Source: Bradyrhizobium xenonodulans (GTDB taxonomy: Bacteria; Pseudomonadota; Alphaproteobacteria; Rhizobiales; Xanthobacteraceae). From it: a stretch of 64,000 nucleotides of DNA. Of the stretch, positions 1 to 64,000 are shown one piece after another. A program made the translations under genes and the position numbers. The notes beneath the pieces are model-generated. The model ran no database searches, was not told the origin of the DNA, and saw nothing but the letters and a program-made list of their open reading frames with translations. The DNA lies in contig NZ_CP089391.1 in the NCBI RefSeq assembly GCF_027594865.1, forward strand, positions 496,001 to 560,000. Reading direction: 5' to 3'. Numbering within the stretch: position 1 is the first letter of the stretch; each line of letters begins with the position of its first letter.

Positions 1-297
1 GCTCACCGCGAGGAACGGCTGCGAGCGCACGCCCGCGATCAGCACGCGGTGGTCGGGCGTGATGGCAAGCGGCGTCGAGGATCCCGGCTTTTCGACGCCG
101 GTGAAGGCGGCGGTCTGCACCGGGGTCATCTCGCCGCTCTCGGCCATCTTGAACACGCTGATGTCGTTGCTGTCGGCGTTGCCGACATAGGCAAAGGTCT
201 CGGCCATGCCGGGGCGGGCTCCAGAAACGAGAGTGAGGAAGGCGAGGGTGGTGGCGATCGCAGCGCGCGGGGCGATGCGGCGTGTCGGTCTCAACAT
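1..297 (-). CDS. Lactonase-family beta-propeller protein, N-terminal part (runs off the window)
   Basis: The visible 99 residues begin with an arginine-rich n-region and a hydrophobic stretch (about residues 13-27) ending near an Ala-Glu site, so it is probably exported. The mature part starts FAYVGNADSNDISVFKM and continues with VLIAGVRSQPFLAVS, the blade pattern of the 6-phosphogluconolactonase/YkgB-like seven-bladed propeller family. The ATG at 295-297 sits behind a strong AAGGAGG ribosome site. The remainder lies before base 1, so the active-site region cannot be checked. It could be another YVTN/NHL-type propeller. The family call rests on pattern recognition only. Confidence 0.6.
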   Translation of the reverse strand, partial: MLRPTRRIAPRAAIATTLAFLTLVSGARPGMAETFAYVGNADSNDISVFKMAESGEMTPVQTAAFTGVEKPGSSTPLAITPDHRVLIAGVRSQPFLAVS

Positions 298-423
298 GGG
301 GTCCTCCTTACAGCCGGTGCGGCCTTGTCATTTTGCCGTGGAAGATAGCGGGAGCCGCGCCACCGTACCAAATTCCAGTTGGGGATCGATCGATGCTGAA
401 ATTGTATCGGTCGCGCCGGATCG

Positions 424-561
424 CTACCGCGCCGCGGCCGTCTGGCTGCGCGAAGGCAGATGGAGACCGGACGCAGTGTCAGGCGCCCCGAGCAGGCCCC
501 AGACGGCCACCGCAAGCAGCGCGCAGGTCAAAATGGTCCAGGCGACCAGTCGTTTCCGCAT
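424..561 (-). CDS. Small single-span membrane protein, hypothetical (45 aa)
   Basis: The peptide starts MRKRLVAWTILTCALL and consists of a positive n-region, one hydrophobic helix (about residues 6-25) and a short Ser/Arg-rich tail. That is the profile of a small inner-membrane protein or an uncleaved signal anchor. The leader contains GGACGGA before the ATG, a moderate ribosome site. Directly upstream (581-622) are three imperfect copies of a 14-15 bp unit. No family is recognised. It could be spurious, but amino-acid composition and topology favour a real gene. Confidence 0.35.
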   Translation of the reverse strand: MRKRLVAWTILTCALLAVAVWGLLGAPDTASGLHLPSRSQTAAAR

Positions 562-580
562 CAAATCCGTCCGCCAATTG

Positions 581-622
581 GAATGCGCCAAGTAGAATGC
601 GCCAAGTGGGAATGCACCAAGG
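581..622. repeat. Three imperfect tandem copies of GAATGCGCCAAGT
   Basis: Copies begin at 581, 595 and 610 with a 14-15 bp period; the third carries one substitution (GAATGCACCAAGG). The array lies in the leader of the small membrane protein at 424-561. Other short tandem duplications in this window lie in leaders or gene ends (5975-6012, 17564-17589, 57293-57322). Confidence 0.7.
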
Positions 623-731
623 CGCGTAGATGATCGTGCACTGCAAATGGCGGCGATCCTATGAACTCGCTCACAGGCGAAAACAGCTCGCGCAATTGCG
701 AACCAATGCCGCGCCAGCGCATTGACCCGGC

Positions 732-908
732 ATGCCCCGTGAAAACGACCTCGAAGGCAAGCCCGACATGGGCGGCAAGCATGGCGGCCAGAAAGGCCAG
801 CCCAAGCCGCCGCCGCGTCCGCCCGAGGGCGAGCGCGACGAGGATGTCGTGGCAAAGCGCCACACCGGCCAAACCGATCGCGGCTCACCGCCGACCAAGC
901 AAAAATAG
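732..908 (+). CDS. Small hydrophilic Pro/Gly-rich protein, hypothetical (58 aa)
   Basis: The frame reads MPRENDLEGKPDMGGKHGG and goes on through a Lys/Pro-rich stretch to an acidic-basic tail ending PPTKQK. The composition is balanced in charge, with no cysteine and no hydrophobic core, as in small disordered stress-type proteins, and unlike the Arg-rich translations of shadow frames here. No convincing ribosome site lies before the ATG, and a longer open frame exists on the other strand, so the call is tentative. No family is recognised. Confidence 0.35.
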   Translation: MPRENDLEGKPDMGGKHGGQKGQPKPPPRPPEGERDEDVVAKRHTGQTDRGSPPTKQK

Positions 909-949
909 CGCTACGCTTCGCCCGCACACGCCCTGCCGCAATCGCGCCG

Positions 950-974
950 GGAACGGCAGCGTTGCCTTGCAGTT
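950..974 (+). promoter_or_regulatory. Putative EcfG (general stress) promoter
   Basis: GGAAC at 950-954, 16 bases, then AGTT at 971-974. The EcfG consensus in Bradyrhizobium and relatives is GGAAC-N16/17-CGTT, so there is one mismatch in the -10. It lies 45 bases before the start of the 40-residue membrane protein at 1019. Confidence 0.5.
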
Positions 975-1018
975 AGCTTGGTCCTGCGGGCGGAGGAGAT
1001 CGAACTGGAGGCTGGCAG

Positions 1019-1141
1019 ATGTTTTGGATCTATTGGAACACCGCCTGGTCGCTGATCATCAGCGGCATCTGGGTCGCTACCATCGTCAGCCATCCCGATT
1101 CCGAAATCGCCGAAGTGCGCGCCGCAAGACGGCTGATGTGA
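1019..1141 (+). CDS. Small membrane protein, probably stress-induced (40 aa)
   Basis: The peptide starts MFWIYWNTAWSLIISGIWVA and is one Trp-rich transmembrane helix (about residues 2-24) followed by a short charged cytoplasmic-type tail (HPDSEIAEVRAARRLM). The ATG follows GGAGG with 7-base spacing, a strong ribosome site. An EcfG-like promoter (950-974) is placed correctly upstream. Promoter, ribosome site and helix together make this a credible gene although it is too short for most ORF callers. No family is recognised. A role in the envelope stress response is inference from the promoter only. Confidence 0.55.
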   Translation: MFWIYWNTAWSLIISGIWVATIVSHPDSEIAEVRAARRLM

Positions 1142-1157
1142 ATTTGCGCGATCGCAA

Positions 1158-1847
1158 TCAACCGATCGCGAAGTCGGCCGCGGTCTCGGCGTGAATGGCC
1201 GTCGTGTCGAAGGTCTCGACCGTCGTGTCGTCCTGGCCGACCAGCATCGTGATCTCGGTGCAGCCGAGGATGATGCACTCGGCGCCGCGGGCAACCAGCG
1301 CCGCCATCGCGTCCTGATAGCGGCGGCGCGAGGGTGCGGAAATGATTCCAAGGCACAGCTCGTCGTAGATGATGCGGTTCACGTCGGCCTGCGTGTCGGC
1401 GGGAGGAAGCAGAACATCGAGATCGTGCGCGCGCAACCGGTCGACGTAAAACTCTTCCTCCATCGTGAACTTGGTGCCGAGCAGTCCGACCCGCCGGTAC
1501 CCTTTGGCGCGGATTCGCTTCGCCGTCGCATCGCCGATGTGAATGAAGGGAATGGTCACGCGCGAGGTGATGTCGGGGGCCAGCTTGTGCATCGTGTTGG
1601 TGCACAGCACGATCGCGCGCGCGCCGGCGCCTTCAAGCCGCCGTGCGACCTCCGCCAGGCTTGCCGCCGCCTCGTTCCAGCGGCCGGCATATTGCATCTC
1701 CTTGATCTCTTGGAAGTCGTAGGAATACATCAACAGCGGAGCCGAATGCAGCTTGCCCAGGCGATCGCGGATCCGCTCGTTGATGAGCTTGTAGTAGAGC
1801 GCGGTGCTCTCCCAGCTCATGCCTCCAATCAGGCCAATCGTCTGCAT
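1158..1847 (-). CDS. Aspartate/glutamate racemase family protein
   Basis: This 229-residue protein fits the PLP-independent Asp/Glu racemase family (YgeA/RacX-like), which interconverts amino-acid enantiomers with two cysteines as acid and base. The N-terminus MQTIGLIGGMSWEST is the family signature. The two catalytic cysteines are present: Cys82 in LCTNTMH and Cys196 in LGCTEI. The length is normal for the family. The ATG has GGAG 8 bases upstream. The exact substrate cannot be read from the sequence; D-aspartate, D-glutamate or a broader amino-acid range are all possible. No operon partner is evident. Confidence 0.85.
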   Translation of the reverse strand: MQTIGLIGGMSWESTALYYKLINERIRDRLGKLHSAPLLMYSYDFQEIKEMQYAGRWNEAAASLAEVARRLEGAGARAIVLCTNTMHKLAPDITSRVTIPFIHIGDATAKRIRAKGYRRVGLLGTKFTMEEEFYVDRLRAHDLDVLLPPADTQADVNRIIYDELCLGIISAPSRRRYQDAMAALVARGAECIILGCTEITMLVGQDDTTVETFDTTAIHAETAADFAIG

Positions 1848-1983
1848 TCTGCGGCTCCGATGATTTCAATCGGATCCTAGCCGAAGACGCGCAGGCCCGC
1901 CATCATGATGCGGAATGATTGTCTTGCCGCGGACGCACGCCGCCCGAACGATGAGTTGCAGGCGGCGAAGTCGGTGTCGTCAG

Positions 1984-2220
1984 TCAGTGATGGTGATGAC
2001 GCCAGTTGCCGCGTCCCCGATACCAGCCGTAGTGATGTCCGCGATTGCCATGCCAGCCGCCGTGATGGCCGTGACCATGGCCATGGCCGCCACGGACCTG
2101 GATGATCGCTTCATCCTGACCGGTGGCCGGGGGCGCGATGCCCAATCGTGCCGAAGCCGGCGCGGACAGTGCGATCGTCGCGATCAATGCCGTCGCCGCG
2201 GCCAGTGCTGAAAATTTCAT
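1984..2220 (-). CDS. Small secreted His/Gly-rich protein (78 aa)
   Basis: An N-terminal signal peptide (MKFSALAAATALIATIALSAPASA) precedes a short mature chain whose C-terminal third is almost entirely His, Gly, Trp, Tyr and Arg (GHGHGHHGGWHGN and later HHHH). This composition suggests metal binding or an envelope-associated intrinsically disordered protein. The ATG at 2220 is preferred over an in-frame start at 2298 because it has an AGAGGGA ribosome site, begins a proper signal peptide and lies downstream of an EcfG-type promoter at 2281-2305. Similar short His/Tyr/Gly-rich secreted proteins are common in Bradyrhizobium. Metal binding is inferred. Confidence 0.65.
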   Translation of the reverse strand: MKFSALAAATALIATIALSAPASARLGIAPPATGQDEAIIQVRGGHGHGHGHHGGWHGNRGHHYGWYRGRGNWRHHHH

Positions 2221-2280
2221 TGTCGGTCCCTCTCGCTGCTCGTCTGATCCCGGATCGCGCCACGATCGGGGTGGCGCTTC

Positions 2281-2305
2281 AACGGGAAAAATCGGCAATC
2301 GTTCC
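2281..2305 (-). promoter_or_regulatory. Putative EcfG (general stress) promoter, perfect consensus
   Basis: On the minus strand GGAAC (2305-2301), 16 bases, then CGTT (2284-2281). This is an exact match to GGAAC-N16-CGTT. It lies about 60 bases before the start of the His-rich secreted protein at 2220. Confidence 0.6.
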
Positions 2306-2340
2306 CGGCGGCGGGAATGATACAGGGGATGCGGGGCCAG

Positions 2341-5004
2341 CTAAGCCGCCGCAGCCTGCGCCGACAACAATTGCTTCAGCTTCGCCGCGGGCACGGCCGG
2401 GCTGAACAGCCAGCCCTGCATCTGGCTGCATCCGAGCCGCCGCAGCACCTCGCGCTGGGCTTCGGTCTCGACGCCTTCGGCCGTCGTCGCCATGTGGCGA
2501 GCGGCGGCCATGTGCACTACGGCCTGAACGATCGGTGAGGAATCCTCAGACTGACCGATATCGCTGATGAAGCTGCGGTCGATCTTGATCTTGTCGAAGG
2601 GGAAGCGGTGCAGATAGCTCAGCGATGAATAGCCGGTGCCGAAATCGTCGAGCGCGATGCGCACGCCGAGCTCGCGCAGCTGCTGGAGGACAGTCAGCGC
2701 CTCCTCGTCGTCGCGGATCAGGACGGTCTCGGTGATCTCGAGCTCGAGCCGTCCCGGCGTCAGCCCTGATTCCGCCAGCGCGGCTGCGACCTTGAGCGCC
2801 AGCGTCCGCGAGCGGAACTGCACCGGCGAGACGTTGACCGCGATATGGATCTGGCCAGGCCAGCTTGCTGCTTCGGTACAGGCCTGTTTCAACACCCATT
2901 CGCCGATCTCGCCGATCAAGCCCGTCTCCTCCGCAACCGGAATGAAGTCGGCCGGCGAGATCATGCCGCGCTCGGGATGGCGCCAGCGCAGCAGCGCCTC
3001 GCAGCCGGTCACCACATTGGCGGCCAGATCGACCAGCGGCTGGTAATGCACCTCGAATTCGCCGCGGACCAGCGCCTGGCGCAAATCGAGTTCGAGCTGG
3101 CGGCGCAGCCGTGCCTTGGCGTCGTATTCGGGCACGAAGACGCGGAAGGTGCGGCGCCCTTCCGACTTTGCTGCATACATCGCAAGATCGGCGCGCTTGA
3201 GCAGGTCGTCGAGATTGTCGCCATGATCGGGCGCGATCGCGATGCCGATGCTGGCGTCGGTCGGGATCTCCTGGCCCTTGCAGTCCACGGGCGTGCGGAG
3301 CGCCTTGAGGATGTTTTCTGCCAGCGCGGTCAGCTCGCTCGGGTCGCTCATGCCGGCCTTGACGATGGCGAATTCGTCGCCGCCGAGCCGCGCGACGAGA
3401 TCGTTGCCGCTGACGCAGGCGCGCAGGCGGTTCGCCACCTGGCGCAACAACTCGTCGCCGACCTCGTGGCCGAGCGAATCGTTGACGCCCTTGAACTCGT
3501 CGACGTCGATATAGAGGATCGCGAACGGCTTGCCCTCGGCGAGCTCCGCCACCCGGCGCTCCAGATGGCCGCGCATCAGCACGCGGTTGGGCAGGTCGGT
3601 CAGCGCGTCGTAATGCGCCATATGCGCGATGCGCTCGTCGGCGCGGATACGCTCGGTGACGTCGTCATGGGTGGCGAGCCAGCCGCCGCCGGCGGCGGGC
3701 TGGTTCTTGATCTCGATCAGGCGGCCGTCGGCCGTCTCGATGATGGCACTGTGCGTCTGCCCGACGCTGTCCAGAATGCCGTCGCAGTAAGTGTCAACGT
3801 CGCCGTGGAACGAGCCGGTCTCGAAGCGATGCTGGATCACGTCGCGGAAATAGGCGCCGGGCTTCACCAATTCGGCCGACAGCCCGTACATCCCGATGTA
3901 ACGGCTGTTACAGACGATCAGCCGCTGGTCCTGGTCGAACATCAGCAAGCCCTGCGTCATCGTGTTCATCGCCGTGTCGAGCCGCTGCTTCTCGACCGAG
4001 AGCCGCTGCGTCATCTGGCGGAAGATCAGGAACAGCGTCAGCACGAGCAGGCCGATCGACAGCACGGCGACGGTGACGAAGAATTTCGTCTGCGTGCGCC
4101 AGGTCGCGAGCGTGGCGTCCAGCGACTTGGTCGCGACCACGACCAGCGGCTCGCCGGTCAGCATGCGCGAGGCGACGATGCGGTCCTTGCCGTCGATCGG
4201 GCTCGCGAGCTGCGTCGTGACGAAGGTGCGCTCGAACACCGCCATCTGTTCCGGCGTGCCCTTGCGGTAGTTTTGCCCGATCATCGCATCGACATGCGGA
4301 ATGCGCGCGAGCAGCTGGCCGTTCTGATGGTGCATCGCGACCGAGGATTCCTCGCCGAGCCCGGCCGAGGCGAAGAAGGCTTCGAGCTGTTCGGGCGAAA
4401 TCGCCCGCGATACGATGCCGAAGAACTCGCCATGCGGACCGGTGACACGCCGCGCGAACACGATCGCAGGCCCGTTGCCGATCCGGCCGCTCACGACCTC
4501 GACCTCTTCCTGCGAGGCCGGATCATTCTTGAGACGCTTGAAATAGCCGCGGTCGGCGACGGTGACGTCGGCGACCGGCCAGCGCCGCGAGGAGTTGATC
4601 AGCACGCCGTCAGCATCGAATACATTGGCGCCGGCGACGTCGGACCAGCCGCTGGCTTTTGCGCGCAGCACCTCGTGCATCGCAAGCGTGGCCATCTCGC
4701 TGCGGAACACATCGGCGGATTCGATGCCATGGCTTTCGAGTTCCGCGATGACGCTCTTCTGGAGCACCGCAAAGGCCTCGAATTCGCGGTCGAAATGCCG
4801 GGCGAGCAGGCGCACGGAGTTTTCCAGGCTGTCACGGCCGCTTTCGATGGCATTCTGGCGGAAGCGGTCGACGGTGAGCGCGGTGCCGATGGCCATCGCG
4901 ACCATCAGCACGACGCCGCCGGCGATCAGCCACGTCAGCGGTGCGCCCTGCCAACGGCGGAGCAACGCGCGCATGCGCGTGGTCCATCGAATTGATGTGC
5001 CCAT
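2341..5004 (-). CDS. Membrane GGDEF-EAL protein (cyclic di-GMP synthesis/hydrolysis) with periplasmic sensor and PAS domain
   Basis: This 887-residue inner-membrane protein has a first helix at about 24-45, a periplasmic Cache-like region at about 46-305, and a second helix at about 308-328. A PAS-like segment follows at about 340-455, then GGDEF at about 460-625 and EAL at about 635-880. The GGDEF motif is intact (RLGGDEF, 541-545), so diguanylate cyclase activity is possible. The EAL signature is also intact (CEALLRWRHP, Glu669), with the later DDFGTGYSS loop, so phosphodiesterase activity is possible. Both domains look competent; which dominates cannot be told. The ATG has GGGAGGG upstream. 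It appears monocistronic. The Cache ligand is unknown. Confidence 0.9.
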   Translation of the reverse strand: MGTSIRWTTRMRALLRRWQGAPLTWLIAGGVVLMVAMAIGTALTVDRFRQNAIESGRDSLENSVRLLARHFDREFEAFAVLQKSVIAELESHGIESADVFRSEMATLAMHEVLRAKASGWSDVAGANVFDADGVLINSSRRWPVADVTVADRGYFKRLKNDPASQEEVEVVSGRIGNGPAIVFARRVTGPHGEFFGIVSRAISPEQLEAFFASAGLGEESSVAMHHQNGQLLARIPHVDAMIGQNYRKGTPEQMAVFERTFVTTQLASPIDGKDRIVASRMLTGEPLVVVATKSLDATLATWRTQTKFFVTVAVLSIGLLVLTLFLIFRQMTQRLSVEKQRLDTAMNTMTQGLLMFDQDQRLIVCNSRYIGMYGLSAELVKPGAYFRDVIQHRFETGSFHGDVDTYCDGILDSVGQTHSAIIETADGRLIEIKNQPAAGGGWLATHDDVTERIRADERIAHMAHYDALTDLPNRVLMRGHLERRVAELAEGKPFAILYIDVDEFKGVNDSLGHEVGDELLRQVANRLRACVSGNDLVARLGGDEFAIVKAGMSDPSELTALAENILKALRTPVDCKGQEIPTDASIGIAIAPDHGDNLDDLLKRADLAMYAAKSEGRRTFRVFVPEYDAKARLRRQLELDLRQALVRGEFEVHYQPLVDLAANVVTGCEALLRWRHPERGMISPADFIPVAEETGLIGEIGEWVLKQACTEAASWPGQIHIAVNVSPVQFRSRTLALKVAAALAESGLTPGRLELEITETVLIRDDEEALTVLQQLRELGVRIALDDFGTGYSSLSYLHRFPFDKIKIDRSFISDIGQSEDSSPIVQAVVHMAAARHMATTAEGVETEAQREVLRRLGCSQMQGWLFSPAVPAAKLKQLLSAQAAAA

Positions 5005-5121
5005 CCAGCCCTCCCGTGGGATGCAAGATGCAGCAAAACCGACAAGACCGGGTTACCAGTGAAGGTTAGGAGAGTATGAATTGGAGCGGAATCAGGGAGT
5101 TGGTTCCCGGGCCGCCGGCGC

Positions 5122-5817
5122 TCACCGCCGGATTTCCCACCTCAAGGCTTCCGCATTTCCCTTCACGAACATCGCCGGCACGTCAAACGTCCCGGTCTTG
5201 AGGTCATAGCGGCAGCGCCAGTCGGCCAGTCCCTTCACGGCGACGTTCTTCGGATGCTTGTCCATGGCGCCCGAGAGCGAGATCACGAGGTAGCGGTTGT
5301 CGGGCCATTTCACGCCGAGGCCGCGATAGGCCTCTTCGGTGCCTTTCACGAGATTGGCCGAGATGTGGTAGTCGAGCTTCATCTTCTTCGTGTCCGGCCG
5401 GCCGTGGAAATAGGCCCAGGCGAGGTCGCTCAGCGAGGTCCTGGTCGCGCTCGCGAAGGCGCCGTTCTCGACGTGGTAGAGAAACAGATCCTGCGCGCCG
5501 GAGCCGGTCTTCTGCATCCGCACCAGCCATTGCGAGTCGTTGGTGAAGCGGAAGCCGGCGCCATAGCCCTGCTCCGGCTTCAGCTCCGTCATCTGCTCGC
5601 CGTGCCGCGCCCAGACCTGCCATTTGACGCCGAAAAGGTCTTCACTGTCCTTCATGTACTGCTCGAGCCGGGTAGCGCCGTCCGGCGAGGTGAAGGCGAG
5701 ATCGGCATCGTCGGTAAGGATGAACCCCGGCGGCGGCCCCGATGCGGCGAGTGCGGGGGAGGCTGCGAGCACAAGGGCAAGCGCCAGCCATGGCGCGCGG
5801 CGGCAAAATGCGTTCAC
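5122..5817 (-). CDS. Periplasmic protein of unknown function
   Basis: This 231-residue protein starts at GTG with a classic signal peptide (MNAFCRRAPWLALALVLAASPALAA). The mature part is soluble, rich in aromatic residues and charged, and contains two cysteines, one in the signal peptide and one near the C-terminus (WRCRYDL). I do not recognise a family. The GTG start is supported by the signal peptide beginning there and by AGGGA in the leader. It stands alone between the GGDEF-EAL gene and the divergent LysM gene. Confidence 0.6.
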   Translation of the reverse strand: MNAFCRRAPWLALALVLAASPALAASGPPPGFILTDDADLAFTSPDGATRLEQYMKDSEDLFGVKWQVWARHGEQMTELKPEQGYGAGFRFTNDSQWLVRMQKTGSGAQDLFLYHVENGAFASATRTSLSDLAWAYFHGRPDTKKMKLDYHISANLVKGTEEAYRGLGVKWPDNRYLVISLSGAMDKHPKNVAVKGLADWRCRYDLKTGTFDVPAMFVKGNAEALRWEIRR

Positions 5818-5974
5818 GGAAAAAATCCCTAAAAATACTGCGCTGCGGTCTCGCTCATTTGACGCCGACGGGGCCGCACCGGTTCACCGGAACGGCGAGG
5901 CACTCATCCTATCGAACGTCTTGCTGCCGTGGCCAAATCGGCGCAACGTGCCGGCCTCGGCCAATTTGCGACCC

Positions 5975-6012
5975 AAGGCTCGTTTGATCTAAGGCTCGTT
6001 TCAAGGCTCGTT
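5975..6012. repeat. Three copies of AAGGCTCGTT in the LysM gene leader
   Basis: Exact 10-bp copies at 5975-5984, 5991-6000 and 6003-6012, with a partial fourth (AGGTTCGTT) just after. They end 15 bases before the ATG at 6027 and occupy the region where a ribosome site would lie. Confidence 0.75.
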
Positions 6013-6026
6013 GAGGTTCGTTTCCG

Positions 6027-7091
6027 ATGATGACCGCTTCCAAAGCCTTCATTGCATTCTGTCTGCTCGCATTGGCCGGCACCGTGCTAGTGATCGGGCC
6101 CACCGAGTTGCGCCGCCTGCTGCCGGGCGGCGCGCAGACCGACATCGTGGCGGCCGCGAAGCCGGAGGCCAAACCTGACGCCAAGGTCGAAGCGAAAGCC
6201 GAGTCCAAGCCCCTGTCCAAGCCAGACACCCGGCCGGACGAGCCGAAGCTTGCCGCCAGCACGCCGCCGGCGCCGTCCGCGGCTCCGGTTCCCGCGCCGA
6301 AGGCCGATGCGCTGGCCGAGACGCAGAAGGAGGTCAATGCGCTGGCCGATCTCGCGCCGGTCAAGCCGCCGGCGGCCGTGGCGGACACCGGTCCCCGTTT
6401 CGACGTCGCCCGCGTCGACGATCATGGCGAGGCCGCGGTGATCGCAGGTCAGGCCGCGCCCGGTGCCAAGGTCGAGCTGCTGCGCGACGGCAAGCCGCTT
6501 TATTCGGTGGTGGCCGATGCGTCGGGCCAGTTCGTGATGACCCCGCCGCAGCTTCCCGCCGGCTCCTATGAATTGACCCTGCGGGCGAAAGCGCCTGACG
6601 GCACCGTCACGCAGTCGGCTCGCACCATGCCGGTGACCGTCGCCGAAGCCGCGCCGCCGCCCGCACGCCCGCTGCCGGCCGCCCGGCAGGAGGCGAAGCA
6701 GGCCGAGAAACCGGACGACAAGTCGGATGTCGTGGCGTCCCTGCCGTCGCCGCGCCTGGCCTCGGCATCGGACAAGCCCGCCGCCCGGCCCCGACTGATG
6801 GGCGCGCCGAAGCCAAGGAGCACGTCAGGCGTCATGGCGCGGGCGCCCGCCGCACCGGCGGCCACGACGGTCGCATCGGCCTCGCCCGCGGAGGTCTTCA
6901 ATGCCGCACCGGCGGAAGCAGGCGGTAACCGGGTCATCTCCCGCGGCGACAGCCTGTGGGCTCTCAGCCGGCTCGCTTACGGCGACGGCGCCCGCTACGC
7001 CGTGATCTTCAACGCCAACCGCAGCAAGATCCACAACCCCAATTTGATCTATCCCGGTCAGACTTTCGTGCTGCCGCAAAAGGCGCCGTGA
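6027..7091 (+). CDS. LysM peptidoglycan-binding protein with Ala/Pro/Lys-rich linker
   Basis: This 354-residue envelope protein has an N-terminal hydrophobic anchor or signal (about residues 5-25). A long Ala/Pro/Lys/Glu low-complexity linker spans about 35-115, an Ig/Big-like middle domain about 125-205, and a second low-complexity linker about 206-300. A C-terminal LysM domain spans about 301-354 (VISRGDSLWALSRLAYGD and NPNLIYPGQTFVLP). LysM binds the glycan of peptidoglycan. The architecture matches alphaproteobacterial LysM proteins commonly annotated near cell-envelope genes. No catalytic domain is visible, so it is probably structural or a scaffold. The leader carries an unusual triple 10-bp repeat. 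Confidence 0.8.
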   Translation: MMTASKAFIAFCLLALAGTVLVIGPTELRRLLPGGAQTDIVAAAKPEAKPDAKVEAKAESKPLSKPDTRPDEPKLAASTPPAPSAAPVPAPKADALAETQKEVNALADLAPVKPPAAVADTGPRFDVARVDDHGEAAVIAGQAAPGAKVELLRDGKPLYSVVADASGQFVMTPPQLPAGSYELTLRAKAPDGTVTQSARTMPVTVAEAAPPPARPLPAARQEAKQAEKPDDKSDVVASLPSPRLASASDKPAARPRLMGAPKPRSTSGVMARAPAAPAATTVASASPAEVFNAAPAEAGGNRVISRGDSLWALSRLAYGDGARYAVIFNANRSKIHNPNLIYPGQTFVLPQKAP

Positions 7092-7270
7092 GCGGTCTCT
7101 CCTCTCCCTCTGCCCGTTCTTACGGGGCCGCGACGAGCTTCGCTCGCGCTGAGAGGTAAGGAAGCCGCGCCGCGACGCTTTGCCCCCGGCAGCCCTCGGA
7201 ACCTTTGGTTCCCCTGCGCGTCATCACGATGCGGCGCGGTGCGCGCTTGGCGCCGGAGGAGGACCAGGAC

Positions 7271-8584
7271 GTGGTCAGCTCAGTGGTCAAACCGCTGGTC
7301 GGGTCAGCGATCATTCCGGGATCACGCATGGGACTGGCGCTGGCAGGCGCAGCCCTCGTTGCTCTGGCCGTGCTGCTGCCTGATAAAGCCGAGGCGCAGT
7401 TCGGAATGCGCGGCGGTCCGCTTGGCGTCGCACAATTTGCCGTGGGTCATGTCATCGGCATGTCGCGCCTGCGCCATAGCCGCATGGCGGCGCGCGGCAG
7501 CCGGTACCGCTCCGCTGCGTTGCGGGCGCAGGACCCGCGCGGTGCCGAGCGCGGCCAACCTTCCAACCCCACCATCCTGCGCGCGGCGCTTTCGGCGCAA
7601 GCTGCGCTGTCTGGCTGGCGTGGCGGCCGCCGCCCGCAGGGCTGGTGGCGCCATCCCGACGGCAGCTACGGCTGGGCCGGCCCGGTGTTCTGGCCGTTCG
7701 CGCATGACGAGCTCACCAATACCGTCGTCTACGGCGATACGACCGGCCTCTCGCTCTACGGCTATGGCGACATCTATGCCGCGATCTTCGCGCCCTATGC
7801 GGCCACCGAGCTTGCCGCCTACACCGCGCCGCAAGGCCGGCGCGCGCGCAAAATTCCGTCGGCACAGAACATCTGCGACGCCAGCGATCCCGCCGGCTTC
7901 CCGGTGGACCGCATCGCCGCCACTGTCCAGCCGAACGAATTGCAGCGCAGCGCACTCGACGATCTCAATGCCGCCTGGCTTGATGCCCGCGACAGCATCC
8001 GCGCGACCTGCCCGGAGCAGGCGCCCGCGACCGCATTGGAGCGCCTCGGCCTGATGCGCGAGCGCATCGAGGCCATGATCAAGGCAACGGACCGGGTCGC
8101 GCCGCCGCTGGCAAAGTTCGAAGGTCTCCTCGACAACAACCAGAAGACAAAGCTCGATGGCCTGGCCCGGGAGCGTCAAGCCGCGCTGGCAGCGGCTCAG
8201 CGCAAGGACGCGCAGGCGGCAAGCGCCTGTGCTGCGGACAGCGATCCCCGCTACGACGAAAAGCTGCAGCGCCAATATGAGCAGCTCGTGCAGCAGCAAT
8301 GGCCCGCGGCCGACATCGCGTCCACGCTCAAGCTCGACGAGATCGCCCGCGCCCGCCTCGAGGTGCTTCAGGACACCACGCTGCGCACGATGGAGACGCT
8401 GAGCCCGTGCCCGTCCAAGGCGGCCGAGACACCGCAAGCCCGCCTCGCCGCCGTGAAGGCGCGGCTTCAGACGATGCTGCAAGCGGTGAGCGGCGTCACC
8501 GATGCGCTCGACGATTTCGAGGCCGACTTGAGCGACGAGCAGAAGGCCGGCTTCGAGGCGATTGGGCCGAAGCGCGGGGCGTGA
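7271..8584 (+). CDS. Spy/CpxP-type (LTXXQ-like) periplasmic protein
   Basis: The chosen GTG start (437 aa) has a near-ideal GGAGGAGGA ribosome site 7 bases upstream; an in-frame start at 7205 lacks one. The N-terminus carries a hydrophobic export segment (MGLALAGAALVALAVLLPDKAEA). A Gly/Arg/Trp-rich region follows, then two helical repeats each opening with a degenerate LTXXQ-like element (QPNELQRSALDDL). Helical repeats with this motif occur in the Spy/CpxP family of periplasmic chaperones, and Bradyrhizobium has many such larger versions. Four or more spaced cysteines could form disulfides. Chaperone activity is inferred. It converges on the RTX gene with a 32-bp gap. Confidence 0.6.
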   Translation: MVSSVVKPLVGSAIIPGSRMGLALAGAALVALAVLLPDKAEAQFGMRGGPLGVAQFAVGHVIGMSRLRHSRMAARGSRYRSAALRAQDPRGAERGQPSNPTILRAALSAQAALSGWRGGRRPQGWWRHPDGSYGWAGPVFWPFAHDELTNTVVYGDTTGLSLYGYGDIYAAIFAPYAATELAAYTAPQGRRARKIPSAQNICDASDPAGFPVDRIAATVQPNELQRSALDDLNAAWLDARDSIRATCPEQAPATALERLGLMRERIEAMIKATDRVAPPLAKFEGLLDNNQKTKLDGLARERQAALAAAQRKDAQAASACAADSDPRYDEKLQRQYEQLVQQQWPAADIASTLKLDEIARARLEVLQDTTLRTMETLSPCPSKAAETPQARLAAVKARLQTMLQAVSGVTDALDDFEADLSDEQKAGFEAIGPKRGA

Positions 8585-8616
8585 TCAGTAGCCCACGCGC
8601 GCTTCAATCTGCAATC

Positions 8617-11367
8617 CTAGCTGAAGAAATGCCCGCTGGATGCCAGCGAATAGGCCTGCCATTGATGATCGAGCACGATCGTCTCGTGGCTGCCATTGCT
8701 CTGGCTGATGTCGATCACGAGGTCGTTGGCGCCGCCGCGATGGGCGGTGACGTCGGCCGAATCCTTGACGAGATCGGCCAGCGCCGCCATCGACTTCACC
8801 ACCGTGCCGGAGCCCAAACCCTCGCCGGTGTCGAGCACGGTCGCGGGATGCGCGCCGGATGAGGCGAAGGTGCCGGCCTCGTAGTCGTAGAGCACCAGCG
8901 CATCGCCCTTGTTGAAGTTGAGGTCGAACACCGTATCGGTGGCGCGCTGGCCGGCCGCCTGATCGGTGCCGTTGAAGCGGAACTGATCCGCGCCGGCGCC
9001 GGCGTAGAGCAGGTCGTTGCCGGCCCCGCCATTGAGCACGTCGGAATGCTGGCCGCCGATCAGGATGTCGTTGCCGCCCTTGCCGTCCAGGAAGCTGCCG
9101 ACCGGGCTGAACAGCTTCGCGATCAGGAGATTGTTGCCGTCGGTGCCCTCGACGAGATTGTCGGCGATGGCGGTGATCTTGGTGCCGCCATTGCCGTCGG
9201 AGGACAGCTGGAAGTTCAGCCCCGAGGCATAGGCATGCGGATCGAGCTGGAGCGTGATCGTGCCGGACTTGCTGCCGGTGATGGTGAGGACGTTGTCGGC
9301 CGACAGCGTCGCCTGCGTGGCCTTGCCGATGCCGGCGAGGTCGATGGTGTCGCCGCCGCCGAAGCCTTCGATGGTGTTGTCGAGATGGCCGTGGTCCAGC
9401 GCCGCCCTGTCGATCTTCAGCGTCTGCGCGCCGTCCTCGAAAATGATCGCGCCGGTGCCGGCGGCATCGCGTGCGGCGAGTTCCAGCGTGCCGGCATGCA
9501 GCATGGTGCCGCCGCTGTAGCTGTTGCTCTGGCTGAGCACCGTGGTGCCGGTGCCGGCCTGGTCGAACGCGCCGCTGCCGGAGATCGCCGCGTTGAACAC
9601 GAAGACGTCTGAATGGGTGGAGGCGAAGACGCCGTTGTCGGTTATGGCGCCGGTGAGCGAGCCGCCGTCGGCGATCGCGAGCCTGGCGCCGGTCTCGATG
9701 GTGATGCCGGAGGCGAAGCTCGCGGCATCGCTGACGCTCCAATTGCCGGCCTGCACGTCGAGCCGCTCGAAGTTCACCGTATGCGCCAGCGTGCCGGAGC
9801 CGGTGCCGAGCAGGTTGAACGTGTCGATGCCGTCGCCGCCGTCGATATCAGCGGTGAAGGTCGCGCCAATGTAGTCGTTCACGATGTCGTCGCCGCCGCC
9901 GAGCGCGATGCTGCCGTCGATGACGCCCTTGTTGGTGAGCGTGTCGGCATAGGCGTCGGTGATCGAGATCGCCTCGCCGTTGCCGCCGCGGATCGTGCCT
10001 TCGTTGTAAATCGTCGTCGGCGCGAAGGCGTTGCCGAGGTTGGAATCGTCGACCGTGATGGCGCGCTCGACGCTGGTGATCGTGCCGTAATTCGCAATGC
10101 TGCCGCCGCCGATGGTGATCGCTTCGGCGAGGATGCCGTCGCTGTGGCCCGTCGTCGTGATCGAACCGTAATTGGTCAGCGCGATGAGGCCGTCGACGTC
10201 GATGCCGTCGCCATCGCTGATGCCGTCCGCATGTCCGGTGATCAGACCGGCGTTGAGGATGGTCGTGGTGGTCGTGCTGGCGGTGTCCATGTTGATGCCG
10301 GAGCCGGCATCGCCGATGATGCTGCCGCCCGCATCGTTGCTGATCGCGATCGGCTGATCGCCGGTGATGCCGTGGCGGGTGCCCTCGATGGTGCCGCCCG
10401 CATGGTTGTTGACGACGCCACCGGCGTTGCCCTGGAAGTCGACGCCGTCATTGCTGTCGCCGGCCACGCCGCCGCCGAAGATCTTGCCGTAATTGTCGAT
10501 CACCATGTTGACGCCGCCGCGGATCGCATCCGCATCCGCCGTCTTGATCACGCCGGTCGCCTGGTTGGTGAGGTGAATGGTGCCGCTGGTCGAGACCAAA
10601 TCGGTGAAATCGATCGCCTGGCCGTTGCTGGCGCCCGTTCCCGTCGACTGGATGGTGCCGGAATTGTCGACAATGATCGAATAGGTCGCGGACGTGGTCA
10701 GCGTCGCCGCCGTGATGCGCACCGCATCGCCCTGCGACTGGATCACGCCGTGCTGCGCGTTATCCAGCGTGAACGAGGTGATGTTCGAGAGGTTCGACGT
10801 GTTCAGATTGATCGCGCGGCTGGCCGACACGGTCGCGTCGATCAGCCCGTCATTGCTGATGGTGATGATGCCGGCGCCGGGGCGGATCGCATCATTGCCG
10901 GAGGCGCCGATCACGGCGCCGGTGTGATTGGTGATGTTGATCTCCTCGCTCGCCGAGACGATCGCGGCGAAGTCGAGCGCCTGCCCGCTGGTGCCGGCGA
11001 CGATGTTGCCGTTCGCATCCACCGTGCCTGAGACGAGGATGCCGGAATTGTCGACAGTAATGGTGCCGGTGGTGAGCGCCGTGTTGATGCGGAACGCATC
11101 GTCGGCTGCGATCAACTTCGCGCCGGCTTCATTGGTGAAGGTGAAATTGCCCGTCGTGAACGAGCCCTTGGTGTCGATGCCGCGATTCGTCGCAATGAGG
11201 GTTCCGGCGTTGTCGATCACGACGGTCTGCCCGGCCGCGCCGCCGGTCCAGCTGATGTCGGTGGTGGAGGACAGCGTGCCGCCCGCCTCGATGGTGCCGG
11301 TATCGGTGTTGCCGACGGTCTTCGCGGACGTGACTGTGGAGCCGCTTGCCACGGTGAAAGAAGCCAT
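8617..11367 (-). CDS. Large secreted beta-strand-repeat protein with RTX calcium-binding C-terminus
   Basis: From the ATG at 11367 the protein is 916 residues and has no N-terminal signal peptide. Residues about 1-560 are degenerate parallel-beta repeats rich in T/G/N/I of the filamentous-haemagglutinin or autotransporter-passenger style. An autotransporter-associated beta-strand unit follows (GTTVLSQSNSYSGGTMLHAG). RTX nonapeptides occur at about 762-797 (GKGGNDILIGGQHSDV, LNGGAGNDLLYAGAG), then a typical type I secretion C-terminal region. The missing signal peptide and RTX tail point to export by an ABC/type I system, but no transporter genes lie nearby. A frame extending to 11628 is rejected because the ATG at 11367 has an AGGGGGA ribosome site and begins the repeat pattern. 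It is probably a surface or exopolymer-associated adhesin. Confidence 0.75.
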   Translation of the reverse strand: MASFTVASGSTVTSAKTVGNTDTGTIEAGGTLSSTTDISWTGGAAGQTVVIDNAGTLIATNRGIDTKGSFTTGNFTFTNEAGAKLIAADDAFRINTALTTGTITVDNSGILVSGTVDANGNIVAGTSGQALDFAAIVSASEEINITNHTGAVIGASGNDAIRPGAGIITISNDGLIDATVSASRAINLNTSNLSNITSFTLDNAQHGVIQSQGDAVRITAATLTTSATYSIIVDNSGTIQSTGTGASNGQAIDFTDLVSTSGTIHLTNQATGVIKTADADAIRGGVNMVIDNYGKIFGGGVAGDSNDGVDFQGNAGGVVNNHAGGTIEGTRHGITGDQPIAISNDAGGSIIGDAGSGINMDTASTTTTTILNAGLITGHADGISDGDGIDVDGLIALTNYGSITTTGHSDGILAEAITIGGGSIANYGTITSVERAITVDDSNLGNAFAPTTIYNEGTIRGGNGEAISITDAYADTLTNKGVIDGSIALGGGDDIVNDYIGATFTADIDGGDGIDTFNLLGTGSGTLAHTVNFERLDVQAGNWSVSDAASFASGITIETGARLAIADGGSLTGAITDNGVFASTHSDVFVFNAAISGSGAFDQAGTGTTVLSQSNSYSGGTMLHAGTLELAARDAAGTGAIIFEDGAQTLKIDRAALDHGHLDNTIEGFGGGDTIDLAGIGKATQATLSADNVLTITGSKSGTITLQLDPHAYASGLNFQLSSDGNGGTKITAIADNLVEGTDGNNLLIAKLFSPVGSFLDGKGGNDILIGGQHSDVLNGGAGNDLLYAGAGADQFRFNGTDQAAGQRATDTVFDLNFNKGDALVLYDYEAGTFASSGAHPATVLDTGEGLGSGTVVKSMAALADLVKDSADVTAHRGGANDLVIDISQSNGSHETIVLDHQWQAYSLASSGHFFS

Positions 11368-11498
11368 GATTCCCCCTGACGTGCCCTGGACATGCGGCGC
11401 CGGTCCGGCGCCGTGAAAATGCGTGTGGGACGAGAGCGGTATCGGGAGGAGATGACGGTGGGATGACGCGTTGTGGATCGCGCGCGGTGCTTCCGGCG

Positions 11499-12365
11499 CT
11501 ATCCGCACGCCCAGTCGAATTTCATGTCCTTGAAGTCGAGCTGCGCATTGCCGGTGCCGAAATTGTAGCCGCCGAAATATTCCTCGAACTCGATGTAGAA
11601 CGGGCTCATCTCGGGCACCGCCTGGCACGGCCGCATGGTGCCGCCGAGGTGGTTTTGGGCGTGATCCTTGGCCCAGTCGTGCACGCGGTAATTGTCGGTG
11701 GTCGGCACGCCGTCGAGAAAATAATAGTAGGACTGGTAGTCGCTCGGCACTTCGCGCGGGATGTGCGGGTCCTGCGGGGGCTTGCCGGCGTTGGGATCGG
11801 TCGCGCGCGGCGTCAAGGCGATCGCGAGGTTCTCCGCCAGATCGGCGCGCGGCGGCCTCGCGAACATCTCCTGCGCGAAGGACGGCGCGGACGCGAAGAA
11901 GGCGCTGGCGCCGCCGACGTCGAGCCAGCGCGGCCGCTCCGCCGTCGCCAGCGCAAGCGGCGCCGGCGGCACCGCGAACGCGCCCTCATATTCGGCTTTG
12001 GTCAGCAGCAGCGCGGCATATTCGTAATCGAGGATGTCGCTCATGCGGGAGAGACGCGGATGCGCCGACCGCGCCAGCACCGCCTCGCGAATCCCGGGCT
12101 CGTCAGTCGCGCCGCCGTCATTGTGATCGGCCGGGGTGGCAAAGAACGACACCGCGACGACGTCCTCGCCATGCACGCGATAGTCCTCCGGCAGCAGCAG
12201 CGTGAAACCGTGCATGAGCGGATAGCCGGTGACGGGATCGAGCGGCCATTGCTCGGATGTGATGCCCGGCGGCAGCCCATAGACCCAGCCGTGGTCGCGC
12301 GCCCGGTCGGCCGGGCGGTCCAGCATCTGCAGATCATAAGCACGCGAAGGCAAGGCAAACGCCAC
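11499..12365 (-). CDS. Conserved-looking hypothetical protein (288 aa)
   Basis: This soluble protein starts at GTG, with GGAG 8 bases upstream. It is rich in Asp, Pro, Tyr and Phe and has no signal peptide or membrane helix. The C-terminal part contains many aromatic and acidic residues (YQSYYYFLDGVPTTDNYRVHDW, FYIEFEEYFGGYNFGTGNAQLDF). It may be transcribed with the downstream RTX exoprotein, 131 bases away on the same strand, and could relate to it. I do not recognise a family and assign no function. Confidence 0.6.
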   Translation of the reverse strand: MAFALPSRAYDLQMLDRPADRARDHGWVYGLPPGITSEQWPLDPVTGYPLMHGFTLLLPEDYRVHGEDVVAVSFFATPADHNDGGATDEPGIREAVLARSAHPRLSRMSDILDYEYAALLLTKAEYEGAFAVPPAPLALATAERPRWLDVGGASAFFASAPSFAQEMFARPPRADLAENLAIALTPRATDPNAGKPPQDPHIPREVPSDYQSYYYFLDGVPTTDNYRVHDWAKDHAQNHLGGTMRPCQAVPEMSPFYIEFEEYFGGYNFGTGNAQLDFKDMKFDWACG

Positions 12366-12587
12366 AGGTCGTCTCCATACGGATTATTGCCTCGACGCTT
12401 GAGGCGATGGTTGGTCGCGGTGAGGAGGGATGTGGTTCTCGGGGGAGGGGCGATGTTGCCATTCTGCCGGTGTTTTGCCCGACGTGTCAAAGCGCCAGCC
12501 TGCGCGGATTTTTGTACCCGCGTAAGTCATTGATCTCACAGCCCCCGCCTACTGTGCATGGGGTTGTTTTTCGACTTTTTTGTTTGG

Positions 12588-15035
12588 CTACCCGCGCCGC
12601 CGCGCGACCGAGGCATCCACCACGTTCTCCACCTCCTCGCGCCACGACAAAATCTCCATCGCCAGCACCGGGTGATTGAAACCCTTGAGCTGGAGATCAT
12701 CGAGGGCGCGCGCCTCCACCCAGGGCTCGACGATGCCGTAGACGCGGCGGCTGACCACGATCTGGTTGGCCTTGGCTTCGCCGCAGAGGCGGGAGGCGAG
12801 GTTGGTGACGCTGCCGATCGCAGCGTATTCGAGCCGCTGCTCGAAGCCGACCTGGCCGAGCGTGGCATAGCCGACCGCAATGCCGATGCCGAAGCCGAGG
12901 CTGTGCCCGCGGTTGCGCCAGCGCTCGGTCAGCGGGCCGATGGTGTCGCGCATCTCCACCGCCATCCGCACGGCGCGCTGGGTGTGGTCCTCGAACTGGA
13001 TCGGCGCGTTGAACAGGATCATCACGCCGTCGCCGGCATATTTGTCGAGCGTGCCCTCGTATTTGAAGATCAGCTTGCCGAGCGCGGCGTGATATTCACG
13101 CAGCACGTTCATCGCCTCTTCCGGCTCGGTCGCCTCCGTGAACGCGGTGAAGCCGCGCAGGTCGCAGAACACCACGGTCACTTCGCGGCGCTGGCTGGTG
13201 AGCAGCCCCTCGGGGCTGTCGGAGGAGGCGATCAGCTGCGCCACCTGCGGCGCCAGGAAACGCTCGAGCTTGCGGATGCGCTCGATCTCGCCGAGCTGCT
13301 TCTCGACGCGCTCCTCCAGCGAGCGGTTCCAGTTGCGCAGCTGCTCGGTCTGCTCCTGGAGCTTTGCCGCCTGCTGCTGCACGGTCTCGTGCGCAGCGGC
13401 GAGCTCGCGGCCCTTGTGGTCGACCTCGGTGAACAGCCGCGCATTGCGCATCGCCAGCACGGCCTGGTTGGCGAAGGTACGCATCAATCCGATGATGCTG
13501 CCGGCAAACTCGCCGCTGGCGCGGCGCAGCACCACCAGCGAGCCGAGCGTGCCCTGCTGGTCGACCAGCGGCACCACCAGCACCGAGTGGAAGCCGGCAT
13601 CGACCGCGACGTCGCGCAGCGGCTGCTCGGCGGCGTGGTCGAGATCGGCAATCGCGATCGGCTCGCAACTCGCCGCGGCATCGCTCAGGATATTCGCACC
13701 TTCGTCGATCGTGACATGCGCGCCGTCGACCGATCTGTCGATGCCGTTGGATTCGACCAGGTTGAAGCGATGCTTTTCCGCGTCGTAGCCGTAGATCAGC
13801 ACGGCGTCGGCATGGGTGATCTCGATCGCGCGCGCGGCGATAGTCGGCAGCACGGCGTTGAGGTCGAGCGAGGCGGCGACGGCGCGGCCGACCTCTTCCA
13901 GCACCTTCAGCTCGTTGATCGACTGCGCGAGATCGCGGGTGCGCTCGTCGACCTTGGTTTCGAGATTCGAGTAAGTCTCCTGGATCTGGCCGGCCATGCG
14001 GTTGAACTGGCCGGCGAGGTCTTCCAGCTCGTCGGAGGTGTGCACGTCGATGCGGTGGCTGAAATCGCCCTCGCCGAGCTTGTGCGCGCCGTCGCGCAGT
14101 GCCGTGATCGGGATGATCATGCGGCGGGCCAGCAGCGTGCCGGCGAGGATCGCGATCATCAGGCCCATCCCGATCAAGAGCGCGATGCGCACGAGCTGGT
14201 CGCGGATCGGCATCAGGGCCTGCGTGGTCGGCTGCTCGAACAGCACGCTCCAGCCGAGCTTCGGCACGGTGCTGGCGGCGCTCATCACCGCATGGCCGTT
14301 GAAGTCGGTGCCCGACGTGTCGGCCTCGCGGCCGGGCGCGATCGCAGCCGCGACCTGCGGCAGCTTCGACAGATCCTTGCCGACATCGGGCCCCTTCGAC
14401 GAGGTCGCCAGCACGCGGCCGCGCGGATCGACCACATAGGCGAAGGCGGCCTTGCCGACCTGGGTATCGGACAGGAAGTCGGAGAGGAAGCTGAGATCGA
14501 CCTCGGCCACGGTGACGCCGGCCTTGAAGCCGGAATGCGCCACCGAGATCGACATGAACGGCGTCTGGTCGGAGAACCAGGCCGGCGCATAGCTGACGCC
14601 GCGGGCGACCGTGTCGGTGAAGCGCATGTCGCGGGAGAGATCGGCATTGCTGCCGGTCGTGGTCGACTGCCGCGAGACCCGCAGCACCTCGCGGCCGTCG
14701 CCGTTGAGCTGGAACAGCTGGGAGACGACCGAGGCCTGTTGCAGCAGCTGGGCGTAGTCGGCGCGGCGCTTCTCGAGCGTGTCCCGGCTCGCCGTCGTCA
14801 CCCAGCTGATCTGGCGCTCGATCTCGGAGATCGACTGCTCCATGCGCCGGGCGACGGCCTGCGCCTTGTCCTCCAGCCCGTCGGTCAGCTGTGTCCTGGT
14901 GGCGCGGTAGGAGATCCAGGTCTCCATCGCGCCGTTGACGGCGAGCACGAACACGACGAGGCCGACGAGGGAGACGACATATTTGGCGAACAGGCCCTCG
15001 CGCAGAAACCGTGTCTTGTCGTTCGCTCCTGCCAT
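12588..15035 (-). CDS. Membrane adenylate/guanylate cyclase with Cache, HAMP and GAF domains
   Basis: This 815-residue class III nucleotide cyclase has a first helix at about 19-40, a periplasmic double-Cache-like sensor at about 41-265, and a second helix at about 275-297. HAMP lies at about 298-350, a GAF domain at about 385-540, a coiled coil at about 545-600 and the catalytic domain at about 617-790. The catalytic metal aspartates are present (Asp625 in VVFCDLRGFT, Asp669 in YAGDGVMILF). The Asn/Arg transition-state pair is also present (GSVTNLASRL), so it should be active. Whether the product is cAMP or cGMP is not certain; LDKYAGDG fits adenylate cyclase. The ATG has GAGAGGA upstream. 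A Crp-family protein at 17618 is a possible cAMP-responsive partner (inference). Confidence 0.9.
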   Translation of the reverse strand: MAGANDKTRFLREGLFAKYVVSLVGLVVFVLAVNGAMETWISYRATRTQLTDGLEDKAQAVARRMEQSISEIERQISWVTTASRDTLEKRRADYAQLLQQASVVSQLFQLNGDGREVLRVSRQSTTTGSNADLSRDMRFTDTVARGVSYAPAWFSDQTPFMSISVAHSGFKAGVTVAEVDLSFLSDFLSDTQVGKAAFAYVVDPRGRVLATSSKGPDVGKDLSKLPQVAAAIAPGREADTSGTDFNGHAVMSAASTVPKLGWSVLFEQPTTQALMPIRDQLVRIALLIGMGLMIAILAGTLLARRMIIPITALRDGAHKLGEGDFSHRIDVHTSDELEDLAGQFNRMAGQIQETYSNLETKVDERTRDLAQSINELKVLEEVGRAVAASLDLNAVLPTIAARAIEITHADAVLIYGYDAEKHRFNLVESNGIDRSVDGAHVTIDEGANILSDAAASCEPIAIADLDHAAEQPLRDVAVDAGFHSVLVVPLVDQQGTLGSLVVLRRASGEFAGSIIGLMRTFANQAVLAMRNARLFTEVDHKGRELAAAHETVQQQAAKLQEQTEQLRNWNRSLEERVEKQLGEIERIRKLERFLAPQVAQLIASSDSPEGLLTSQRREVTVVFCDLRGFTAFTEATEPEEAMNVLREYHAALGKLIFKYEGTLDKYAGDGVMILFNAPIQFEDHTQRAVRMAVEMRDTIGPLTERWRNRGHSLGFGIGIAVGYATLGQVGFEQRLEYAAIGSVTNLASRLCGEAKANQIVVSRRVYGIVEPWVEARALDDLQLKGFNHPVLAMEILSWREEVENVVDASVARRRG

Positions 15036-15277
15036 CCGGATCCTCTCGCGCCGCCATCGACGCCGGCGCTACGGGCCGTACCGGCCCTCGGCGTCTTCTA
15101 CCACAATTTGGGGCAAGGGATCGTCAAGCGACCGTCCCGGGACCGGTAGACCGGCCGACGTGGTTACCCGCTGTGGACACTGGGTGAATTGTCGCAGCCT
15201 CGTCCGTTCGGATGAAGCGGCGGACCGGGAAGCCGGTGTAAGGGACTGCCGTGGAGTCCAGCGCGTTGGTCCGCCAA

Positions 15278-17344
15278 TCACCGATTGAAGAGTTGCCGCA
15301 GCACGTCGTTCATTGGCTGACTGTCCTGCTCCGCCATCGGCGGGGCCTCCGGGGCGGCCGGCTCGGGCGAAGCCAGCGGTGCCGGCTTAGACGGCGTTGC
15401 CGGCAGGCTCCGGCTGCGGCCGGTGCCCGTCGCGGTGCCAGCGCCGGTTCCGGCGCCGCCGGAAAGCCCCTGCTGGATCAGATTGCCGATCGCCTCGCCC
15501 AGCGGGCCGCTGAGCGGGTTGTTCTGCCCCGGCTGCTGGGTTTGCGGATTGGCGTTGCCGGTCGCACCACCGCTGCCCGGCGCGGTGGCGCCGCCCAGCC
15601 CGAGGCTGCCCAGGATATTGCCGAGCCCGGCACCATCGGGACCGAACAGCCCCTTGCCCATCTCGCGCAGTCTGGCATAGGCGGCGTCCGGATTATCGAG
15701 CATGCCGGCCATGTCGGGGTAGATCCGCGGCTGCGACCAGGTGCCCTGGATCATCACGGGGATGCCGAAGCCGACCGGCTCGGAGGCGCGGCCCTGGCCT
15801 TCGGTGGTCATCACCAGCTTCGGCTCGACGCGGAAACCCATCATCTTGGTGTCGAGCGCGATGGTGCCGGCGCCGGTGACGCGCACCAGCGGCCCGATCA
15901 GGTTGAGATCGGTCGTCACCGCTTGGCCCTTGTCGATGCGGAAGGAGGCCGAGAGCTGCGACAGATCGGTGCTCTGCTCCTGGCTGGAGCTCTGGTTGTC
16001 CTGCCAGCCCGACAGCGTGCCCGATGTCAGCGAGCGGATCATCTGCGCGACGTTGATGCCGCGAATGGCGCCGTCCTGGAAATTGACGAAAGCGGTGCCC
16101 TGCATGTTCGCCATCAGCGCGCGCTGGCTGGTGCCGGCGCTGCGCAACGCGAGCTTGGCTTGCAGCTTGCCGTCGATCCGGTCGAACTCGGTAAGGCCCT
16201 GGAGCAGCGGCAGCGCGCGCACCCCGACGAGATCGGAATGCATGGCAAAGCTCGGGGCACCGGTGGTGGCATCGAGGATCACCTCACCGGAGACCTGGCC
16301 GCCATAGGCGCCGAGATTGGCGGTGCTGGCCTTCAGCACGCCGCCTGCGAGCTTGGCATCGAGGGCGAGCGGCGCAAGACGGGCGTCGCCGATCACGGCC
16401 TCGTTCGCGGAGAGCCTGATTTGTGCATCGACATAATTGAGCCCGGACACATCGATCGGCGCATTGCTCCAGGGCTGTCCAGATGCACCCTCCGGCGTTT
16501 TCGCCAACGGCATCGCGAGCCGCTGGAAATCGAGATCGACCTTGACCAGAGGCTTGCTCGCGATGTCGACCGAGGCCCAGCCGTTGAACGAGCCGTCGCC
16601 GAGCCTGCCGTTCACGCCGTTGATCATCACGACGTCGCCGCTGAGGCGCATGTCGGCACGGCCGGTGAGCTGGGACTTCAGCACGTCAGGCATGTCGACG
16701 GCGAAATCCACCGGAATGGTGGGCCGGTCGGCCGGCGGTGCCGGCGTCGTCGCCTTGATGTCGAACTTGGTCGGGTGATCGCCGACGCGCGCGGTGCCGG
16801 CGATGCTGACCTTGCGGTCGCGACCGACGACGGCATCGGCGTTGATGGCGCTGATGCGGCCCTCGATACGATCGCGCACGCGCGAGAATGCGATCTCGCC
16901 GTCGGTGACCTTGACGCGGTCGATGGTCGCCCCGTTCGTGTCGAGCGCAGGCGGCTTCGACGCGGTGCCGGCGTTTGGCAGACGCTCGCGCAGCAGCGGC
17001 TGGTAGAGCACGGGATGGGTGACGACGAGCTCGCTGATCTCAGGACGGCCCGACGATACGCTCGCAAGCGTCATCTCGGCCTGCACGCTGTCGACCGTGA
17101 GGCGGGTGATGCCGCTGCGGTCCTTGGGGTCCTGGAGCGTGAGGTCGTTCAGCGTGACATTCAGCGTCGGCCACAGGCTGATCTTCGTGGTGCCGTCGAT
17201 CGACAGGCGATAGCCGGTCGCGCTCTCGACCCGCGCGGCAATCGTCGAGGTCAGGAAGCCCGAGGGGATGCCGACCACCAGCAGGAGCGCGATCACGATG
17301 ATGACGGCGGCCAAAGTCGCGCCGGCGAATTTCACTATTCTCAT
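15278..17344 (-). CDS. AsmA family outer-membrane biogenesis protein
   Basis: From the ATG at 17344 this is a 688-residue protein with one N-terminal anchor helix (MRIVKFAGATLAAVIIVIALLLVVGI). It then has the AsmA N-terminal pattern (GYRLSIDGTTKISLWPTLNVTLNDLTL) and a long beta-rich periplasmic body. AsmA/TamB-type proteins are VPS13-like lipid-transfer or envelope-assembly proteins. The last ~130 residues are a low-complexity Gly/Pro/Gln tail. A start 14 codons upstream is possible but has a weaker context. The gene ends 242 bases from the cyclase gene and is not clearly coupled to it. Confidence 0.85.
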   Translation of the reverse strand: MRIVKFAGATLAAVIIVIALLLVVGIPSGFLTSTIAARVESATGYRLSIDGTTKISLWPTLNVTLNDLTLQDPKDRSGITRLTVDSVQAEMTLASVSSGRPEISELVVTHPVLYQPLLRERLPNAGTASKPPALDTNGATIDRVKVTDGEIAFSRVRDRIEGRISAINADAVVGRDRKVSIAGTARVGDHPTKFDIKATTPAPPADRPTIPVDFAVDMPDVLKSQLTGRADMRLSGDVVMINGVNGRLGDGSFNGWASVDIASKPLVKVDLDFQRLAMPLAKTPEGASGQPWSNAPIDVSGLNYVDAQIRLSANEAVIGDARLAPLALDAKLAGGVLKASTANLGAYGGQVSGEVILDATTGAPSFAMHSDLVGVRALPLLQGLTEFDRIDGKLQAKLALRSAGTSQRALMANMQGTAFVNFQDGAIRGINVAQMIRSLTSGTLSGWQDNQSSSQEQSTDLSQLSASFRIDKGQAVTTDLNLIGPLVRVTGAGTIALDTKMMGFRVEPKLVMTTEGQGRASEPVGFGIPVMIQGTWSQPRIYPDMAGMLDNPDAAYARLREMGKGLFGPDGAGLGNILGSLGLGGATAPGSGGATGNANPQTQQPGQNNPLSGPLGEAIGNLIQQGLSGGAGTGAGTATGTGRSRSLPATPSKPAPLASPEPAAPEAPPMAEQDSQPMNDVLRQLFNR

Positions 17345-17484
17345 GTCGACTTTCCAACGACAGACAATCGGCGCCGAATACAGCAAGTTACCGACCTATG
17401 CGCCCGTCCTTTGCGCCTGAGTTTATCCCCGGACGGGAAGTGGCTCCAAGCGTGTAAAAATAGTCAGGGGGAGCTGTAAAGTTA

Positions 17485-17500
17485 TGTGACTTATGACACA
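17485..17500. promoter_or_regulatory. Putative CRP-type operator before the Crp-family gene
   Basis: TGTGACTTATGACACA matches TGTGA-N6-TCACA at 9 of 10 positions. It lies 118 bases before the start of the Crp-family regulator at 17618, which would fit autoregulation. Confidence 0.4.
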
Positions 17501-17563
17501 CTTCCCCGACGCGGTTTTACGCGATCCTGATGTTGATGGTTCCAAGCGATTTGCCAAGGAATT

Positions 17564-17589
17564 GGCCAAGCAAGCTGGCCAAGCAAGCT
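17564..17589. repeat. Tandem duplication of GGCCAAGCAAGCT
   Basis: Two exact adjacent 13-bp copies (17564-17576 and 17577-17589), flanked on both sides by GCCAAGG-like sequence, in the leader of the Crp-family gene. Confidence 0.75.
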
Positions 17590-17617
17590 TGCCAAGGAAA
17601 TTCACAAGGATACTGAA

Positions 17618-18292
17618 ATGAGCAAGCAGGCCGAATTTGCGGTCATCCTGAAGATGAATGCGATGTTCGCCGATCTCGGCGCGGACGAGCTCCAGCGGCT
17701 GTCCAGTCTCTGCCACACCCAGCATCTGGGGAACGGCGAAGTGCTGTTCCAGAAGGGTGATGCCGGCGACGCGCTGTTCGGCGTGCGCCGCGGCCAGGTC
17801 CGCATCGAGACCGGCGCCTCCGACGGCAGCCGGCTGACATTGAATTTCATGGGGCCGGGCGACCTGTTCGGCGAGGTTGCGGTTCTGGACGGCCAGAACC
17901 GCACCGCGGATGCCACCGCGGGCGAAGCCAGCGAATTGTTCGTGTTGCGGCGCGAAGATTTCCTCGCCTTCCTCGAACGCGAGCCGAAGGTCGCGATCAG
18001 GATCATCGCGCTGCTGTGCCAGCGCATCCGCTGGCAGAGCGAGCGCATGGAAGAATCCATGCTGCAGCCGCTGCCGGTCCGGCTGGCGCGGCGGCTGTGC
18101 GCGCTCGCCGCCGATTTTGGCTCCGAGGTGCACATCTCGCAGGAGCAGCTCGGCGTCTTCGTCGGCGCCGCCCGCGAGAGCGTCAACCGCCAGCTTCAGG
18201 CCTGGCGCAAGGAGGCGATCCTGGATCTCCAGCGCGGCCGCATCCTGCTGAGGAACATGACCAAGCTGACGGCGATCGCGCGGAACGAATAG
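17618..18292 (+). CDS. Crp/Fnr family transcriptional regulator
   Basis: This 224-residue protein has a cyclic-nucleotide-binding beta-barrel at about 15-130 and a winged helix at about 145-215. The phosphate-binding cassette region reads GDLFGEVAVLDGQNRTADATA, close to the canonical GE-x-A-L-x3-RTA motif, so cAMP binding is plausible. The recognition helix (ISQEQLGVFVGAARESVNRQLQAW) is canonical for the family. There is no N-terminal cysteine cluster, so it is not an Fnr-type oxygen sensor. The ATG has AAGGATA upstream. A CRP-like site lies in its own leader and a perfect one at 25172-25187. Confidence 0.85.
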   Translation: MSKQAEFAVILKMNAMFADLGADELQRLSSLCHTQHLGNGEVLFQKGDAGDALFGVRRGQVRIETGASDGSRLTLNFMGPGDLFGEVAVLDGQNRTADATAGEASELFVLRREDFLAFLEREPKVAIRIIALLCQRIRWQSERMEESMLQPLPVRLARRLCALAADFGSEVHISQEQLGVFVGAARESVNRQLQAWRKEAILDLQRGRILLRNMTKLTAIARNE

Positions 18293-18362
18293 GCTTCACA
18301 AGAGCAATGGCCTAAGCGCGTCCGCGCGCGTGGTTTGCGCCAGCGCGCGCCGCTGAGTCGGC

Positions 18363-21300
18363 CTACTCCGCCGGATGTGCGGCGTTCTTCGGATCCGGCG
18401 CCGCCCCGTGATGACCGTCCGTCTCGGCATCCTCGCTGTGCACGATCAGCCGCTTGGCGAAGCGCCAGATCAGGGCGCCGAGGTCGTCCATCACCATGAA
18501 CATCGCGGGCACGAACACCAGCGACAGGATGGTCGAGAAGATCAGGCCGCCGATCACCGCGAGCGCCATCGGCGAGCGGAACTCGCCGCCGGCGCCGACC
18601 GCGAGCGCGCTCGGCATCATGCCCGCGGCCATCGCGATCGTGGTCATCACGATCGGGCGGGCGCGCTTCATGCCGGCGTCGATCATGGCTTCGTCGCGCG
18701 GCTTGCCGGCGTGAATGGATTCGATCGCGAACTCGACCAACATGATCGCGTTCTTGGTGACGATGCCCATCAGCATCAGGATGCCGATCCACACCGGCGT
18801 CGTCAGCTGCTTGCCGGTGATGAGCAGGGCCGCGATGGCGCCGCCGATCGAGAGCGGCAGCGAGAACAGGATGGTGATCGGCTGGAGGAAGGTGCCGAAC
18901 AAGAGCACCAGCACCGCGTAGACCATCATCAGGCCGGCCGTAATCGCAGTCGCGAAACCATCGGACAGCTCGTTGAGGCTTTCGGCGTCGCCGGAGGGCG
19001 AGACCTTCACGCCCTTCGGCCGGCTCTTCATCACCGGCAGGTCGTAGATCTTCTTGGTGGCGTCGCCGAGCGCGGCGGAGCCGACGAGGTCGGCGGCGAC
19101 GGTCGCCTGCCGTTCACGATCGTAGCGGTTGATGCTGGTCGGACCCTGGTCGAGCTTGACGTCGGCGATGACCGAGAGCGGCACGCCGCCCTTCTCGCCG
19201 CGTTCGCCGAGCGGCACACGCAACTGTTCGAGCGTCTTCAGATTGCCGCGTGCGGCGTCCTCGAGCTGGACGCGGATCGGCACCAGGCGGTCGCCGACGT
19301 CGAACTTGGCGAGCGCGGGGCCGACGTCGCCGATGGTGGCGACGCGGATGGTTTGCGACAGGCTTTCGGTGGAGACGCCGAGGCGCGCGGCGAGGTCGGC
19401 GCGCGGCTCGATGCGCAGCTCGGGCCGCTCCAGCGTGGTTTCCGAGATCACGTTGGAGATGGTGGGGATCCGCTTCATCTGCGTCGCGAGCTCGCTCGCG
19501 ACGTTGTTGACGATGTTGGCGTCGACCCCGGTCACGACCAGCGAGATGGCGCGCAGGCCGTTCTCGTCGAGGAACCAGAAGCGGATGTCGGGAACGTTCT
19601 CCAGCTCCTGGCTGATCGAGAATTCGAGCTCCCGCTGGGTGATGTCGCGGCTGTCCTTGGGCGTGTAGTTGATGATCAAGGCGGCACGCCGGACTTCCTG
19701 GGTCCCCGGTGGGACGCGCCCGCCGTCGACGAAGATGCTCTTCACCTCGGACCGCTTGCGCAGGCGCGCGACGATGTCCTCGGTGACCTTTTCGGTGTAG
19801 GCGAGCTGTGTGCCCGGCGGCAGCTCGAGGGCCAGCAGCGAGCGCGCGCTGTCCTGCGCCGGCAGGAAGCCCTGCGGCAGCAGCGTGATGCTCCAGATCG
19901 AGGCGGCGAAGACGCCGAAGCCGGCCAGCACCGTGATGAAATAGTGCTTCACCGACCAGGCCACGATCCGATGATAGGATCGCAGCACGCGGCCCGGCGG
20001 CGGCTCCTCGTGATGGCCGTGTTTGAGGAAGTAGGCCGCCAGCACCGGCGTGACGAAGCGCGCCGCGAGCAGCGAGAAGAACACCTGCACCGAGACGGTG
20101 ATGCCGAACTGCTTGAAGAATTGTCCGGCGATGCCCGACATGAAGCTCGCGGGTGCGAAGATCGCGATGATGGTGAGCGAAATCGCGATCACCGCAAGGC
20201 CGATCTCGTCGGCGGCTTCGAGTGCGGCGCGATAGGGCGACTTGCCCATGTTCATGTGCCGGACGATGTTCTCGATCTCGACGATGGCGTCGTCGACCAG
20301 AATACCCGTCGACAGCGTGATGGCGAGGAAGCTGACGAGGTTGAGCGAGAAACCGAGAAGGTCCATCGCCCAGAACGCCGGGAAGATCGACAGTGGCAGC
20401 GAGATCGCGGCGATGATGGTGGCGCGCAGGTCGCGCAGGAACAGCAGCACGATGACGACGGCCAGGATGGCGCCTTCGAACAGGGTCGAGATCGCCGCGT
20501 GGTAATTGCCGTTGGTGTATTCGACCGAGGTGTCGATCACCTTCAGGTCGACGTCGGGATAGGTGGCCTTGAGCGCATCGATGCGCTTCTGCACGGCCTC
20601 TGCCACCTTCACGTCGCTGGCACCCTTGGAACGCTTGATGCCGAGCGCGACGATCGGCTCGCCGTTGAAGCGGGCGAAGGTGCGGCGATCTGCGATGGTG
20701 TCGGTCACTGTGCCGAGATCGGCGAGCCGGACCTCGCCGCCGCCGAACAGCGGGATCATGGTGCCGGCGAGGTCGCCCAGCGTCTTGGCGCCCGCGAGCG
20801 TGCGGATCGCCTGGTCGTTCTTGCCGATCTCGGCACGGCCGCCGGCGACGTCGACATTGGTGCCGCGCAGGCTCTGGCTGACATTGACCGCGGTCAGCCC
20901 CATCGCCTGGAGACGGTCGGGATCGAGCGAGACCAGGATCTCGCGCTCGACGCCGCCGATGCGCTCGACCTGGGCGACGCCGCGCACGCCTTGCAGCGCG
21001 CGCTTGACGACGTCGTCGACGAAGTAGGAGAGCTGCTCCGGCGTCTTGCCGGGTGAGATCGCGGCATAGGTGACGATCGGCAGTCCGATGACATCGACGC
21101 GCTGGATCAGCGGCTCGGTGACGTTCTGCGGCAGATTGGAGCGCACGCGCGTCACCGCGTCCTTGACGTCGTTGAGCGCGCGGTCGGTGTTGGTCTCCAG
21201 TGCGAACTGGATGGTGGTGACCGACAGGCCGTCGGTAATCTGCGATGTGATGTGCCTGACGCCTTCGACGCCGGAGACGGCGTCTTCAACGGTCTTGGTG

Positions 21301-21494
21301 ACCTGGGATTCAAGCTCGGCGGGCGCTGCGCCGAACTGCGACACCGCGACCGAGATCACGGGAATGTCGGCCGACGGCAGCCGCGTCACCGCGAGCTTGG
21401 TGAAGGAGGTCCAGCCCAGGACCAGGAGGATGATCGAGAAGACGACCGACGGCAGCGGATTCCGGATCGACCAAGCCGAGATATTGAGAGCCAT
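18363..21494 (-). CDS. RND efflux permease (AcrB/HAE1 type)
   Basis: The 1043-residue inner-membrane pump has the usual twelve-helix, two-lobe structure. The N-terminus (WSIRNPLPSVVFSIILLVLGWTSF) is TM1, and the central proton relay shows LVDDAIVEIENIVRH with the paired Asp of TM4. It uses the proton-motive force to expel drugs or other amphiphiles through a trimer with an adaptor and an outer-membrane channel. The adaptor gene is immediately upstream, with stop and start codons sharing one base (TGATG). No outer-membrane factor gene is nearby, so an unlinked TolC-like channel is presumably used. The substrate is unknown. Confidence 0.9.
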   Translation of the reverse strand: MALNISAWSIRNPLPSVVFSIILLVLGWTSFTKLAVTRLPSADIPVISVAVSQFGAAPAELESQVTKTVEDAVSGVEGVRHITSQITDGLSVTTIQFALETNTDRALNDVKDAVTRVRSNLPQNVTEPLIQRVDVIGLPIVTYAAISPGKTPEQLSYFVDDVVKRALQGVRGVAQVERIGGVEREILVSLDPDRLQAMGLTAVNVSQSLRGTNVDVAGGRAEIGKNDQAIRTLAGAKTLGDLAGTMIPLFGGGEVRLADLGTVTDTIADRRTFARFNGEPIVALGIKRSKGASDVKVAEAVQKRIDALKATYPDVDLKVIDTSVEYTNGNYHAAISTLFEGAILAVVIVLLFLRDLRATIIAAISLPLSIFPAFWAMDLLGFSLNLVSFLAITLSTGILVDDAIVEIENIVRHMNMGKSPYRAALEAADEIGLAVIAISLTIIAIFAPASFMSGIAGQFFKQFGITVSVQVFFSLLAARFVTPVLAAYFLKHGHHEEPPPGRVLRSYHRIVAWSVKHYFITVLAGFGVFAASIWSITLLPQGFLPAQDSARSLLALELPPGTQLAYTEKVTEDIVARLRKRSEVKSIFVDGGRVPPGTQEVRRAALIINYTPKDSRDITQRELEFSISQELENVPDIRFWFLDENGLRAISLVVTGVDANIVNNVASELATQMKRIPTISNVISETTLERPELRIEPRADLAARLGVSTESLSQTIRVATIGDVGPALAKFDVGDRLVPIRVQLEDAARGNLKTLEQLRVPLGERGEKGGVPLSVIADVKLDQGPTSINRYDRERQATVAADLVGSAALGDATKKIYDLPVMKSRPKGVKVSPSGDAESLNELSDGFATAITAGLMMVYAVLVLLFGTFLQPITILFSLPLSIGGAIAALLITGKQLTTPVWIGILMLMGIVTKNAIMLVEFAIESIHAGKPRDEAMIDAGMKRARPIVMTTIAMAAGMMPSALAVGAGGEFRSPMALAVIGGLIFSTILSLVFVPAMFMVMDDLGALIWRFAKRLIVHSEDAETDGHHGAAPDPKNAAHPAE

Positions 21495-22423
21495 CAGCGT
21501 ACCCGCGTGCGATCGAGTTCATCGGCGAACATGGTCTTGATCTGGTCGCCGTCATGGAGCGAAGAGCCGGCGTCGGCGACGACGATTTCGCCGACGTCGA
21601 GGCCTTCCAGGATTTCCGTGGCGCTGTCGGAGGAGAGTCCGACCCGCACCTTGCGTGTCTCGACCACGTTGCCTTTGACGACCTGCACGGTGAGATGGTC
21701 GATCGCGGTCTTGGGGATCGAGACGCCGCAGCTGCGTTTGGCGTCGATGGAGGCGCGGGCAAATACGCCGACCTTCAGCGAGGGATTGTTGGTGACGCTG
21801 ATGCGGACGCGGCCGAGCTGGGTGGCGCGGTCGATTTCGGGCGCAACCAGCCGGACCCGGCCGATCAGATCGGGCGCGTCGTCGCGGCTGATGCGCACGG
21901 TCGCGCCGGAGCTGAGCTTGGGCATGTGCACCGCCGGGACCTGGGCGTCGAGCTCGATCTCGTTGTTGACGGCGATGCGGAACATCGGGCCGGCCTGCGG
22001 TGAGGCGGGTGCGCCGACGATGGTGCGGACCTCGGTGACGAGGCCCGGCGCAGGCGCCTTCAGCGAGACCGGACCTTGCGGGCCGGGCCGCTGCGGCTGG
22101 CCGGGAATCTGCGGCGGTGCCGTCAGGCGCGCCAGCTCCTGATTGTCGGTGACCATGGTGCCTTCGGTGACGAAGAGGTCCGTCACTCTCGATCCCTCCT
22201 GGTCGGCGACGACCACGGCCTCCCGGCGGGGCACGAAGAAGCCGGTCACCCGCACCAGGTCCGAGAAGCAGGCATTGGTCGATTTCGTGACGATGACGAG
22301 CGCCTCGCCCGGCGTCTCCTTCACCTCGGGGCGCTTCCGATGCTCGAACAGATAATAGCCGACGCCGAGCGCAACGACGAACGCCACGGTTCCGGCAGGC
22401 TTGAGGTATTGGGTGAGGCTCAT
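21494..22423 (-). CDS. RND efflux periplasmic adaptor (membrane fusion protein)
   Basis: Taking MSLTQYLKPAG as the start gives 309 residues. A signal anchor at about 9-27 is followed by the split lipoyl-like domain (VVVADQEGSRVTDLFVTEGTMVTDNQELARL; LKAPAPGLVTEVRTIVG), a beta-barrel and a membrane-proximal domain (GLSSDSATEILEGLDVGEIVVADAGSSLHDGDQI). The hairpin between the lipoyl halves is very short and Pro/Gln-rich rather than a long coiled coil, which is unusual for docking to TolC. The frame is open upstream to 22507, but this start fits the anchor best. It overlaps the permease start by one base, forming an operon. Confidence 0.85.
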   Translation of the reverse strand: MSLTQYLKPAGTVAFVVALGVGYYLFEHRKRPEVKETPGEALVIVTKSTNACFSDLVRVTGFFVPRREAVVVADQEGSRVTDLFVTEGTMVTDNQELARLTAPPQIPGQPQRPGPQGPVSLKAPAPGLVTEVRTIVGAPASPQAGPMFRIAVNNEIELDAQVPAVHMPKLSSGATVRISRDDAPDLIGRVRLVAPEIDRATQLGRVRISVTNNPSLKVGVFARASIDAKRSCGVSIPKTAIDHLTVQVVKGNVVETRKVRVGLSSDSATEILEGLDVGEIVVADAGSSLHDGDQIKTMFADELDRTRVR

Positions 22424-22496
22424 CGCCGGATCATCCTGGCCTGGCTCACGGCCATCCGCACGAGGCCTGCTGAGAACGTTTCCCTGAAATGAAGCG

Positions 22497-22520
22497 GCGT
22501 CCCGCAAGGCTGCGGGACGC
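22497..22520 (-). terminator. Hairpin downstream of the OmpA gene
   Basis: A 10-bp perfect stem (GCGTCCCGCA / TGCGGGACGC) with a 4-base AGGC loop. On the minus strand it is followed by moderately T-rich sequence. It sits between the OmpA gene and the efflux operon and is probably the terminator of the former. Confidence 0.5.
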
Positions 22521-22582
22521 GCGTCGATAGCAAGACTTTACACCACATCACGACCGGTCACTTCAAAAGGATTGCGTCGCGC

Positions 22583-23254
22583 TTACTTCGATGCGGTGGT
22601 CTTGTTCTCCATGTTGACGACCTGCACGCGGCGGTTGACCTCCGCCATCGGCTGGCTCGGGTCCTTCAGCTTGCTCTTGCCATAGCCGACGGTGACGAGG
22701 TCGGTCGCGGAGATGCTGTATTTGTCGACGAGATAGCGCTTGATCGAATCCGCGCGGCGCTCCGATAGGTCCTGATTATAGCCTTCGCCGCCGGCGGCGT
22801 CGGTGTGGCCGGCGACCACGAAGGTCGAGCCCTTCAGGTCGGGGCTGGTCAGCGCACGGCCGAGCGCCTGCACGGAGGCAAGCGACTTGTTGCTGATATT
22901 GGCCGAGTTGTAGTCGAAGGTGATTTCCAGATCGATGTTCGGCTTGTCCTTGGCGGCGGACGCGATCTCCTCGCGCTCGGTCGACGAGAGCGAGCGGGTC
23001 GAGCGGCCGCGCACGGACTGGATCAGCTTGGTCTCGGCCGCGTTCGGCGCGGGATCGGCCTGCGGGGCGATCGAGAGGCCGCGGGTCAGCGGCTTCTTCG
23101 GCGGCGGCGCAAGCGCGCGGACGATCTCGTCCTCGGTGACGTTCTTGCTGTTGCCGTCGTCGCCCGCGAATGCGAGCGGGGCCGTCAGCGACAGAGCGGC
23201 GCCGACCGTGATGATGGACAGGATCGCGGTAAGCCCTTTTGCAGCCATTCTCAT
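22583..23254 (-). CDS. OmpA family peptidoglycan-binding protein
   Basis: From the ATG at 23254 (GGAGGGA ribosome site) this is 223 residues with a cleavable signal peptide (AALSLTAPLAFA). A linker is followed by a C-terminal OmpA domain at about 105-215: ITFDYNSANIS, VVAGHTDAAGGEGYNQDLSERRADSIKRYLV, VGYGKSKL and NRRVQV. The Asp and Arg residues that bind diaminopimelate are present (HTDA, LSERRA). There is no beta-barrel, so it is a soluble or lipoprotein-like anchor rather than a porin. It lies 143 bases downstream of the pseudo-caspase/TPR gene on the same strand, and the two may be co-transcribed and act together in the envelope. Confidence 0.85.
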   Translation of the reverse strand: MRMAAKGLTAILSIITVGAALSLTAPLAFAGDDGNSKNVTEDEIVRALAPPPKKPLTRGLSIAPQADPAPNAAETKLIQSVRGRSTRSLSSTEREEIASAAKDKPNIDLEITFDYNSANISNKSLASVQALGRALTSPDLKGSTFVVAGHTDAAGGEGYNQDLSERRADSIKRYLVDKYSISATDLVTVGYGKSKLKDPSQPMAEVNRRVQVVNMENKTTASK

Positions 23255-23397
23255 TGCCAGTCCCTCCTGCGCAGCAGACCTGCGTGTTCCAAATTTCTGC
23301 AACCGGCCCCCGGAAAGGCCGCCTGCGGCATCCGTTCGTTAGTCTTCCTTGGGGCATCGGGGGTTCGAGGCATCTCCTGCCCCAATTCAAAAAAATA

Positions 23398-24924
23398 CTA
23401 GCGTACTCCGTAACTTGCGAATTCCTGAACGATGTTCGGGTCCATCGCCTTGGCGTTGGCGATGTCGAGCGCGCCTTCCTGGGCCGAGCCATTACGCTGC
23501 TTGGCAATGCCGCGGCCATAGAGCGAGGAGGTCAGGCGCGGATTGATCCTCAAGGCAGCGTCGAAATCGGCGATGGCGTTCTTGACCGCGCCCGATTTCA
23601 GATTGACGAGCCCCCGGCTGTCCAGCGCATCGACGAAGTTCGGCCGCAGCCGTAGGGCCTCGTTGCAATCCTTCAGCGCGCCCTGGAGGTCGCCGACCAC
23701 GGTGCGGGTCCAGCAGCGGTTGTTCAGCGCCTCGACGTCCTTGGAGTTGATCCGGAGCGTGTCGTCGAAATCCTTGATGGCGAGGTTGTAGGCGCCCTTG
23801 CTGGCATAGACCTGGCCGCGCCGGTACAGCGCGTTCACGTCATCAGGATTGGCGGCGATCTTGGCCGTGAGGCCCTTGATGGTCGGGTCTTCCGCCAGCA
23901 CGGCCGGGTTCGGTCCGCTATCCATGCTCGGGGCGGGAGTGGTTTCGGTCGGCTTCACCGGCGGTGGCGGCGGAGGCAGGGCAGCCTCGACCTGCGGCTT
24001 CGGCGACGGGGCCGGTGCGGGGACAGGAGGCGGAGCCGGTGCGGCCGCCGTGTCGGCCGGCTTCGACGGCGGGGGCGGTGATGGCGGTGCGGGCGGAGCC
24101 GGCGGCGGGTTGTTGGCGACGACCGGCGGCGAAGGCGGCGGTGGTGCCGTCACCGGCGGGCGCGATCCGCCAGCGCCGGGAATGAACGAAAAATCTTCGG
24201 CGAGCGAAGAGGAGATCCACGGCACCTGCTCGCCGCGCGAAGCGCGGGTGACGCCCATCTTGGTGCGGTTCAGCGTCTCCTCGGCCATCAGGTCGGGGAC
24301 ACGGATTTCCTTGAGGAGTTCCTGGACGAACAGACTGTGCTCGCCGCCGGCGTCCGAGACCACCGAGGCCAGCGCCGCCGAATACATCACCAGCGTGCCG
24401 TTCGGTGCGATGACCGGAGTCAGGCCGGCCGAGAAGCTGCGGAACCGGCGCTCGAAAGGATTGCGCCTGGAGGCGTCGATCAGCGCGATCTTGACACCTG
24501 CGCCGCGGGTGTTGAGCTCGCCGAGCACGGTTTCGAGGCTGACGCCGTCGCGGCGCACGTCGGATTCGGTCCAGATCTGTGCGTCGATCGGCAGCATGTA
24601 GCTCTGGCGCGCCGACTGGATGCCGAAACCGCTGAAGAACACCAGCGCCACCGAGCCAGGCTTGATCTTGCTGTAAAGCTTGTCGAACGCGCGGCGCATG
24701 CCGTCGCCGGTCAGGTTTTCGCCGATTTCGACCGAAAAGCCGTCGCGCTTGAGCTCGTCGGCGACGTCGCGCGCGTCATTGAGCGGTTCCTTCAGCGGGG
24801 CATCCGCGTCCGGATATTTGGCGTTGCCGATGACGAGCGCGAAACGATCGCCGGCGGCCAGGGACGGCGCGGCCGGAACAAGCGAAACGAGCAGGGGCAG
24901 AAGAAAAAGGAAGCGAATTTTCAT
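23398..24924 (-). CDS. Secreted caspase-fold pseudo-enzyme with Pro-rich linker and TPR repeats
   Basis: The 508-residue protein has a signal peptide (1-23), a C14 peptidase fold at about 25-250, a Pro/Ala-rich linker at about 255-345 and TPR-like repeats at about 355-480. The fold is shown by RFALVIGNAKYPD and LKEPLNDARDVADELKRDGFSV. At the catalytic histidine the usual GHG is SGFGIQ (Phe100). At the catalytic cysteine the usual DAC is DASRRNPF (Ser152). Both nucleophile and base are therefore absent, so proteolysis is unlikely and a binding or scaffold role is inferred. The TPRs read GQVYASKGAYNLAIKDFDDTLRINSKDVEALNNR and onward. The OmpA gene follows on the same strand. Confidence 0.8.
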   Translation of the reverse strand: MKIRFLFLLPLLVSLVPAAPSLAAGDRFALVIGNAKYPDADAPLKEPLNDARDVADELKRDGFSVEIGENLTGDGMRRAFDKLYSKIKPGSVALVFFSGFGIQSARQSYMLPIDAQIWTESDVRRDGVSLETVLGELNTRGAGVKIALIDASRRNPFERRFRSFSAGLTPVIAPNGTLVMYSAALASVVSDAGGEHSLFVQELLKEIRVPDLMAEETLNRTKMGVTRASRGEQVPWISSSLAEDFSFIPGAGGSRPPVTAPPPPSPPVVANNPPPAPPAPPSPPPPSKPADTAAAPAPPPVPAPAPSPKPQVEAALPPPPPPVKPTETTPAPSMDSGPNPAVLAEDPTIKGLTAKIAANPDDVNALYRRGQVYASKGAYNLAIKDFDDTLRINSKDVEALNNRCWTRTVVGDLQGALKDCNEALRLRPNFVDALDSRGLVNLKSGAVKNAIADFDAALRINPRLTSSLYGRGIAKQRNGSAQEGALDIANAKAMDPNIVQEFASYGVR

Positions 24925-25293
24925 AATCAGCGCGGTCCAGCCAAAAAGGCGCCGTTACCAGCTTGCGCCGCGGCGACCTTAACTTACGCAAAGTGCATTA
25001 TCAAACCGGGGAAGGGGGGCGTCAACCGCTTGGAGATTCGGCGTTATCGCGACAATTGACCGCGACGCATGGGCTCGCTGCGAGGGGAATAAACGGACTG
25101 TCACGGTTGCACTCGACACGATTGGGTTCTGCATTGCAGCGGCCACGTTACGGCAGTTGCCGCGACGATAGTGTGATTGGTCTCACATTGCAGGCCTGTC
25201 TCAACCGCAATGCCCGGCGTTTGACCTTTGCGGCCGACAATGGCTTGGTGCGCCCGATCATCCCGCAAGATCCAACTCAGAAAAAGCAGGACC
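24925..25293. other. Divergent intergenic region, no gene seen
   Basis: 369 bp between the pseudo-caspase gene (minus) and the lactonase gene (plus). It holds a perfect CRP-type palindrome at 25172-25187 and otherwise no convincing ORF or RNA. Confidence 0.6.
25172..25187. promoter_or_regulatory. Perfect CRP-type palindrome
   Basis: TGTGATTGGTCTCACA is TGTGA-N6-TCACA with all ten conserved positions. It lies 107 bases before the lactonase start at 25294 and about 250 bases from the divergent pseudo-caspase start. Confidence 0.55.
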
Positions 25294-26100
25294 ATGGGAA
25301 ACGCCTACGAAATCTATGCCCTGCGCTATGCGACCATGTCGCCGCGCACCCCCAACATGAATTTTCTGGCGCCCGACCCGCATGACAGCGCGGCGCAGGA
25401 CCTCGACTATTTCGTCTGGCTGATCCGAGGGCAGGGCCGCGACATCCTGGTCGACACCGGCTTCAACGCCGAGGAAGCGAGCGCGCGGGCGCGCAAGCTG
25501 ACGCTCAATCCGGTCGATGCGCTGGAACGCTTCGGTGTCGCGGCGCCCGCTATTCGCGACATCATCGTGACGCATCTGCATTACGACCACGCCGGCAATC
25601 TCGATCGCTTTCCGAACGCGCGCTTCCATCTCCAGGAGCGCGAGATGGCTTACGCGACGGGGCGCTGCATGTGTAACGGCCTATTGCGACATCCGTTCTC
25701 GGTCGAGCACGTCACGCAGATGGTGCGTCATGTCTATGGCGAGCGGGTCAATTTCTATTCCGGCGACGGCGAGGTCGCGCCCGGCGTCACCGTGCACCGC
25801 GTCGGCGGCCATTCCGACGGGTTGCAAGTGGTCAAGGTCGAGACCGCGCGCGGGCCGGTGGTGCTGGCATCCGATGCCGCGCATTACTATGCCAATCTGC
25901 AGCGCCGCAGCCCGTTCCCGATCGTCTATAATGTCGGCGACATGGCCGTCGGCTGGGAGACGATCGAGCGCCTCGCCGGCCACCCCGATAGATTCATTCC
26001 CGGCCATGATCCGATCGTGACGGAGATCTATCCGCGCGCCAGCGACAAGGTCGACGCCTGGGCACTGCATCTGCCGCCGTCGCGGTCGTTTGCGAAATAG
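25294..26100 (+). CDS. Metallo-beta-lactamase-fold hydrolase, N-acyl-homoserine lactonase-like
   Basis: From the ATG with AGCAGGA upstream this is 268 residues. The dinuclear zinc motif HxHxDH is intact (THLHYDHAGN, His94, His96, Asp98, His99). The later ligands are present (GGHSDG, ASDAAHYY and PGHDP). The order and length match the AiiA-like family B lactonases, which open acyl-homoserine lactone rings. Many such proteins in Bradyrhizobium act on other lactones or esters, so quorum quenching is only a possibility. No signal peptide is present, so it is cytoplasmic. A perfect CRP-like site lies in its upstream region. An open frame extends 22 codons upstream but lacks a ribosome site. Confidence 0.8.
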   Translation: MGNAYEIYALRYATMSPRTPNMNFLAPDPHDSAAQDLDYFVWLIRGQGRDILVDTGFNAEEASARARKLTLNPVDALERFGVAAPAIRDIIVTHLHYDHAGNLDRFPNARFHLQEREMAYATGRCMCNGLLRHPFSVEHVTQMVRHVYGERVNFYSGDGEVAPGVTVHRVGGHSDGLQVVKVETARGPVVLASDAAHYYANLQRRSPFPIVYNVGDMAVGWETIERLAGHPDRFIPGHDPIVTEIYPRASDKVDAWALHLPPSRSFAK

Positions 26101-26115
26101 TCGAGGCCCGACCCG

Positions 26116-26224
26116 CATCCTGAGGAGCGCGCTCTTGCGCGCGTCTCGAAGGATGAAGGCCGAACTGCTGCAGCGAGGCCTTCATGGTTCGAGGCAGCGC
26201 TTCGCGCCTCCTCACCATGAGGAT
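26116..26224. repeat. REP-like palindromic element
   Basis: An imperfect inverted repeat of about 110 bp. The left arm reads CATCCTGAGGAGCGCGC... and ends in GAAGGCC; the right arm begins GGCCTTCATGG and ends in CTCACCATGAGG. I recall this type as abundant in Bradyrhizobium and Rhodopseudomonas intergenic DNA. It sits between the convergent lactonase and MarR genes and may act as a bidirectional terminator. Confidence 0.7.
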
Positions 26225-26231
26225 CGAGAGT

Positions 26232-26771
26232 TCAATACGCCTGCTTGGCGTCGGCCTCTTCGCTGGTCTGGATCAGGTCGAGGCTCTGCTCGATCTTGCC
26301 GAGCAGTGTGGAGAGCAGCTTGCGCTCCTGTGCGGACAGGCAGGCAAGGATCTCGTCTTCCCGCCGCAGCAGTTGCGGGAACAGCTCTTCATAGAGCGCG
26401 CGGCCCTTCTTGGTCAGTTGCAGGCGGAATTCGCGGCGGTCGGCTTCGTTCTCGACCCGCTCGATCAGCTCCTCGTGCAGCAGCGTCGTCACCGCGCGGC
26501 TGATGGTCGATTTGTGGGTGCGGGTGCATTGCGAGATGTACTGCGCGCTGCAGGCATCGTTGCGGAAGCCGAGCGTGGCGATCACGCGCCAGGCCGGAAT
26601 GTCGAGGCCGTGGCGTTCCTGATATTCGACCGACAGCGCGGAACTGACTTCTGCGGCAAGCCGGTTGAGACGGAATGGCACGAACTTGAACAGGTCGAGT
26701 CGTGCTTTTGCCTTCGGCGATGGCTGGTCTGCCTCGCGCGTCTTCAGCGCAGTGTCTGTCGTCCTCGCCAA
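26232..26771 (-). CDS. MarR family regulator of the adjacent aromatic catabolic genes
   Basis: The 179-residue protein has a MarR winged helix at about 35-140: DIPAWRVIATLGF, TRTHKSTISRAVTTLLHEELIERVENEADRREFRLQLTKKG. The wing DRREFRL is typical of the family. The annotated start is TTG with GGAG 8 bases upstream; no internal ATG fits better. It is divergent from the flavin hydroxylase gene, and an 18-bp imperfect palindrome centred on CACGTG lies between them. MarR proteins usually repress a divergent operon until an aromatic ligand binds. Here homogentisate or a hydroxyphenylacetate is a likely effector (inference). Confidence 0.85.
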   Translation of the reverse strand: MARTTDTALKTREADQPSPKAKARLDLFKFVPFRLNRLAAEVSSALSVEYQERHGLDIPAWRVIATLGFRNDACSAQYISQCTRTHKSTISRAVTTLLHEELIERVENEADRREFRLQLTKKGRALYEELFPQLLRREDEILACLSAQERKLLSTLLGKIEQSLDLIQTSEEADAKQAY

Positions 26772-26820
26772 GGAGAGCGCTCCGAATTCCAGTTGACGGC
26801 CGGCCGGCTCCGGTCCAAAA

Positions 26821-26838
26821 TAGTTGCACGTGAGACTA
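26821..26838. promoter_or_regulatory. Putative MarR operator
   Basis: TAGTTGCACGTGAGACTA is palindromic in its outer TAGT/ACTA and central CACGTG, with only the two flanking dinucleotides unpaired. It lies in the 110-bp divergent gap between the MarR gene and the flavin hydroxylase. Confidence 0.5.
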
Positions 26839-26881
26839 TCTAGCAGATCAGTCCTCTCCTGACCAGAGCCGAGGTTAGTGT

Positions 26882-28498
26882 ATGGCGCAGGCCAGTACGC
26901 ATCAGGCCAAAACCCAGTTCGGCTATCGCCGCCACCCCGACCAGGACCGTCCCGGCCAGGACGCGGCCGAGCATCCGGTCGTGATCGTCGGTGCGGGCCC
27001 GGTCGGGCTGTCGCTGGCGATCGATCTTGCCCAGCGCGGCCAGCGCGTCGTCCTTCTGGATGACGCCGACCGCATCGGCGAGGGCTCGCGCGCGATCTGC
27101 TTCTCCAAGCGCTCGCTCGAATATTGGGACCGGCTCGGCGTCGGCGACCGCATGGTCGACAAGGGCGTGGTGTGGAGCGTCGGCCGCATTTTTCACGGCG
27201 AGTCGCAGCTCTACCAGTTCAACCTGCTGCCCGAGGCCGGCCACAAGCGGCCGGCTTTCATCAACCTCCAGCAATATTACGCCGAAGCCTATCTGGTCGA
27301 TCGCATCAGCGATCTGCCCGGTATCGACCTGCGCTGGCGCAACAAGGTGACGGCGCTGGAGCAGCGGAATGACTCCGTTACGCTGACGATCGAAACGCCG
27401 GAGGGCGCCTACCGCCTGCATGCGCGATATGTCGTCGCCTGCGACGGCGCGCGGTCCTCGCTGCGGCAGATGGTCGGTGCCGAGTTCGCCGGACAGGTGT
27501 TCGAAGACCAGTTCCTGATCGCCGACGTCAAGATGACGGCGGAGTTTCCGACCGAGCGCTGGTTCTGGTTCGACCCGCCGTTTCATGCCGGACGCTCGGC
27601 GTTGCTGCACCGCCAGCCCGACGATGTCTGGCGCATCGACCTCCAGCTCAATCGCTATGCCGATCCCACAGTCGAGAAGAAGCCGGAGAACGTGCGGCCG
27701 CGGATCGCGCGCATGCTCGGCCACGACAAGTTCGAGTTCGAGTGGATCTCGCTCTATAAATTCCAGTGTCGGCGGATGGATCGGTTTCTCCATGGCCGCG
27801 TGATTTTTGCGGGCGACTCTGCGCATCAGGTCTCGCCCTTCGGCGCGCGCGGCGCGAACTCCGGACTCGAGGACGCCGAAAACCTCTCCTGGAAGCTCGA
27901 TCGCGTGCTGCGCGGCACTTCGCCCGCGAGCCTGCTCGAGAGCTACCATGTCGAACGCAGTCTCGCGGCCGACGAGAACATCCGCGAATCGACCCGCTCT
28001 ACCGATTTCATGGCGCCGAACTCGCATCAGGAGGCGCGGCTGCGCAAGGCGGTGCTGTCGCTGGCCAAGGAGACCGAGTTCGGCAAGCGCATGGTCAATG
28101 GCGGCCGGCTCTCGGTGCCATGCAGCTACGACTCGCCGCTGTCATCGCCCGATACGGATGCGTGGCGGGGTGGGCCGTCTCCCGGCTGTTCCATGCTCGA
28201 CGCACCCATTGCCGAGCAGGCCTATCTGACGGACGCATTCCGCAAAGGGGGAACAGACTTCACCTTGCTGTCGTTCAGCAATGGCGCGGCGATCGATGCG
28301 CCAGATGGGGTCAAGGATATCTGTATCGGCGGTGAGGGCGGCTTGGCCGATTCCTCGGGCCTCGTCGCGAGGCGCTATGATGCAGAGCCGGGTGCCGCCT
28401 ACCTGCTCAGGCCCGATGGCTACGTTGCCGCACGCTTCCGCCATCCGACGCGTGAGGCGATCCAAGTGGCGCTGTCGCGCGCCGCAGGCGTTAATTGA
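26882..28498 (+). CDS. FAD-dependent aromatic hydroxylase, MhaA-like (3-hydroxyphenylacetate 6-hydroxylase type)
   Basis: The 538-residue class A flavin monooxygenase has the Rossmann dinucleotide motif (VVIVGAGPVGLSLAIDLAQRG, about 33-53). It also has the DG motif (YVVACDGARSSLRQ) and the FAD ribityl motif (VIFAGDSAHQVSPFGARGANSGLEDAENLSWKL). Its length exceeds p-hydroxybenzoate hydroxylase and resembles MhpA/MhaA. The next gene encodes a small protein, followed by hmgA and fahA. That arrangement recalls Pseudomonas putida U mhaAB-hmg, where MhaA plus the small coupling protein MhaB convert 3-hydroxyphenylacetate to homogentisate. Substrate assignment is inferred from context. NADPH or NADH dependence is not visible. 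Confidence 0.75.
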   Translation: MAQASTHQAKTQFGYRRHPDQDRPGQDAAEHPVVIVGAGPVGLSLAIDLAQRGQRVVLLDDADRIGEGSRAICFSKRSLEYWDRLGVGDRMVDKGVVWSVGRIFHGESQLYQFNLLPEAGHKRPAFINLQQYYAEAYLVDRISDLPGIDLRWRNKVTALEQRNDSVTLTIETPEGAYRLHARYVVACDGARSSLRQMVGAEFAGQVFEDQFLIADVKMTAEFPTERWFWFDPPFHAGRSALLHRQPDDVWRIDLQLNRYADPTVEKKPENVRPRIARMLGHDKFEFEWISLYKFQCRRMDRFLHGRVIFAGDSAHQVSPFGARGANSGLEDAENLSWKLDRVLRGTSPASLLESYHVERSLAADENIRESTRSTDFMAPNSHQEARLRKAVLSLAKETEFGKRMVNGGRLSVPCSYDSPLSSPDTDAWRGGPSPGCSMLDAPIAEQAYLTDAFRKGGTDFTLLSFSNGAAIDAPDGVKDICIGGEGGLADSSGLVARRYDAEPGAAYLLRPDGYVAARFRHPTREAIQVALSRAAGVN

Positions 28499-28506
28499 GG
28501 TTTCGC

Positions 28507-28740
28507 ATGCCGCTGTCCACCAGTTCCAACTTCGCGCGGCCAGACGACGCCTTTCGGGCCATCGTCGAGGCGCATCGCGGCCTCAGCGACGAGCAGAGTG
28601 CCGATTTCGACGCGGCGCTGGTGCTGATCCTCGCCAATCATATCGGCGACATCGAGGTGCTCAAGGAAGCGATCTTGCTCGCCAAGCGCCGTATGATCGA
28701 CGGCCAGCAACAGCAACAGCAACAACAGCAACAACAATAA
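28507..28740 (+). CDS. Small DUF2783/MhaB-like partner protein with polyglutamine tail (77 aa)
   Basis: It starts 8 bases after the hydroxylase stop, with TGAGG overlapping that stop. The body (FARPDDAFRAIVEAHRGLSDEQSADFDAALVLILANHIGDIEVLKEAILLAKRRM) is a small all-helical protein of the kind I recall as DUF2783, found beside MhaA-type hydroxylases. By analogy with MhaB it may couple electron use to hydroxylation. The C-terminus is eleven glutamines encoded by CAA/CAG (28705-28737), a tract likely to vary in length between strains. The tail is outside the conserved body. Confidence 0.65.
   Translation: MPLSTSSNFARPDDAFRAIVEAHRGLSDEQSADFDAALVLILANHIGDIEVLKEAILLAKRRMIDGQQQQQQQQQQQ
28705..28737 (+). 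repeat. CAA/CAG trinucleotide tract encoding eleven glutamines
   Basis: Eleven consecutive CAA or CAG codons directly before the TAA stop of the small partner protein. Such tracts are uncommon in GC-rich alphaproteobacterial genes and can change length by slippage. Confidence 0.85.
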
Positions 28741-28764
28741 CCCTGTGACTTGAAGGACGAGTTT

Positions 28765-29721
28765 ATGGCGAAGAACTTCGCATCCACCGGCGATCTCTCC
28801 GAAAAGAAGATCACCTTCTCCGAGATCGGCACCGATCTCTATGCCTTCACCGCCGAGGGCGATCCGAACACAGCCATCATCGTCGGCGACGACGGCTGCC
28901 TCGTGTTCGACGCGCAGTCGACGCCGGCGATGGCGAACAAGGTGATCGAGCGCGTCAAGGCGGTTACCGACAAGCCGATCAAATATGTCGTGCTGTCGCA
29001 CTATCACGCCGTGCGCGTGCTGGGCGCCTCCGCCTACAAGGCACAAGGCATCGTCGCTTCGCAGGAAACCCATCGGCTCATCGCGGAGCGTGGCCAGCAG
29101 GATTGGGATTCCGAATATGGCCGCTTCCCGCGGCTGTTCCAGGATGCCTCGAGCATTCCCGGCCTGACCTGGCCGACGCTCACCTTCGAAGGCGAGATGT
29201 CGATCTATCTCGGCAAGCGCGAGGTGCGGCTGATGCAGTTAGGGGCCGGCCACACCTCGGGCGACATCGTCGCCTGGGTGCCGGATGCCGAGGTGATGTT
29301 CTCCGGCGATCTCATCGAATATCACTCGGCCTGCTATTGCGGCGACGCTCACTTGCGCGAATGGCCGCTGACGCTGAACGAGATCCGCAACTTCAATCCG
29401 AAGGCGATCGCGCCCGGTCGCGGTGACGCGCTGAAGGGCACGGCCACGGTGCGCGAGGCCATTGCGATGACGCGCGACTTCGTCACCTCGCTCTACGGTG
29501 CCGCCGAGATCTCGGTCGCCAAGGGCCGCACGCTGAAGGAATCGATGGCGGCGACCCGCGAAGTGATGGACCCGAAATTTTCCAGCTTCGCCATCTACGA
29601 GCACTGCCTGCCGTTCAACGTCTCGCGCGCCTATGACGAGGCGTCGGGGATCGACGACCCCGTGATCTGGACCGATAAGCGCGACCAGGAAATGTGGGCC
29701 GCTTTGCAAGGAGGAGGATAG
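28765..29721 (+). CDS. Metallo-beta-lactamase-fold protein with degenerate metal motif
   Basis: The 318-residue protein starts at an ATG with GGACGAG upstream; the frame is open to a TTG at 28750. The fold is clear: [20 protein letters not shown], then [27 protein letters not shown] and MFSGDLIEY. The zinc motif HxHxDH is reduced to H79-Y-H81-A-V83-R84, so the Asp and last His are lost, while the downstream GHTSGD and SGD ligands remain. It may bind one metal ion or none. Its position between the MhaB-like gene and hmgA (2-bp gap) ties it to homogentisate metabolism; a ring-opening or thioesterase role is possible but unproven. Confidence 0.7.
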
Positions 29722-29723
29722 TC

Positions 29724-31070
29724 ATGAACATCAATACCTCGCCTGATCAGATCATCCGCAGCTCGGCGCAGGTCACGCCGGGCTATATGTCCGGCTTCGG
29801 CAACAGCTTTGAGACCGAGGCGCTGCCCGGCGCGCTGCCGATCGGGCGCAACTCGCCGCAGCGTTGCGCCTACGGGCTCTATGCCGAGCAGCTTTCCGGC
29901 TCGCCCTTCACCGCGCCGCGCGGCACCAACGAGCGCTCCTGGCTCTATCGCATTCGACCCTCGGTGAAGCACTCCGGCCGCTTCGAGAAGGCCGATGCCG
30001 GCCTGTGGCGCTCGGCGCCGTGCCATGAATACGACCTGCCGATCGCGCAATTGCGCTGGGACCCGGCGCCGATCCCGAAGGAGGACATGACGTTCCTCCA
30101 GGGCGTGCAGACCATGACGACGGCCGGCGACGTCAATACGCAGGCCGGCATGGCCGCGCATGTCTATCTCATCACCAAATCGATGGTTGACCAGCATTTC
30201 TACGATGCCGATGGCGAGCTGATGTTCGTGCTCCAGCAGGGCAATTTGCGCATCGTCACCGAGTTCGGCCGCATCGATGCCGAGCCCGGCGAGATCGTGG
30301 TGATCCCGCGCGGCGTCAAATTCCGCGTCGAGATTCTGAGCGGCCCTGCGCGCGGCTATCTCTGCGAGAACTACGGCGGCGCCTTTACGCTGCCGGAGCG
30401 CGGGCCGATCGGCGCCAACTGCCTCGCCAATGCGCGCGACTTCCTGACGCCGGTTGCGCATTACGAGGACAAGGACACGCCGACCGAGCTGTTCGTGAAA
30501 TGGGGCGGAGCGCTGTTCAAGACGACGTTGCCGCATTCGCCGATCGATGTCGTGGCGTGGCACGGCAATTACGCGCCCTACAAATACGATTTGCGGACCT
30601 TCTCTCCGGTCGGCGCGATCGGCTTCGATCATCCCGATCCCTCGATCTTCACGGTGCTGACCTCGCCGTCGGAGACCGCGGGCACAGCGAATATCGACTT
30701 CGTGATCTTCCCCGAGCGCTGGATGGTCGCCGACAATACCTTCCGTCCGCCCTGGTATCACATGAACATCATGAGCGAGTTCATGGGCCTGATCTACGGC
30801 GTCTACGACGCCAAGCCGCAGGGCTTCGTCCCCGGCGGCATCTCGCTGCACAATTGCATGCTGCCGCACGGCCCCGACCGCGATGCGTTCGAGCACGCCA
30901 GCAACGGCGAATTGAAGCCCGTCAAGCTGACCGGCACCATGGCCTTCATGTTCGAGACCCGCTACCCGCAGCGCGTTACCGCCCACGCCGCGAATGCGTC
31001 CACGCTGCAGGACGACTACGCGGATTGCTGGAAGGGTCTGGAGAAGCGGTTCGATCCGAACCGGCCGTGA
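29724..31070 (+). CDS. hmgA: Homogentisate 1,2-dioxygenase
   Basis: The 448-residue iron(II) dioxygenase cleaves homogentisate to maleylacetoacetate, the central ring-opening step of tyrosine and phenylacetate-type catabolism. Typical segments are [19 protein letters not shown] at the N-terminus, [26 protein letters not shown], and the iron-site region [20 protein letters not shown] with the conserved His and Glu. [15 protein letters not shown] follows near the C-terminus. The ATG has a very strong GGAGGAGGA ribosome site within the last codons of the preceding gene. The length matches family norms. Maleylacetoacetate isomerase is not in this window. Confidence 0.95.
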
Positions 31071-31078
31071 GGCTTCTT

Positions 31079-31249
31079 ACCCTCCCCTGGAGGGGGAGGG
31101 TCGCTACGCATGCAGCGAAGCGGAATGCGTAGCGGGGTGGGGTGACGGTCTTTCCGCAAGCAACACTGCCAGTGTTGAGAGATCACCCCACCCCGTCTCA
31201 TATTTCGCTGCGCTCCATATGAGCCGACCCTCCCCCTCCAGGGGAGGGT
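31079..31249. repeat. 171-bp palindromic element with perfect 25-bp terminal inverted repeats
   Basis: The ends (31079-31103 and 31225-31249) are exact reverse complements of each other (ACCCTCCCCTGGAGG... / ...CCTCCAGGGGAGGGT). The interior holds further partial inversions (GGGGTGGGGTGA and TCACCCCACCCC). No ORF of note. It resembles a MITE or large REP element and lies between hmgA and fahA, so it is transcribed within that operon. Confidence 0.8.
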
Positions 31250-31280
31250 GACACCGTCACCGCTGCGCCACGGGAAACCA

Positions 31281-32549
31281 ATGCCTCACCCCAACGACCC
31301 CAGCCTCCGCTCCTTCATCGACGTCGATCCCGCCTCGGACTTCCCGATCCAGAACCTGCCCTATGGCGTGTTCTCCGCGAATGGATTGGCGCCGCGCGTC
31401 GGCGTCGCCATTGGCGACTACATCCTTGATCTCTGGGAGCTCGAACAGGATGGCCGCCTGGATGTCGGTCAACCGGGGATATTCGCGGCGGGCAGTCTGA
31501 ATCCGTTCATGTGGTTGGGCCCGAAGGTTTGGTCGAGCACCCGCGCGCGGATCAGCGAGCTCTTGAGGCATGACAATCCGGAGCTGCGTGACAATGACGA
31601 GCTGCGCAAGCTTGCCCTCGTTCCGATGTCACGCGCAAAACTGCATCTGCCGTTCGCGGTCTCCGGCTACACAGACTTCTATTCCTCGAAGGAGCACGCC
31701 ACCAATGTCGGCGTGATGTTCCGCGGCAAGGACAATGCGCTCCAGCCGAACTGGCTGCACATGCCGATCGCCTATAACGGCCGCGCCTCGACCGTCGTCG
31801 TCTCCGGCACCAAGGTGAAGCGGCCGCGCGGACAGCTGAAGCCGCCGAATGTGGATGTGCCCAGTTTCGGACCGTGCAAGCGGCTCGATTTCGAGCTTGA
31901 GATGGGCGTCGTGGTCGGCCAGCCCTCAGCCATGGGCGGCATGCTGAGCGAGCAGCAGGCCGAGGAGATGATCTTCGGTTTCGTGCTACTCAACGACTGG
32001 AGCGCGCGCGATATTCAGCAATGGGAATATGTGCCGCTGGGGCCGTTCCTCGCCAAGGCGTTCGCGACCTCGATCAGCCCGTGGGTGGTGACGCGCGAGG
32101 CGCTGGAGCCGTTCCGCCTGAAAGGGCCGGAGCAGGAGCCGGTGCCGCTCGATTATCTCAAGCAGGGCAAGCCGCAGAACTACGATGTCGAACTCGACGT
32201 GTCCCTGCGCGCCGCCGGCGCCAATGCGCCGGCCGGCGTCAGCCGCACCAATTTCAAGTACATGTACTGGTCGTCGGTGCAGCAGCTGATGCACCACGCC
32301 TCCAGCGGCTGCGCCATGAATGTCGGCGATCTCCTGGGAAGCGGCACCATCTCCGGCCCGGAGAAGAACCAGCGCGGCAGCTTGCTCGAAATCAGTTGGA
32401 ACGGCACCGAGCCGGTCGAGCTGCCCGGCGGCGTCAAGCGGTCGTTCCTGGAAGACGGCGACAGTCTGGTGATGCGCGGCTGGTGCCAGGGCAACGGCTA
32501 TCGCGTTGGCTTTGGTGAGGTCGAGGGGACGATTCTGGCGGCGGAGTGA
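31281..32549 (+). CDS. fahA: Fumarylacetoacetase
   Basis: This 422-residue enzyme hydrolyses fumarylacetoacetate to fumarate and acetoacetate, the last step of the homogentisate pathway. Typical features are the N-terminal lobe (FPIQNLPYGVFS), the catalytic and metal region FYSSKEHATNVGVMFRG, RLDFELEMGVVVG with Glu metal ligands, and LLNDWSARDIQQWEYVPLGPFLAKAF. GTISGPEKNQRGSLLEISWNG lies near the end. The start at 31281 is chosen because the family begins shortly before SFIDVDPASDFPIQNLP; the ribosome site is weak. It follows hmgA after a 171-bp palindromic element. Confidence 0.95.
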   Translation: MPHPNDPSLRSFIDVDPASDFPIQNLPYGVFSANGLAPRVGVAIGDYILDLWELEQDGRLDVGQPGIFAAGSLNPFMWLGPKVWSSTRARISELLRHDNPELRDNDELRKLALVPMSRAKLHLPFAVSGYTDFYSSKEHATNVGVMFRGKDNALQPNWLHMPIAYNGRASTVVVSGTKVKRPRGQLKPPNVDVPSFGPCKRLDFELEMGVVVGQPSAMGGMLSEQQAEEMIFGFVLLNDWSARDIQQWEYVPLGPFLAKAFATSISPWVVTREALEPFRLKGPEQEPVPLDYLKQGKPQNYDVELDVSLRAAGANAPAGVSRTNFKYMYWSSVQQLMHHASSGCAMNVGDLLGSGTISGPEKNQRGSLLEISWNGTEPVELPGGVKRSFLEDGDSLVMRGWCQGNGYRVGFGEVEGTILAAE

Positions 32550-32569
32550 TTGCGGCGCGCTCCGGTCTC

Positions 32570-32647
32570 GTAGGGTGGGCAAAGCGAAGCGTGCCCACCA
32601 TATCGATGACGTGGGCACGGCGCTAACGCGCCTTTGCCCCACCCTAC
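32570..32647. repeat. GTAGGGTGGGC-type palindromic repeat, copy 1
   Basis: An inverted repeat opening GTAGGGTGGGCAAAGCG and closing TTTGCCCCACCCTAC, with inner arms GTGCCCACC and GTGGGCAC. Copy 2 is at 34779-34868; a diverged copy is at 52625-52714. It lies between fahA and the convergent DUF1272 gene. Confidence 0.8.
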
Positions 32648-32652
32648 GAGAT

Positions 32653-32964
32653 CTATCGCCGATCCGCCGGCACGTCTCTGATCCGCGCGCAATGCGCTGC
32701 GACATCGTCCACGCTGTATTTCAAATGCACCCGCTTGTCCGACGGCGCCTGCTTGGTCGTGCACACACCCGGCCGCCATTCCTGCGCGGGACGGATCGGG
32801 CGCGGGGCAAAGCCGCCGCCGCAGTTCGGGCAGACGTTGGAGAGCTTTGTCTCGACGCAATCCGCACAGAACGTGCATTCATAGGAGCAGATCCGCGCAT
32901 CCGTCGCGTCAGGCGGCAGGTCGCGGTCGCAATATTCGCAGTTCGGTCGAAGCTGGAGGGCCAT
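32653..32964 (-). CDS. DUF1272 small cysteine-rich zinc-type protein
   Basis: This 103-residue soluble protein starts MALQLRPNCEYCDRDLPPDA and carries nine cysteines in the core (CEYC, ICSYECTFCADCVETKLSNVCPNC). That is a compact treble-clef or ribbon zinc pattern as in the DUF1272 family. The function of that family is unknown; the metal ligands are intact here. The start at 32964 is preferred over one ten codons upstream because it matches the family N-terminus. It is convergent with fahA across a palindromic repeat. Confidence 0.75.
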   Translation of the reverse strand: MALQLRPNCEYCDRDLPPDATDARICSYECTFCADCVETKLSNVCPNCGGGFAPRPIRPAQEWRPGVCTTKQAPSDKRVHLKYSVDDVAAHCARIRDVPADRR

Positions 32965-33037
32965 GGCTCGATCTCCCGGATTGGCTCGGATCATCGCAGA
33001 TGGCGCGCGAAGCGCGAATGGCGCAGTTCCCTCGATT

Positions 33038-33517
33038 TCAGCCAGCCTTCGAATCCTTCAGCGGGAGCTTTGAGCTTTCCTTGAGACGATCGAGCACGAT
33101 CGAGGAGCGCACATGCGCCACGCTCTGGTGCGGCATCAAGACGTCGTTGACGAGGTTGGAGAGGCCCTTGAGGTCGCGCAGCACGGCCTTGAGCACGTAG
33201 TCGGCATCGCCCGTCAGTGAATAGGCTTCCTGGATTTCGTCGATGCGGTTCACCAGCGTGCGAAACCGCTTGGAATTGTCGGGCGAATGGGTCGCAAGCC
33301 CGACCTGGATGAAAGCGACCACGCCGAAGCCGAGCGCGTCGCTGGAGAGATCGGCGTGGTAGCCTGATATCACCTTCTCCTCCTCCAGCCGCATCCGCCG
33401 CCGCGAGCATTGCGAGGCCGAGAGCCCTGCGAGATCGGCCAGTTCCTGATTGGTGAGGCGGCCGTCGTCCTGGAGCGCGCCCAGAATCTTGAGATCGAAG
33501 GCGTCAACAGAAGTCAT
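33038..33517 (-). CDS. Lrp/AsnC family regulator, divergent from hpd
   Basis: The 159-residue protein has the Lrp helix-turn-helix at about 5-60 (FDLKILGALQDDGRLTNQELADLAGLSASQCSRRRMRLEEEKVISGY). The RAM ligand-binding domain spans about 70-150 (AYSLTGDADYVLKAVLRDLKGLSNLVNDVLM). Members sense amino acids. The divergent placement against 4-hydroxyphenylpyruvate dioxygenase with a 121-bp gap strongly suggests control of tyrosine breakdown, with tyrosine or phenylalanine as possible effectors (inference). Confidence 0.85.
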   Translation of the reverse strand: MTSVDAFDLKILGALQDDGRLTNQELADLAGLSASQCSRRRMRLEEEKVISGYHADLSSDALGFGVVAFIQVGLATHSPDNSKRFRTLVNRIDEIQEAYSLTGDADYVLKAVLRDLKGLSNLVNDVLMPHQSVAHVRSSIVLDRLKESSKLPLKDSKAG

Positions 33518-33638
33518 GCGTTATTGTCCTGTTTCGTGCACGGATGGTGCATATCATAGCCAAATTGCGGCTCGTTTGCACGCTCATTGCGCGCCCCGTG
33601 AAGGATAGTTCATAGCAGCAGCAAATTGGGAGAGCACC

Positions 33639-34754
33639 ATGGGTCCGTTTCCGCACGATGCACCGCCGGCCACCATCACCGCCGACAATCCGATGGGCAC
33701 CGACGGGTTCGAGTTCGTCGAATACGCGCATCCCAATCCGGAAGAGCTGCACGCGCTGTTCAAGCTGATGGGATACACGCCCGTCGCGCGCCACAAGGCC
33801 AAGAAGATCACGGTCTATCGCCAGGGCGATATCAACTACCTCATCAATGAGGAGCCTGGTATGCACGGTTACGACTTCGTCGCCGCGCACGGCCCCTGCG
33901 CACCGTCGATGGCGTTCCGGGTGGTCGATGCAAAGGCGGCCTATGACCGTGCGATTTCGCTCGGTGCGGAACCTGCCGATGTGTCATCGGTGCAGAAGAC
34001 CCTCGACGTGCCCGCGATCAAGGGCATCGGCGGAAGCCTGCTCTATCTCGTCGACCGCTACGGCGCCAAGGGCTCGGCCTATGATGCCGAGTTCGAATGG
34101 CTAGGGGCGCGCAATCCGCAGCCCAATGGCGCAGGCCTGTTCTATCTCGACCATCTCACCCACAACGTCCATCGCGGCCGCATGGATGTGTGGACCGGCT
34201 TCTACGAAAAGCTGTTCAACTTCCGCCAGATCCGCTTCTTCGACATCGAGGGCCGTGCTTCCGGCCTGTTCTCGCGCGCGCTGACCAGCCCGGACGGCAA
34301 GATCCGGATTCCGATCAACGAGGACGCCGGCGATTCCGGCCAGATCGAGGAATATCTGAATATCTATCGCGGCGAAGGCATCCAGCACATCGCCTGCGGC
34401 TGCCGCGACATCTACCGCACCATCGAAGGCCTGCGCGAAGCCGGCCTGCCCTTCATGCCGCCGCCGCCAAACACCTATTTCGAGCGGATTGATGCGCGCC
34501 TGCCCAAGCACGGCGAGGATGTCGCGCGTCTCCAGAAGAACGGCATCCTGATCGATGGCGAAGGCGTGGTCGACGGTGGCCAGACCAAGGTGCTGCTCCA
34601 GATCTTCTCGGCCAATGCGATCGGCCCGATCTTCTTCGAGTTCATCCAGCGCAAGGGCGACGACGGCTTTGGCGAAGGCAACTTCAAGGCCCTGTTCGAG
34701 TCGATCGAAGAAGATCAGATCCGGCGCGGGGTGTTGAAGGTGGATGCGGCGTAG
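33639..34754 (+). CDS. hpd: 4-Hydroxyphenylpyruvate dioxygenase
   Basis: The 371-residue iron(II) enzyme converts 4-hydroxyphenylpyruvate to homogentisate, feeding the hmgA-fahA pathway just upstream. The two-His-one-Glu facial triad is visible: His172 (FYLDHLTHN), His250 (GIQHIACG) and Glu334 (GPIFFEFIQRKG). The C-terminal gate helix (GFGEGNFKALFESIEEDQIRRGVL) is present. The ATG follows GGGAGAGC. The Lrp regulator is divergent. It has its own promoter region and is separate from the hmgA operon, a common arrangement. Confidence 0.95.
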   Translation: MGPFPHDAPPATITADNPMGTDGFEFVEYAHPNPEELHALFKLMGYTPVARHKAKKITVYRQGDINYLINEEPGMHGYDFVAAHGPCAPSMAFRVVDAKAAYDRAISLGAEPADVSSVQKTLDVPAIKGIGGSLLYLVDRYGAKGSAYDAEFEWLGARNPQPNGAGLFYLDHLTHNVHRGRMDVWTGFYEKLFNFRQIRFFDIEGRASGLFSRALTSPDGKIRIPINEDAGDSGQIEEYLNIYRGEGIQHIACGCRDIYRTIEGLREAGLPFMPPPPNTYFERIDARLPKHGEDVARLQKNGILIDGEGVVDGGQTKVLLQIFSANAIGPIFFEFIQRKGDDGFGEGNFKALFESIEEDQIRRGVLKVDAA

Positions 34755-34778
34755 GTCGCGACGTTCGCGCCCACTGCC

Positions 34779-34868
34779 GTAGGGTGGGCAAAGCGAAGCG
34801 TGCCCACCACCTTTATCGAATTGCGGGGAGGACGTGGGCACGGCGCTTTGCGCCTTTGCCCACCCTAC
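34779..34868. repeat. GTAGGGTGGGC-type palindromic repeat, copy 2
   Basis: It opens GTAGGGTGGGCAAAGCGAAG and closes TTTGCCCACCCTAC, nearly identical in the arms to 32570-32647 but with a longer loop. It lies between convergent hpd and the AMACR-type gene. Confidence 0.8.
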
Positions 34869-34890
34869 GCGACCTTTGCCGGCGCTGTAT

Positions 34891-35997
34891 CTATCGCTTC
34901 CACGCCTTCATCACTGCGCCGATCTCGGCGCCTTCGGGCTCGCGGACCGCGGAAGGTGTGAGCGAAAACCGCGGCGCGGGCGCGGGCTGCTTGACGCCGT
35001 GGCGCTCGACGAAGACGTTGCGGGCGACCATGTGCGGATGTTGCGTGGCTTCCGACATGGTCAGCACCGGCGCGAAGCAGATGTCGGTGCCTTCCATGAT
35101 CTTGCACCAATCCTCGCGCGTCTTGCTTTTGAACACGGACTTGAGCTTCTCCTTCAGCGCGGGCCAGGCCTTGGGGTTCATCTGCGCGTCGAAATCGGCG
35201 TCCGTCAGGCCGGCGTGCTGGCGCAGCAGAGCGTAGAATTGCGGCTCGATCGAGCCGATCGAGACGAAATGTCCGCAGGCGCATTCGTAGACGCCGTAGA
35301 AATGCGCCCCGCCATCGAGAAAATTCTGGTTGCGCCCTTCGGTCCAGCGGCCGAGCGTGGTCATGTCGAAGAAGAACGACATCAGCGAGGCCGCGCCGTC
35401 GCACATTGCGGCATCGACAACCTGCCCCTTGCCGGACTTTGATGCTTCCAGCAGAGCAGCGAGCACGCCGACGACGAGATAAAGCGCGCCGCCGCCGAAA
35501 TCGCCGACCAGATTGAGCGGCGGCACCGGCGCCTCCTTCGTGCCGATCGCCGCGAGCGCGCCGGTGATGGAGATGTAGTTGATGTCATGGCCGGCGGCAT
35601 TGGCGAGCGGGCCTTCCTGGCCCCAGCCGGTCATGCGGCCATAGACCAGCTTTGGGTTGCGCGCGAGCACGACATCGGGACCGAGGCCGAGCCGCTCCAT
35701 CACGCCGGGCCGAAAGCCCTCGACCAGCGCGTCGGCGCTGGCGAGCAGGTCGAGCACCTCTGCGATCGCCGCCTTGTCCTTGAGGTCGAGTTCGATCACC
35801 TTGCGGCCGCGGCCCGCCACCGACTTCATGCTCTTCTTCGCGCCGACGCGGTCGAGCGTGACGACATCGGCACCCATGTCGGCGAGCATCATGCAGGCGA
35901 ACGGGCCGGGTCCGATGCCGGCGAATTCGACGATGCGGAAGCCGGAGAGCGGGCCGGAGGTGCGGACGGAAGCGGAGGGGGCTGATTTGTCGAGCAC
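34891..35997 (-). CDS. Alpha-methylacyl-CoA racemase (CaiB/BaiF family)
   Basis: The 368-residue family III CoA-transferase-fold protein has the AMACR subgroup catalytic residues: His137 in GHDINYISITG, Asp166 in NLVGDFGGG and Glu238 in VYECACGH. These match His126/Asp156/Glu241 of the Mycobacterium enzyme MCR. It would epimerise the 2-methyl centre of branched-chain acyl-CoAs before beta-oxidation. The start is GTG with GAGGAAA upstream. It is not clearly linked to its neighbours; the Cox-type operon ends 200 bases away with its own terminator. Confidence 0.85.
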   Translation of the reverse strand: MLDKSAPSASVRTSGPLSGFRIVEFAGIGPGPFACMMLADMGADVVTLDRVGAKKSMKSVAGRGRKVIELDLKDKAAIAEVLDLLASADALVEGFRPGVMERLGLGPDVVLARNPKLVYGRMTGWGQEGPLANAAGHDINYISITGALAAIGTKEAPVPPLNLVGDFGGGALYLVVGVLAALLEASKSGKGQVVDAAMCDGAASLMSFFFDMTTLGRWTEGRNQNFLDGGAHFYGVYECACGHFVSIGSIEPQFYALLRQHAGLTDADFDAQMNPKAWPALKEKLKSVFKSKTREDWCKIMEGTDICFAPVLTMSEATQHPHMVARNVFVERHGVKQPAPAPRFSLTPSAVREPEGAEIGAVMKAWKR

Positions 35998-36137
35998 GTT
36001 TTTGTTTCCTCGGATCCGAGGCGCTGTTGCCGATGGTCGGCAAGCGCCAAGGCGTTCCTCTGTGGGGCGAGTTAATTGGCTGATTAACTTTTCTCGCCTT
36101 CACGTCAGCGAGGCAAGCGGTTTTCATGCCGCATGGC

Positions 36138-36171
36138 CAAAATAAGAACGGCGCGCACCGAAGTGCGCGCC
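36138..36171 (-). terminator. Intrinsic terminator of the CoxSLM-type operon
   Basis: A 9-bp perfect stem (GGCGCGCAC/GTGCGCGCC) with a CGAA loop, followed on the minus strand by a T-rich stretch (GTTCTTATTTT). It lies 26 bases after the stop of the medium subunit gene. Confidence 0.75.
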
Positions 36172-36196
36172 GCGGAAAATTTGCGTCGAGGCGCTA

Positions 36197-36997
36197 TCAG
36201 CCGGCAGCGGCCACCGCGCGCTGCGCCATCACCTTGACGAGGTTGGCGCGGTACTCCGCCGTGCCGTGGATGTCGGCGAGCAGATTGCTCGCCGAAATCG
36301 TCACGCTGTCGATTGCCGACGGCGACCAGTTCGCCTTCAGCGCGGCTTCGATGGCCGGGACCCGCATCACGCCGCTCTGCGAGGCGCCGGTCGCAGCCAC
36401 CCGGACTTCGCCCGACTTCGTCTTTGCGACGAACACGCCGGTGAGTGCGAAGCGCGAGGCCGGGTGACGCATCTTCTCGTATCCGGCCTTTTCCGGAACC
36501 GGGAACGATACCGCCGTGATGATCTCGCCGTCTTCGAGTGCCGTCGTGAACAGGCCCTGGAAGAAATCCTCCGCCGAGATCGACCGCTTGTTGGTCTTCA
36601 CCGTGGCGCCGAGCGCGAGCAGCGCGGCGGGATAATCCGCGGCTGGATCGTTGTTGGCGATCGAGCCGCCGATCGTGCCGCGATAGCGCACGGCGGGATC
36701 GCCGAGCACCGAGGTGAGATGGGCAATCGCGGGGATCGCCTTCTTCACATCGGCGTTCTGCATGATGTCGTAATAGGTCGTGGCGGCCTTGATAGTCAGC
36801 ACGTCGCCCGAGAGCTCGACGCCCTGAAGCTCCTTGATCTTGCCGAGGTCGATCACGTCAGAGGGGCTCGCGAGCCGCTGCTTCATGACCGGTAGCAGCG
36901 TCTGGCCGCCTGCAAGGAATTTCGCCTCGCTGCTCTTGCCGAACAGGGCGGCGGCCTCGTCGACCGAGGAGGCGCGATGATAAGTGGTCTGATACAT
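36197..36997 (-). CDS. Xanthine dehydrogenase/CO dehydrogenase family FAD subunit (CoxM-like)
   Basis: The 266-residue medium subunit of a molybdenum hydroxylase carries the FAD-binding motifs (AKFLAGGQTLLPVMKQRL, near 30-50; YRGTIGGSIANNDPAADYPAALLALGATV, near 100-130). It passes electrons from the iron-sulfur subunit to the acceptor. The start at MYQTTYHR has GGGAGCG upstream and lies 14 bases after the large-subunit stop. It is the last gene of a three-gene minus-strand operon (small, large, medium). Confidence 0.9.
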   Translation of the reverse strand: MYQTTYHRASSVDEAAALFGKSSEAKFLAGGQTLLPVMKQRLASPSDVIDLGKIKELQGVELSGDVLTIKAATTYYDIMQNADVKKAIPAIAHLTSVLGDPAVRYRGTIGGSIANNDPAADYPAALLALGATVKTNKRSISAEDFFQGLFTTALEDGEIITAVSFPVPEKAGYEKMRHPASRFALTGVFVAKTKSGEVRVAATGASQSGVMRVPAIEAALKANWSPSAIDSVTISASNLLADIHGTAEYRANLVKVMAQRAVAAAG

Positions 36998-37011
36998 CTT
37001 GCTCGCTCCCT

Positions 37012-39354
<2,343 letters not shown>

Positions 39355-39439
39355 GTCTGGTCCTCCCGACCGGAAACTTGTTTTGACCGCGCTTTCCCTC
39401 GAAAGCGGCAGCGGTGGTTCTTGTTTCGAGGCGTGCCGC

Positions 39440-39925
<486 letters not shown>

Positions 39926-40369
39926 GTGGAGTCCTCCCGTATGTTTGTAATTATTCCAATTAGAGACAGCGCAAGCAGAACTTTGCAACTGGCATTTTGA
40001 TGATCTCGCGTCATGGAAAGGTCATCGTGGCGGCCATCACCGGCGCGCGATCGAGTCATGATGGTTCGGGCCGCCGCCAGCCCGTGGCGCGACCTGCAAT
40101 GTGGGTCTGAAAGATCTGCATCGCGCCCGCAGGCAATGTCACATCGTCGCTGTCGCGCGCCGCCTCCGTCTGCGGAGGTCAGCCCTGTCGCGCGTTGTCT
40201 CTCCCTGGATGATCTGTTCCTTGCCGCAAATTGGAGCACGCGCTCGCGTCCTTGTAATCGCGATCTTGGTAGTACGCGGTGAAAACGATAAATAACTGAT
40301 TTTGCTTGAGATTCTGGCCCGTGTCTCGAGCGCTGGGCGCCGCGGTCCGGCGCTCGCGCCTCGTCCATG
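39926..40369. other. Intergenic region without recognisable gene
   Basis: About 440 bp between the CoxSLM-like operon (minus) and the coxG remnant (plus). I see no convincing ORF, RNA or repeat. The operon's promoter should lie at its left end. Confidence 0.5.
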
Positions 40370-40627
40370 CGCCCCCGGTCCTTCCTGGCGATTGATCGAA
40401 GGCCGGTGGCCTCCGGCGGTTTTGCCAAGGGCGGCGCGAAAGTCGGGCTGGAGGAAGAATCGCCCGACGTGACCATCCTGCAGGACGAGACCGACGCGCA
40501 GATCGGCGGCAAGCTCGCACAGCCCGGCTCGCGATTGATCGATTCGACGTCGCGCAAACTCGCTGCGAACTTCTTCGAAAGTCTTGCCGCTTTGGTAGCG
40601 CCGTCATCGCGATGGACGCGCCGATGA
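40370..40627 (+). pseudogene. Fragment of a CoxG/SRPBCC-type gene
   Basis: The frame ending at 40627 reads GGFAKGGAKVGLEEESPDVT and continues QIGGKLAQPGSRLIDSTSRKLAANFFESL. This is the C-terminal half of CoxG, the SRPBCC-fold membrane-recruitment protein associated with Cox-type molybdenum hydroxylases. The N-terminal half, normally another 70-90 residues, is not found upstream in any frame, and the start of the frame is not a plausible gene start. It is read as a decayed partner of the neighbouring CoxSLM-like operon. Alternatively a truncated protein is still made. Confidence 0.6.
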
Positions 40628-40904
40628 TGTGCGCGAGGTCGAACGGAATCGTTGGACTGCAACACGGCATCGCCCGAATTCGATGGCGCGTTTCGAGCTG
40701 CAAAACGCGGCCAAGACGCGAGCGTCGACAACGAGATGCGCGACAAAACCCGGCAATGATTCGCACTACTACCTTCCGCCAATACTGAGCGCGAGAAGGC
40801 GATGCTGTAATTTCGATCGATGGTTCGCAGACAACTGCGCATCGCGGGCGCAGCGCGCTCGGGCGCCCAACATGGCGTGCACAACAACACCACGGAGGGA
40901 ATAC
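40628..40904 (+). other. Leader/promoter region of the PQQ alcohol dehydrogenase
   Basis: About 280 bp with no credible gene. It ends in GGAGGGA before the ATG at 40905. No promoter motif was recognised with confidence. Confidence 0.5.
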
Positions 40905-42620
40905 ATGACCTTTGGAACGAAGGGCTTTCTGGCCGGCATTTCGGTGGTTGCGATGCTGACCGCCGGCACGCTTGGCGTCAGCGCCAACGACTCGCTGATC
41001 AAGGCGCAATCCGATTCGAATCAATGGGCCGTTGCCGGCCACGACTACGGCAACACGCGCTTCAGCCCGCTGAAGCAGATCAATACCGAGAATGCAGGCA
41101 AACTGACGCTGGCCTATTCGTTCTCGCTGGCGTCGCTGCGCTCGAACGAGTCCTCGCCGATCGTCGTCGGCAACACGCTCTACGTCTCGAGCTCCTGGGG
41201 TCCGAAATACGTCTACGCGCTCGATGCCGCCACCGGCGCGCGCAAGTGGACCTGGGAACCCGAGATTCCCGATGACGTGCTGCAATATGCCTGCTGCGAC
41301 GTGAACAACCGCGGCGTCTCCTATGCCGACGGCAAGATCTTCGTCGGCCGTCTCGACGGCAAGCTGACGGCGCTCGATGCCGCGACCGGCAAGTCGCTGT
41401 GGACGGCGAAGGTGGTCGACTACAAGCAGGGCTCGGTCATCACCTCGCCGCCGCTCGTCGTGCGCGACAAGGTCATCACCGGCTTCGGCGGCGGCGAGTA
41501 CGGCGTGCGCGGCTCGCTCCAGGCCTTCGACATCAACACCGGCAAGCAGCTCTGGCAGATGTTCACCGTTCCCAGCCCGGACGAGCCCGGCGGCGATAGC
41601 TGGAAGGGCGATTCCGCCCAGCATGGCGGCGGCGCGGCCTGGCTGGTCGGCTCCTACGATCCCAAGACCGACACAGTCTATTGGGGCACCAGCAATCCCG
41701 GTCCGTGGAATACCGGCGTTCGCTCCACCGGCGACGGCAATTTCGGCAAGCTGACCAATCTCTACACCGCCTCAACGCTCGCGCTCGATCCCAACACCGG
41801 CAAGATCAAGTGGCACATCCAGACCACGCCGGCCGATGCCTGGGACTACGACGGCGTCAACGAGGCCGTGCTCGCGGATCTGAAGATCGGCGGCAGTACC
41901 GTTCCGGCGCTGATGAAGGCGGATCGCAACGGCTACTTCTTCGTCGCCAACCGCGAGACCGGCAAGGTGCTTTCGGCGGAGAAATACGTCTTCTCGAACT
42001 GGGCGAAGAAGTGGGACGTCAACACCATGCGCGCGGAGGAGGATCCCGACAAGCGTCCCGGACCGAACCATCCCGCCAAGGACATCTGTCCGAACCTGAT
42101 CGGCGGCAAGAACTGGCAGCCGATGTCGTTCAATCCGCAGACCGGGCTCGTCTACATCCCCTCGAACAACGTCTGCATGGATTGGTCGGTCTCCGATGTC
42201 GCCTATAAGCGCGGCGTGTTCTATCTCGGCGCCGAATTCCCGACCAAGGAGGGCCCCGGCGGCTTCCTAGGCGAGCTCGTGGCCTGGGATCCCGTCGCCC
42301 AGAAGAAGGTCTGGTCGATCAAGGAAGACCTGCCGTTCAATGGCGGCACGCTGACCACCGCCGGCGGTCTGGTGTTCGCCGGCAACATCCATGGCGACTT
42401 CCGCGCCATCGATGCGAAGTCCGGCAAGGTGCTCTGGAGCAAGAATCTCGGCTCCGGCATCGGCGCGGGCCCGGTGACCTACAGTGTCGACGGCAAGCAA
42501 TATGTCGCCATCGTCGTTGGCCGCACGGCCGCGCTGCCCGCGTTCCTGGGCGAGATCGGCAAGAAGATGACGGCCGCAGCTCCCGAGGGCGGGTCGCTCT
42601 TCGTGTTCTCGGTCCAGTGA
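40905..42620 (+). CDS. PQQ-dependent alcohol dehydrogenase, lanthanide type
   Basis: The 571-residue periplasmic quinoprotein has a signal peptide (1-28) and eight-bladed propeller repeats (for example YVYALDAATGARKWTWE, KLTALDAATGKSLW). Adjacent cysteines form the ring near PQQ (Cys130-Cys131). In the active site PADAWDYDG the catalytic base is Asp314, and Asp316 two residues on is the extra aspartate that marks lanthanide-dependent enzymes (XoxF, ExaF/PedH); calcium enzymes have Ala or Ser there. The length is slightly below XoxF. The substrate could be methanol, ethanol or other alcohols. It is followed by a strong terminator and the fused XoxJ-cytochrome gene. Confidence 0.9.
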   Translation: MTFGTKGFLAGISVVAMLTAGTLGVSANDSLIKAQSDSNQWAVAGHDYGNTRFSPLKQINTENAGKLTLAYSFSLASLRSNESSPIVVGNTLYVSSSWGPKYVYALDAATGARKWTWEPEIPDDVLQYACCDVNNRGVSYADGKIFVGRLDGKLTALDAATGKSLWTAKVVDYKQGSVITSPPLVVRDKVITGFGGGEYGVRGSLQAFDINTGKQLWQMFTVPSPDEPGGDSWKGDSAQHGGGAAWLVGSYDPKTDTVYWGTSNPGPWNTGVRSTGDGNFGKLTNLYTASTLALDPNTGKIKWHIQTTPADAWDYDGVNEAVLADLKIGGSTVPALMKADRNGYFFVANRETGKVLSAEKYVFSNWAKKWDVNTMRAEEDPDKRPGPNHPAKDICPNLIGGKNWQPMSFNPQTGLVYIPSNNVCMDWSVSDVAYKRGVFYLGAEFPTKEGPGGFLGELVAWDPVAQKKVWSIKEDLPFNGGTLTTAGGLVFAGNIHGDFRAIDAKSGKVLWSKNLGSGIGAGPVTYSVDGKQYVAIVVGRTAALPAFLGEIGKKMTAAAPEGGSLFVFSVQ

Positions 42621-42625
42621 CCACT

Positions 42626-42668
42626 CGCGCGCGTATCCCGGAGGTGACGGGATACGCGCGCGTTCTTT
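42626..42668 (+). terminator. Strong hairpin terminator after the PQQ dehydrogenase
   Basis: A perfect 15-bp stem (CGCGCGCGTATCCCG and its complement, 42626-42640 and 42648-42662) with a 7-base loop, followed by TTCTTT. It should attenuate transcription into the XoxJ-cytochrome gene. Confidence 0.8.
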
Positions 42669-42746
42669 GAAATTGCGCGGTTGCGGCATCGGCCGGATTC
42701 CATGCCGCAACGCCGGTCAACGATCTACAGATCACGGGAGATGAGG

Positions 42747-43937
42747 ATGCGTCCGAACAGTCTTGGAAGCGGCAAGGGCCGAAATCGCATCGTCGGCGGG
42801 CTCCTCGCATGGGCTGCCGTGGCCGCGACGATCGCACCCACCGCAACGGCGCGCGCAGACGATGCGAAGCCGTTCCGTCTCTGCGCAGATCCGACCAATC
42901 TGCCGTTCTCGAGCGATAGTCCGTCGCAGCCGGGCTTCTACGTCGAGATCGGCCGGGCGCTGGCGCAGGCGCTCGGCGAACCGATCGCTTACGACTGGTA
43001 CAAGTCCTATTTCGGCAAGCGCACGGTGCGTGTCACGCTGCTGGGAAAGCAGTGCGACGCCATGATCGGCTTGCCGCGCTCCGAGGATTTCATGGGACCG
43101 GCCGTGATCTTCTCGAATAGCTTTGCGAAGGAAGGCTACGCCCTGGTCGCGGCCAGGGGGCTGGCGCTCGGCGGCGTCGACGACCTCAAGGGCAGGCGCG
43201 TCGCCGTCCAGTACGCCAGCACGCCGCAAAACCTTCTTGCGACGCGCGACGACATTCAGAAGGTGACGGTGCTGTCGCCCGAGGAGGGCATGCAGGCGCT
43301 CGACCAGGGCAAGGCCGACGTCGCCTTCATCTGGGGGCCCGTCGCCGGCTGGCTGAACAAGACCGCCTACAATGACCGCTATCAAATCCAGCTCACCGAA
43401 GGCGAAGGCTTGTCGTGGGATGCCGCCATCGGCTTCGCGAAGACCTCGGCGGAGCTGCGCGATCGCGTCGATGCGATCCTGCCGCAGCTCCAGGGCACGA
43501 TCGCCGGTCTTGCGGTGAAATACGGTTTGCCGGCCGGGCAGCCGGTTCGCTTCGGCGCGGCCCAGGCCGTGCCGGCGGGAACGACGACCGGAACCGGGCC
43601 CGGGGCGAGCGTGGTGCAGGTGGCAAATGGGGTGGCGACCGAGGCCAAGGGCGACGCATCCGCGCTGAACGCGGCAACCGTCGGCGCCGGCAAGGAGATC
43701 TTCAACGGGACCTGCGCACATTGCCATGGCCCCGACGCCATCCAGAGCGAGCGGAAGATCGACCTGCGCCTGTTGCGCCACCGCTACGGCGACGACATGC
43801 GCGATACGTTCTGGAAGACCGTGCACGACGGACGGCCCGCCAAGGGCATGCCGGCCTGGAGCGAGGTCTTCACCGACGAGCAGTTCGACAGCATCTATTC
43901 GTTCCTGCTGACGGTTCAGGCGGAATCGAACGATTGA
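42747..43937 (+). CDS. XoxJ-like periplasmic binding domain fused to cytochrome c
   Basis: The 396-residue protein starts at the ATG 6 bases after GGGAG. A signal sequence (to about residue 37) is followed by a solute-binding-protein domain at about 40-265: FRLCADPTNLPFSSD, GFYVEIGRALAQALGE, CDAMIGLPRS. This is the pattern of quinoprotein-dehydrogenase-associated XoxJ/MoxJ proteins. After a Gly/Ala linker comes a class I cytochrome c at about 312-396 with the haem site CAHCH (Cys323, Cys326, His327) and axial Met in GMPAW. In xox operons XoxJ and the electron acceptor XoxG are separate; here one polypeptide could dock to the dehydrogenase and take its electrons. Confidence 0.8.
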   Translation: MRPNSLGSGKGRNRIVGGLLAWAAVAATIAPTATARADDAKPFRLCADPTNLPFSSDSPSQPGFYVEIGRALAQALGEPIAYDWYKSYFGKRTVRVTLLGKQCDAMIGLPRSEDFMGPAVIFSNSFAKEGYALVAARGLALGGVDDLKGRRVAVQYASTPQNLLATRDDIQKVTVLSPEEGMQALDQGKADVAFIWGPVAGWLNKTAYNDRYQIQLTEGEGLSWDAAIGFAKTSAELRDRVDAILPQLQGTIAGLAVKYGLPAGQPVRFGAAQAVPAGTTTGTGPGASVVQVANGVATEAKGDASALNAATVGAGKEIFNGTCAHCHGPDAIQSERKIDLRLLRHRYGDDMRDTFWKTVHDGRPAKGMPAWSEVFTDEQFDSIYSFLLTVQAESND

Positions 43938-44059
43938 TCGGTCTTGACCGGACGGGTTCGGGAAGATGTGCTAGCGTCCATCCGGCATCCTCCCGACACC
44001 GGACCGGCGCGGGATGGATGCGCTGCCACCCCTCGCGCGGTGGAATTCTGGAAGGCGCC

Positions 44060-44746
44060 ATGGCCAGCTTCCTGATCATCGACGATCACCCGCTGTTTCG
44101 CGAAGCGCTCGGCAATGCGGTGCGGCTGGCCTTGCCCGAGGCCCGCATTCTCGAGGCGATGTCGATCGAGGATGCCCTGCACATCCTGTCGGTCGAGCAG
44201 GGAATCGACCTCGCGCTGCTCGATCTCTCGCTGCCGGACGCGACCGGCTTCTCCGGTTTTCTCCGCCTGCGCGAAACCTATCCGCGCCTGCCCGTCGCCA
44301 TCGTGTCGAGCGAGGAGGACCAGCATGTGGTCCGCGAGGCGCTGGCGCTCGGCGCAGCCGGCTATCTCCCGAAGTCGACGTCGAAACGCGAGCTGGCCCT
44401 GTCTATCGAGGGTGTGCTCGCCGGCTCGATATCGGTCCCGAGGGATTTCGTGGCGGCGCCGCAGCGGCGACGGGCCGAGACCAGCAAGGCCCTCGAGGTC
44501 AAGCTGCGCGAGCTCACGCCGCAGCAGCTTCGCGTGCTGGACCTGCTTCGCCGCGGCTATCCGAACCGGCAGATCGCGCAGGAGCTCCAGCTCGCCGAAT
44601 CCACGGTGAAGGCGCATATCACCGAGATCCTGCGCAAGCTCGGGCTGTTCAGCCGCAACAAGGCGATCATCGAGATCGGCAAGATGGAGCTGCCCGATCC
44701 CAGGAGCCGGCCCTTTGCGAGGGCCGAGCGCGGGAGGCCGCAGTGA
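44060..44746 (+). CDS. LuxR/NarL-type response regulator, first of a tandem pair
   Basis: From the ATG with GGAAGG upstream this is 228 residues. The receiver domain (about 1-120) has the acidic pocket (LIIDDHPLF) and phospho-acceptor Asp (LALLDLSLPD), Ser switch (VSSEED) and Lys (LPKSTSK). The LuxR DNA-binding domain lies at about 150-215 (LTPQQLRVLDLLRRGYPNRQIAQELQLAESTVKAHITEILRKL). The frame is open far upstream but inside the previous gene, so that part is ignored. It is probably paired with the hybrid kinase at 45547 and regulates the alcohol oxidation genes, as NarL-type regulators do in Pseudomonas ethanol oxidation (inference). Confidence 0.9.
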   Translation: MASFLIIDDHPLFREALGNAVRLALPEARILEAMSIEDALHILSVEQGIDLALLDLSLPDATGFSGFLRLRETYPRLPVAIVSSEEDQHVVREALALGAAGYLPKSTSKRELALSIEGVLAGSISVPRDFVAAPQRRRAETSKALEVKLRELTPQQLRVLDLLRRGYPNRQIAQELQLAESTVKAHITEILRKLGLFSRNKAIIEIGKMELPDPRSRPFARAERGRPQ

Positions 44747-44849
44747 TCCGCGCCTTCGCCCGTTTGATCTGGATCAATCCGGCCCGGGCCGGTTGATACA
44801 TCCTCGCATGACGTCGAACCCGGCAGCGATTTGGAATGGCTCACGCGCG

Positions 44850-45536
44850 ATGCGATTTCTGATTGTCGAAGACCACCCGCTGTTTCGCGAGGCGCTCGAA
44901 GGGGCCCTGCAAATGGCGGCGCCGGATGCCGACATGCTGGAGGCGACGTCGATCGACGGCGCGCTCGAGCAATTGTCCGCAAGCGCCGAGTTCGATCTCG
45001 TCCTGCTCGATCTCTCGATGCCGGGCACCACCGGCCTCTCGGGCATCGTTCGCATCCGCAAGGCGTTCCCGAAGGTTCCCGTCGTCATCGTGTCGGGGCA
45101 TCAGGACCCGCAGATCATCTCGGGCGCCTTGTCGCTCGGCGTGTCCGGTTACATCCTCAAATCCTCATCCAAGCAGGAGCTTGCCCAGTCGCTCGGCGAG
45201 GCGTTGCGCGGCTCGGTCTGTGTGCCCCATGCCTATCGTGCACTCCGGCCGCAGCGGGCCGCAGGTCCTGCCCGTGAGCTGCTGAAGCGCCTGCATGATC
45301 TCACGCCGCAGCAATTGCGCGTCCTCGAAATGCTCAAGCGCGGCCTGCAGAACAAGCAGATCGCTTATGAACTGAAGATTTCCGAGACCACCGTGAAGGT
45401 TCACGTCTCGGACATCCTGCGCAAATTGAATGTGTTGAGCCGCACCAAGGCGATCGTCGAAATGTCGCGGATCGATTTTGCGACGCTGGCGGGAGCAGGG
45501 ACGCGGACGAAGCACGATCGCGCGCAGTCCGAATAG
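44850..45536 (+). CDS. LuxR/NarL-type response regulator, second of a tandem pair
   Basis: Starting at MRFLIVEDHPLFREAL this is also exactly 228 residues and shares the whole architecture with its upstream neighbour, so the pair arose by duplication. The phospho-acceptor is in LVLLDLSMPG, the switch residues are VSGHQD and LKSSSK, and the DNA-binding domain is LTPQQLRVLEMLKRGLQNKQIAYELKISETTVKVHVSDILRKL. The recognition helix differs at several places (AESTVKAHITE versus SETTVKVHVSD), so target sites may differ. An alternative ATG 14 codons upstream lacks a ribosome site. It converges on the hybrid kinase gene with a 10-bp gap. Confidence 0.9.
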   Translation: MRFLIVEDHPLFREALEGALQMAAPDADMLEATSIDGALEQLSASAEFDLVLLDLSMPGTTGLSGIVRIRKAFPKVPVVIVSGHQDPQIISGALSLGVSGYILKSSSKQELAQSLGEALRGSVCVPHAYRALRPQRAAGPARELLKRLHDLTPQQLRVLEMLKRGLQNKQIAYELKISETTVKVHVSDILRKLNVLSRTKAIVEMSRIDFATLAGAGTRTKHDRAQSE

Positions 45537-45546
45537 TCACCGCGGC

Positions 45547-46905
45547 TCAAGCCAGCAGGAACGACAGCAGCGCGCGCATTTCGGCCGGCTTGATCGGCTT
45601 CTTCAACACCTCGAGCCCATGGAGGCTCGCTTCCTTGGCGGCATTGTCGGAATAGTCGGCGGTGATGATCATCGCGGGCACGTCCAGCTTGAGCTGCTGC
45701 CGGATGTCGGCGACGGCCGCCAGTCCACTCTCGCCGTGGTCGAGATGCAGATCGGCGATGACGGCGTCGGGCGCGCCGCCCAGCTCGCTGAGGCGCAGTA
45801 GCGCGTCCGAGGCCGATCGCGTGATCGCGACGTCGCAGCCCCACCCTTCCAGCAGGGCGGCCATGGCCTCGGAGCCGGACGGATCGTTCTCGACCAGCAG
45901 GATCTTGGCGCCTTCGAGCCCGCCATATTGCCGTTCGGCGAGCTTGGCCTCCTGCACCTCGTCGCCGACATCGGCGAGGTCGGCCGGTTCGAGCTCCAGG
46001 GTGAACGTCGATCCTTTGCCGATCTGCGACGACAATCGCACCCCGTGTCCGAGCACGGTTGCGAAGCGGCGAACGATAGAGAGACCGAGGCCAAACCCGG
46101 CCTGGTCGGTTGCGCTGACTTCGCCACGCTGGAATTCGCGAAAGATCGCTTCCTGCTGCGCCTGCGCAATCCCCGGCCCGGTATCGGAGACCTGGACGCA
46201 GATGCGGTTGTTTCGGCGCCGGCACCCCATCACGATGCCGCCGCTGCGGGTGTAGCGGATGGCATTGGCAAGCAGATTTTGCAGGATACGCCGGAGCATC
46301 ATGGCGTCCGACGATACCGCCACCGGCGACGTGCGGATGCGCAAGGAGAGGCCTTGCCGCGCGGCAATCGGCGCGAATTCGTCGCGGAGCTGCTCGAACA
46401 CCGGGGCGAGCGCCAGGGGACGCACGTCGGGCCGGAGCGCCCCGGCGTCGAGCTTTGCGATCTCGAGCAGCGACCGCAGCATGTCCTCGAGCGTCACCAG
46501 CGACCGGTCAACCTGATCGATCAGCAAGCCCGCCTCCTGCGATTCCATCATCTCGGTCAGCGCCGACAGCGTCAGGCGGGCCGCATTCAACGGCTGCAAC
46601 AGGTCGTGAGTGACCGAGATCAGCACCGATGATTTGAGCGAGCTCGCGGCCTCGGCCTGCTGCTTGGCGCGGTAAAGATCCTCATTGGCGCGTTCGATCG
46701 AATGCAGCACCTCGCGCAGCTGGTGCGTCCGGTCCCGAACCTGACGGTCGAGCGCGATGGCCGTCTCGAATAGCGAAAAGGCGTTGAACTGCTGGTCCAT
46801 CGAACGCTCGACGCGGGACATCAGCGCCGCGTTGATCTTCTTCAGCTTCGCCGTTTCCCGCCGCAACTCTTCGACCGTTCCGGGATCCTGCCACACCTCC
46901 GTCAC
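45547..46905 (-). CDS. Soluble hybrid sensor histidine kinase (NahK/ErcS'-like)
   Basis: This 452-residue cytoplasmic kinase has no transmembrane segment. It has an N-terminal coiled coil (about 10-95), a dimerisation/phospho-acceptor region with His100 (SVTHDLLQPLNAARL), and an ATPase domain to about 310. The ATPase boxes are NLLANAIRYT, DTGPGI and GFGLGLSIVRRF. A C-terminal receiver lies at about 330-450 with Asp in AVIADLHLDHG and Lys in LKKPIK. It starts at GTG, overlapping the FIST gene stop (GTGA), so the pair is translationally coupled. FIST input plus this type of kinase recalls Erc/Erd regulators of Pseudomonas ethanol oxidation, fitting the PQQ dehydrogenase nearby (inference). Confidence 0.9.
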   Translation of the reverse strand: MTEVWQDPGTVEELRRETAKLKKINAALMSRVERSMDQQFNAFSLFETAIALDRQVRDRTHQLREVLHSIERANEDLYRAKQQAEAASSLKSSVLISVTHDLLQPLNAARLTLSALTEMMESQEAGLLIDQVDRSLVTLEDMLRSLLEIAKLDAGALRPDVRPLALAPVFEQLRDEFAPIAARQGLSLRIRTSPVAVSSDAMMLRRILQNLLANAIRYTRSGGIVMGCRRRNNRICVQVSDTGPGIAQAQQEAIFREFQRGEVSATDQAGFGLGLSIVRRFATVLGHGVRLSSQIGKGSTFTLELEPADLADVGDEVQEAKLAERQYGGLEGAKILLVENDPSGSEAMAALLEGWGCDVAITRSASDALLRLSELGGAPDAVIADLHLDHGESGLAAVADIRQQLKLDVPAMIITADYSDNAAKEASLHGLEVLKKPIKPAEMRALLSFLLA

Positions 46906-48068
46906 GGCGATCGCCTTCCGATGGCGACTCCCGTGAACGTCTGGTTCACGTGCATCGAGCCGAACTGTTCGCCATAGGTATGAAAACCGACCACCCGATT
47001 CTGGCGGTAGAGCTCGGACATGTCACGGGCGAGCTGGTGCTGCTCGGCGTCGAGCCGGCGCAGCAGGCATTCGAAGCCGATATAGAGCGAGACGTCGCCG
47101 ATCTGGTCGCGCGTTTCGGCGAAGGCCTCGCGCGTCGTGCCGACAAGGCTGAGCGAGGCCGCCGCCGTCAGCACCATGCCTTCGTCGATGGCGCAAAAGA
47201 AGTGCAGGGAGCCATCCGGCTCGACACGCTGGATCGACCGCGCGTAGTAGGAGCCGCCGACGCGGACCAGCACCGGATGCGAGGCAAACGAGAACGGATC
47301 GAGCTTGGCATCCATGATCCCGACGACGCGGGAATATTCCTGGGCTGCCGGCTCGGCGTTCAGCTCCCTGACGGTTCTGCTCTCGATATCGGCCTCGGTG
47401 ACAACCATCTTCTGCGGCCGCGGTTCGAAATTGTCGCACTTGAAAACCCGGAACGGCAGCGACGTGTTCAGGAGAATTAGAAGAGCGGCGTTGGTATGCG
47501 CCTTGCCGTCGACGAACACCCAGGTCTTCTCGAAGCGCATCCCGTCGCCGGCAGATCCACCCACGATCGGAATGTCGTCCAGCGAGGCATAGATCGCGGA
47601 CATGACCGCCTCTTCGCGGCGGCACAGGCCGTCGATCAGCACCAGTCCGAACGAATTTCCGCGCTCGACCTGCGAGGGCACCCGCAGCAGTTCCTGCCGA
47701 AGCTCGGCGCCGATCCTGCGGCCGTCCTCGACGCGAAAACCGTCGAGATTGAGAATCGGGCGAGCCACGGCCGAGAAGTCGGCGCGACTGAAGGCGAGGG
47801 CGACGACGCTGTTCTCGTCCCAGCCGTCAGGGGCGAGCTCGCCTGCGGTCGTGCAACCACAGACCGGGATCCCGTCAAATCGTCGGCTGATCTCCCCGAT
47901 GAATTGATGGGGATCGTAGCTGGGAGAGACGAAGAGCAGGATCAGCGCCAGGTCGTCGGATGGAAGCTGCGTGACGAGCTCGGCAACGGCTTGCTCGGCG
48001 CCCGCGGCCTTCGACTTCGCGACGGCAACGCCAGACGTATCGCCAAACCGAAAGTCGGTTTGCCCCAC
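46902..48068 (-). CDS. FIST-domain sensory protein
   Basis: The 388-residue protein starts at GTG with an ideal AGGAGG 8 bases upstream; a TTG at 48107 is in frame but lacks such a site. FIST-N spans about 30-210 (ALILLFVSPSYDPHQFIGEIS, IPVCGCTTAGELAPDGW, IPIVGGSAGDGMRFEKTWVFVDG). FIST-C spans about 230-375, ending FHTYGEQFGSMHVNQTFTGVAIG, where the family has a similar G-E-hydrophobic pattern. FIST domains are proposed ligand sensors linked to signalling proteins. It overlaps and precedes the soluble hybrid kinase, for which it is the probable input protein. Confidence 0.85.
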   Translation of the reverse strand: MGQTDFRFGDTSGVAVAKSKAAGAEQAVAELVTQLPSDDLALILLFVSPSYDPHQFIGEISRRFDGIPVCGCTTAGELAPDGWDENSVVALAFSRADFSAVARPILNLDGFRVEDGRRIGAELRQELLRVPSQVERGNSFGLVLIDGLCRREEAVMSAIYASLDDIPIVGGSAGDGMRFEKTWVFVDGKAHTNAALLILLNTSLPFRVFKCDNFEPRPQKMVVTEADIESRTVRELNAEPAAQEYSRVVGIMDAKLDPFSFASHPVLVRVGGSYYARSIQRVEPDGSLHFFCAIDEGMVLTAAASLSLVGTTREAFAETRDQIGDVSLYIGFECLLRRLDAEQHQLARDMSELYRQNRVVGFHTYGEQFGSMHVNQTFTGVAIGRRSP

Positions 48069-48300
48069 TCCGTTTCCCTCCTCGAGGACCGCTTGGTCTG
48101 GTGCCAAGTGCCGGTCAAGTGCTCAAAGAGTATGGCTTTTTTCATCTGGTCGCAATACGGCGACCAGACCCGCGGGGCGCGCGAGCTCCGCACGAATGCG
48201 ACCTTTGCCGGAAGGCGGACGAATTTACCGCCCCTTATTCATTCCGCCTTAGTTTTACGCATCCGGGTCTGGAGGCGGGGCGCCTCCGGATCGCGGTCGA

Positions 48301-50358
48301 ATGAAAATGGGGGTGGGAATGTCCGGGCGTATCGCGTCGCCGTCGAAGCGCACAATATTTCCGACCCTCAGGTTCCGCGCCAAGATTATTTTGGGCTTTG
48401 CCGTCGTGCTGGCGATCTCCGCCGGCAGCATGGCCTTCTCCTATTTCGGCTTTGAGCGGGTCTCGTCCGGGGTCGGGTCCTACCGCACCAGCGTTTCGGA
48501 GGCCGACCTCGCCCGCAACATCGACCGCGAGCTGCTAGGCTATCGTTCGGCCGCCCGCTATTTCGTGGTGACCGGCAAGGAAGACGACGCAAAGGCGGCG
48601 CTGGATGCCGAGGCCAGCCTGAAGAATGCCATCGATCAGGCGATCAAGAATGCCAAGAAGCCGGCGCGGCTGGAGAGCCTCGACAAGCTCGCCAAGGAGT
48701 TTTCCAATTTCTCGGCGACCTTCGCCAAGATTCTGCAGGCCAAGCGCGACAGCGCGCTTCTGGTCCAGAACCAGCTCCAGCGCAACGCGAACCTCCTGAA
48801 ATACAAGCTCGACGACATCGGCAACAATGCCTCCGACGCGGAAGCGCAGGCGATCGAGTTCGGCACCAAGCAGGTCAACGCCCAGTTCCAGACCGCCAGT
48901 GCGGCGGCGAACAATTTCATCCTCAACTCGGACCAGGCCGTCGGAGCCAGTGCGATGGCACGGCTGAAATTCGTCGAGAACTCGCTCGGCGCGGTCTACT
49001 CCATGGACGACAAGATCGTCGCCGGTTTGAAGGACGCCAAGGCGCTGCTCGTGGCCTATCGCGAGTCGCTGGAGAAGCTGATCGCCAATGCCAAGCTGGT
49101 CGACGAGCTCGTGACCGAGATGAGCGGCTCGGCCGGTGCGATCCTGCAAGGAGCGACCGCCATGAAGGCGGACCTCGTCGCCGAACAGCAGCGGCTGGAT
49201 TCCGAGTCGGAGGCGACCATCGGGCGGACCGAGCAGCTCGTGCTGATGCTGGCCGTCGGCGGTACGCTGCTCGGTGCGATGCTGGCCTTCCTGCTCGGCA
49301 CCGGCATTTCGCGCCCGATGATCGCGATGTGCAAGGCGATGCGCGAGCTGGCGTCCGGCAATTTCGACGTCGTGCTGCCGGGGCTCGGCCGCAAGGACGA
49401 GATCGGCGAGATGGCCGGCGCGGTTGAAGAGTTCAAGGTGCAGGCCGTGGCCAAGGCGGAGCGCGATGCCGCCGCCAGCGAAGCCCAGAATAGAGAGCAG
49501 GCCGCGAGCCGCCGCTCCGAGCTGATTCGCTTTGCAGACGATTTCGAAAGCGCCGTCGGCGCCATCGTCTCCAACGTCTCATCCTCCGCCGTGCAGCTCG
49601 AATCGGCTGCGTCCACCCTGACGCGTACGGCCGAGACCACGCAGAGCCTGTCGAGCCAGGTTGCCGACGTGTCCGAGCAGGCCTCTTCCAACATGCAGTC
49701 GGTCGCGACCGCGACCGAAGAGCTGTCGGCTTCGGTCGAAGAGATCGGCCGCCAGGTCCGCGACTCCAGCCGCATTGCCGAAGCTGCCGTGGTCCAGGCC
49801 AAGGAAACCGATACGCGTATCGGCAAGCTATCCCACGCCGCTCAGCAGATCGGAGAGGTGGTCAAGCTGATCACGGCGATTGCCGAGCAGACCAACCTTC
49901 TCGCGCTCAACGCCACCATCGAGGCGGCGCGCGCCGGCGAGGCCGGCCGCGGCTTTGCGGTGGTCGCCAGCGAGGTGAAGTCCCTGGCCAGCCAGACCGC
50001 GAAAGCCACCGACGAGATTTCCTCGCACATCACGGGCATGCAGGGTGCCACGGCCGAATCGGTCGCCGCGATCAAGGAGATCGGCGCGACCATCGGCCAG
50101 ATTTCGTCGATCTCGACCTCGATCGCGAGCGCGGTGGAAGAGCAGGGCGCGGCGACCCAGGAGATCGCCCGCAGCGTCCAGACCGTCGCGCAGGGCACCC
50201 AGACCGCCGCCACCGATATCGGCCAGGTCAACCGCGGCGCCGCCGAAACCGGCTCAGCCTCGGAAGAGGTGCTGAACTCGGCCAAGACCCTCTCCAGCGA
50301 AAGCAACCGCCTGCGCGCCGAGCTCGATCGGTTCATGGCGAATATCCGGGCGGCGTAA
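48301..50358 (+). CDS. Methyl-accepting chemotaxis protein with helical-bundle sensor, first of a tandem pair
   Basis: The 685-residue chemoreceptor has TM1 at about 27-48 and a long four-helix-bundle periplasmic sensor at about 50-305. TM2 lies at about 310-332, HAMP at about 335-385 ([41 protein letters not shown]), and the signalling domain ends near 680. The conserved hairpin tip is intact ([37 protein letters not shown]). No CheR-binding pentapeptide is seen at the C-terminus. An internal ATG at 48319 is an equally likely start. The ligand is unknown. Part of its DNA is identical to the next gene. Confidence 0.9.
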
Positions 50359-50560
50359 GCCGCGCTGTAGCGCCATCCACCAACGCGTCGATTGTCGCCG
50401 GTTTACTCTGCTTTAACGGCGCGTTGGCGACCGCCCCCGCGTCATCTAACCGCCAGTTGCGGCGCCACAAATTTACCACAGCTTATCCTTTGCCCCGTAA
50501 CGTGCCGGAGAGTCGGGGAGCGGGCTGCTTCCCGGCTGCGCCTGGTTTTCCGCGAATGGA

Positions 50561-52606
50561 ATGGGGTGGGGAATGCCCGTCAAGTCGAAACCGAACACAT
50601 CGAAGCTGCTCACCTTGCGTTTTCGCGCAAAAATCATCCTCGGTTTCGTGGCGGTGCTCGCCATCCTCGCCGTCAGCATGGCTTTTGCCTATTTCGGCTT
50701 CGAGCGGATCCAGGGCGCCGTAGCCTCCTACCGAACCAGCGTGTCCGAAGCGGATCTTGCGCGAACCGTCGATCGCGAGCTGATCAGCTACCAGGGGCTG
50801 GCGCGGGCCTATACGATGACCGGCGCGGCCGATGACGAGACCGCGGCCAAGGCGGCCGAAGAGAATCTGAAGGGCGCGATCGCCAAGTCGATGGCCGCGA
50901 CCACCGGTGCGGCGCGCCGCGAGCAGGTCGGCAAGCTCGAGGCCGAGTTCCAGAGCTTTACAAAGGTGTTCAGCGAGATCATCACGCTGACGCGCGCGAA
51001 CAACAAGATCGCGGCGGACGAGCTCAACAGCGTCGGCAACAAGATTCGCTTCAAATTCGACGATCTCGCCGACACCGCGGCGCTCGCCGGGCTCGCATCG
51101 GTTCAGACCACGGCCAAGGACATCACGTCGCAATATCTGGCGGTTTCCACCTCGGTCAGCGCCTTCGTCGCCAAGCCGGAGCCGAAGACCGCCGACGGCG
51201 TGATCGCCCGTATCAAGTTCCTGGAGACCCTGCTGGTCTCGATCTATGCCAACGACCAGAAGATCACTGACCGCGTCACCGAGATCGGCAATCTGCTGAA
51301 GCAGTACCGCACCTCCTTCTCGAAGCTCACCGAGAACGTGAAAGTCATCGTCAAGTCGAACGGCGAGATGACCAAGACCGCGGCGACCATCCTGAAGCTC
51401 TCGGCCGAGCTGAAGTCGGATCTCTCAGCCGATCAGCAGCGCATCGAGGCGGGTGCCAATGCCACCATCGTCGAGACCGAGCGGCTGATGCTGATGATGG
51501 CGCTGGGCGGCCTCACCATCGGCGCCGTGCTGGCCCTGATGCTCGGCAACGGCATTTCGCGCCCGATGATCGCGATGTGCAAGGCGATGCGCGAGCTGGC
51601 GTCCGGCAATTTCGACGTCGTGCTGCCGGGGCTCGGCCGCAAGGACGAGATCGGCGAGATGGCCGGCGCGGTTGAAGAGTTCAAGGTGCAGGCCGTGGCC
51701 AAGGCGGAGCGCGATGCCGCCGCCAGCGAAGCCCAGAATAGAGAGCAGGCCGCGAGCCGCCGCTCCGAGCTGATTCGCTTTGCAGACGATTTCGAAAGCG
51801 CCGTCGGCGCCATCGTCTCCAACGTCTCATCCTCCGCCGTGCAGCTCGAATCGGCTGCGTCCACGCTGACGCGTACGGCCGAGACCACGCAGAGCCTGTC
51901 GAACCAGGTCGCCGGCGTCTCCGAGCAGGCCTCCAGCAACATGCAATCGGTCGCAACCGCGACCGAAGAGCTGTCGGCTTCGGTCGAAGAGATCGGCCGT
52001 CAGGTCCGCGACTCCAGCCGCATTGCCGAAGCTGCCGTGGTCCAGGCCAAGGAAACCGATACGCGTATCGGCAAGCTGTCCCATGCCGCTCAGCAGATCG
52101 GCGAAGTCGTCAAGCTGATCACGGCGATTGCCGAGCAGACCAACCTTCTGGCGCTCAACGCCACCATCGAGGCGGCACGTGCCGGCGAGGCCGGCCGTGG
52201 CTTTGCGGTGGTCGCCAGCGAAGTGAAGTCGCTGGCGAGCCAGACGGCGAAGGCGACGGACGAAATCTCCTCCCACATCATGGGGATGCAGGGCGCAACC
52301 GCAGAGTCGGTCGCCGCGATCAAGGAGATTGGTGCGACCATCGGCCAGATCTCGTCGATCTCGACGTCGATTGCCAGCGCCGTCGAGCAGCAGGGTGCGG
52401 CGACGCAGGAGATCGCGCGCAGCGTCCAGACCGTGGCGCAGGGCACCCAGACCGCCGCCACCGATATCGGCCAGGTCAACCGCGGCGCCGCCGAAACCGG
52501 CTCGGCCTCGGAAGAGGTGCTGAACTCGGCCAGGTCGCTGTCATCGGAAAGCACCCGCCTGCGCGCCGAGCTCGATCGGTTCATGGGGAATATCCGGGCG
52601 GCGTAG
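50561..52606 (+). CDS. Methyl-accepting chemotaxis protein, second of a tandem pair
   Basis: The 681-residue chemoreceptor has the same layout as its neighbour: TM1 about 21-43, a helical periplasmic sensor to about 305, TM2 about 308-330, HAMP and the signalling domain. The sensor halves have diverged strongly, while the signalling halves are near-identical, including 314 bp of perfect DNA identity from HAMP onward (51551-51864). So the two receptors probably sense different ligands through a common output. A start at 50573 is possible. Both genes begin with the same ATG-rich GGGGTGGGGA pattern. Confidence 0.9.
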   Translation: MGWGMPVKSKPNTSKLLTLRFRAKIILGFVAVLAILAVSMAFAYFGFERIQGAVASYRTSVSEADLARTVDRELISYQGLARAYTMTGAADDETAAKAAEENLKGAIAKSMAATTGAARREQVGKLEAEFQSFTKVFSEIITLTRANNKIAADELNSVGNKIRFKFDDLADTAALAGLASVQTTAKDITSQYLAVSTSVSAFVAKPEPKTADGVIARIKFLETLLVSIYANDQKITDRVTEIGNLLKQYRTSFSKLTENVKVIVKSNGEMTKTAATILKLSAELKSDLSADQQRIEAGANATIVETERLMLMMALGGLTIGAVLALMLGNGISRPMIAMCKAMRELASGNFDVVLPGLGRKDEIGEMAGAVEEFKVQAVAKAERDAAASEAQNREQAASRRSELIRFADDFESAVGAIVSNVSSSAVQLESAASTLTRTAETTQSLSNQVAGVSEQASSNMQSVATATEELSASVEEIGRQVRDSSRIAEAAVVQAKETDTRIGKLSHAAQQIGEVVKLITAIAEQTNLLALNATIEAARAGEAGRGFAVVASEVKSLASQTAKATDEISSHIMGMQGATAESVAAIKEIGATIGQISSISTSIASAVEQQGAATQEIARSVQTVAQGTQTAATDIGQVNRGAAETGSASEEVLNSARSLSSESTRLRAELDRFMGNIRAA

Positions 52607-52624
52607 AGACCGCTGGAATTACTC

Positions 52625-52714
52625 GTAGGGTGAATTAGCGTAGCGTAATCCACCACCTTGATTTCACTGCCGCGCCTAAAGCGGTGGGTTACGCCTTCGC
52701 CTAACCCACCCTAC
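52625..52714. repeat. GTAGGGTG-type palindromic repeat, diverged copy 3
   Basis: It opens GTAGGGTGAATTAGCG and closes ACCCACCCTAC, with inner arms GTAATCCACC and GGTGGGTTAC. The outer arms match copies 1 and 2 while the inner arms belong to a related subtype. It lies between the second chemoreceptor and the DUF3175 gene (convergent). Confidence 0.7.
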
Positions 52715-52718
52715 AATC

Positions 52719-53105
52719 TCACTCCCTCCCGAACGCCCGCTTCAATTCCACCTTCGCCCGCTCCAGCCGCGTGCGTTGTGTTTTCGGCAGCGTCTTGCCG
52801 GCACGATTGATGTAGAAGGTCAGCATCGACAATGCCGATCGGTAGGCGCCGGTCTTGCGGCGCGCGCTGTGCTCGGCCGAGCGCTTCAGCGAGGCCGCGA
52901 TCCTCCTTGCGCTGGTCAGCTTGAACACGCCTGGCTTGAGGTCGAGCGCATCGCTCTCCCTGGTCACGCGCTGCGACCAGCGCTTTGGCGTGGCGCGGTT
53001 CGTCCTCTTGCGCGCAGTGGTGCTACGCCTCGCGCTGGTCTTCCTGTGTGTCGTCTTTCGCGCGCCAGCTTTCGGCGAATGTGTCGTCTTTCTGACGTGA
53101 GCCAT
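52719..53105 (-). CDS. DUF3175 basic protein, probable stress protein
   Basis: The 128-residue protein is very basic. A Lys/Arg/Thr/Ser/His-rich N-terminal tail (about 1-40) is followed by the DUF3175 core (KRWSQRVTRESDALDLKPGVFKLTSARRIAASLKRSAEHSARRK and onward, ending KVELKRAFGRE). The composition suggests nucleic-acid binding. The family function is unknown. The ATG has AAGGAG upstream, and a perfect EcfG promoter ends 28 bases before it, so induction in the general stress response is likely. Confidence 0.8.
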   Translation of the reverse strand: MAHVRKTTHSPKAGARKTTHRKTSARRSTTARKRTNRATPKRWSQRVTRESDALDLKPGVFKLTSARRIAASLKRSAEHSARRKTGAYRSALSMLTFYINRAGKTLPKTQRTRLERAKVELKRAFGRE

Positions 53106-53132
53106 GCATCAACTCCTTGCGGCTCCATCGGA

Positions 53133-53157
53133 AACGGACGGTCCCAGCAGGCGTTCC
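53133..53157 (-). promoter_or_regulatory. Putative EcfG promoter for the DUF3175 gene, perfect consensus
   Basis: On the minus strand GGAAC (53157-53153), 16 bases, CGTT (53136-53133). Its -35 lies 4 bases from the -35 of the opposite promoter at 53162. Confidence 0.65.
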
Positions 53158-53161
53158 TGGG

Positions 53162-53186
53162 GGAACCTGCCCTTGCCGCGGACGTT
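53162..53186 (+). promoter_or_regulatory. Putative EcfG promoter for the MFS-otsB operon, perfect consensus
   Basis: GGAAC (53162-53166), 16 bases, CGTT (53183-53186). It lies about 100 bases before the MFS gene start at 53288. Confidence 0.65.
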
Positions 53187-53287
53187 GTCGCAGGTGGCAG
53201 GCAGAATGCCGCACCCCCATGATCGGATCAGCCTCGCCCACATCATGTGAACCGGGGCCACCTTCATTGGTCAAACGCAACAACGCG

Positions 53288-54775
53288 ATGGAATTGCAGC
53301 AAAGCCCAGCGCCGAACTATGGATCTGCGATCCCGGCGGCGGCCGCGACCGACCGCATCGTCGAGACCAGCATTCCCTCGCGGCTCGATGCGCTGCCGTG
53401 GAGCGGTTTTCACACCCGTGTCGTGCTGGCGCTCGGGATCACCTGGATTCTCGACGGGCTCGAGGTCACGCTGGCCGGCGCGCTCTCCGGCGCGCTCAAG
53501 CAGAGCCCGATGCTGCAGTTCTCCAATCTCGATCTCGGTATTGCCAACTCGGCCTATCTCGCCGGTGCGGTGCTTGGTGCGCTCGGCTTCGGCTGGCTTA
53601 CCGATCGGATTGGCCGCAAGAAATTGTTCTTCATTACCCTTGCCCTCTATCTCTCGGCGACGGCGGCGACCGCGTTGTCGTGGAATGTCGCGAGCTACGC
53701 GCTGTTCCGTTTCCTCACCGGCGCCGGCATCGGCGGCGAATACACCGCGATCAATTCGACGATTCAGGAGCTGGTGCCGGCGCGCTACCGCGGCTGGACC
53801 GATCTCGTGATCAACGGCAGCTTCTGGATCGGTGCCGCAATGGGCGCGGTGGCGGCCATCGTGCTGCTCGATCCCGCAACGATCGGCCCCGATCTCGGCT
53901 GGCGCCTTGCTTATCTCATCGGCGCGGCCATCGGCCTCGTGGTGTTGCTGATGCGGATGTGGATCCCGGAAAGTCCACGCTGGCTGATGATTCACGGCCG
54001 GCCCGATCAGGCTCATGCCATCGTCGACGAGATCGAGCGCTCGGTGATCGGACACGACCAGGATACGAGCGATGGCCGCTTCACGAAGATCCGCCTTCGG
54101 ATGCGCAGCCACACCCCGATCCGCGAGGTCGTGCACACGCTGTTCTCCACCTATCGCCAGCGCGCGCTGGTCGGCCTGGTGCTGATGAGCGCGCAGGCCT
54201 TCTTCTACAACGCGATCTTCTTCACTTTCGCCCTGATACTGACCGACTTCTACGGCATCAGTGCCGACCAGGTCGGCTGGTACATCCTGCCGTTCGCCGC
54301 CGGCAATTTCTTCGGCCCGCTGCTGCTCGGCCGTCTGTTCGACACGCTCGGCCGACGCGTCATGATCATGTTCACCTACGGCGTGTCGGGCCTGCTGCTG
54401 GCGCTCTCGGGCTATCTGTTCTCGATCGGCGCGCTGAGCGCGCAGGGGCAGACGATTGCCTGGATGGTCATCTTTTTCTTTGCCTCGCCCGCCGCGAGCG
54501 CGGCTTACCTGACCGTCAGCGAGACGTTCCCCTTGGAAGTGCGCGCGCTGGCGATCGCGGTGTTCTATGCGGTCGGCACCGGCATCGGCGGCGTGATCGG
54601 ACCCGCGCTGTTCGGTGCGCTGATCGATACCGGATCACGCACCAGCGTGTTCGCCGGCTATCTGCTGGGGGCCTTCCTGATGATCGCGGCGGCGATCGTG
54701 GCGTGGCGCTACGCCGTCTCCGCGGAACGCAAATCGCTCGAACAAATCGCGCGGCCGCTTGCCTTTATGGAGTAG
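53288..54775 (+). CDS. MFS transporter (sugar-porter-like), stress operon
   Basis: The 495-residue protein has about twelve transmembrane helices in two halves. The intracellular MFS motif is GWLTDRIGRKKLFF after TM2, and its second-half counterpart is GRLFDTLGRRVMIM. PESPRWLMIHGR, typical of sugar and metabolite porters, follows TM6. The frame is open to 53117, but that part is Arg/Cys-rich and lies over the promoter, so the ATG at 53288 is used. otsB begins 3 bases after its stop, so the two are co-transcribed from an EcfG-type promoter. The substrate is unknown; trehalose, a compatible solute or an acid are possible. Confidence 0.85.
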   Translation: MELQQSPAPNYGSAIPAAAATDRIVETSIPSRLDALPWSGFHTRVVLALGITWILDGLEVTLAGALSGALKQSPMLQFSNLDLGIANSAYLAGAVLGALGFGWLTDRIGRKKLFFITLALYLSATAATALSWNVASYALFRFLTGAGIGGEYTAINSTIQELVPARYRGWTDLVINGSFWIGAAMGAVAAIVLLDPATIGPDLGWRLAYLIGAAIGLVVLLMRMWIPESPRWLMIHGRPDQAHAIVDEIERSVIGHDQDTSDGRFTKIRLRMRSHTPIREVVHTLFSTYRQRALVGLVLMSAQAFFYNAIFFTFALILTDFYGISADQVGWYILPFAAGNFFGPLLLGRLFDTLGRRVMIMFTYGVSGLLLALSGYLFSIGALSAQGQTIAWMVIFFFASPAASAAYLTVSETFPLEVRALAIAVFYAVGTGIGGVIGPALFGALIDTGSRTSVFAGYLLGAFLMIAAAIVAWRYAVSAERKSLEQIARPLAFME

Positions 54776-54778
54776 ACT

Positions 54779-55603
54779 ATGAAATCGGAACTCGCTGAAC
54801 TGGATCAGAAGCGCACCATGGTCGACGATGATGAAGCGCCCGACGCGGTGCCGGTGCCGCATGCACTCGTGCCGCATCTGGGCGAGACCGCGATCCTGCT
54901 CGATATCGACGGCACGCTGCTCGACCTGATGCCGACGCCGCGCGAGGTGTGGGTGCCGCCGGGCCTGTCGGAAACGCTGAACCGGTTGACGGAGCGCACC
55001 TCGGGCGCGCTGGCAATGGTCAGCGGCCGCTCGCTCAACGACATCGACCTGATCTTCGCGCCTGACGTGTTTCGCGCGGTCGCAGGTCACGGCGCGGAGA
55101 TGCGCTTGTCCGTGGACAATGAAGCGGACGATGTGCATGCGCCGCCGCTGGACAAGGAGCTGAAGCGGCGTCTGGCTGCGATCGCAAAGCTCAGCCCCGG
55201 CATTCTGCTCGAGGACAAAGGCTATTCGCTGGCGTTGCATTATCGCCTCGCGCCGCACGCGGAGAAGGCGATCTACGAAGCTGTCTCGCTGATCCGCGCC
55301 GACCTGCCCAACGCGCCGATCGAAGTGCTGCCGGGCAAGTTCGTTTGCGAGATCAAGCATTCCGGTTTCACCAAGGCAACCGGCGTGCGCGAACTGATGA
55401 AGCATGAACCCTTCAAAGGGCGCCGTCCGATCTTCATCGGCGACGACGTCACCGATGAAACGGTGTTCGCGATCATGCCCGACATGAACGGGCTGTCTTT
55501 CTCGGTCGGTCGCCGCGCCATGGGCGTCAACGGGCATTTCGATGCGCCGAACGATGTGCGCGCGTTCCTGGCGCGTCTGCTCGACGACACAAGGTTGGAA
55601 TAA
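54779..55603 (+). CDS. otsB: Trehalose-6-phosphate phosphatase
   Basis: This 274-residue HAD-superfamily enzyme dephosphorylates trehalose 6-phosphate to trehalose. Motif I is ILLDIDGTLLDL with nucleophile Asp42 and acid/base Asp44. Later motifs include MVSGRSLNDIDLIF, GHGAEMRL, EVLPGKFVCEIK and the metal motif FIGDDVTDETVF. The length is normal. It follows the MFS gene by 3 bases, so it shares that EcfG-type promoter. otsA, about 240 bases downstream, supplies its substrate. Confidence 0.95.
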   Translation: MKSELAELDQKRTMVDDDEAPDAVPVPHALVPHLGETAILLDIDGTLLDLMPTPREVWVPPGLSETLNRLTERTSGALAMVSGRSLNDIDLIFAPDVFRAVAGHGAEMRLSVDNEADDVHAPPLDKELKRRLAAIAKLSPGILLEDKGYSLALHYRLAPHAEKAIYEAVSLIRADLPNAPIEVLPGKFVCEIKHSGFTKATGVRELMKHEPFKGRRPIFIGDDVTDETVFAIMPDMNGLSFSVGRRAMGVNGHFDAPNDVRAFLARLLDDTRLE

Positions 55604-55783
55604 GGCACTGACATCTCGGAGCCACATTGTCGTCTGCGGTGTTCCCTTGTGCGCGCAATTGATGCTGCGCACCACCGACCAATAAAACAGACTTTGTCGA
55701 GGAAAATCGGTGGGTTCCCGCAAGGGAAACCTGTTCCAATGCGTGCGCCCGATTTTGGTGTCAATTCGTGCAAATGATGATCA

Positions 55784-55808
55784 GGAACCATATTGATGAA
55801 CGGCAGTT
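55784..55808 (+). promoter_or_regulatory. Putative EcfG promoter for otsA
   Basis: GGAAC (55784-55788), 16 bases, AGTT (55805-55808); one mismatch to the -10. It lies 34 bases before the chosen otsA start at 55842. The same variant occurs at 950-974. Confidence 0.5.
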
Positions 55809-55841
55809 AAACGGGGTGGAATGAACAGGAGGGGACGACCT

Positions 55842-57305
55842 GTGAACTTAGTCGTCGTTTCAAATCGAGTTGCGCGCGGTAAACCCAACGAGCCCATGAC
55901 GGGCGGCCTTGCTGCGGCCTTGCTTCCCGTGGTGGAGCATTCGGGGGCGATCTGGGTGGGGTCATCCGGCCGCGTGCGCGACGGCCATCAGAAAGAACCG
56001 TTCGCCGAGATCGAAGCGCTCGGCTCGGGCGCGATCGCGACGCTGGATCTGCCGGCGGCGCATTACGGCGGCTATTACGAAGGCTTTGCCAATTCGGCGC
56101 TGTGGCCGGCGCTGCATTCGCGCAGCGATCTGATCCGCGTCTCGCGCGAGGACTATGTCAGCTACCGCGAGGTCAACGCCTTCATGGCGCGTGCCTTGAT
56201 GCGCTTCCGGAAAACCAAAACGGCGTTCTGGGTGCAGGATTATCATTTCCTCGCGCTCGGCGCGGAACTGCGCGACCTCGGTGTCGACGATCCGATCGGT
56301 TTCTTCCTGCACACGCCGTGGCCGGTCACTGCCGTGATGCAGGGCGTGCCCAATCATCGCGAGCTGATCACGGCGATGCTCGCCTATGATCTGCTCGGGT
56401 TCCAGACCAACGAGGATTGCCAGAATTTTCTCGGCTATGTTGCGGGCGAGCTCGGCCTCGCCGTCGAAGACGGCGTTGCGATCTCGCAGCACGGCCGCAC
56501 GCGCTGCGAGGTGTTTCCGATCGGCATCGATGCGGAGAAGTTCGCAGCCTATGCCGCGAAGTCCGCCTCGCATCCCGACGTGTCGCGGCTGCGCCGCAGC
56601 CTCAACGGCGAGCGGCTCGCGATCGGCGTCGACCGGCTCGACTATTCCAAGGGTCTCGTCAATCGCATCAGCGCGTTCGACCGGCTCTGGACCGAGCAGC
56701 CGCAGTTTGCGCGCAGCATCTCGCTGCTCCAGATCGCCAACCCTTCGCGCGGCGCGATCGAGGCCTATGGCAACCTCCAGAACGAGGTCGCGCGGCTCGT
56801 CACCGACGTCAACGGCCGCCATGGCGAGGTCGACTGGACGCCGATCCGCTATCTGAACAAGGGTTTCAGCCAGGCCGTGCTCGCGGGTCTCTATCGCACC
56901 GCGCAGGTCGGCGTGGTGACGCCGCTGCATGACGGCATGAACCTCGTCGCCAAGGAATATGTCGCCGCGCAAAATCCGGCCGATCCCGGCGTGCTGGTGC
57001 TGTCGAAGTTCGCCGGCGCCGCCAACGAGCTCGAAACGGCTTTGCTGGTCAATCCGCACGACATCGACGGCATGGCGCGCGCGATCGCGGTTGCGGCCGC
57101 GATGCCACTCACCGAGCGCAAGATGCGCTGGGACGCGATGATGAAGAAGCTGCGCGGCCACACCATCCAGCAATGGTCCGCCGACTTCGTCGCCGAGCTC
57201 GAGAAGAGCCGGACGCAGAAGGCCGCAGTTGCGCCGCTCGCCTCCCAGCCACCGCAGGCGCTGCGCTGGCTGAAGTCGGCGATCTCCGGCGTAAGGCTGA
57301 TTTAG
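55842..57305 (+). CDS. otsA: Trehalose-6-phosphate synthase
   Basis: This GT20 glycosyltransferase joins UDP-glucose and glucose 6-phosphate. The GTG at 55842 is chosen because AGGAGG lies 9 bases before it and the family starts with the LVVVSNRVA strand; an ATG at 55821 would add seven residues. Typical segments are MTGGLAAALLPVV, VWVQDYHFLALGAELR, GFFLHTPWP, IGVDRLDYSKGLVNRI and VTPLHDGMNLVAKEYVAAQ. The length (487 aa) is normal. It has its own EcfG-like promoter. The stop codon lies in a 15-bp tandem duplication (57293-57322). Confidence 0.95.
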   Translation: MNLVVVSNRVARGKPNEPMTGGLAAALLPVVEHSGAIWVGSSGRVRDGHQKEPFAEIEALGSGAIATLDLPAAHYGGYYEGFANSALWPALHSRSDLIRVSREDYVSYREVNAFMARALMRFRKTKTAFWVQDYHFLALGAELRDLGVDDPIGFFLHTPWPVTAVMQGVPNHRELITAMLAYDLLGFQTNEDCQNFLGYVAGELGLAVEDGVAISQHGRTRCEVFPIGIDAEKFAAYAAKSASHPDVSRLRRSLNGERLAIGVDRLDYSKGLVNRISAFDRLWTEQPQFARSISLLQIANPSRGAIEAYGNLQNEVARLVTDVNGRHGEVDWTPIRYLNKGFSQAVLAGLYRTAQVGVVTPLHDGMNLVAKEYVAAQNPADPGVLVLSKFAGAANELETALLVNPHDIDGMARAIAVAAAMPLTERKMRWDAMMKKLRGHTIQQWSADFVAELEKSRTQKAAVAPLASQPPQALRWLKSAISGVRLI

Positions 57306-57322
57306 ATAAGGCTGATTTAGAT
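57293..57322 (+). repeat. Tandem 15-bp duplication over the otsA stop codon
   Basis: AAGGCTGATTTAGAT occurs twice in tandem (57293-57307 and 57308-57322), so the stop codon TAG is also duplicated. Confidence 0.85.
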
Positions 57323-57326
57323 CTTG

Positions 57327-57414
57327 CGTCGTGGCCGGGCTTGTCCCGGCCATCCACGTCTCCAGCCCTCGATTTCGAGAACGTGGATGCCCGGGACAAG
57401 CCCCGGGCATGACG
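57327..57414. repeat. Palindromic intergenic repeat (GGCCGGGCTTGTCCCGGCC type)
   Basis: The left arm CGTCGTGGCCGGGCTTGTC...CATCCACG pairs with the right arm CGTGGATGCCCGGGACAAGCC...GCATGACG. I recall this element as very frequent in Bradyrhizobium and related genomes. It lies between convergent otsA and the small secreted protein gene and may terminate both. Confidence 0.75.
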
Positions 57415-57442
57415 GTTCATGGGCGAGAGCGCACTCGCGCCC

Positions 57443-57784
57443 TCAATAGCAATACGACACGCCTTCCAAGATCGCGCACTGCCGCTTGTTCGGCGCGTTG
57501 GGATCGTCCATTGGCATCATGCCCTTGCCCTGGCCGACGAACACGCCGGGCCCGACATGCACCGAGCTCTTGTTGCCGATGATCACGCTCGGATGCGGCG
57601 AGGCGCTCGAGCGCGTCCCGTCCGGCCAGATGATGGCATTGCCCGACAGCATCCCGCGCCGCCCGTCGTCGCAGCTCACGTCGACGCCCTGCCGGGTGCA
57701 GACCTGCGCCAGGGCCGGTACGGCAAAGGCGGAGCCAAGGGCTGAAATCAGGCCAAGGGTGGCGATGGTCTTGTGGATGGTCAT
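57443..57784 (-). CDS. Small secreted protein with four cysteines (113 aa)
   Basis: It has a signal peptide (MTIHKTIATLGLISALGSAFAVPALA) and a short mature domain with Cys pairs near each end (VCTRQGVDVSCDDG and QCAILEGVSYCY), probably two disulfides. A Gly/Pro/Met-rich middle (GPGVFVGQGKGMMPMDDPN) follows. It belongs to no family I can name; similar short secreted proteins are common in Bradyrhizobiaceae. The ATG follows GGGGA. It is convergent with otsA. Confidence 0.65.
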   Translation of the reverse strand: MTIHKTIATLGLISALGSAFAVPALAQVCTRQGVDVSCDDGRRGMLSGNAIIWPDGTRSSASPHPSVIIGNKSSVHVGPGVFVGQGKGMMPMDDPNAPNKRQCAILEGVSYCY

Positions 57785-57980
57785 GGTGTCCCCGGTCGTG
57801 TCTGGTGTCCTTGCGTGAATCGTCGCGGCAAACCCGCCTCTGGTTCATCCGGCGGCAGGTTCCGAGGCGTCGATCGACGCCTGATATTCCCTTTTAAATA
57901 CAATGATTTGCGGAAAATTCACCCGATTTCGCCGCGATCCCTTGCAAAATCACCGGCGCCCCTTCAAGAGAGGGCGCTCC

Positions 57981-58070
57981 GGAGAGATGGCCGAGTGGCT
58001 TAAGGCGCACGCTTGGAAAGCGTGTGTGCGGGAAACCGTACCGTGGGTTCGAATCCCACTCTCTCCGCCA
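57981..58070 (+). tRNA. tRNA-Ser (anticodon GGA)
   Basis: The 90-nt gene has the acceptor stem GGAGAGA/TCTCTCC with encoded CCA end (58068-58070) and a long variable arm typical of class II tRNAs. The anticodon loop is TTGGAAA with GGA. The T-loop GGTTCGAATCC is present. It reads UCC and UCU codons. Confidence 0.95.
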
Positions 58071-58076
58071 TCAGCC

Positions 58077-59030
58077 TCATCCCACCAATCTCCACTTCCG
58101 ATCCCCCGCGCGCTTCAGCACAGGATCGCGCACCCGCACGTGCTCGGCCAGGAAATCGATGAACGCGCGCACGCGCGCAGGGAGGGGTGCGGTGTGGCCG
58201 ACATAGACGGCGTGGATATCTTCGCGGTCGCCGGGATTGTAGCTCTGCAGCACGGGCACGAGGCGGCCTGCCTCGATGTCGGGGCCGATGTGGAAGAGGG
58301 CGAGGCGGGCTAGTCCCACGCCGCCGAGCGCAAGGCGGCGGGCGACTTCGCCGTCGCTGGCACGCGCGACGGGCGGCGGCACCGCTTCCTCGGTATGATC
58401 GCCGCGCTTGAACGCCCAGCCGCGGATACTGCGCGGAAAGGTCCAGCCGATGCCGCGGTGATCGGCGAGGTCGGCTGGCGTCTTCGGCGTACCGCAACGG
58501 GCGAGGTAACCCGGCGCGCCGACCACGACCATGCGGCTGCTGCCGAGTTTTCGCGCCACCAGGCGCGAGGCCCGCAACGGGCCGGCGCGAATGGCGACGT
58601 CGGCGCGCTCCTGCATCAGGTCGATCAGCGTGTCGGTCAGCACGAGATCGAGCGTGACGTCGGGATGCAGTTCGAGGAAGCGCGGAATCAGCGGCATCAC
58701 ATGCAGCATGCCGAAGGGAATGTTGCAATTGACCGTGAGGCGGCCGCGCGGCGCCGCGCCTGATGCTGCCTCGCGCTCGGCCTCCTCCATCTCGCCGAGG
58801 ATCCGCACCGCGCGCTGGTAGAACGCCTGGCCTTCCTCCGTCAGCGTGAGCTTGCGCGTGGTGCGATTGATCAATCGCGAGCCGAGCCGCGTCTCCAGCC
58901 GCGAGATCAGCTTGCTGACGCCTGATGGCGTCAGGCGCAGTTTTCTTGCGGCCTGTGTGAAGCCGCCAAGGTCGACGACGCGGACGAAGACCTCCATCTC
59001 GGCGGAGCGGTTGGTGTCGAAACGGGCCAT
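58077..59030 (-). CDS. LysR family transcriptional regulator
   Basis: The 317-residue protein has the LysR helix-turn-helix at about 5-65 (MEVFVRVVDLGGFTQAARKLRLTPSGVSKLISRLETRLGSRLINRTTRKLTLTEEG). The effector-binding domain spans about 90-300 (GRLTVNCNIPFGMLHVMPLIPRFLELHPDVTLDLVLTD). It is divergent from an MFS exporter gene with a 98-bp gap, so it probably controls the exporter and the aldo/keto reductase. The effector is unknown. The gene ends 7 bases from the tRNA-Ser gene on the opposite strand. Confidence 0.9.
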   Translation of the reverse strand: MARFDTNRSAEMEVFVRVVDLGGFTQAARKLRLTPSGVSKLISRLETRLGSRLINRTTRKLTLTEEGQAFYQRAVRILGEMEEAEREAASGAAPRGRLTVNCNIPFGMLHVMPLIPRFLELHPDVTLDLVLTDTLIDLMQERADVAIRAGPLRASRLVARKLGSSRMVVVGAPGYLARCGTPKTPADLADHRGIGWTFPRSIRGWAFKRGDHTEEAVPPPVARASDGEVARRLALGGVGLARLALFHIGPDIEAGRLVPVLQSYNPGDREDIHAVYVGHTAPLPARVRAFIDFLAEHVRVRDPVLKRAGDRKWRLVG

Positions 59031-59128
59031 GTTGAATTCACGTCACAAATGATTGGATTGCGGACATCCTAATGGTTTTGCTGCGGTGCGGCTATCTGCG
59101 TGGCTTATCTCATCCATTGGAGCTACGC

Positions 59129-60310
59129 ATGCCTCCCGCCGTCCTCGCCCTCACCGCCGGTGCCTTCGGCATCGGCACCACCGAATTCATCATCATGGGC
59201 CTGCTGCTCCAGGTCGCCGCCGACATGCATGTCTCCGTGCCGGTCGCGGGCTTGCTCATTTCCGGTTATGCGCTCGGCGTGTTCGTCGGCGCGCCGGTGC
59301 TGACCCTCGCCACGCGCCGGATGCCGCGGAAGACCGTGCTGCTCGCCCTGATGGCGATTTTTACGCTCGGCAATGCGGCCTGTGCGCTGGCGCCAAACTA
59401 CGAGCTGCTGATGGCGGCGCGGGTGCTGACCTCGCTGGCGCACGGCACGTTCTTCGGCGTCGGCTCGGTGGTGGCGACCAGCCTCGTCGCCGAGGACAAG
59501 CGCGCCTCCGCCATTGCCACCATGTTCATCGGCCTGACCGTCGCGACGCTGCTGGGCGTGCCCTTCGGCGCCTGGTTCGGCCTGATGCTCGGCTGGCGCG
59601 CGGCGTTCTGGGCGGTGACGGTGATCGGCGTCGTCGCCTTTGCAGTGGTGGCCGCGCTGGTGCCCGGCCATGTCGGCAATGGCGACAAGCCGATCTCGCT
59701 TGCCGAGGAGGTGGCGGTGCTCGGCCGCCCGCAGGTGCTGCTCGGCCTCGCCATGACCGTGTTCGGATTCGCCGGCCTGTTCGTGGTCTTCACCTATATC
59801 CAGCCGATCCTGACGCGCTTCACGGGTTTCTCGGAAGCCGCGGTGTCGCCGATCCTGCTGGTGTTCGGCGCAGGGCTTGCAATCGGCAACGTCGCCGGCG
59901 GCAAGCTCGCCGACCGCGGTCTTGCGCGCGCCCTGATCGGCACGCTTGCCGCGCTCGCCATCGTGCTGATCGGCCTTGCCGCCGTGCTCTCGGTCAAGAT
60001 CGCGGCCATCGCGCTGATCCTGCTGCTCGGTATCGCCGCCTTTGCGACCGTGGCGCCGCTTCAGCTTCGCGTGCTGGAAGCCGCCGGCCCGAGTGGCCGC
60101 ACACTCGCCTCCAGCCTCAACATCGCCGCGTTCAATCTCGGCAACGCGCTCGGTGCCTGGGCCGGCGGCGTCGTCATCGATCGCGGGCTCGGTCTCTCCA
60201 CGCTGCCGCTGGTCGCAGCCGGCATCACCGCAGTTGGCCTCGTGCTCGCGCTGTGGAGCCTCCAGCTCGACCGCAGGCAGGTCGCCGTCGCGGCGTGCCC
60301 GGCGGAATAG
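59129..60310 (+). CDS. MFS exporter of the DHA1 family (AraJ/YdhP-like)
   Basis: This 393-residue protein has twelve predicted helices. The start at MPPAVLALTAGAFGIGTTEFIIMGLL fits the family and has GGAG upstream. The TM1 glutamate region TTEF is typical of AraJ/YdhP-type sugar or drug exporters. The loop motif (APVLTLATRRMPRKTVL) and the second half (GGKLADRGLARALIG) are present. It is followed after 10 bases by an aldo/keto reductase, so it is probably an operon under the divergent LysR regulator. The substrate is unknown. Confidence 0.85.
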   Translation: MPPAVLALTAGAFGIGTTEFIIMGLLLQVAADMHVSVPVAGLLISGYALGVFVGAPVLTLATRRMPRKTVLLALMAIFTLGNAACALAPNYELLMAARVLTSLAHGTFFGVGSVVATSLVAEDKRASAIATMFIGLTVATLLGVPFGAWFGLMLGWRAAFWAVTVIGVVAFAVVAALVPGHVGNGDKPISLAEEVAVLGRPQVLLGLAMTVFGFAGLFVVFTYIQPILTRFTGFSEAAVSPILLVFGAGLAIGNVAGGKLADRGLARALIGTLAALAIVLIGLAAVLSVKIAAIALILLLGIAAFATVAPLQLRVLEAAGPSGRTLASSLNIAAFNLGNALGAWAGGVVIDRGLGLSTLPLVAAGITAVGLVLALWSLQLDRRQVAVAACPAE

Positions 60311-60320
60311 GAGAGGGATC

Positions 60321-61355
60321 ATGGATTATCGCAATCTCGGCGCTTCCGGGCTCAAGGTCCCCGCTCTCAGCTTCGGTACCGGCACGTTTGGTGGACAGGG
60401 GCCACTGTTCTCGGCCTGGGGCCGCAGCGACGCAGACGAGGCACGCCGGCTGGTCGACATCTGCCTGGAGGCAGGCGTCAATCTGTTCGACAGCGCGGAT
60501 GTCTATTCGAACGGTGCATCGGAGGAGATCCTCGGGGCCGCGATCAAGGGTCGCCGCGACAAGGTACTGATCTCGACCAAAATGAGCCTGCCGATGGGAG
60601 ACGGTCCGTTCGATGCCGGCTCCTCGCGGCATCGTTTGCTCGCCTCGGTCGAAACGGCGCTGCGCCGGCTCGGGACTGACTATATCGACCTGCTCCAGCT
60701 TCACGCTTTCGATGCCTTCACGCCGATCGCGGAGGTGCTGTCGACGCTCGACACCCTCGTGCGCGCCGGCAAGCTGCGCTATGTCGGCGTCTCCAATTTC
60801 GCCGGATGGCAGTTGATGAAGTCGCTCGCGGTCGCCGATCATCACGGTTGGCCGCGCTATGTCGCCCATCAGGTCTATTATTCGCTACTCGGCCGCGACT
60901 ATGAGTGGGAGCTCATGCCGCTCGCACGAGACCAGGGCGTCGGCGCGCTGGTGTGGAGTCCGCTCGGCTGGGGCCGGCTCACCGGCAAGATCCGCCGCGG
61001 AAAGCCGCTCCCTGCGAATAGCCGGCTGCACGCGACCGCGCAGTTCGGTCCGCCCGTGGATGACGAGCGGCTCTATGCCGTCGTCGACATGCTGGAGGCG
61101 ATTGCCGCGGAGACCGGCCGCACCGTGCCGCAAATCGCGATCGCCTGGCTGCTGTCGCGCCCTACCGTATCGTCCGTGATCATTGGTGCCCGCAACGAGG
61201 CGCAACTGCGCGACAATCTCGGCGCGGTCGGATGGTCGCTGGGCGCGGACCAGATCACGCGTCTCGACGAGGCGAGCGCGGTGATGCCTTCCTATCCCTA
61301 CTACCCCTATCGCGTCCAGGAGGGCTTTGCGCGGCTCAATCCGCCTCTGGTGTGA
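60321..61355 (+). CDS. Aldo/keto reductase
   Basis: The 344-residue NADPH-dependent TIM-barrel reductase starts MDYRNLGASGLKVPALSFGTGTFGG. The catalytic tetrad can be followed: Asp/Tyr in NLFDSADVYSNGASEEILG, Lys in VLISTKMS and His in LLQLHAFD. The cofactor-binding end is VSSVIIGARNEAQLRDNLGA. It resembles the YajO/YdjG-like AKR type. The ATG has GGAGAGGGA. It is in a two-gene operon with the MFS exporter, which suggests detoxification of an aldehyde or sugar-like compound (inference). Confidence 0.9.
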   Translation: MDYRNLGASGLKVPALSFGTGTFGGQGPLFSAWGRSDADEARRLVDICLEAGVNLFDSADVYSNGASEEILGAAIKGRRDKVLISTKMSLPMGDGPFDAGSSRHRLLASVETALRRLGTDYIDLLQLHAFDAFTPIAEVLSTLDTLVRAGKLRYVGVSNFAGWQLMKSLAVADHHGWPRYVAHQVYYSLLGRDYEWELMPLARDQGVGALVWSPLGWGRLTGKIRRGKPLPANSRLHATAQFGPPVDDERLYAVVDMLEAIAAETGRTVPQIAIAWLLSRPTVSSVIIGARNEAQLRDNLGAVGWSLGADQITRLDEASAVMPSYPYYPYRVQEGFARLNPPLV

Positions 61356-61360
61356 TGGCT

Positions 61361-61431
61361 AGAGCATGATCCGGACCCGAAGGGCCGCGTTAGCGCAAAG
61401 TGCGAAGCGGTTTTCCGGAAAGATCATGCTC
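61361..61431. repeat. Palindromic repeat (AGAGCATGATC type)
   Basis: The ends AGAGCATGATC and GATCATGCTC are inverted; the interior contains GCGAAGCGGTTTTCCGGAAA. I recall this element as a common intergenic repeat in Bradyrhizobium. A second short inversion CTAAAGCG/CGCTTTAG (61442-61449 and 61469-61476) follows and overlaps the amidohydrolase stop. Confidence 0.75.
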
Positions 61432-61472
61432 AAACAACAACCTAAAGCGATTCATCGTAATCTCATCGCGCT

Positions 61473-63940
<2,468 letters not shown>

Positions 63941-64000
63941 TCAAAAACGGCAATCTTGGCGGTCGTTCTCCGCAAGATTCAACCACTATATGGGTCAAGA

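Follow-up and report, generated by a model that had tools for sequence, protein, structure and literature searches.

Two conserved, back-to-back predicted EcfG-type promoters between a DUF3175 gene and otsC-otsB in Bradyrhizobium

In Bradyrhizobium diazoefficiens, the trehalose genes otsC-otsB, followed by otsA, are under the control of the sigma factor EcfG: induction of otsCB requires ecfG, and mutant evidence indicates that OtsC takes up trehalose (PMC8092242). Trehalose made under EcfG control is required by this species for proper infection of soybean, and other EcfG-controlled functions contribute to its competitiveness (PMC8092242). The promoter motif reported for EcfG is GGAAC-N16-CGTT (PMC3892343). 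Its -10 box is the flexible one: in Sphingopyxis granuli, only 3 of 79 -35 boxes depart within AAC, while 14 kinds of -10 box occur (PMC7083833).

We analyzed a 64,000-nucleotide stretch of the Bradyrhizobium xenonodulans genome (hereafter, the window) that carries a related locus. It resembles the B. diazoefficiens otsCB/otsA locus in gene order, in the MFS transporter gene that precedes otsB, and in its apparent EcfG control, but differs from the published account in a divergent DUF3175 gene and a paired promoter, neither of which we found in that account, whose main text contains neither 'divergent' nor 'hypothetical' (PMC8092242). An initial annotation of the window had considered the link of the transporter to trehalose metabolism under EcfG to be undescribed. 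Because EcfG-dependent otsCB expression and OtsC-mediated uptake are published for B. diazoefficiens (PMC8092242), that part is known; what stands of the claim to novelty is the link between DUF3175 and EcfG, for which we found no precedent in the literature searched by family name and identifiers (the regulon tables of Gourion 2009 may use a locus tag).

The window's genome encodes the regulatory system itself. Genes for an EcfG-type sigma factor, NepR, and PhyR are adjacent to one another at C1:1043825-1045634, and we name the sigma factor EcfG because of its adjacency to nepR and phyR. PhyR and the sigma factor score above their NCBIfam cut-offs; NepR scores above the Pfam cut-off and below the NCBIfam one.

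Paired sites and the trehalose genes they flank

Two exact GGAAC-N16-CGTT sites lie between DUF3175 and otsC and face outward, -35 to -35. The predicted EcfG-type promoter of DUF3175 occupies positions 53133-53157 on the minus strand (GGAACGCCTGCTGGGACCGTCCGTT); in plus-strand letters, its -35 box reads GTTCC (53153-53157) and its -10 box AACG (53133-53136). A gap of 4 bp (53158-53161) separates it from the predicted promoter of otsC-otsB at 53162-53186 on the plus strand (GGAACCTGCCCTTGCCGCGGACGTT), with the -35 box GGAAC at 53162-53166 and the -10 box CGTT at 53183-53186. The initial annotation had described exactly this arrangement and assigned the consensus to EcfG, and both points are borne out: the coordinates match, and the motif is the reported one (PMC3892343). 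Both sites have the boxes and 16-bp spacer of the sigma-EcfG (RpoE2/SigT/EcfG1) class, which is defined by GGAAC, a spacer of 16-17 bp, and CGTT with a flexible first base; the window differs from the class in having two promoters back to back, with the -35 boxes 4 bp apart. Placed about 7 nt past each -10 box, the expected transcription starts fall near 53125 on the minus strand, about 20 nt 5' of the DUF3175 start codon (53105, minus strand), and near 53193 on the plus strand, about 95 nt 5' of the otsC start codon. The DUF3175 leader, as read from the sequence, contains AAGGAG.

The MFS sugar transporter gene lies directly upstream of otsB, the position expected of otsC. It spans 53288-54775 on the plus strand (Sugar_tr, E 5.1e-44, in a profile search run from 53291; MFS_1 also matches). 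The mechanically called ORF covers 53117-54775, and its opening TTG (53117) precedes the promoter; we infer that translation starts at ATG 53288. OtsC orthologues in the sampled Bradyrhizobium share 79-95% identity, and by analogy the window's OtsC is a putative trehalose transporter. After 3 bp follows otsB, encoding trehalose-6-phosphate phosphatase (54779-55603, plus strand; PF02358, Trehalose_PPase, E 1.9e-27; TIGR00685 above its cut-off). The trehalose-6-phosphate synthase gene otsA is next (PF00982, Glyco_transf_20, E 1.9e-106, run from 55821); it would occupy 55842-57305 on the plus strand, as we prefer a start at GTG 55842, which follows AGGAGG, over one at ATG 55821. Elsewhere in the window, at 48301-50358 and 50561-52606, are tandem chemotaxis-receptor-like genes whose C-terminal halves appear nearly identical by eye.

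A third site, overlooked by the initial annotation, precedes otsA at 55784-55808 on the plus strand. It reads GGAAC-N16-AGTT and, as its -10 box is not CGTT, we term it no more than EcfG-like. A counterpart exists in 18/18 sampled loci that extend to otsA, and GGAAC-N16-NGTT is found in all 85 otsA upstream regions compared (window included; partly redundant strains, with a few closely related ones from beyond Bradyrhizobium), the -10 box being AGTT in 44, TGTT in 40, and CGTT in 1. Two blocks are strongly conserved across these 85 regions, at ~55747-55766 and 55784-55803, with most columns at 80-95% or more. Most of the spacer of the otsA site is conserved, unlike the spacers of the paired sites. 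Since this spacer and the block at ~55747-55766 are both conserved, more than EcfG may act here, and a second promoter or an additional regulator may operate before otsA.

The motif by itself is weak evidence for a promoter; conservation across Bradyrhizobium is decisive. GGAACN15-18CGTT occurs four times in the 64-kb window versus 1.84 expected, and lone matches are not significant because 12 of 100 shuffles of the window reach at least four. Over the whole genome (8.28 Mb, one contig), exact sites number 150 (79 on the plus strand and 71 on the minus strand) versus 162 for the reversed pattern. Of the first 30 sites listed, 7 are intergenic with the start of a coding-like ORF within 250 bp and 11 lie within a coding-like ORF, compared to none and 22, respectively, of 30 reversed-pattern control sites. 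This placement relied on a crude gene caller, which scored both paired sites of the window as coding too, probably due to the OtsC ORF opening at the upstream TTG. The number of outward pairs within 30 bp expected by chance, as arithmetic from the genome counts (79 x 71 x 31 / 8.28 Mb), is about 0.02. A second outward pair of exact EcfG-type sites, with -35 boxes ~50 bp apart, is present in the same genome at C1:3943205-3943303, and two exact sites on opposite strands overlap almost fully at C1:3719215-3719241.

Conservation, loss, and spacing of the two sites

Among 60 sampled Bradyrhizobium genomes, the window's own included, 49 possess DUF3175, and otsC lies divergent beside it in every one (start-to-start distance ~116-1025 bp in 48 genomes, 4543 bp in the other). 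GGAAC-N16/17-NGTT faces DUF3175 in all 49 of these genomes: the site is exact in 37, and the other 12 deviate solely at the first -10 base. Facing otsC, an exact site is present in 45/49, the other four again deviating solely at that base. This looser -10 box agrees with the looser one of S. granuli promoters (PMC7083833). Exact sites in shuffled versions of the regions averaged 0.14 (DUF3175-facing) and 0.09 (otsC-facing), with a maximum of 1, and the reversed pattern over the same regions yielded 1 and 0; with one mismatch allowed, the shuffle means were 2.19 and 1.59 (maximum 7), compared to 49 and 49 observed.

Information per position in the two sites, computed on those with a 16-bp spacer alone (48/49 otsC-facing and 46/49 DUF3175-facing), is 1.94 and 1.90 bits for the boxes versus 0.55 and 0.38 for the spacers. 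Spacers low in information beside boxes high in information mean that there has been ample divergence and that the boxes were retained, the pattern expected of sigma-EcfG promoters at orthologous loci. Genes as far as 4.5 kb apart each retain their own site. The comparison supports the view that DUF3175 and the MFS-otsB operon are served by two EcfG-type promoters that selection has maintained.

An alternative assigns significance to the otsC-facing promoter alone and explains the DUF3175-facing match as the by-product of an inverted repeat rich in G+C. The -35 boxes of the pair do form an imperfect inverted repeat, and the DUF3175-facing -10 box is looser than the otsC-facing one: in 63 named loci, which overlap with the sampled genomes and are not independent of them, GGAAC/NGTT faces DUF3175 in 60 and otsC in 61, whereas the -10 box is CGTT in 34 and 59, respectively. 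Yet the DUF3175-facing site is retained even when 103-4376 bp separate the two -35 boxes, it is mostly lost where the gene has been lost, and other genera, too, have such sites at DUF3175, for the most part with no otsC nearby. We regard the by-product reading as hardly credible.

The evidence from gene loss comes from the 11 genomes without a DUF3175 match, nine of which have an otsC orthologue (82-94% identity; absent from G006 and G033). The otsC-facing site is exact in all nine, as it is in all 37 genomes with the gene that were used for the contrast (those among the 49 intact genomes whose spacing is short or medium). The outward GGAAC/NGTT site, in contrast, is found in 37/37 genomes with the gene versus 2/9 without it (L183 and L184; p = 6.7e-07, which is indicative only because the genomes are related). 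Counting exact outward sites alone, the figures are 25/37 versus 2/9 (p = 0.022). When any single mismatch is allowed within 400 bp, 7/9 gene-less loci contain some outward match, and five of these seven matches differ at positions that are invariant in the 49 intact genomes.

Three of the gene-less loci (L181, L183, and L184) have remnants of the DUF3175 gene or its promoter beside otsC. L181 retains DUF3175 fragments and has lost the site. Behind the site of L183 lies a short ORF that starts, by eye, like the tail of Bradyrhizobium DUF3175; tblastn gave no match at E below 0.01.

The distance between the two -35 boxes falls into three classes: 3-5 bp (24/49), 13-18 bp (13/49), and 103-4376 bp (12/49). 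On a tree of OtsC (48 of the 49 rows, many of them partial; L030 was left out, as its stretch holds too little otsC), the short and long classes each correspond to one side of a well-supported branch, and two changes suffice to explain all three. Because 12 genomes keep both promoters at more than 100 bp, close pairing is needed by neither. The 4-bp gap is probably characteristic of a lineage. The short spacing might instead be functional, if two holoenzymes cannot bind at once and their competition sets the DUF3175:OtsCB ratio. With ~68 bp between the predicted starts, the footprints of the polymerases should overlap, and the gap is short or medium in the first two classes; against this stand the promoters retained at long spacing and the tree, on which two changes account for the classes, so that the short gap may reflect one neutral 10-bp deletion. 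We consider competition unlikely, if less so than the by-product reading.

The two sites exist, are conserved in sequence, and accompany their respective genes. They very probably constitute a two-way EcfG promoter island in which each promoter serves its own gene, a judgment that applies to the promoters; the role of DUF3175 is graded separately below. The earlier proposal of one stress regulon holds insofar as the promoters of both genes are conserved, while the use of these sites by EcfG is deduced from published work on relatives. ECF sigma factors are numerous in Bradyrhizobium (B. japonicum has 17; PMC3420878), and one of these, or an EcfG paralogue, could read the sites in place of canonical EcfG. 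Agreement of the motif with the one published for EcfG (PMC3892343) and the EcfG dependence of otsCB in B. diazoefficiens (PMC8092242) make such a substitution very improbable. With canonical EcfG as the reader, PhyR would bind NepR under stress and sigma-EcfG would be freed. It would then start transcription leftward into DUF3175, with a leader of ~20 nt, and rightward into otsC-otsB, neither paired promoter depending on the proximity of the other, and otsA would be transcribed from the third site, which is less canonical. In one response, trehalose would be made, trehalose would be imported via OtsC, and DUF3175 would be produced.

The DUF3175 protein, its relatives, and its possible role

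The DUF3175 gene (52719-53105, minus strand) encodes a protein of 128 aa that matches PF11373 over profile positions 1-86 of 86 (E 6.5e-39; 132.5 bits versus a cut-off of 27). Its net charge of +30 is divided equally between a Lys/Arg-rich tail (residues 1-42, +15) and a conserved helical domain (43-128, +15). AlphaFold2 predicts helices at 43-50, 66-79, 87-105, and 108-124, three of the four with high confidence, and the tail with low confidence. Within the family, 28 columns are invariant among 30 aligned sequences. The Bradyrhizobium members examined have a long basic N-terminal tail, whereas most others have a short one (L058 and L061 are long). Pfam gives no match to the histone H1-like domain HC2 (PF07382) in the window's DUF3175 protein; HC2 matches 7 of the 120 DUF3175 homologs listed.

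DUF3175 is uncommon in the class, with 18/387 genomes (16 above the family cut-off), and commoner in the order (36/297), with the window's genome included in both counts. It also occurs outside Alphaproteobacteria, including in records labeled as other phyla; tblastn detected none in L065-L067. We compiled by hand 56 alphaproteobacterial DUF3175 loci outside Bradyrhizobium (38 labels; 45 loci from sampled genomes and 11 named loci). GGAAC-N16/17-NGTT is present within 250 bp upstream in 24 of them (18/38 labels), compared to 8 on the opposite strand, 1 for the reversed pattern, and 0 downstream; when CGTT is required, the corresponding counts are 9, 5, 1, and 0. Seven of the 24 positive loci come from one genus (g321). 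The upstream sites in other genera mostly occur without otsC in the stretch. An EcfG-like upstream site was found in 0/15 loci outside the class (9 from sampled genomes and 6 named). These 56 and 15 loci leave out L062, L063, L065-L068, the Bradyrhizobium loci, the plasmid loci L207-L211, matches without a locus (G522, G709, and the second copy in G551), and L203, L204, and L206; a separate set of 42 DUF3175 loci leaves out L062, L065-L067, and the Bradyrhizobium loci L060, L096, and L097.

DUF3175 is also carried on large plasmids of Methylovirgula, Rhizobium, Shinella, Roseateles, and Sinorhizobium (L207-L211). Four of these five plasmids carry DNA-repair or topoisomerase genes no more than 5 kb from it: ku-ligD in Shinella and Roseateles, ligD and topoisomerase IB along with glgX in Rhizobium leguminosarum, and topoisomerase IB plus glgX in Sinorhizobium. 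The Shinella plasmid has a glycine betaine transporter gene within the same distance, and in Methylovirgula no such repair, topoisomerase, glgX, or transporter genes occur within 5 kb. In other genera, UdgX is among the genes near DUF3175, beside Ku, LigD, and topoisomerase IB. As raw counts, repair or topoisomerase neighbors occur at 14/76 loci, or at 10/71 without the plasmid loci from which the queries were taken. Similar kinds of genes belong to described EcfG regulons: that of S. melonis Fr1 includes Ku, topoisomerase IB, GlgX, and trehalose genes (PMC6599016), and Ku or ku-ligD is found in those of both S. melonis Fr1 (PMC6599016) and S. granuli (PMC7083833). These are kinds of genes that also lie near DUF3175 in some rhizobia; DUF3175 is not named in either report (PMC6599016, PMC7083833).

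The charge of +30, the HC2 matches in homologs, and the Ku, LigD, topoisomerase IB, and UdgX neighbors make a nucleic-acid role for DUF3175 a reasonable suggestion from sequence and predicted structure. More tentatively than for the promoters, we propose that it may be a basic nucleic-acid-binding protein that protects or organizes DNA under stress. A broader version is somewhat more speculative still: DUF3175 might be an overlooked, widespread general-stress effector that is small, basic, and helical and that coats DNA or organizes it. In some rhizobia, its gene has end-joining and topoisomerase IB genes nearby; in Bradyrhizobium, where the protein has a long histone-like tail, its neighbors are the trehalose genes, and a single paired promoter would launch the protection of DNA together with the protection that trehalose gives.

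The part of this locus that looks new is DUF3175 as a stress-response gene. Adjacent to otsC-otsB and apparently co-regulated with it, DUF3175 is a candidate for one of the other EcfG-controlled functions that contribute to competitiveness, and the promoter pattern offers the DUF3175 family a testable role across Alphaproteobacteria.
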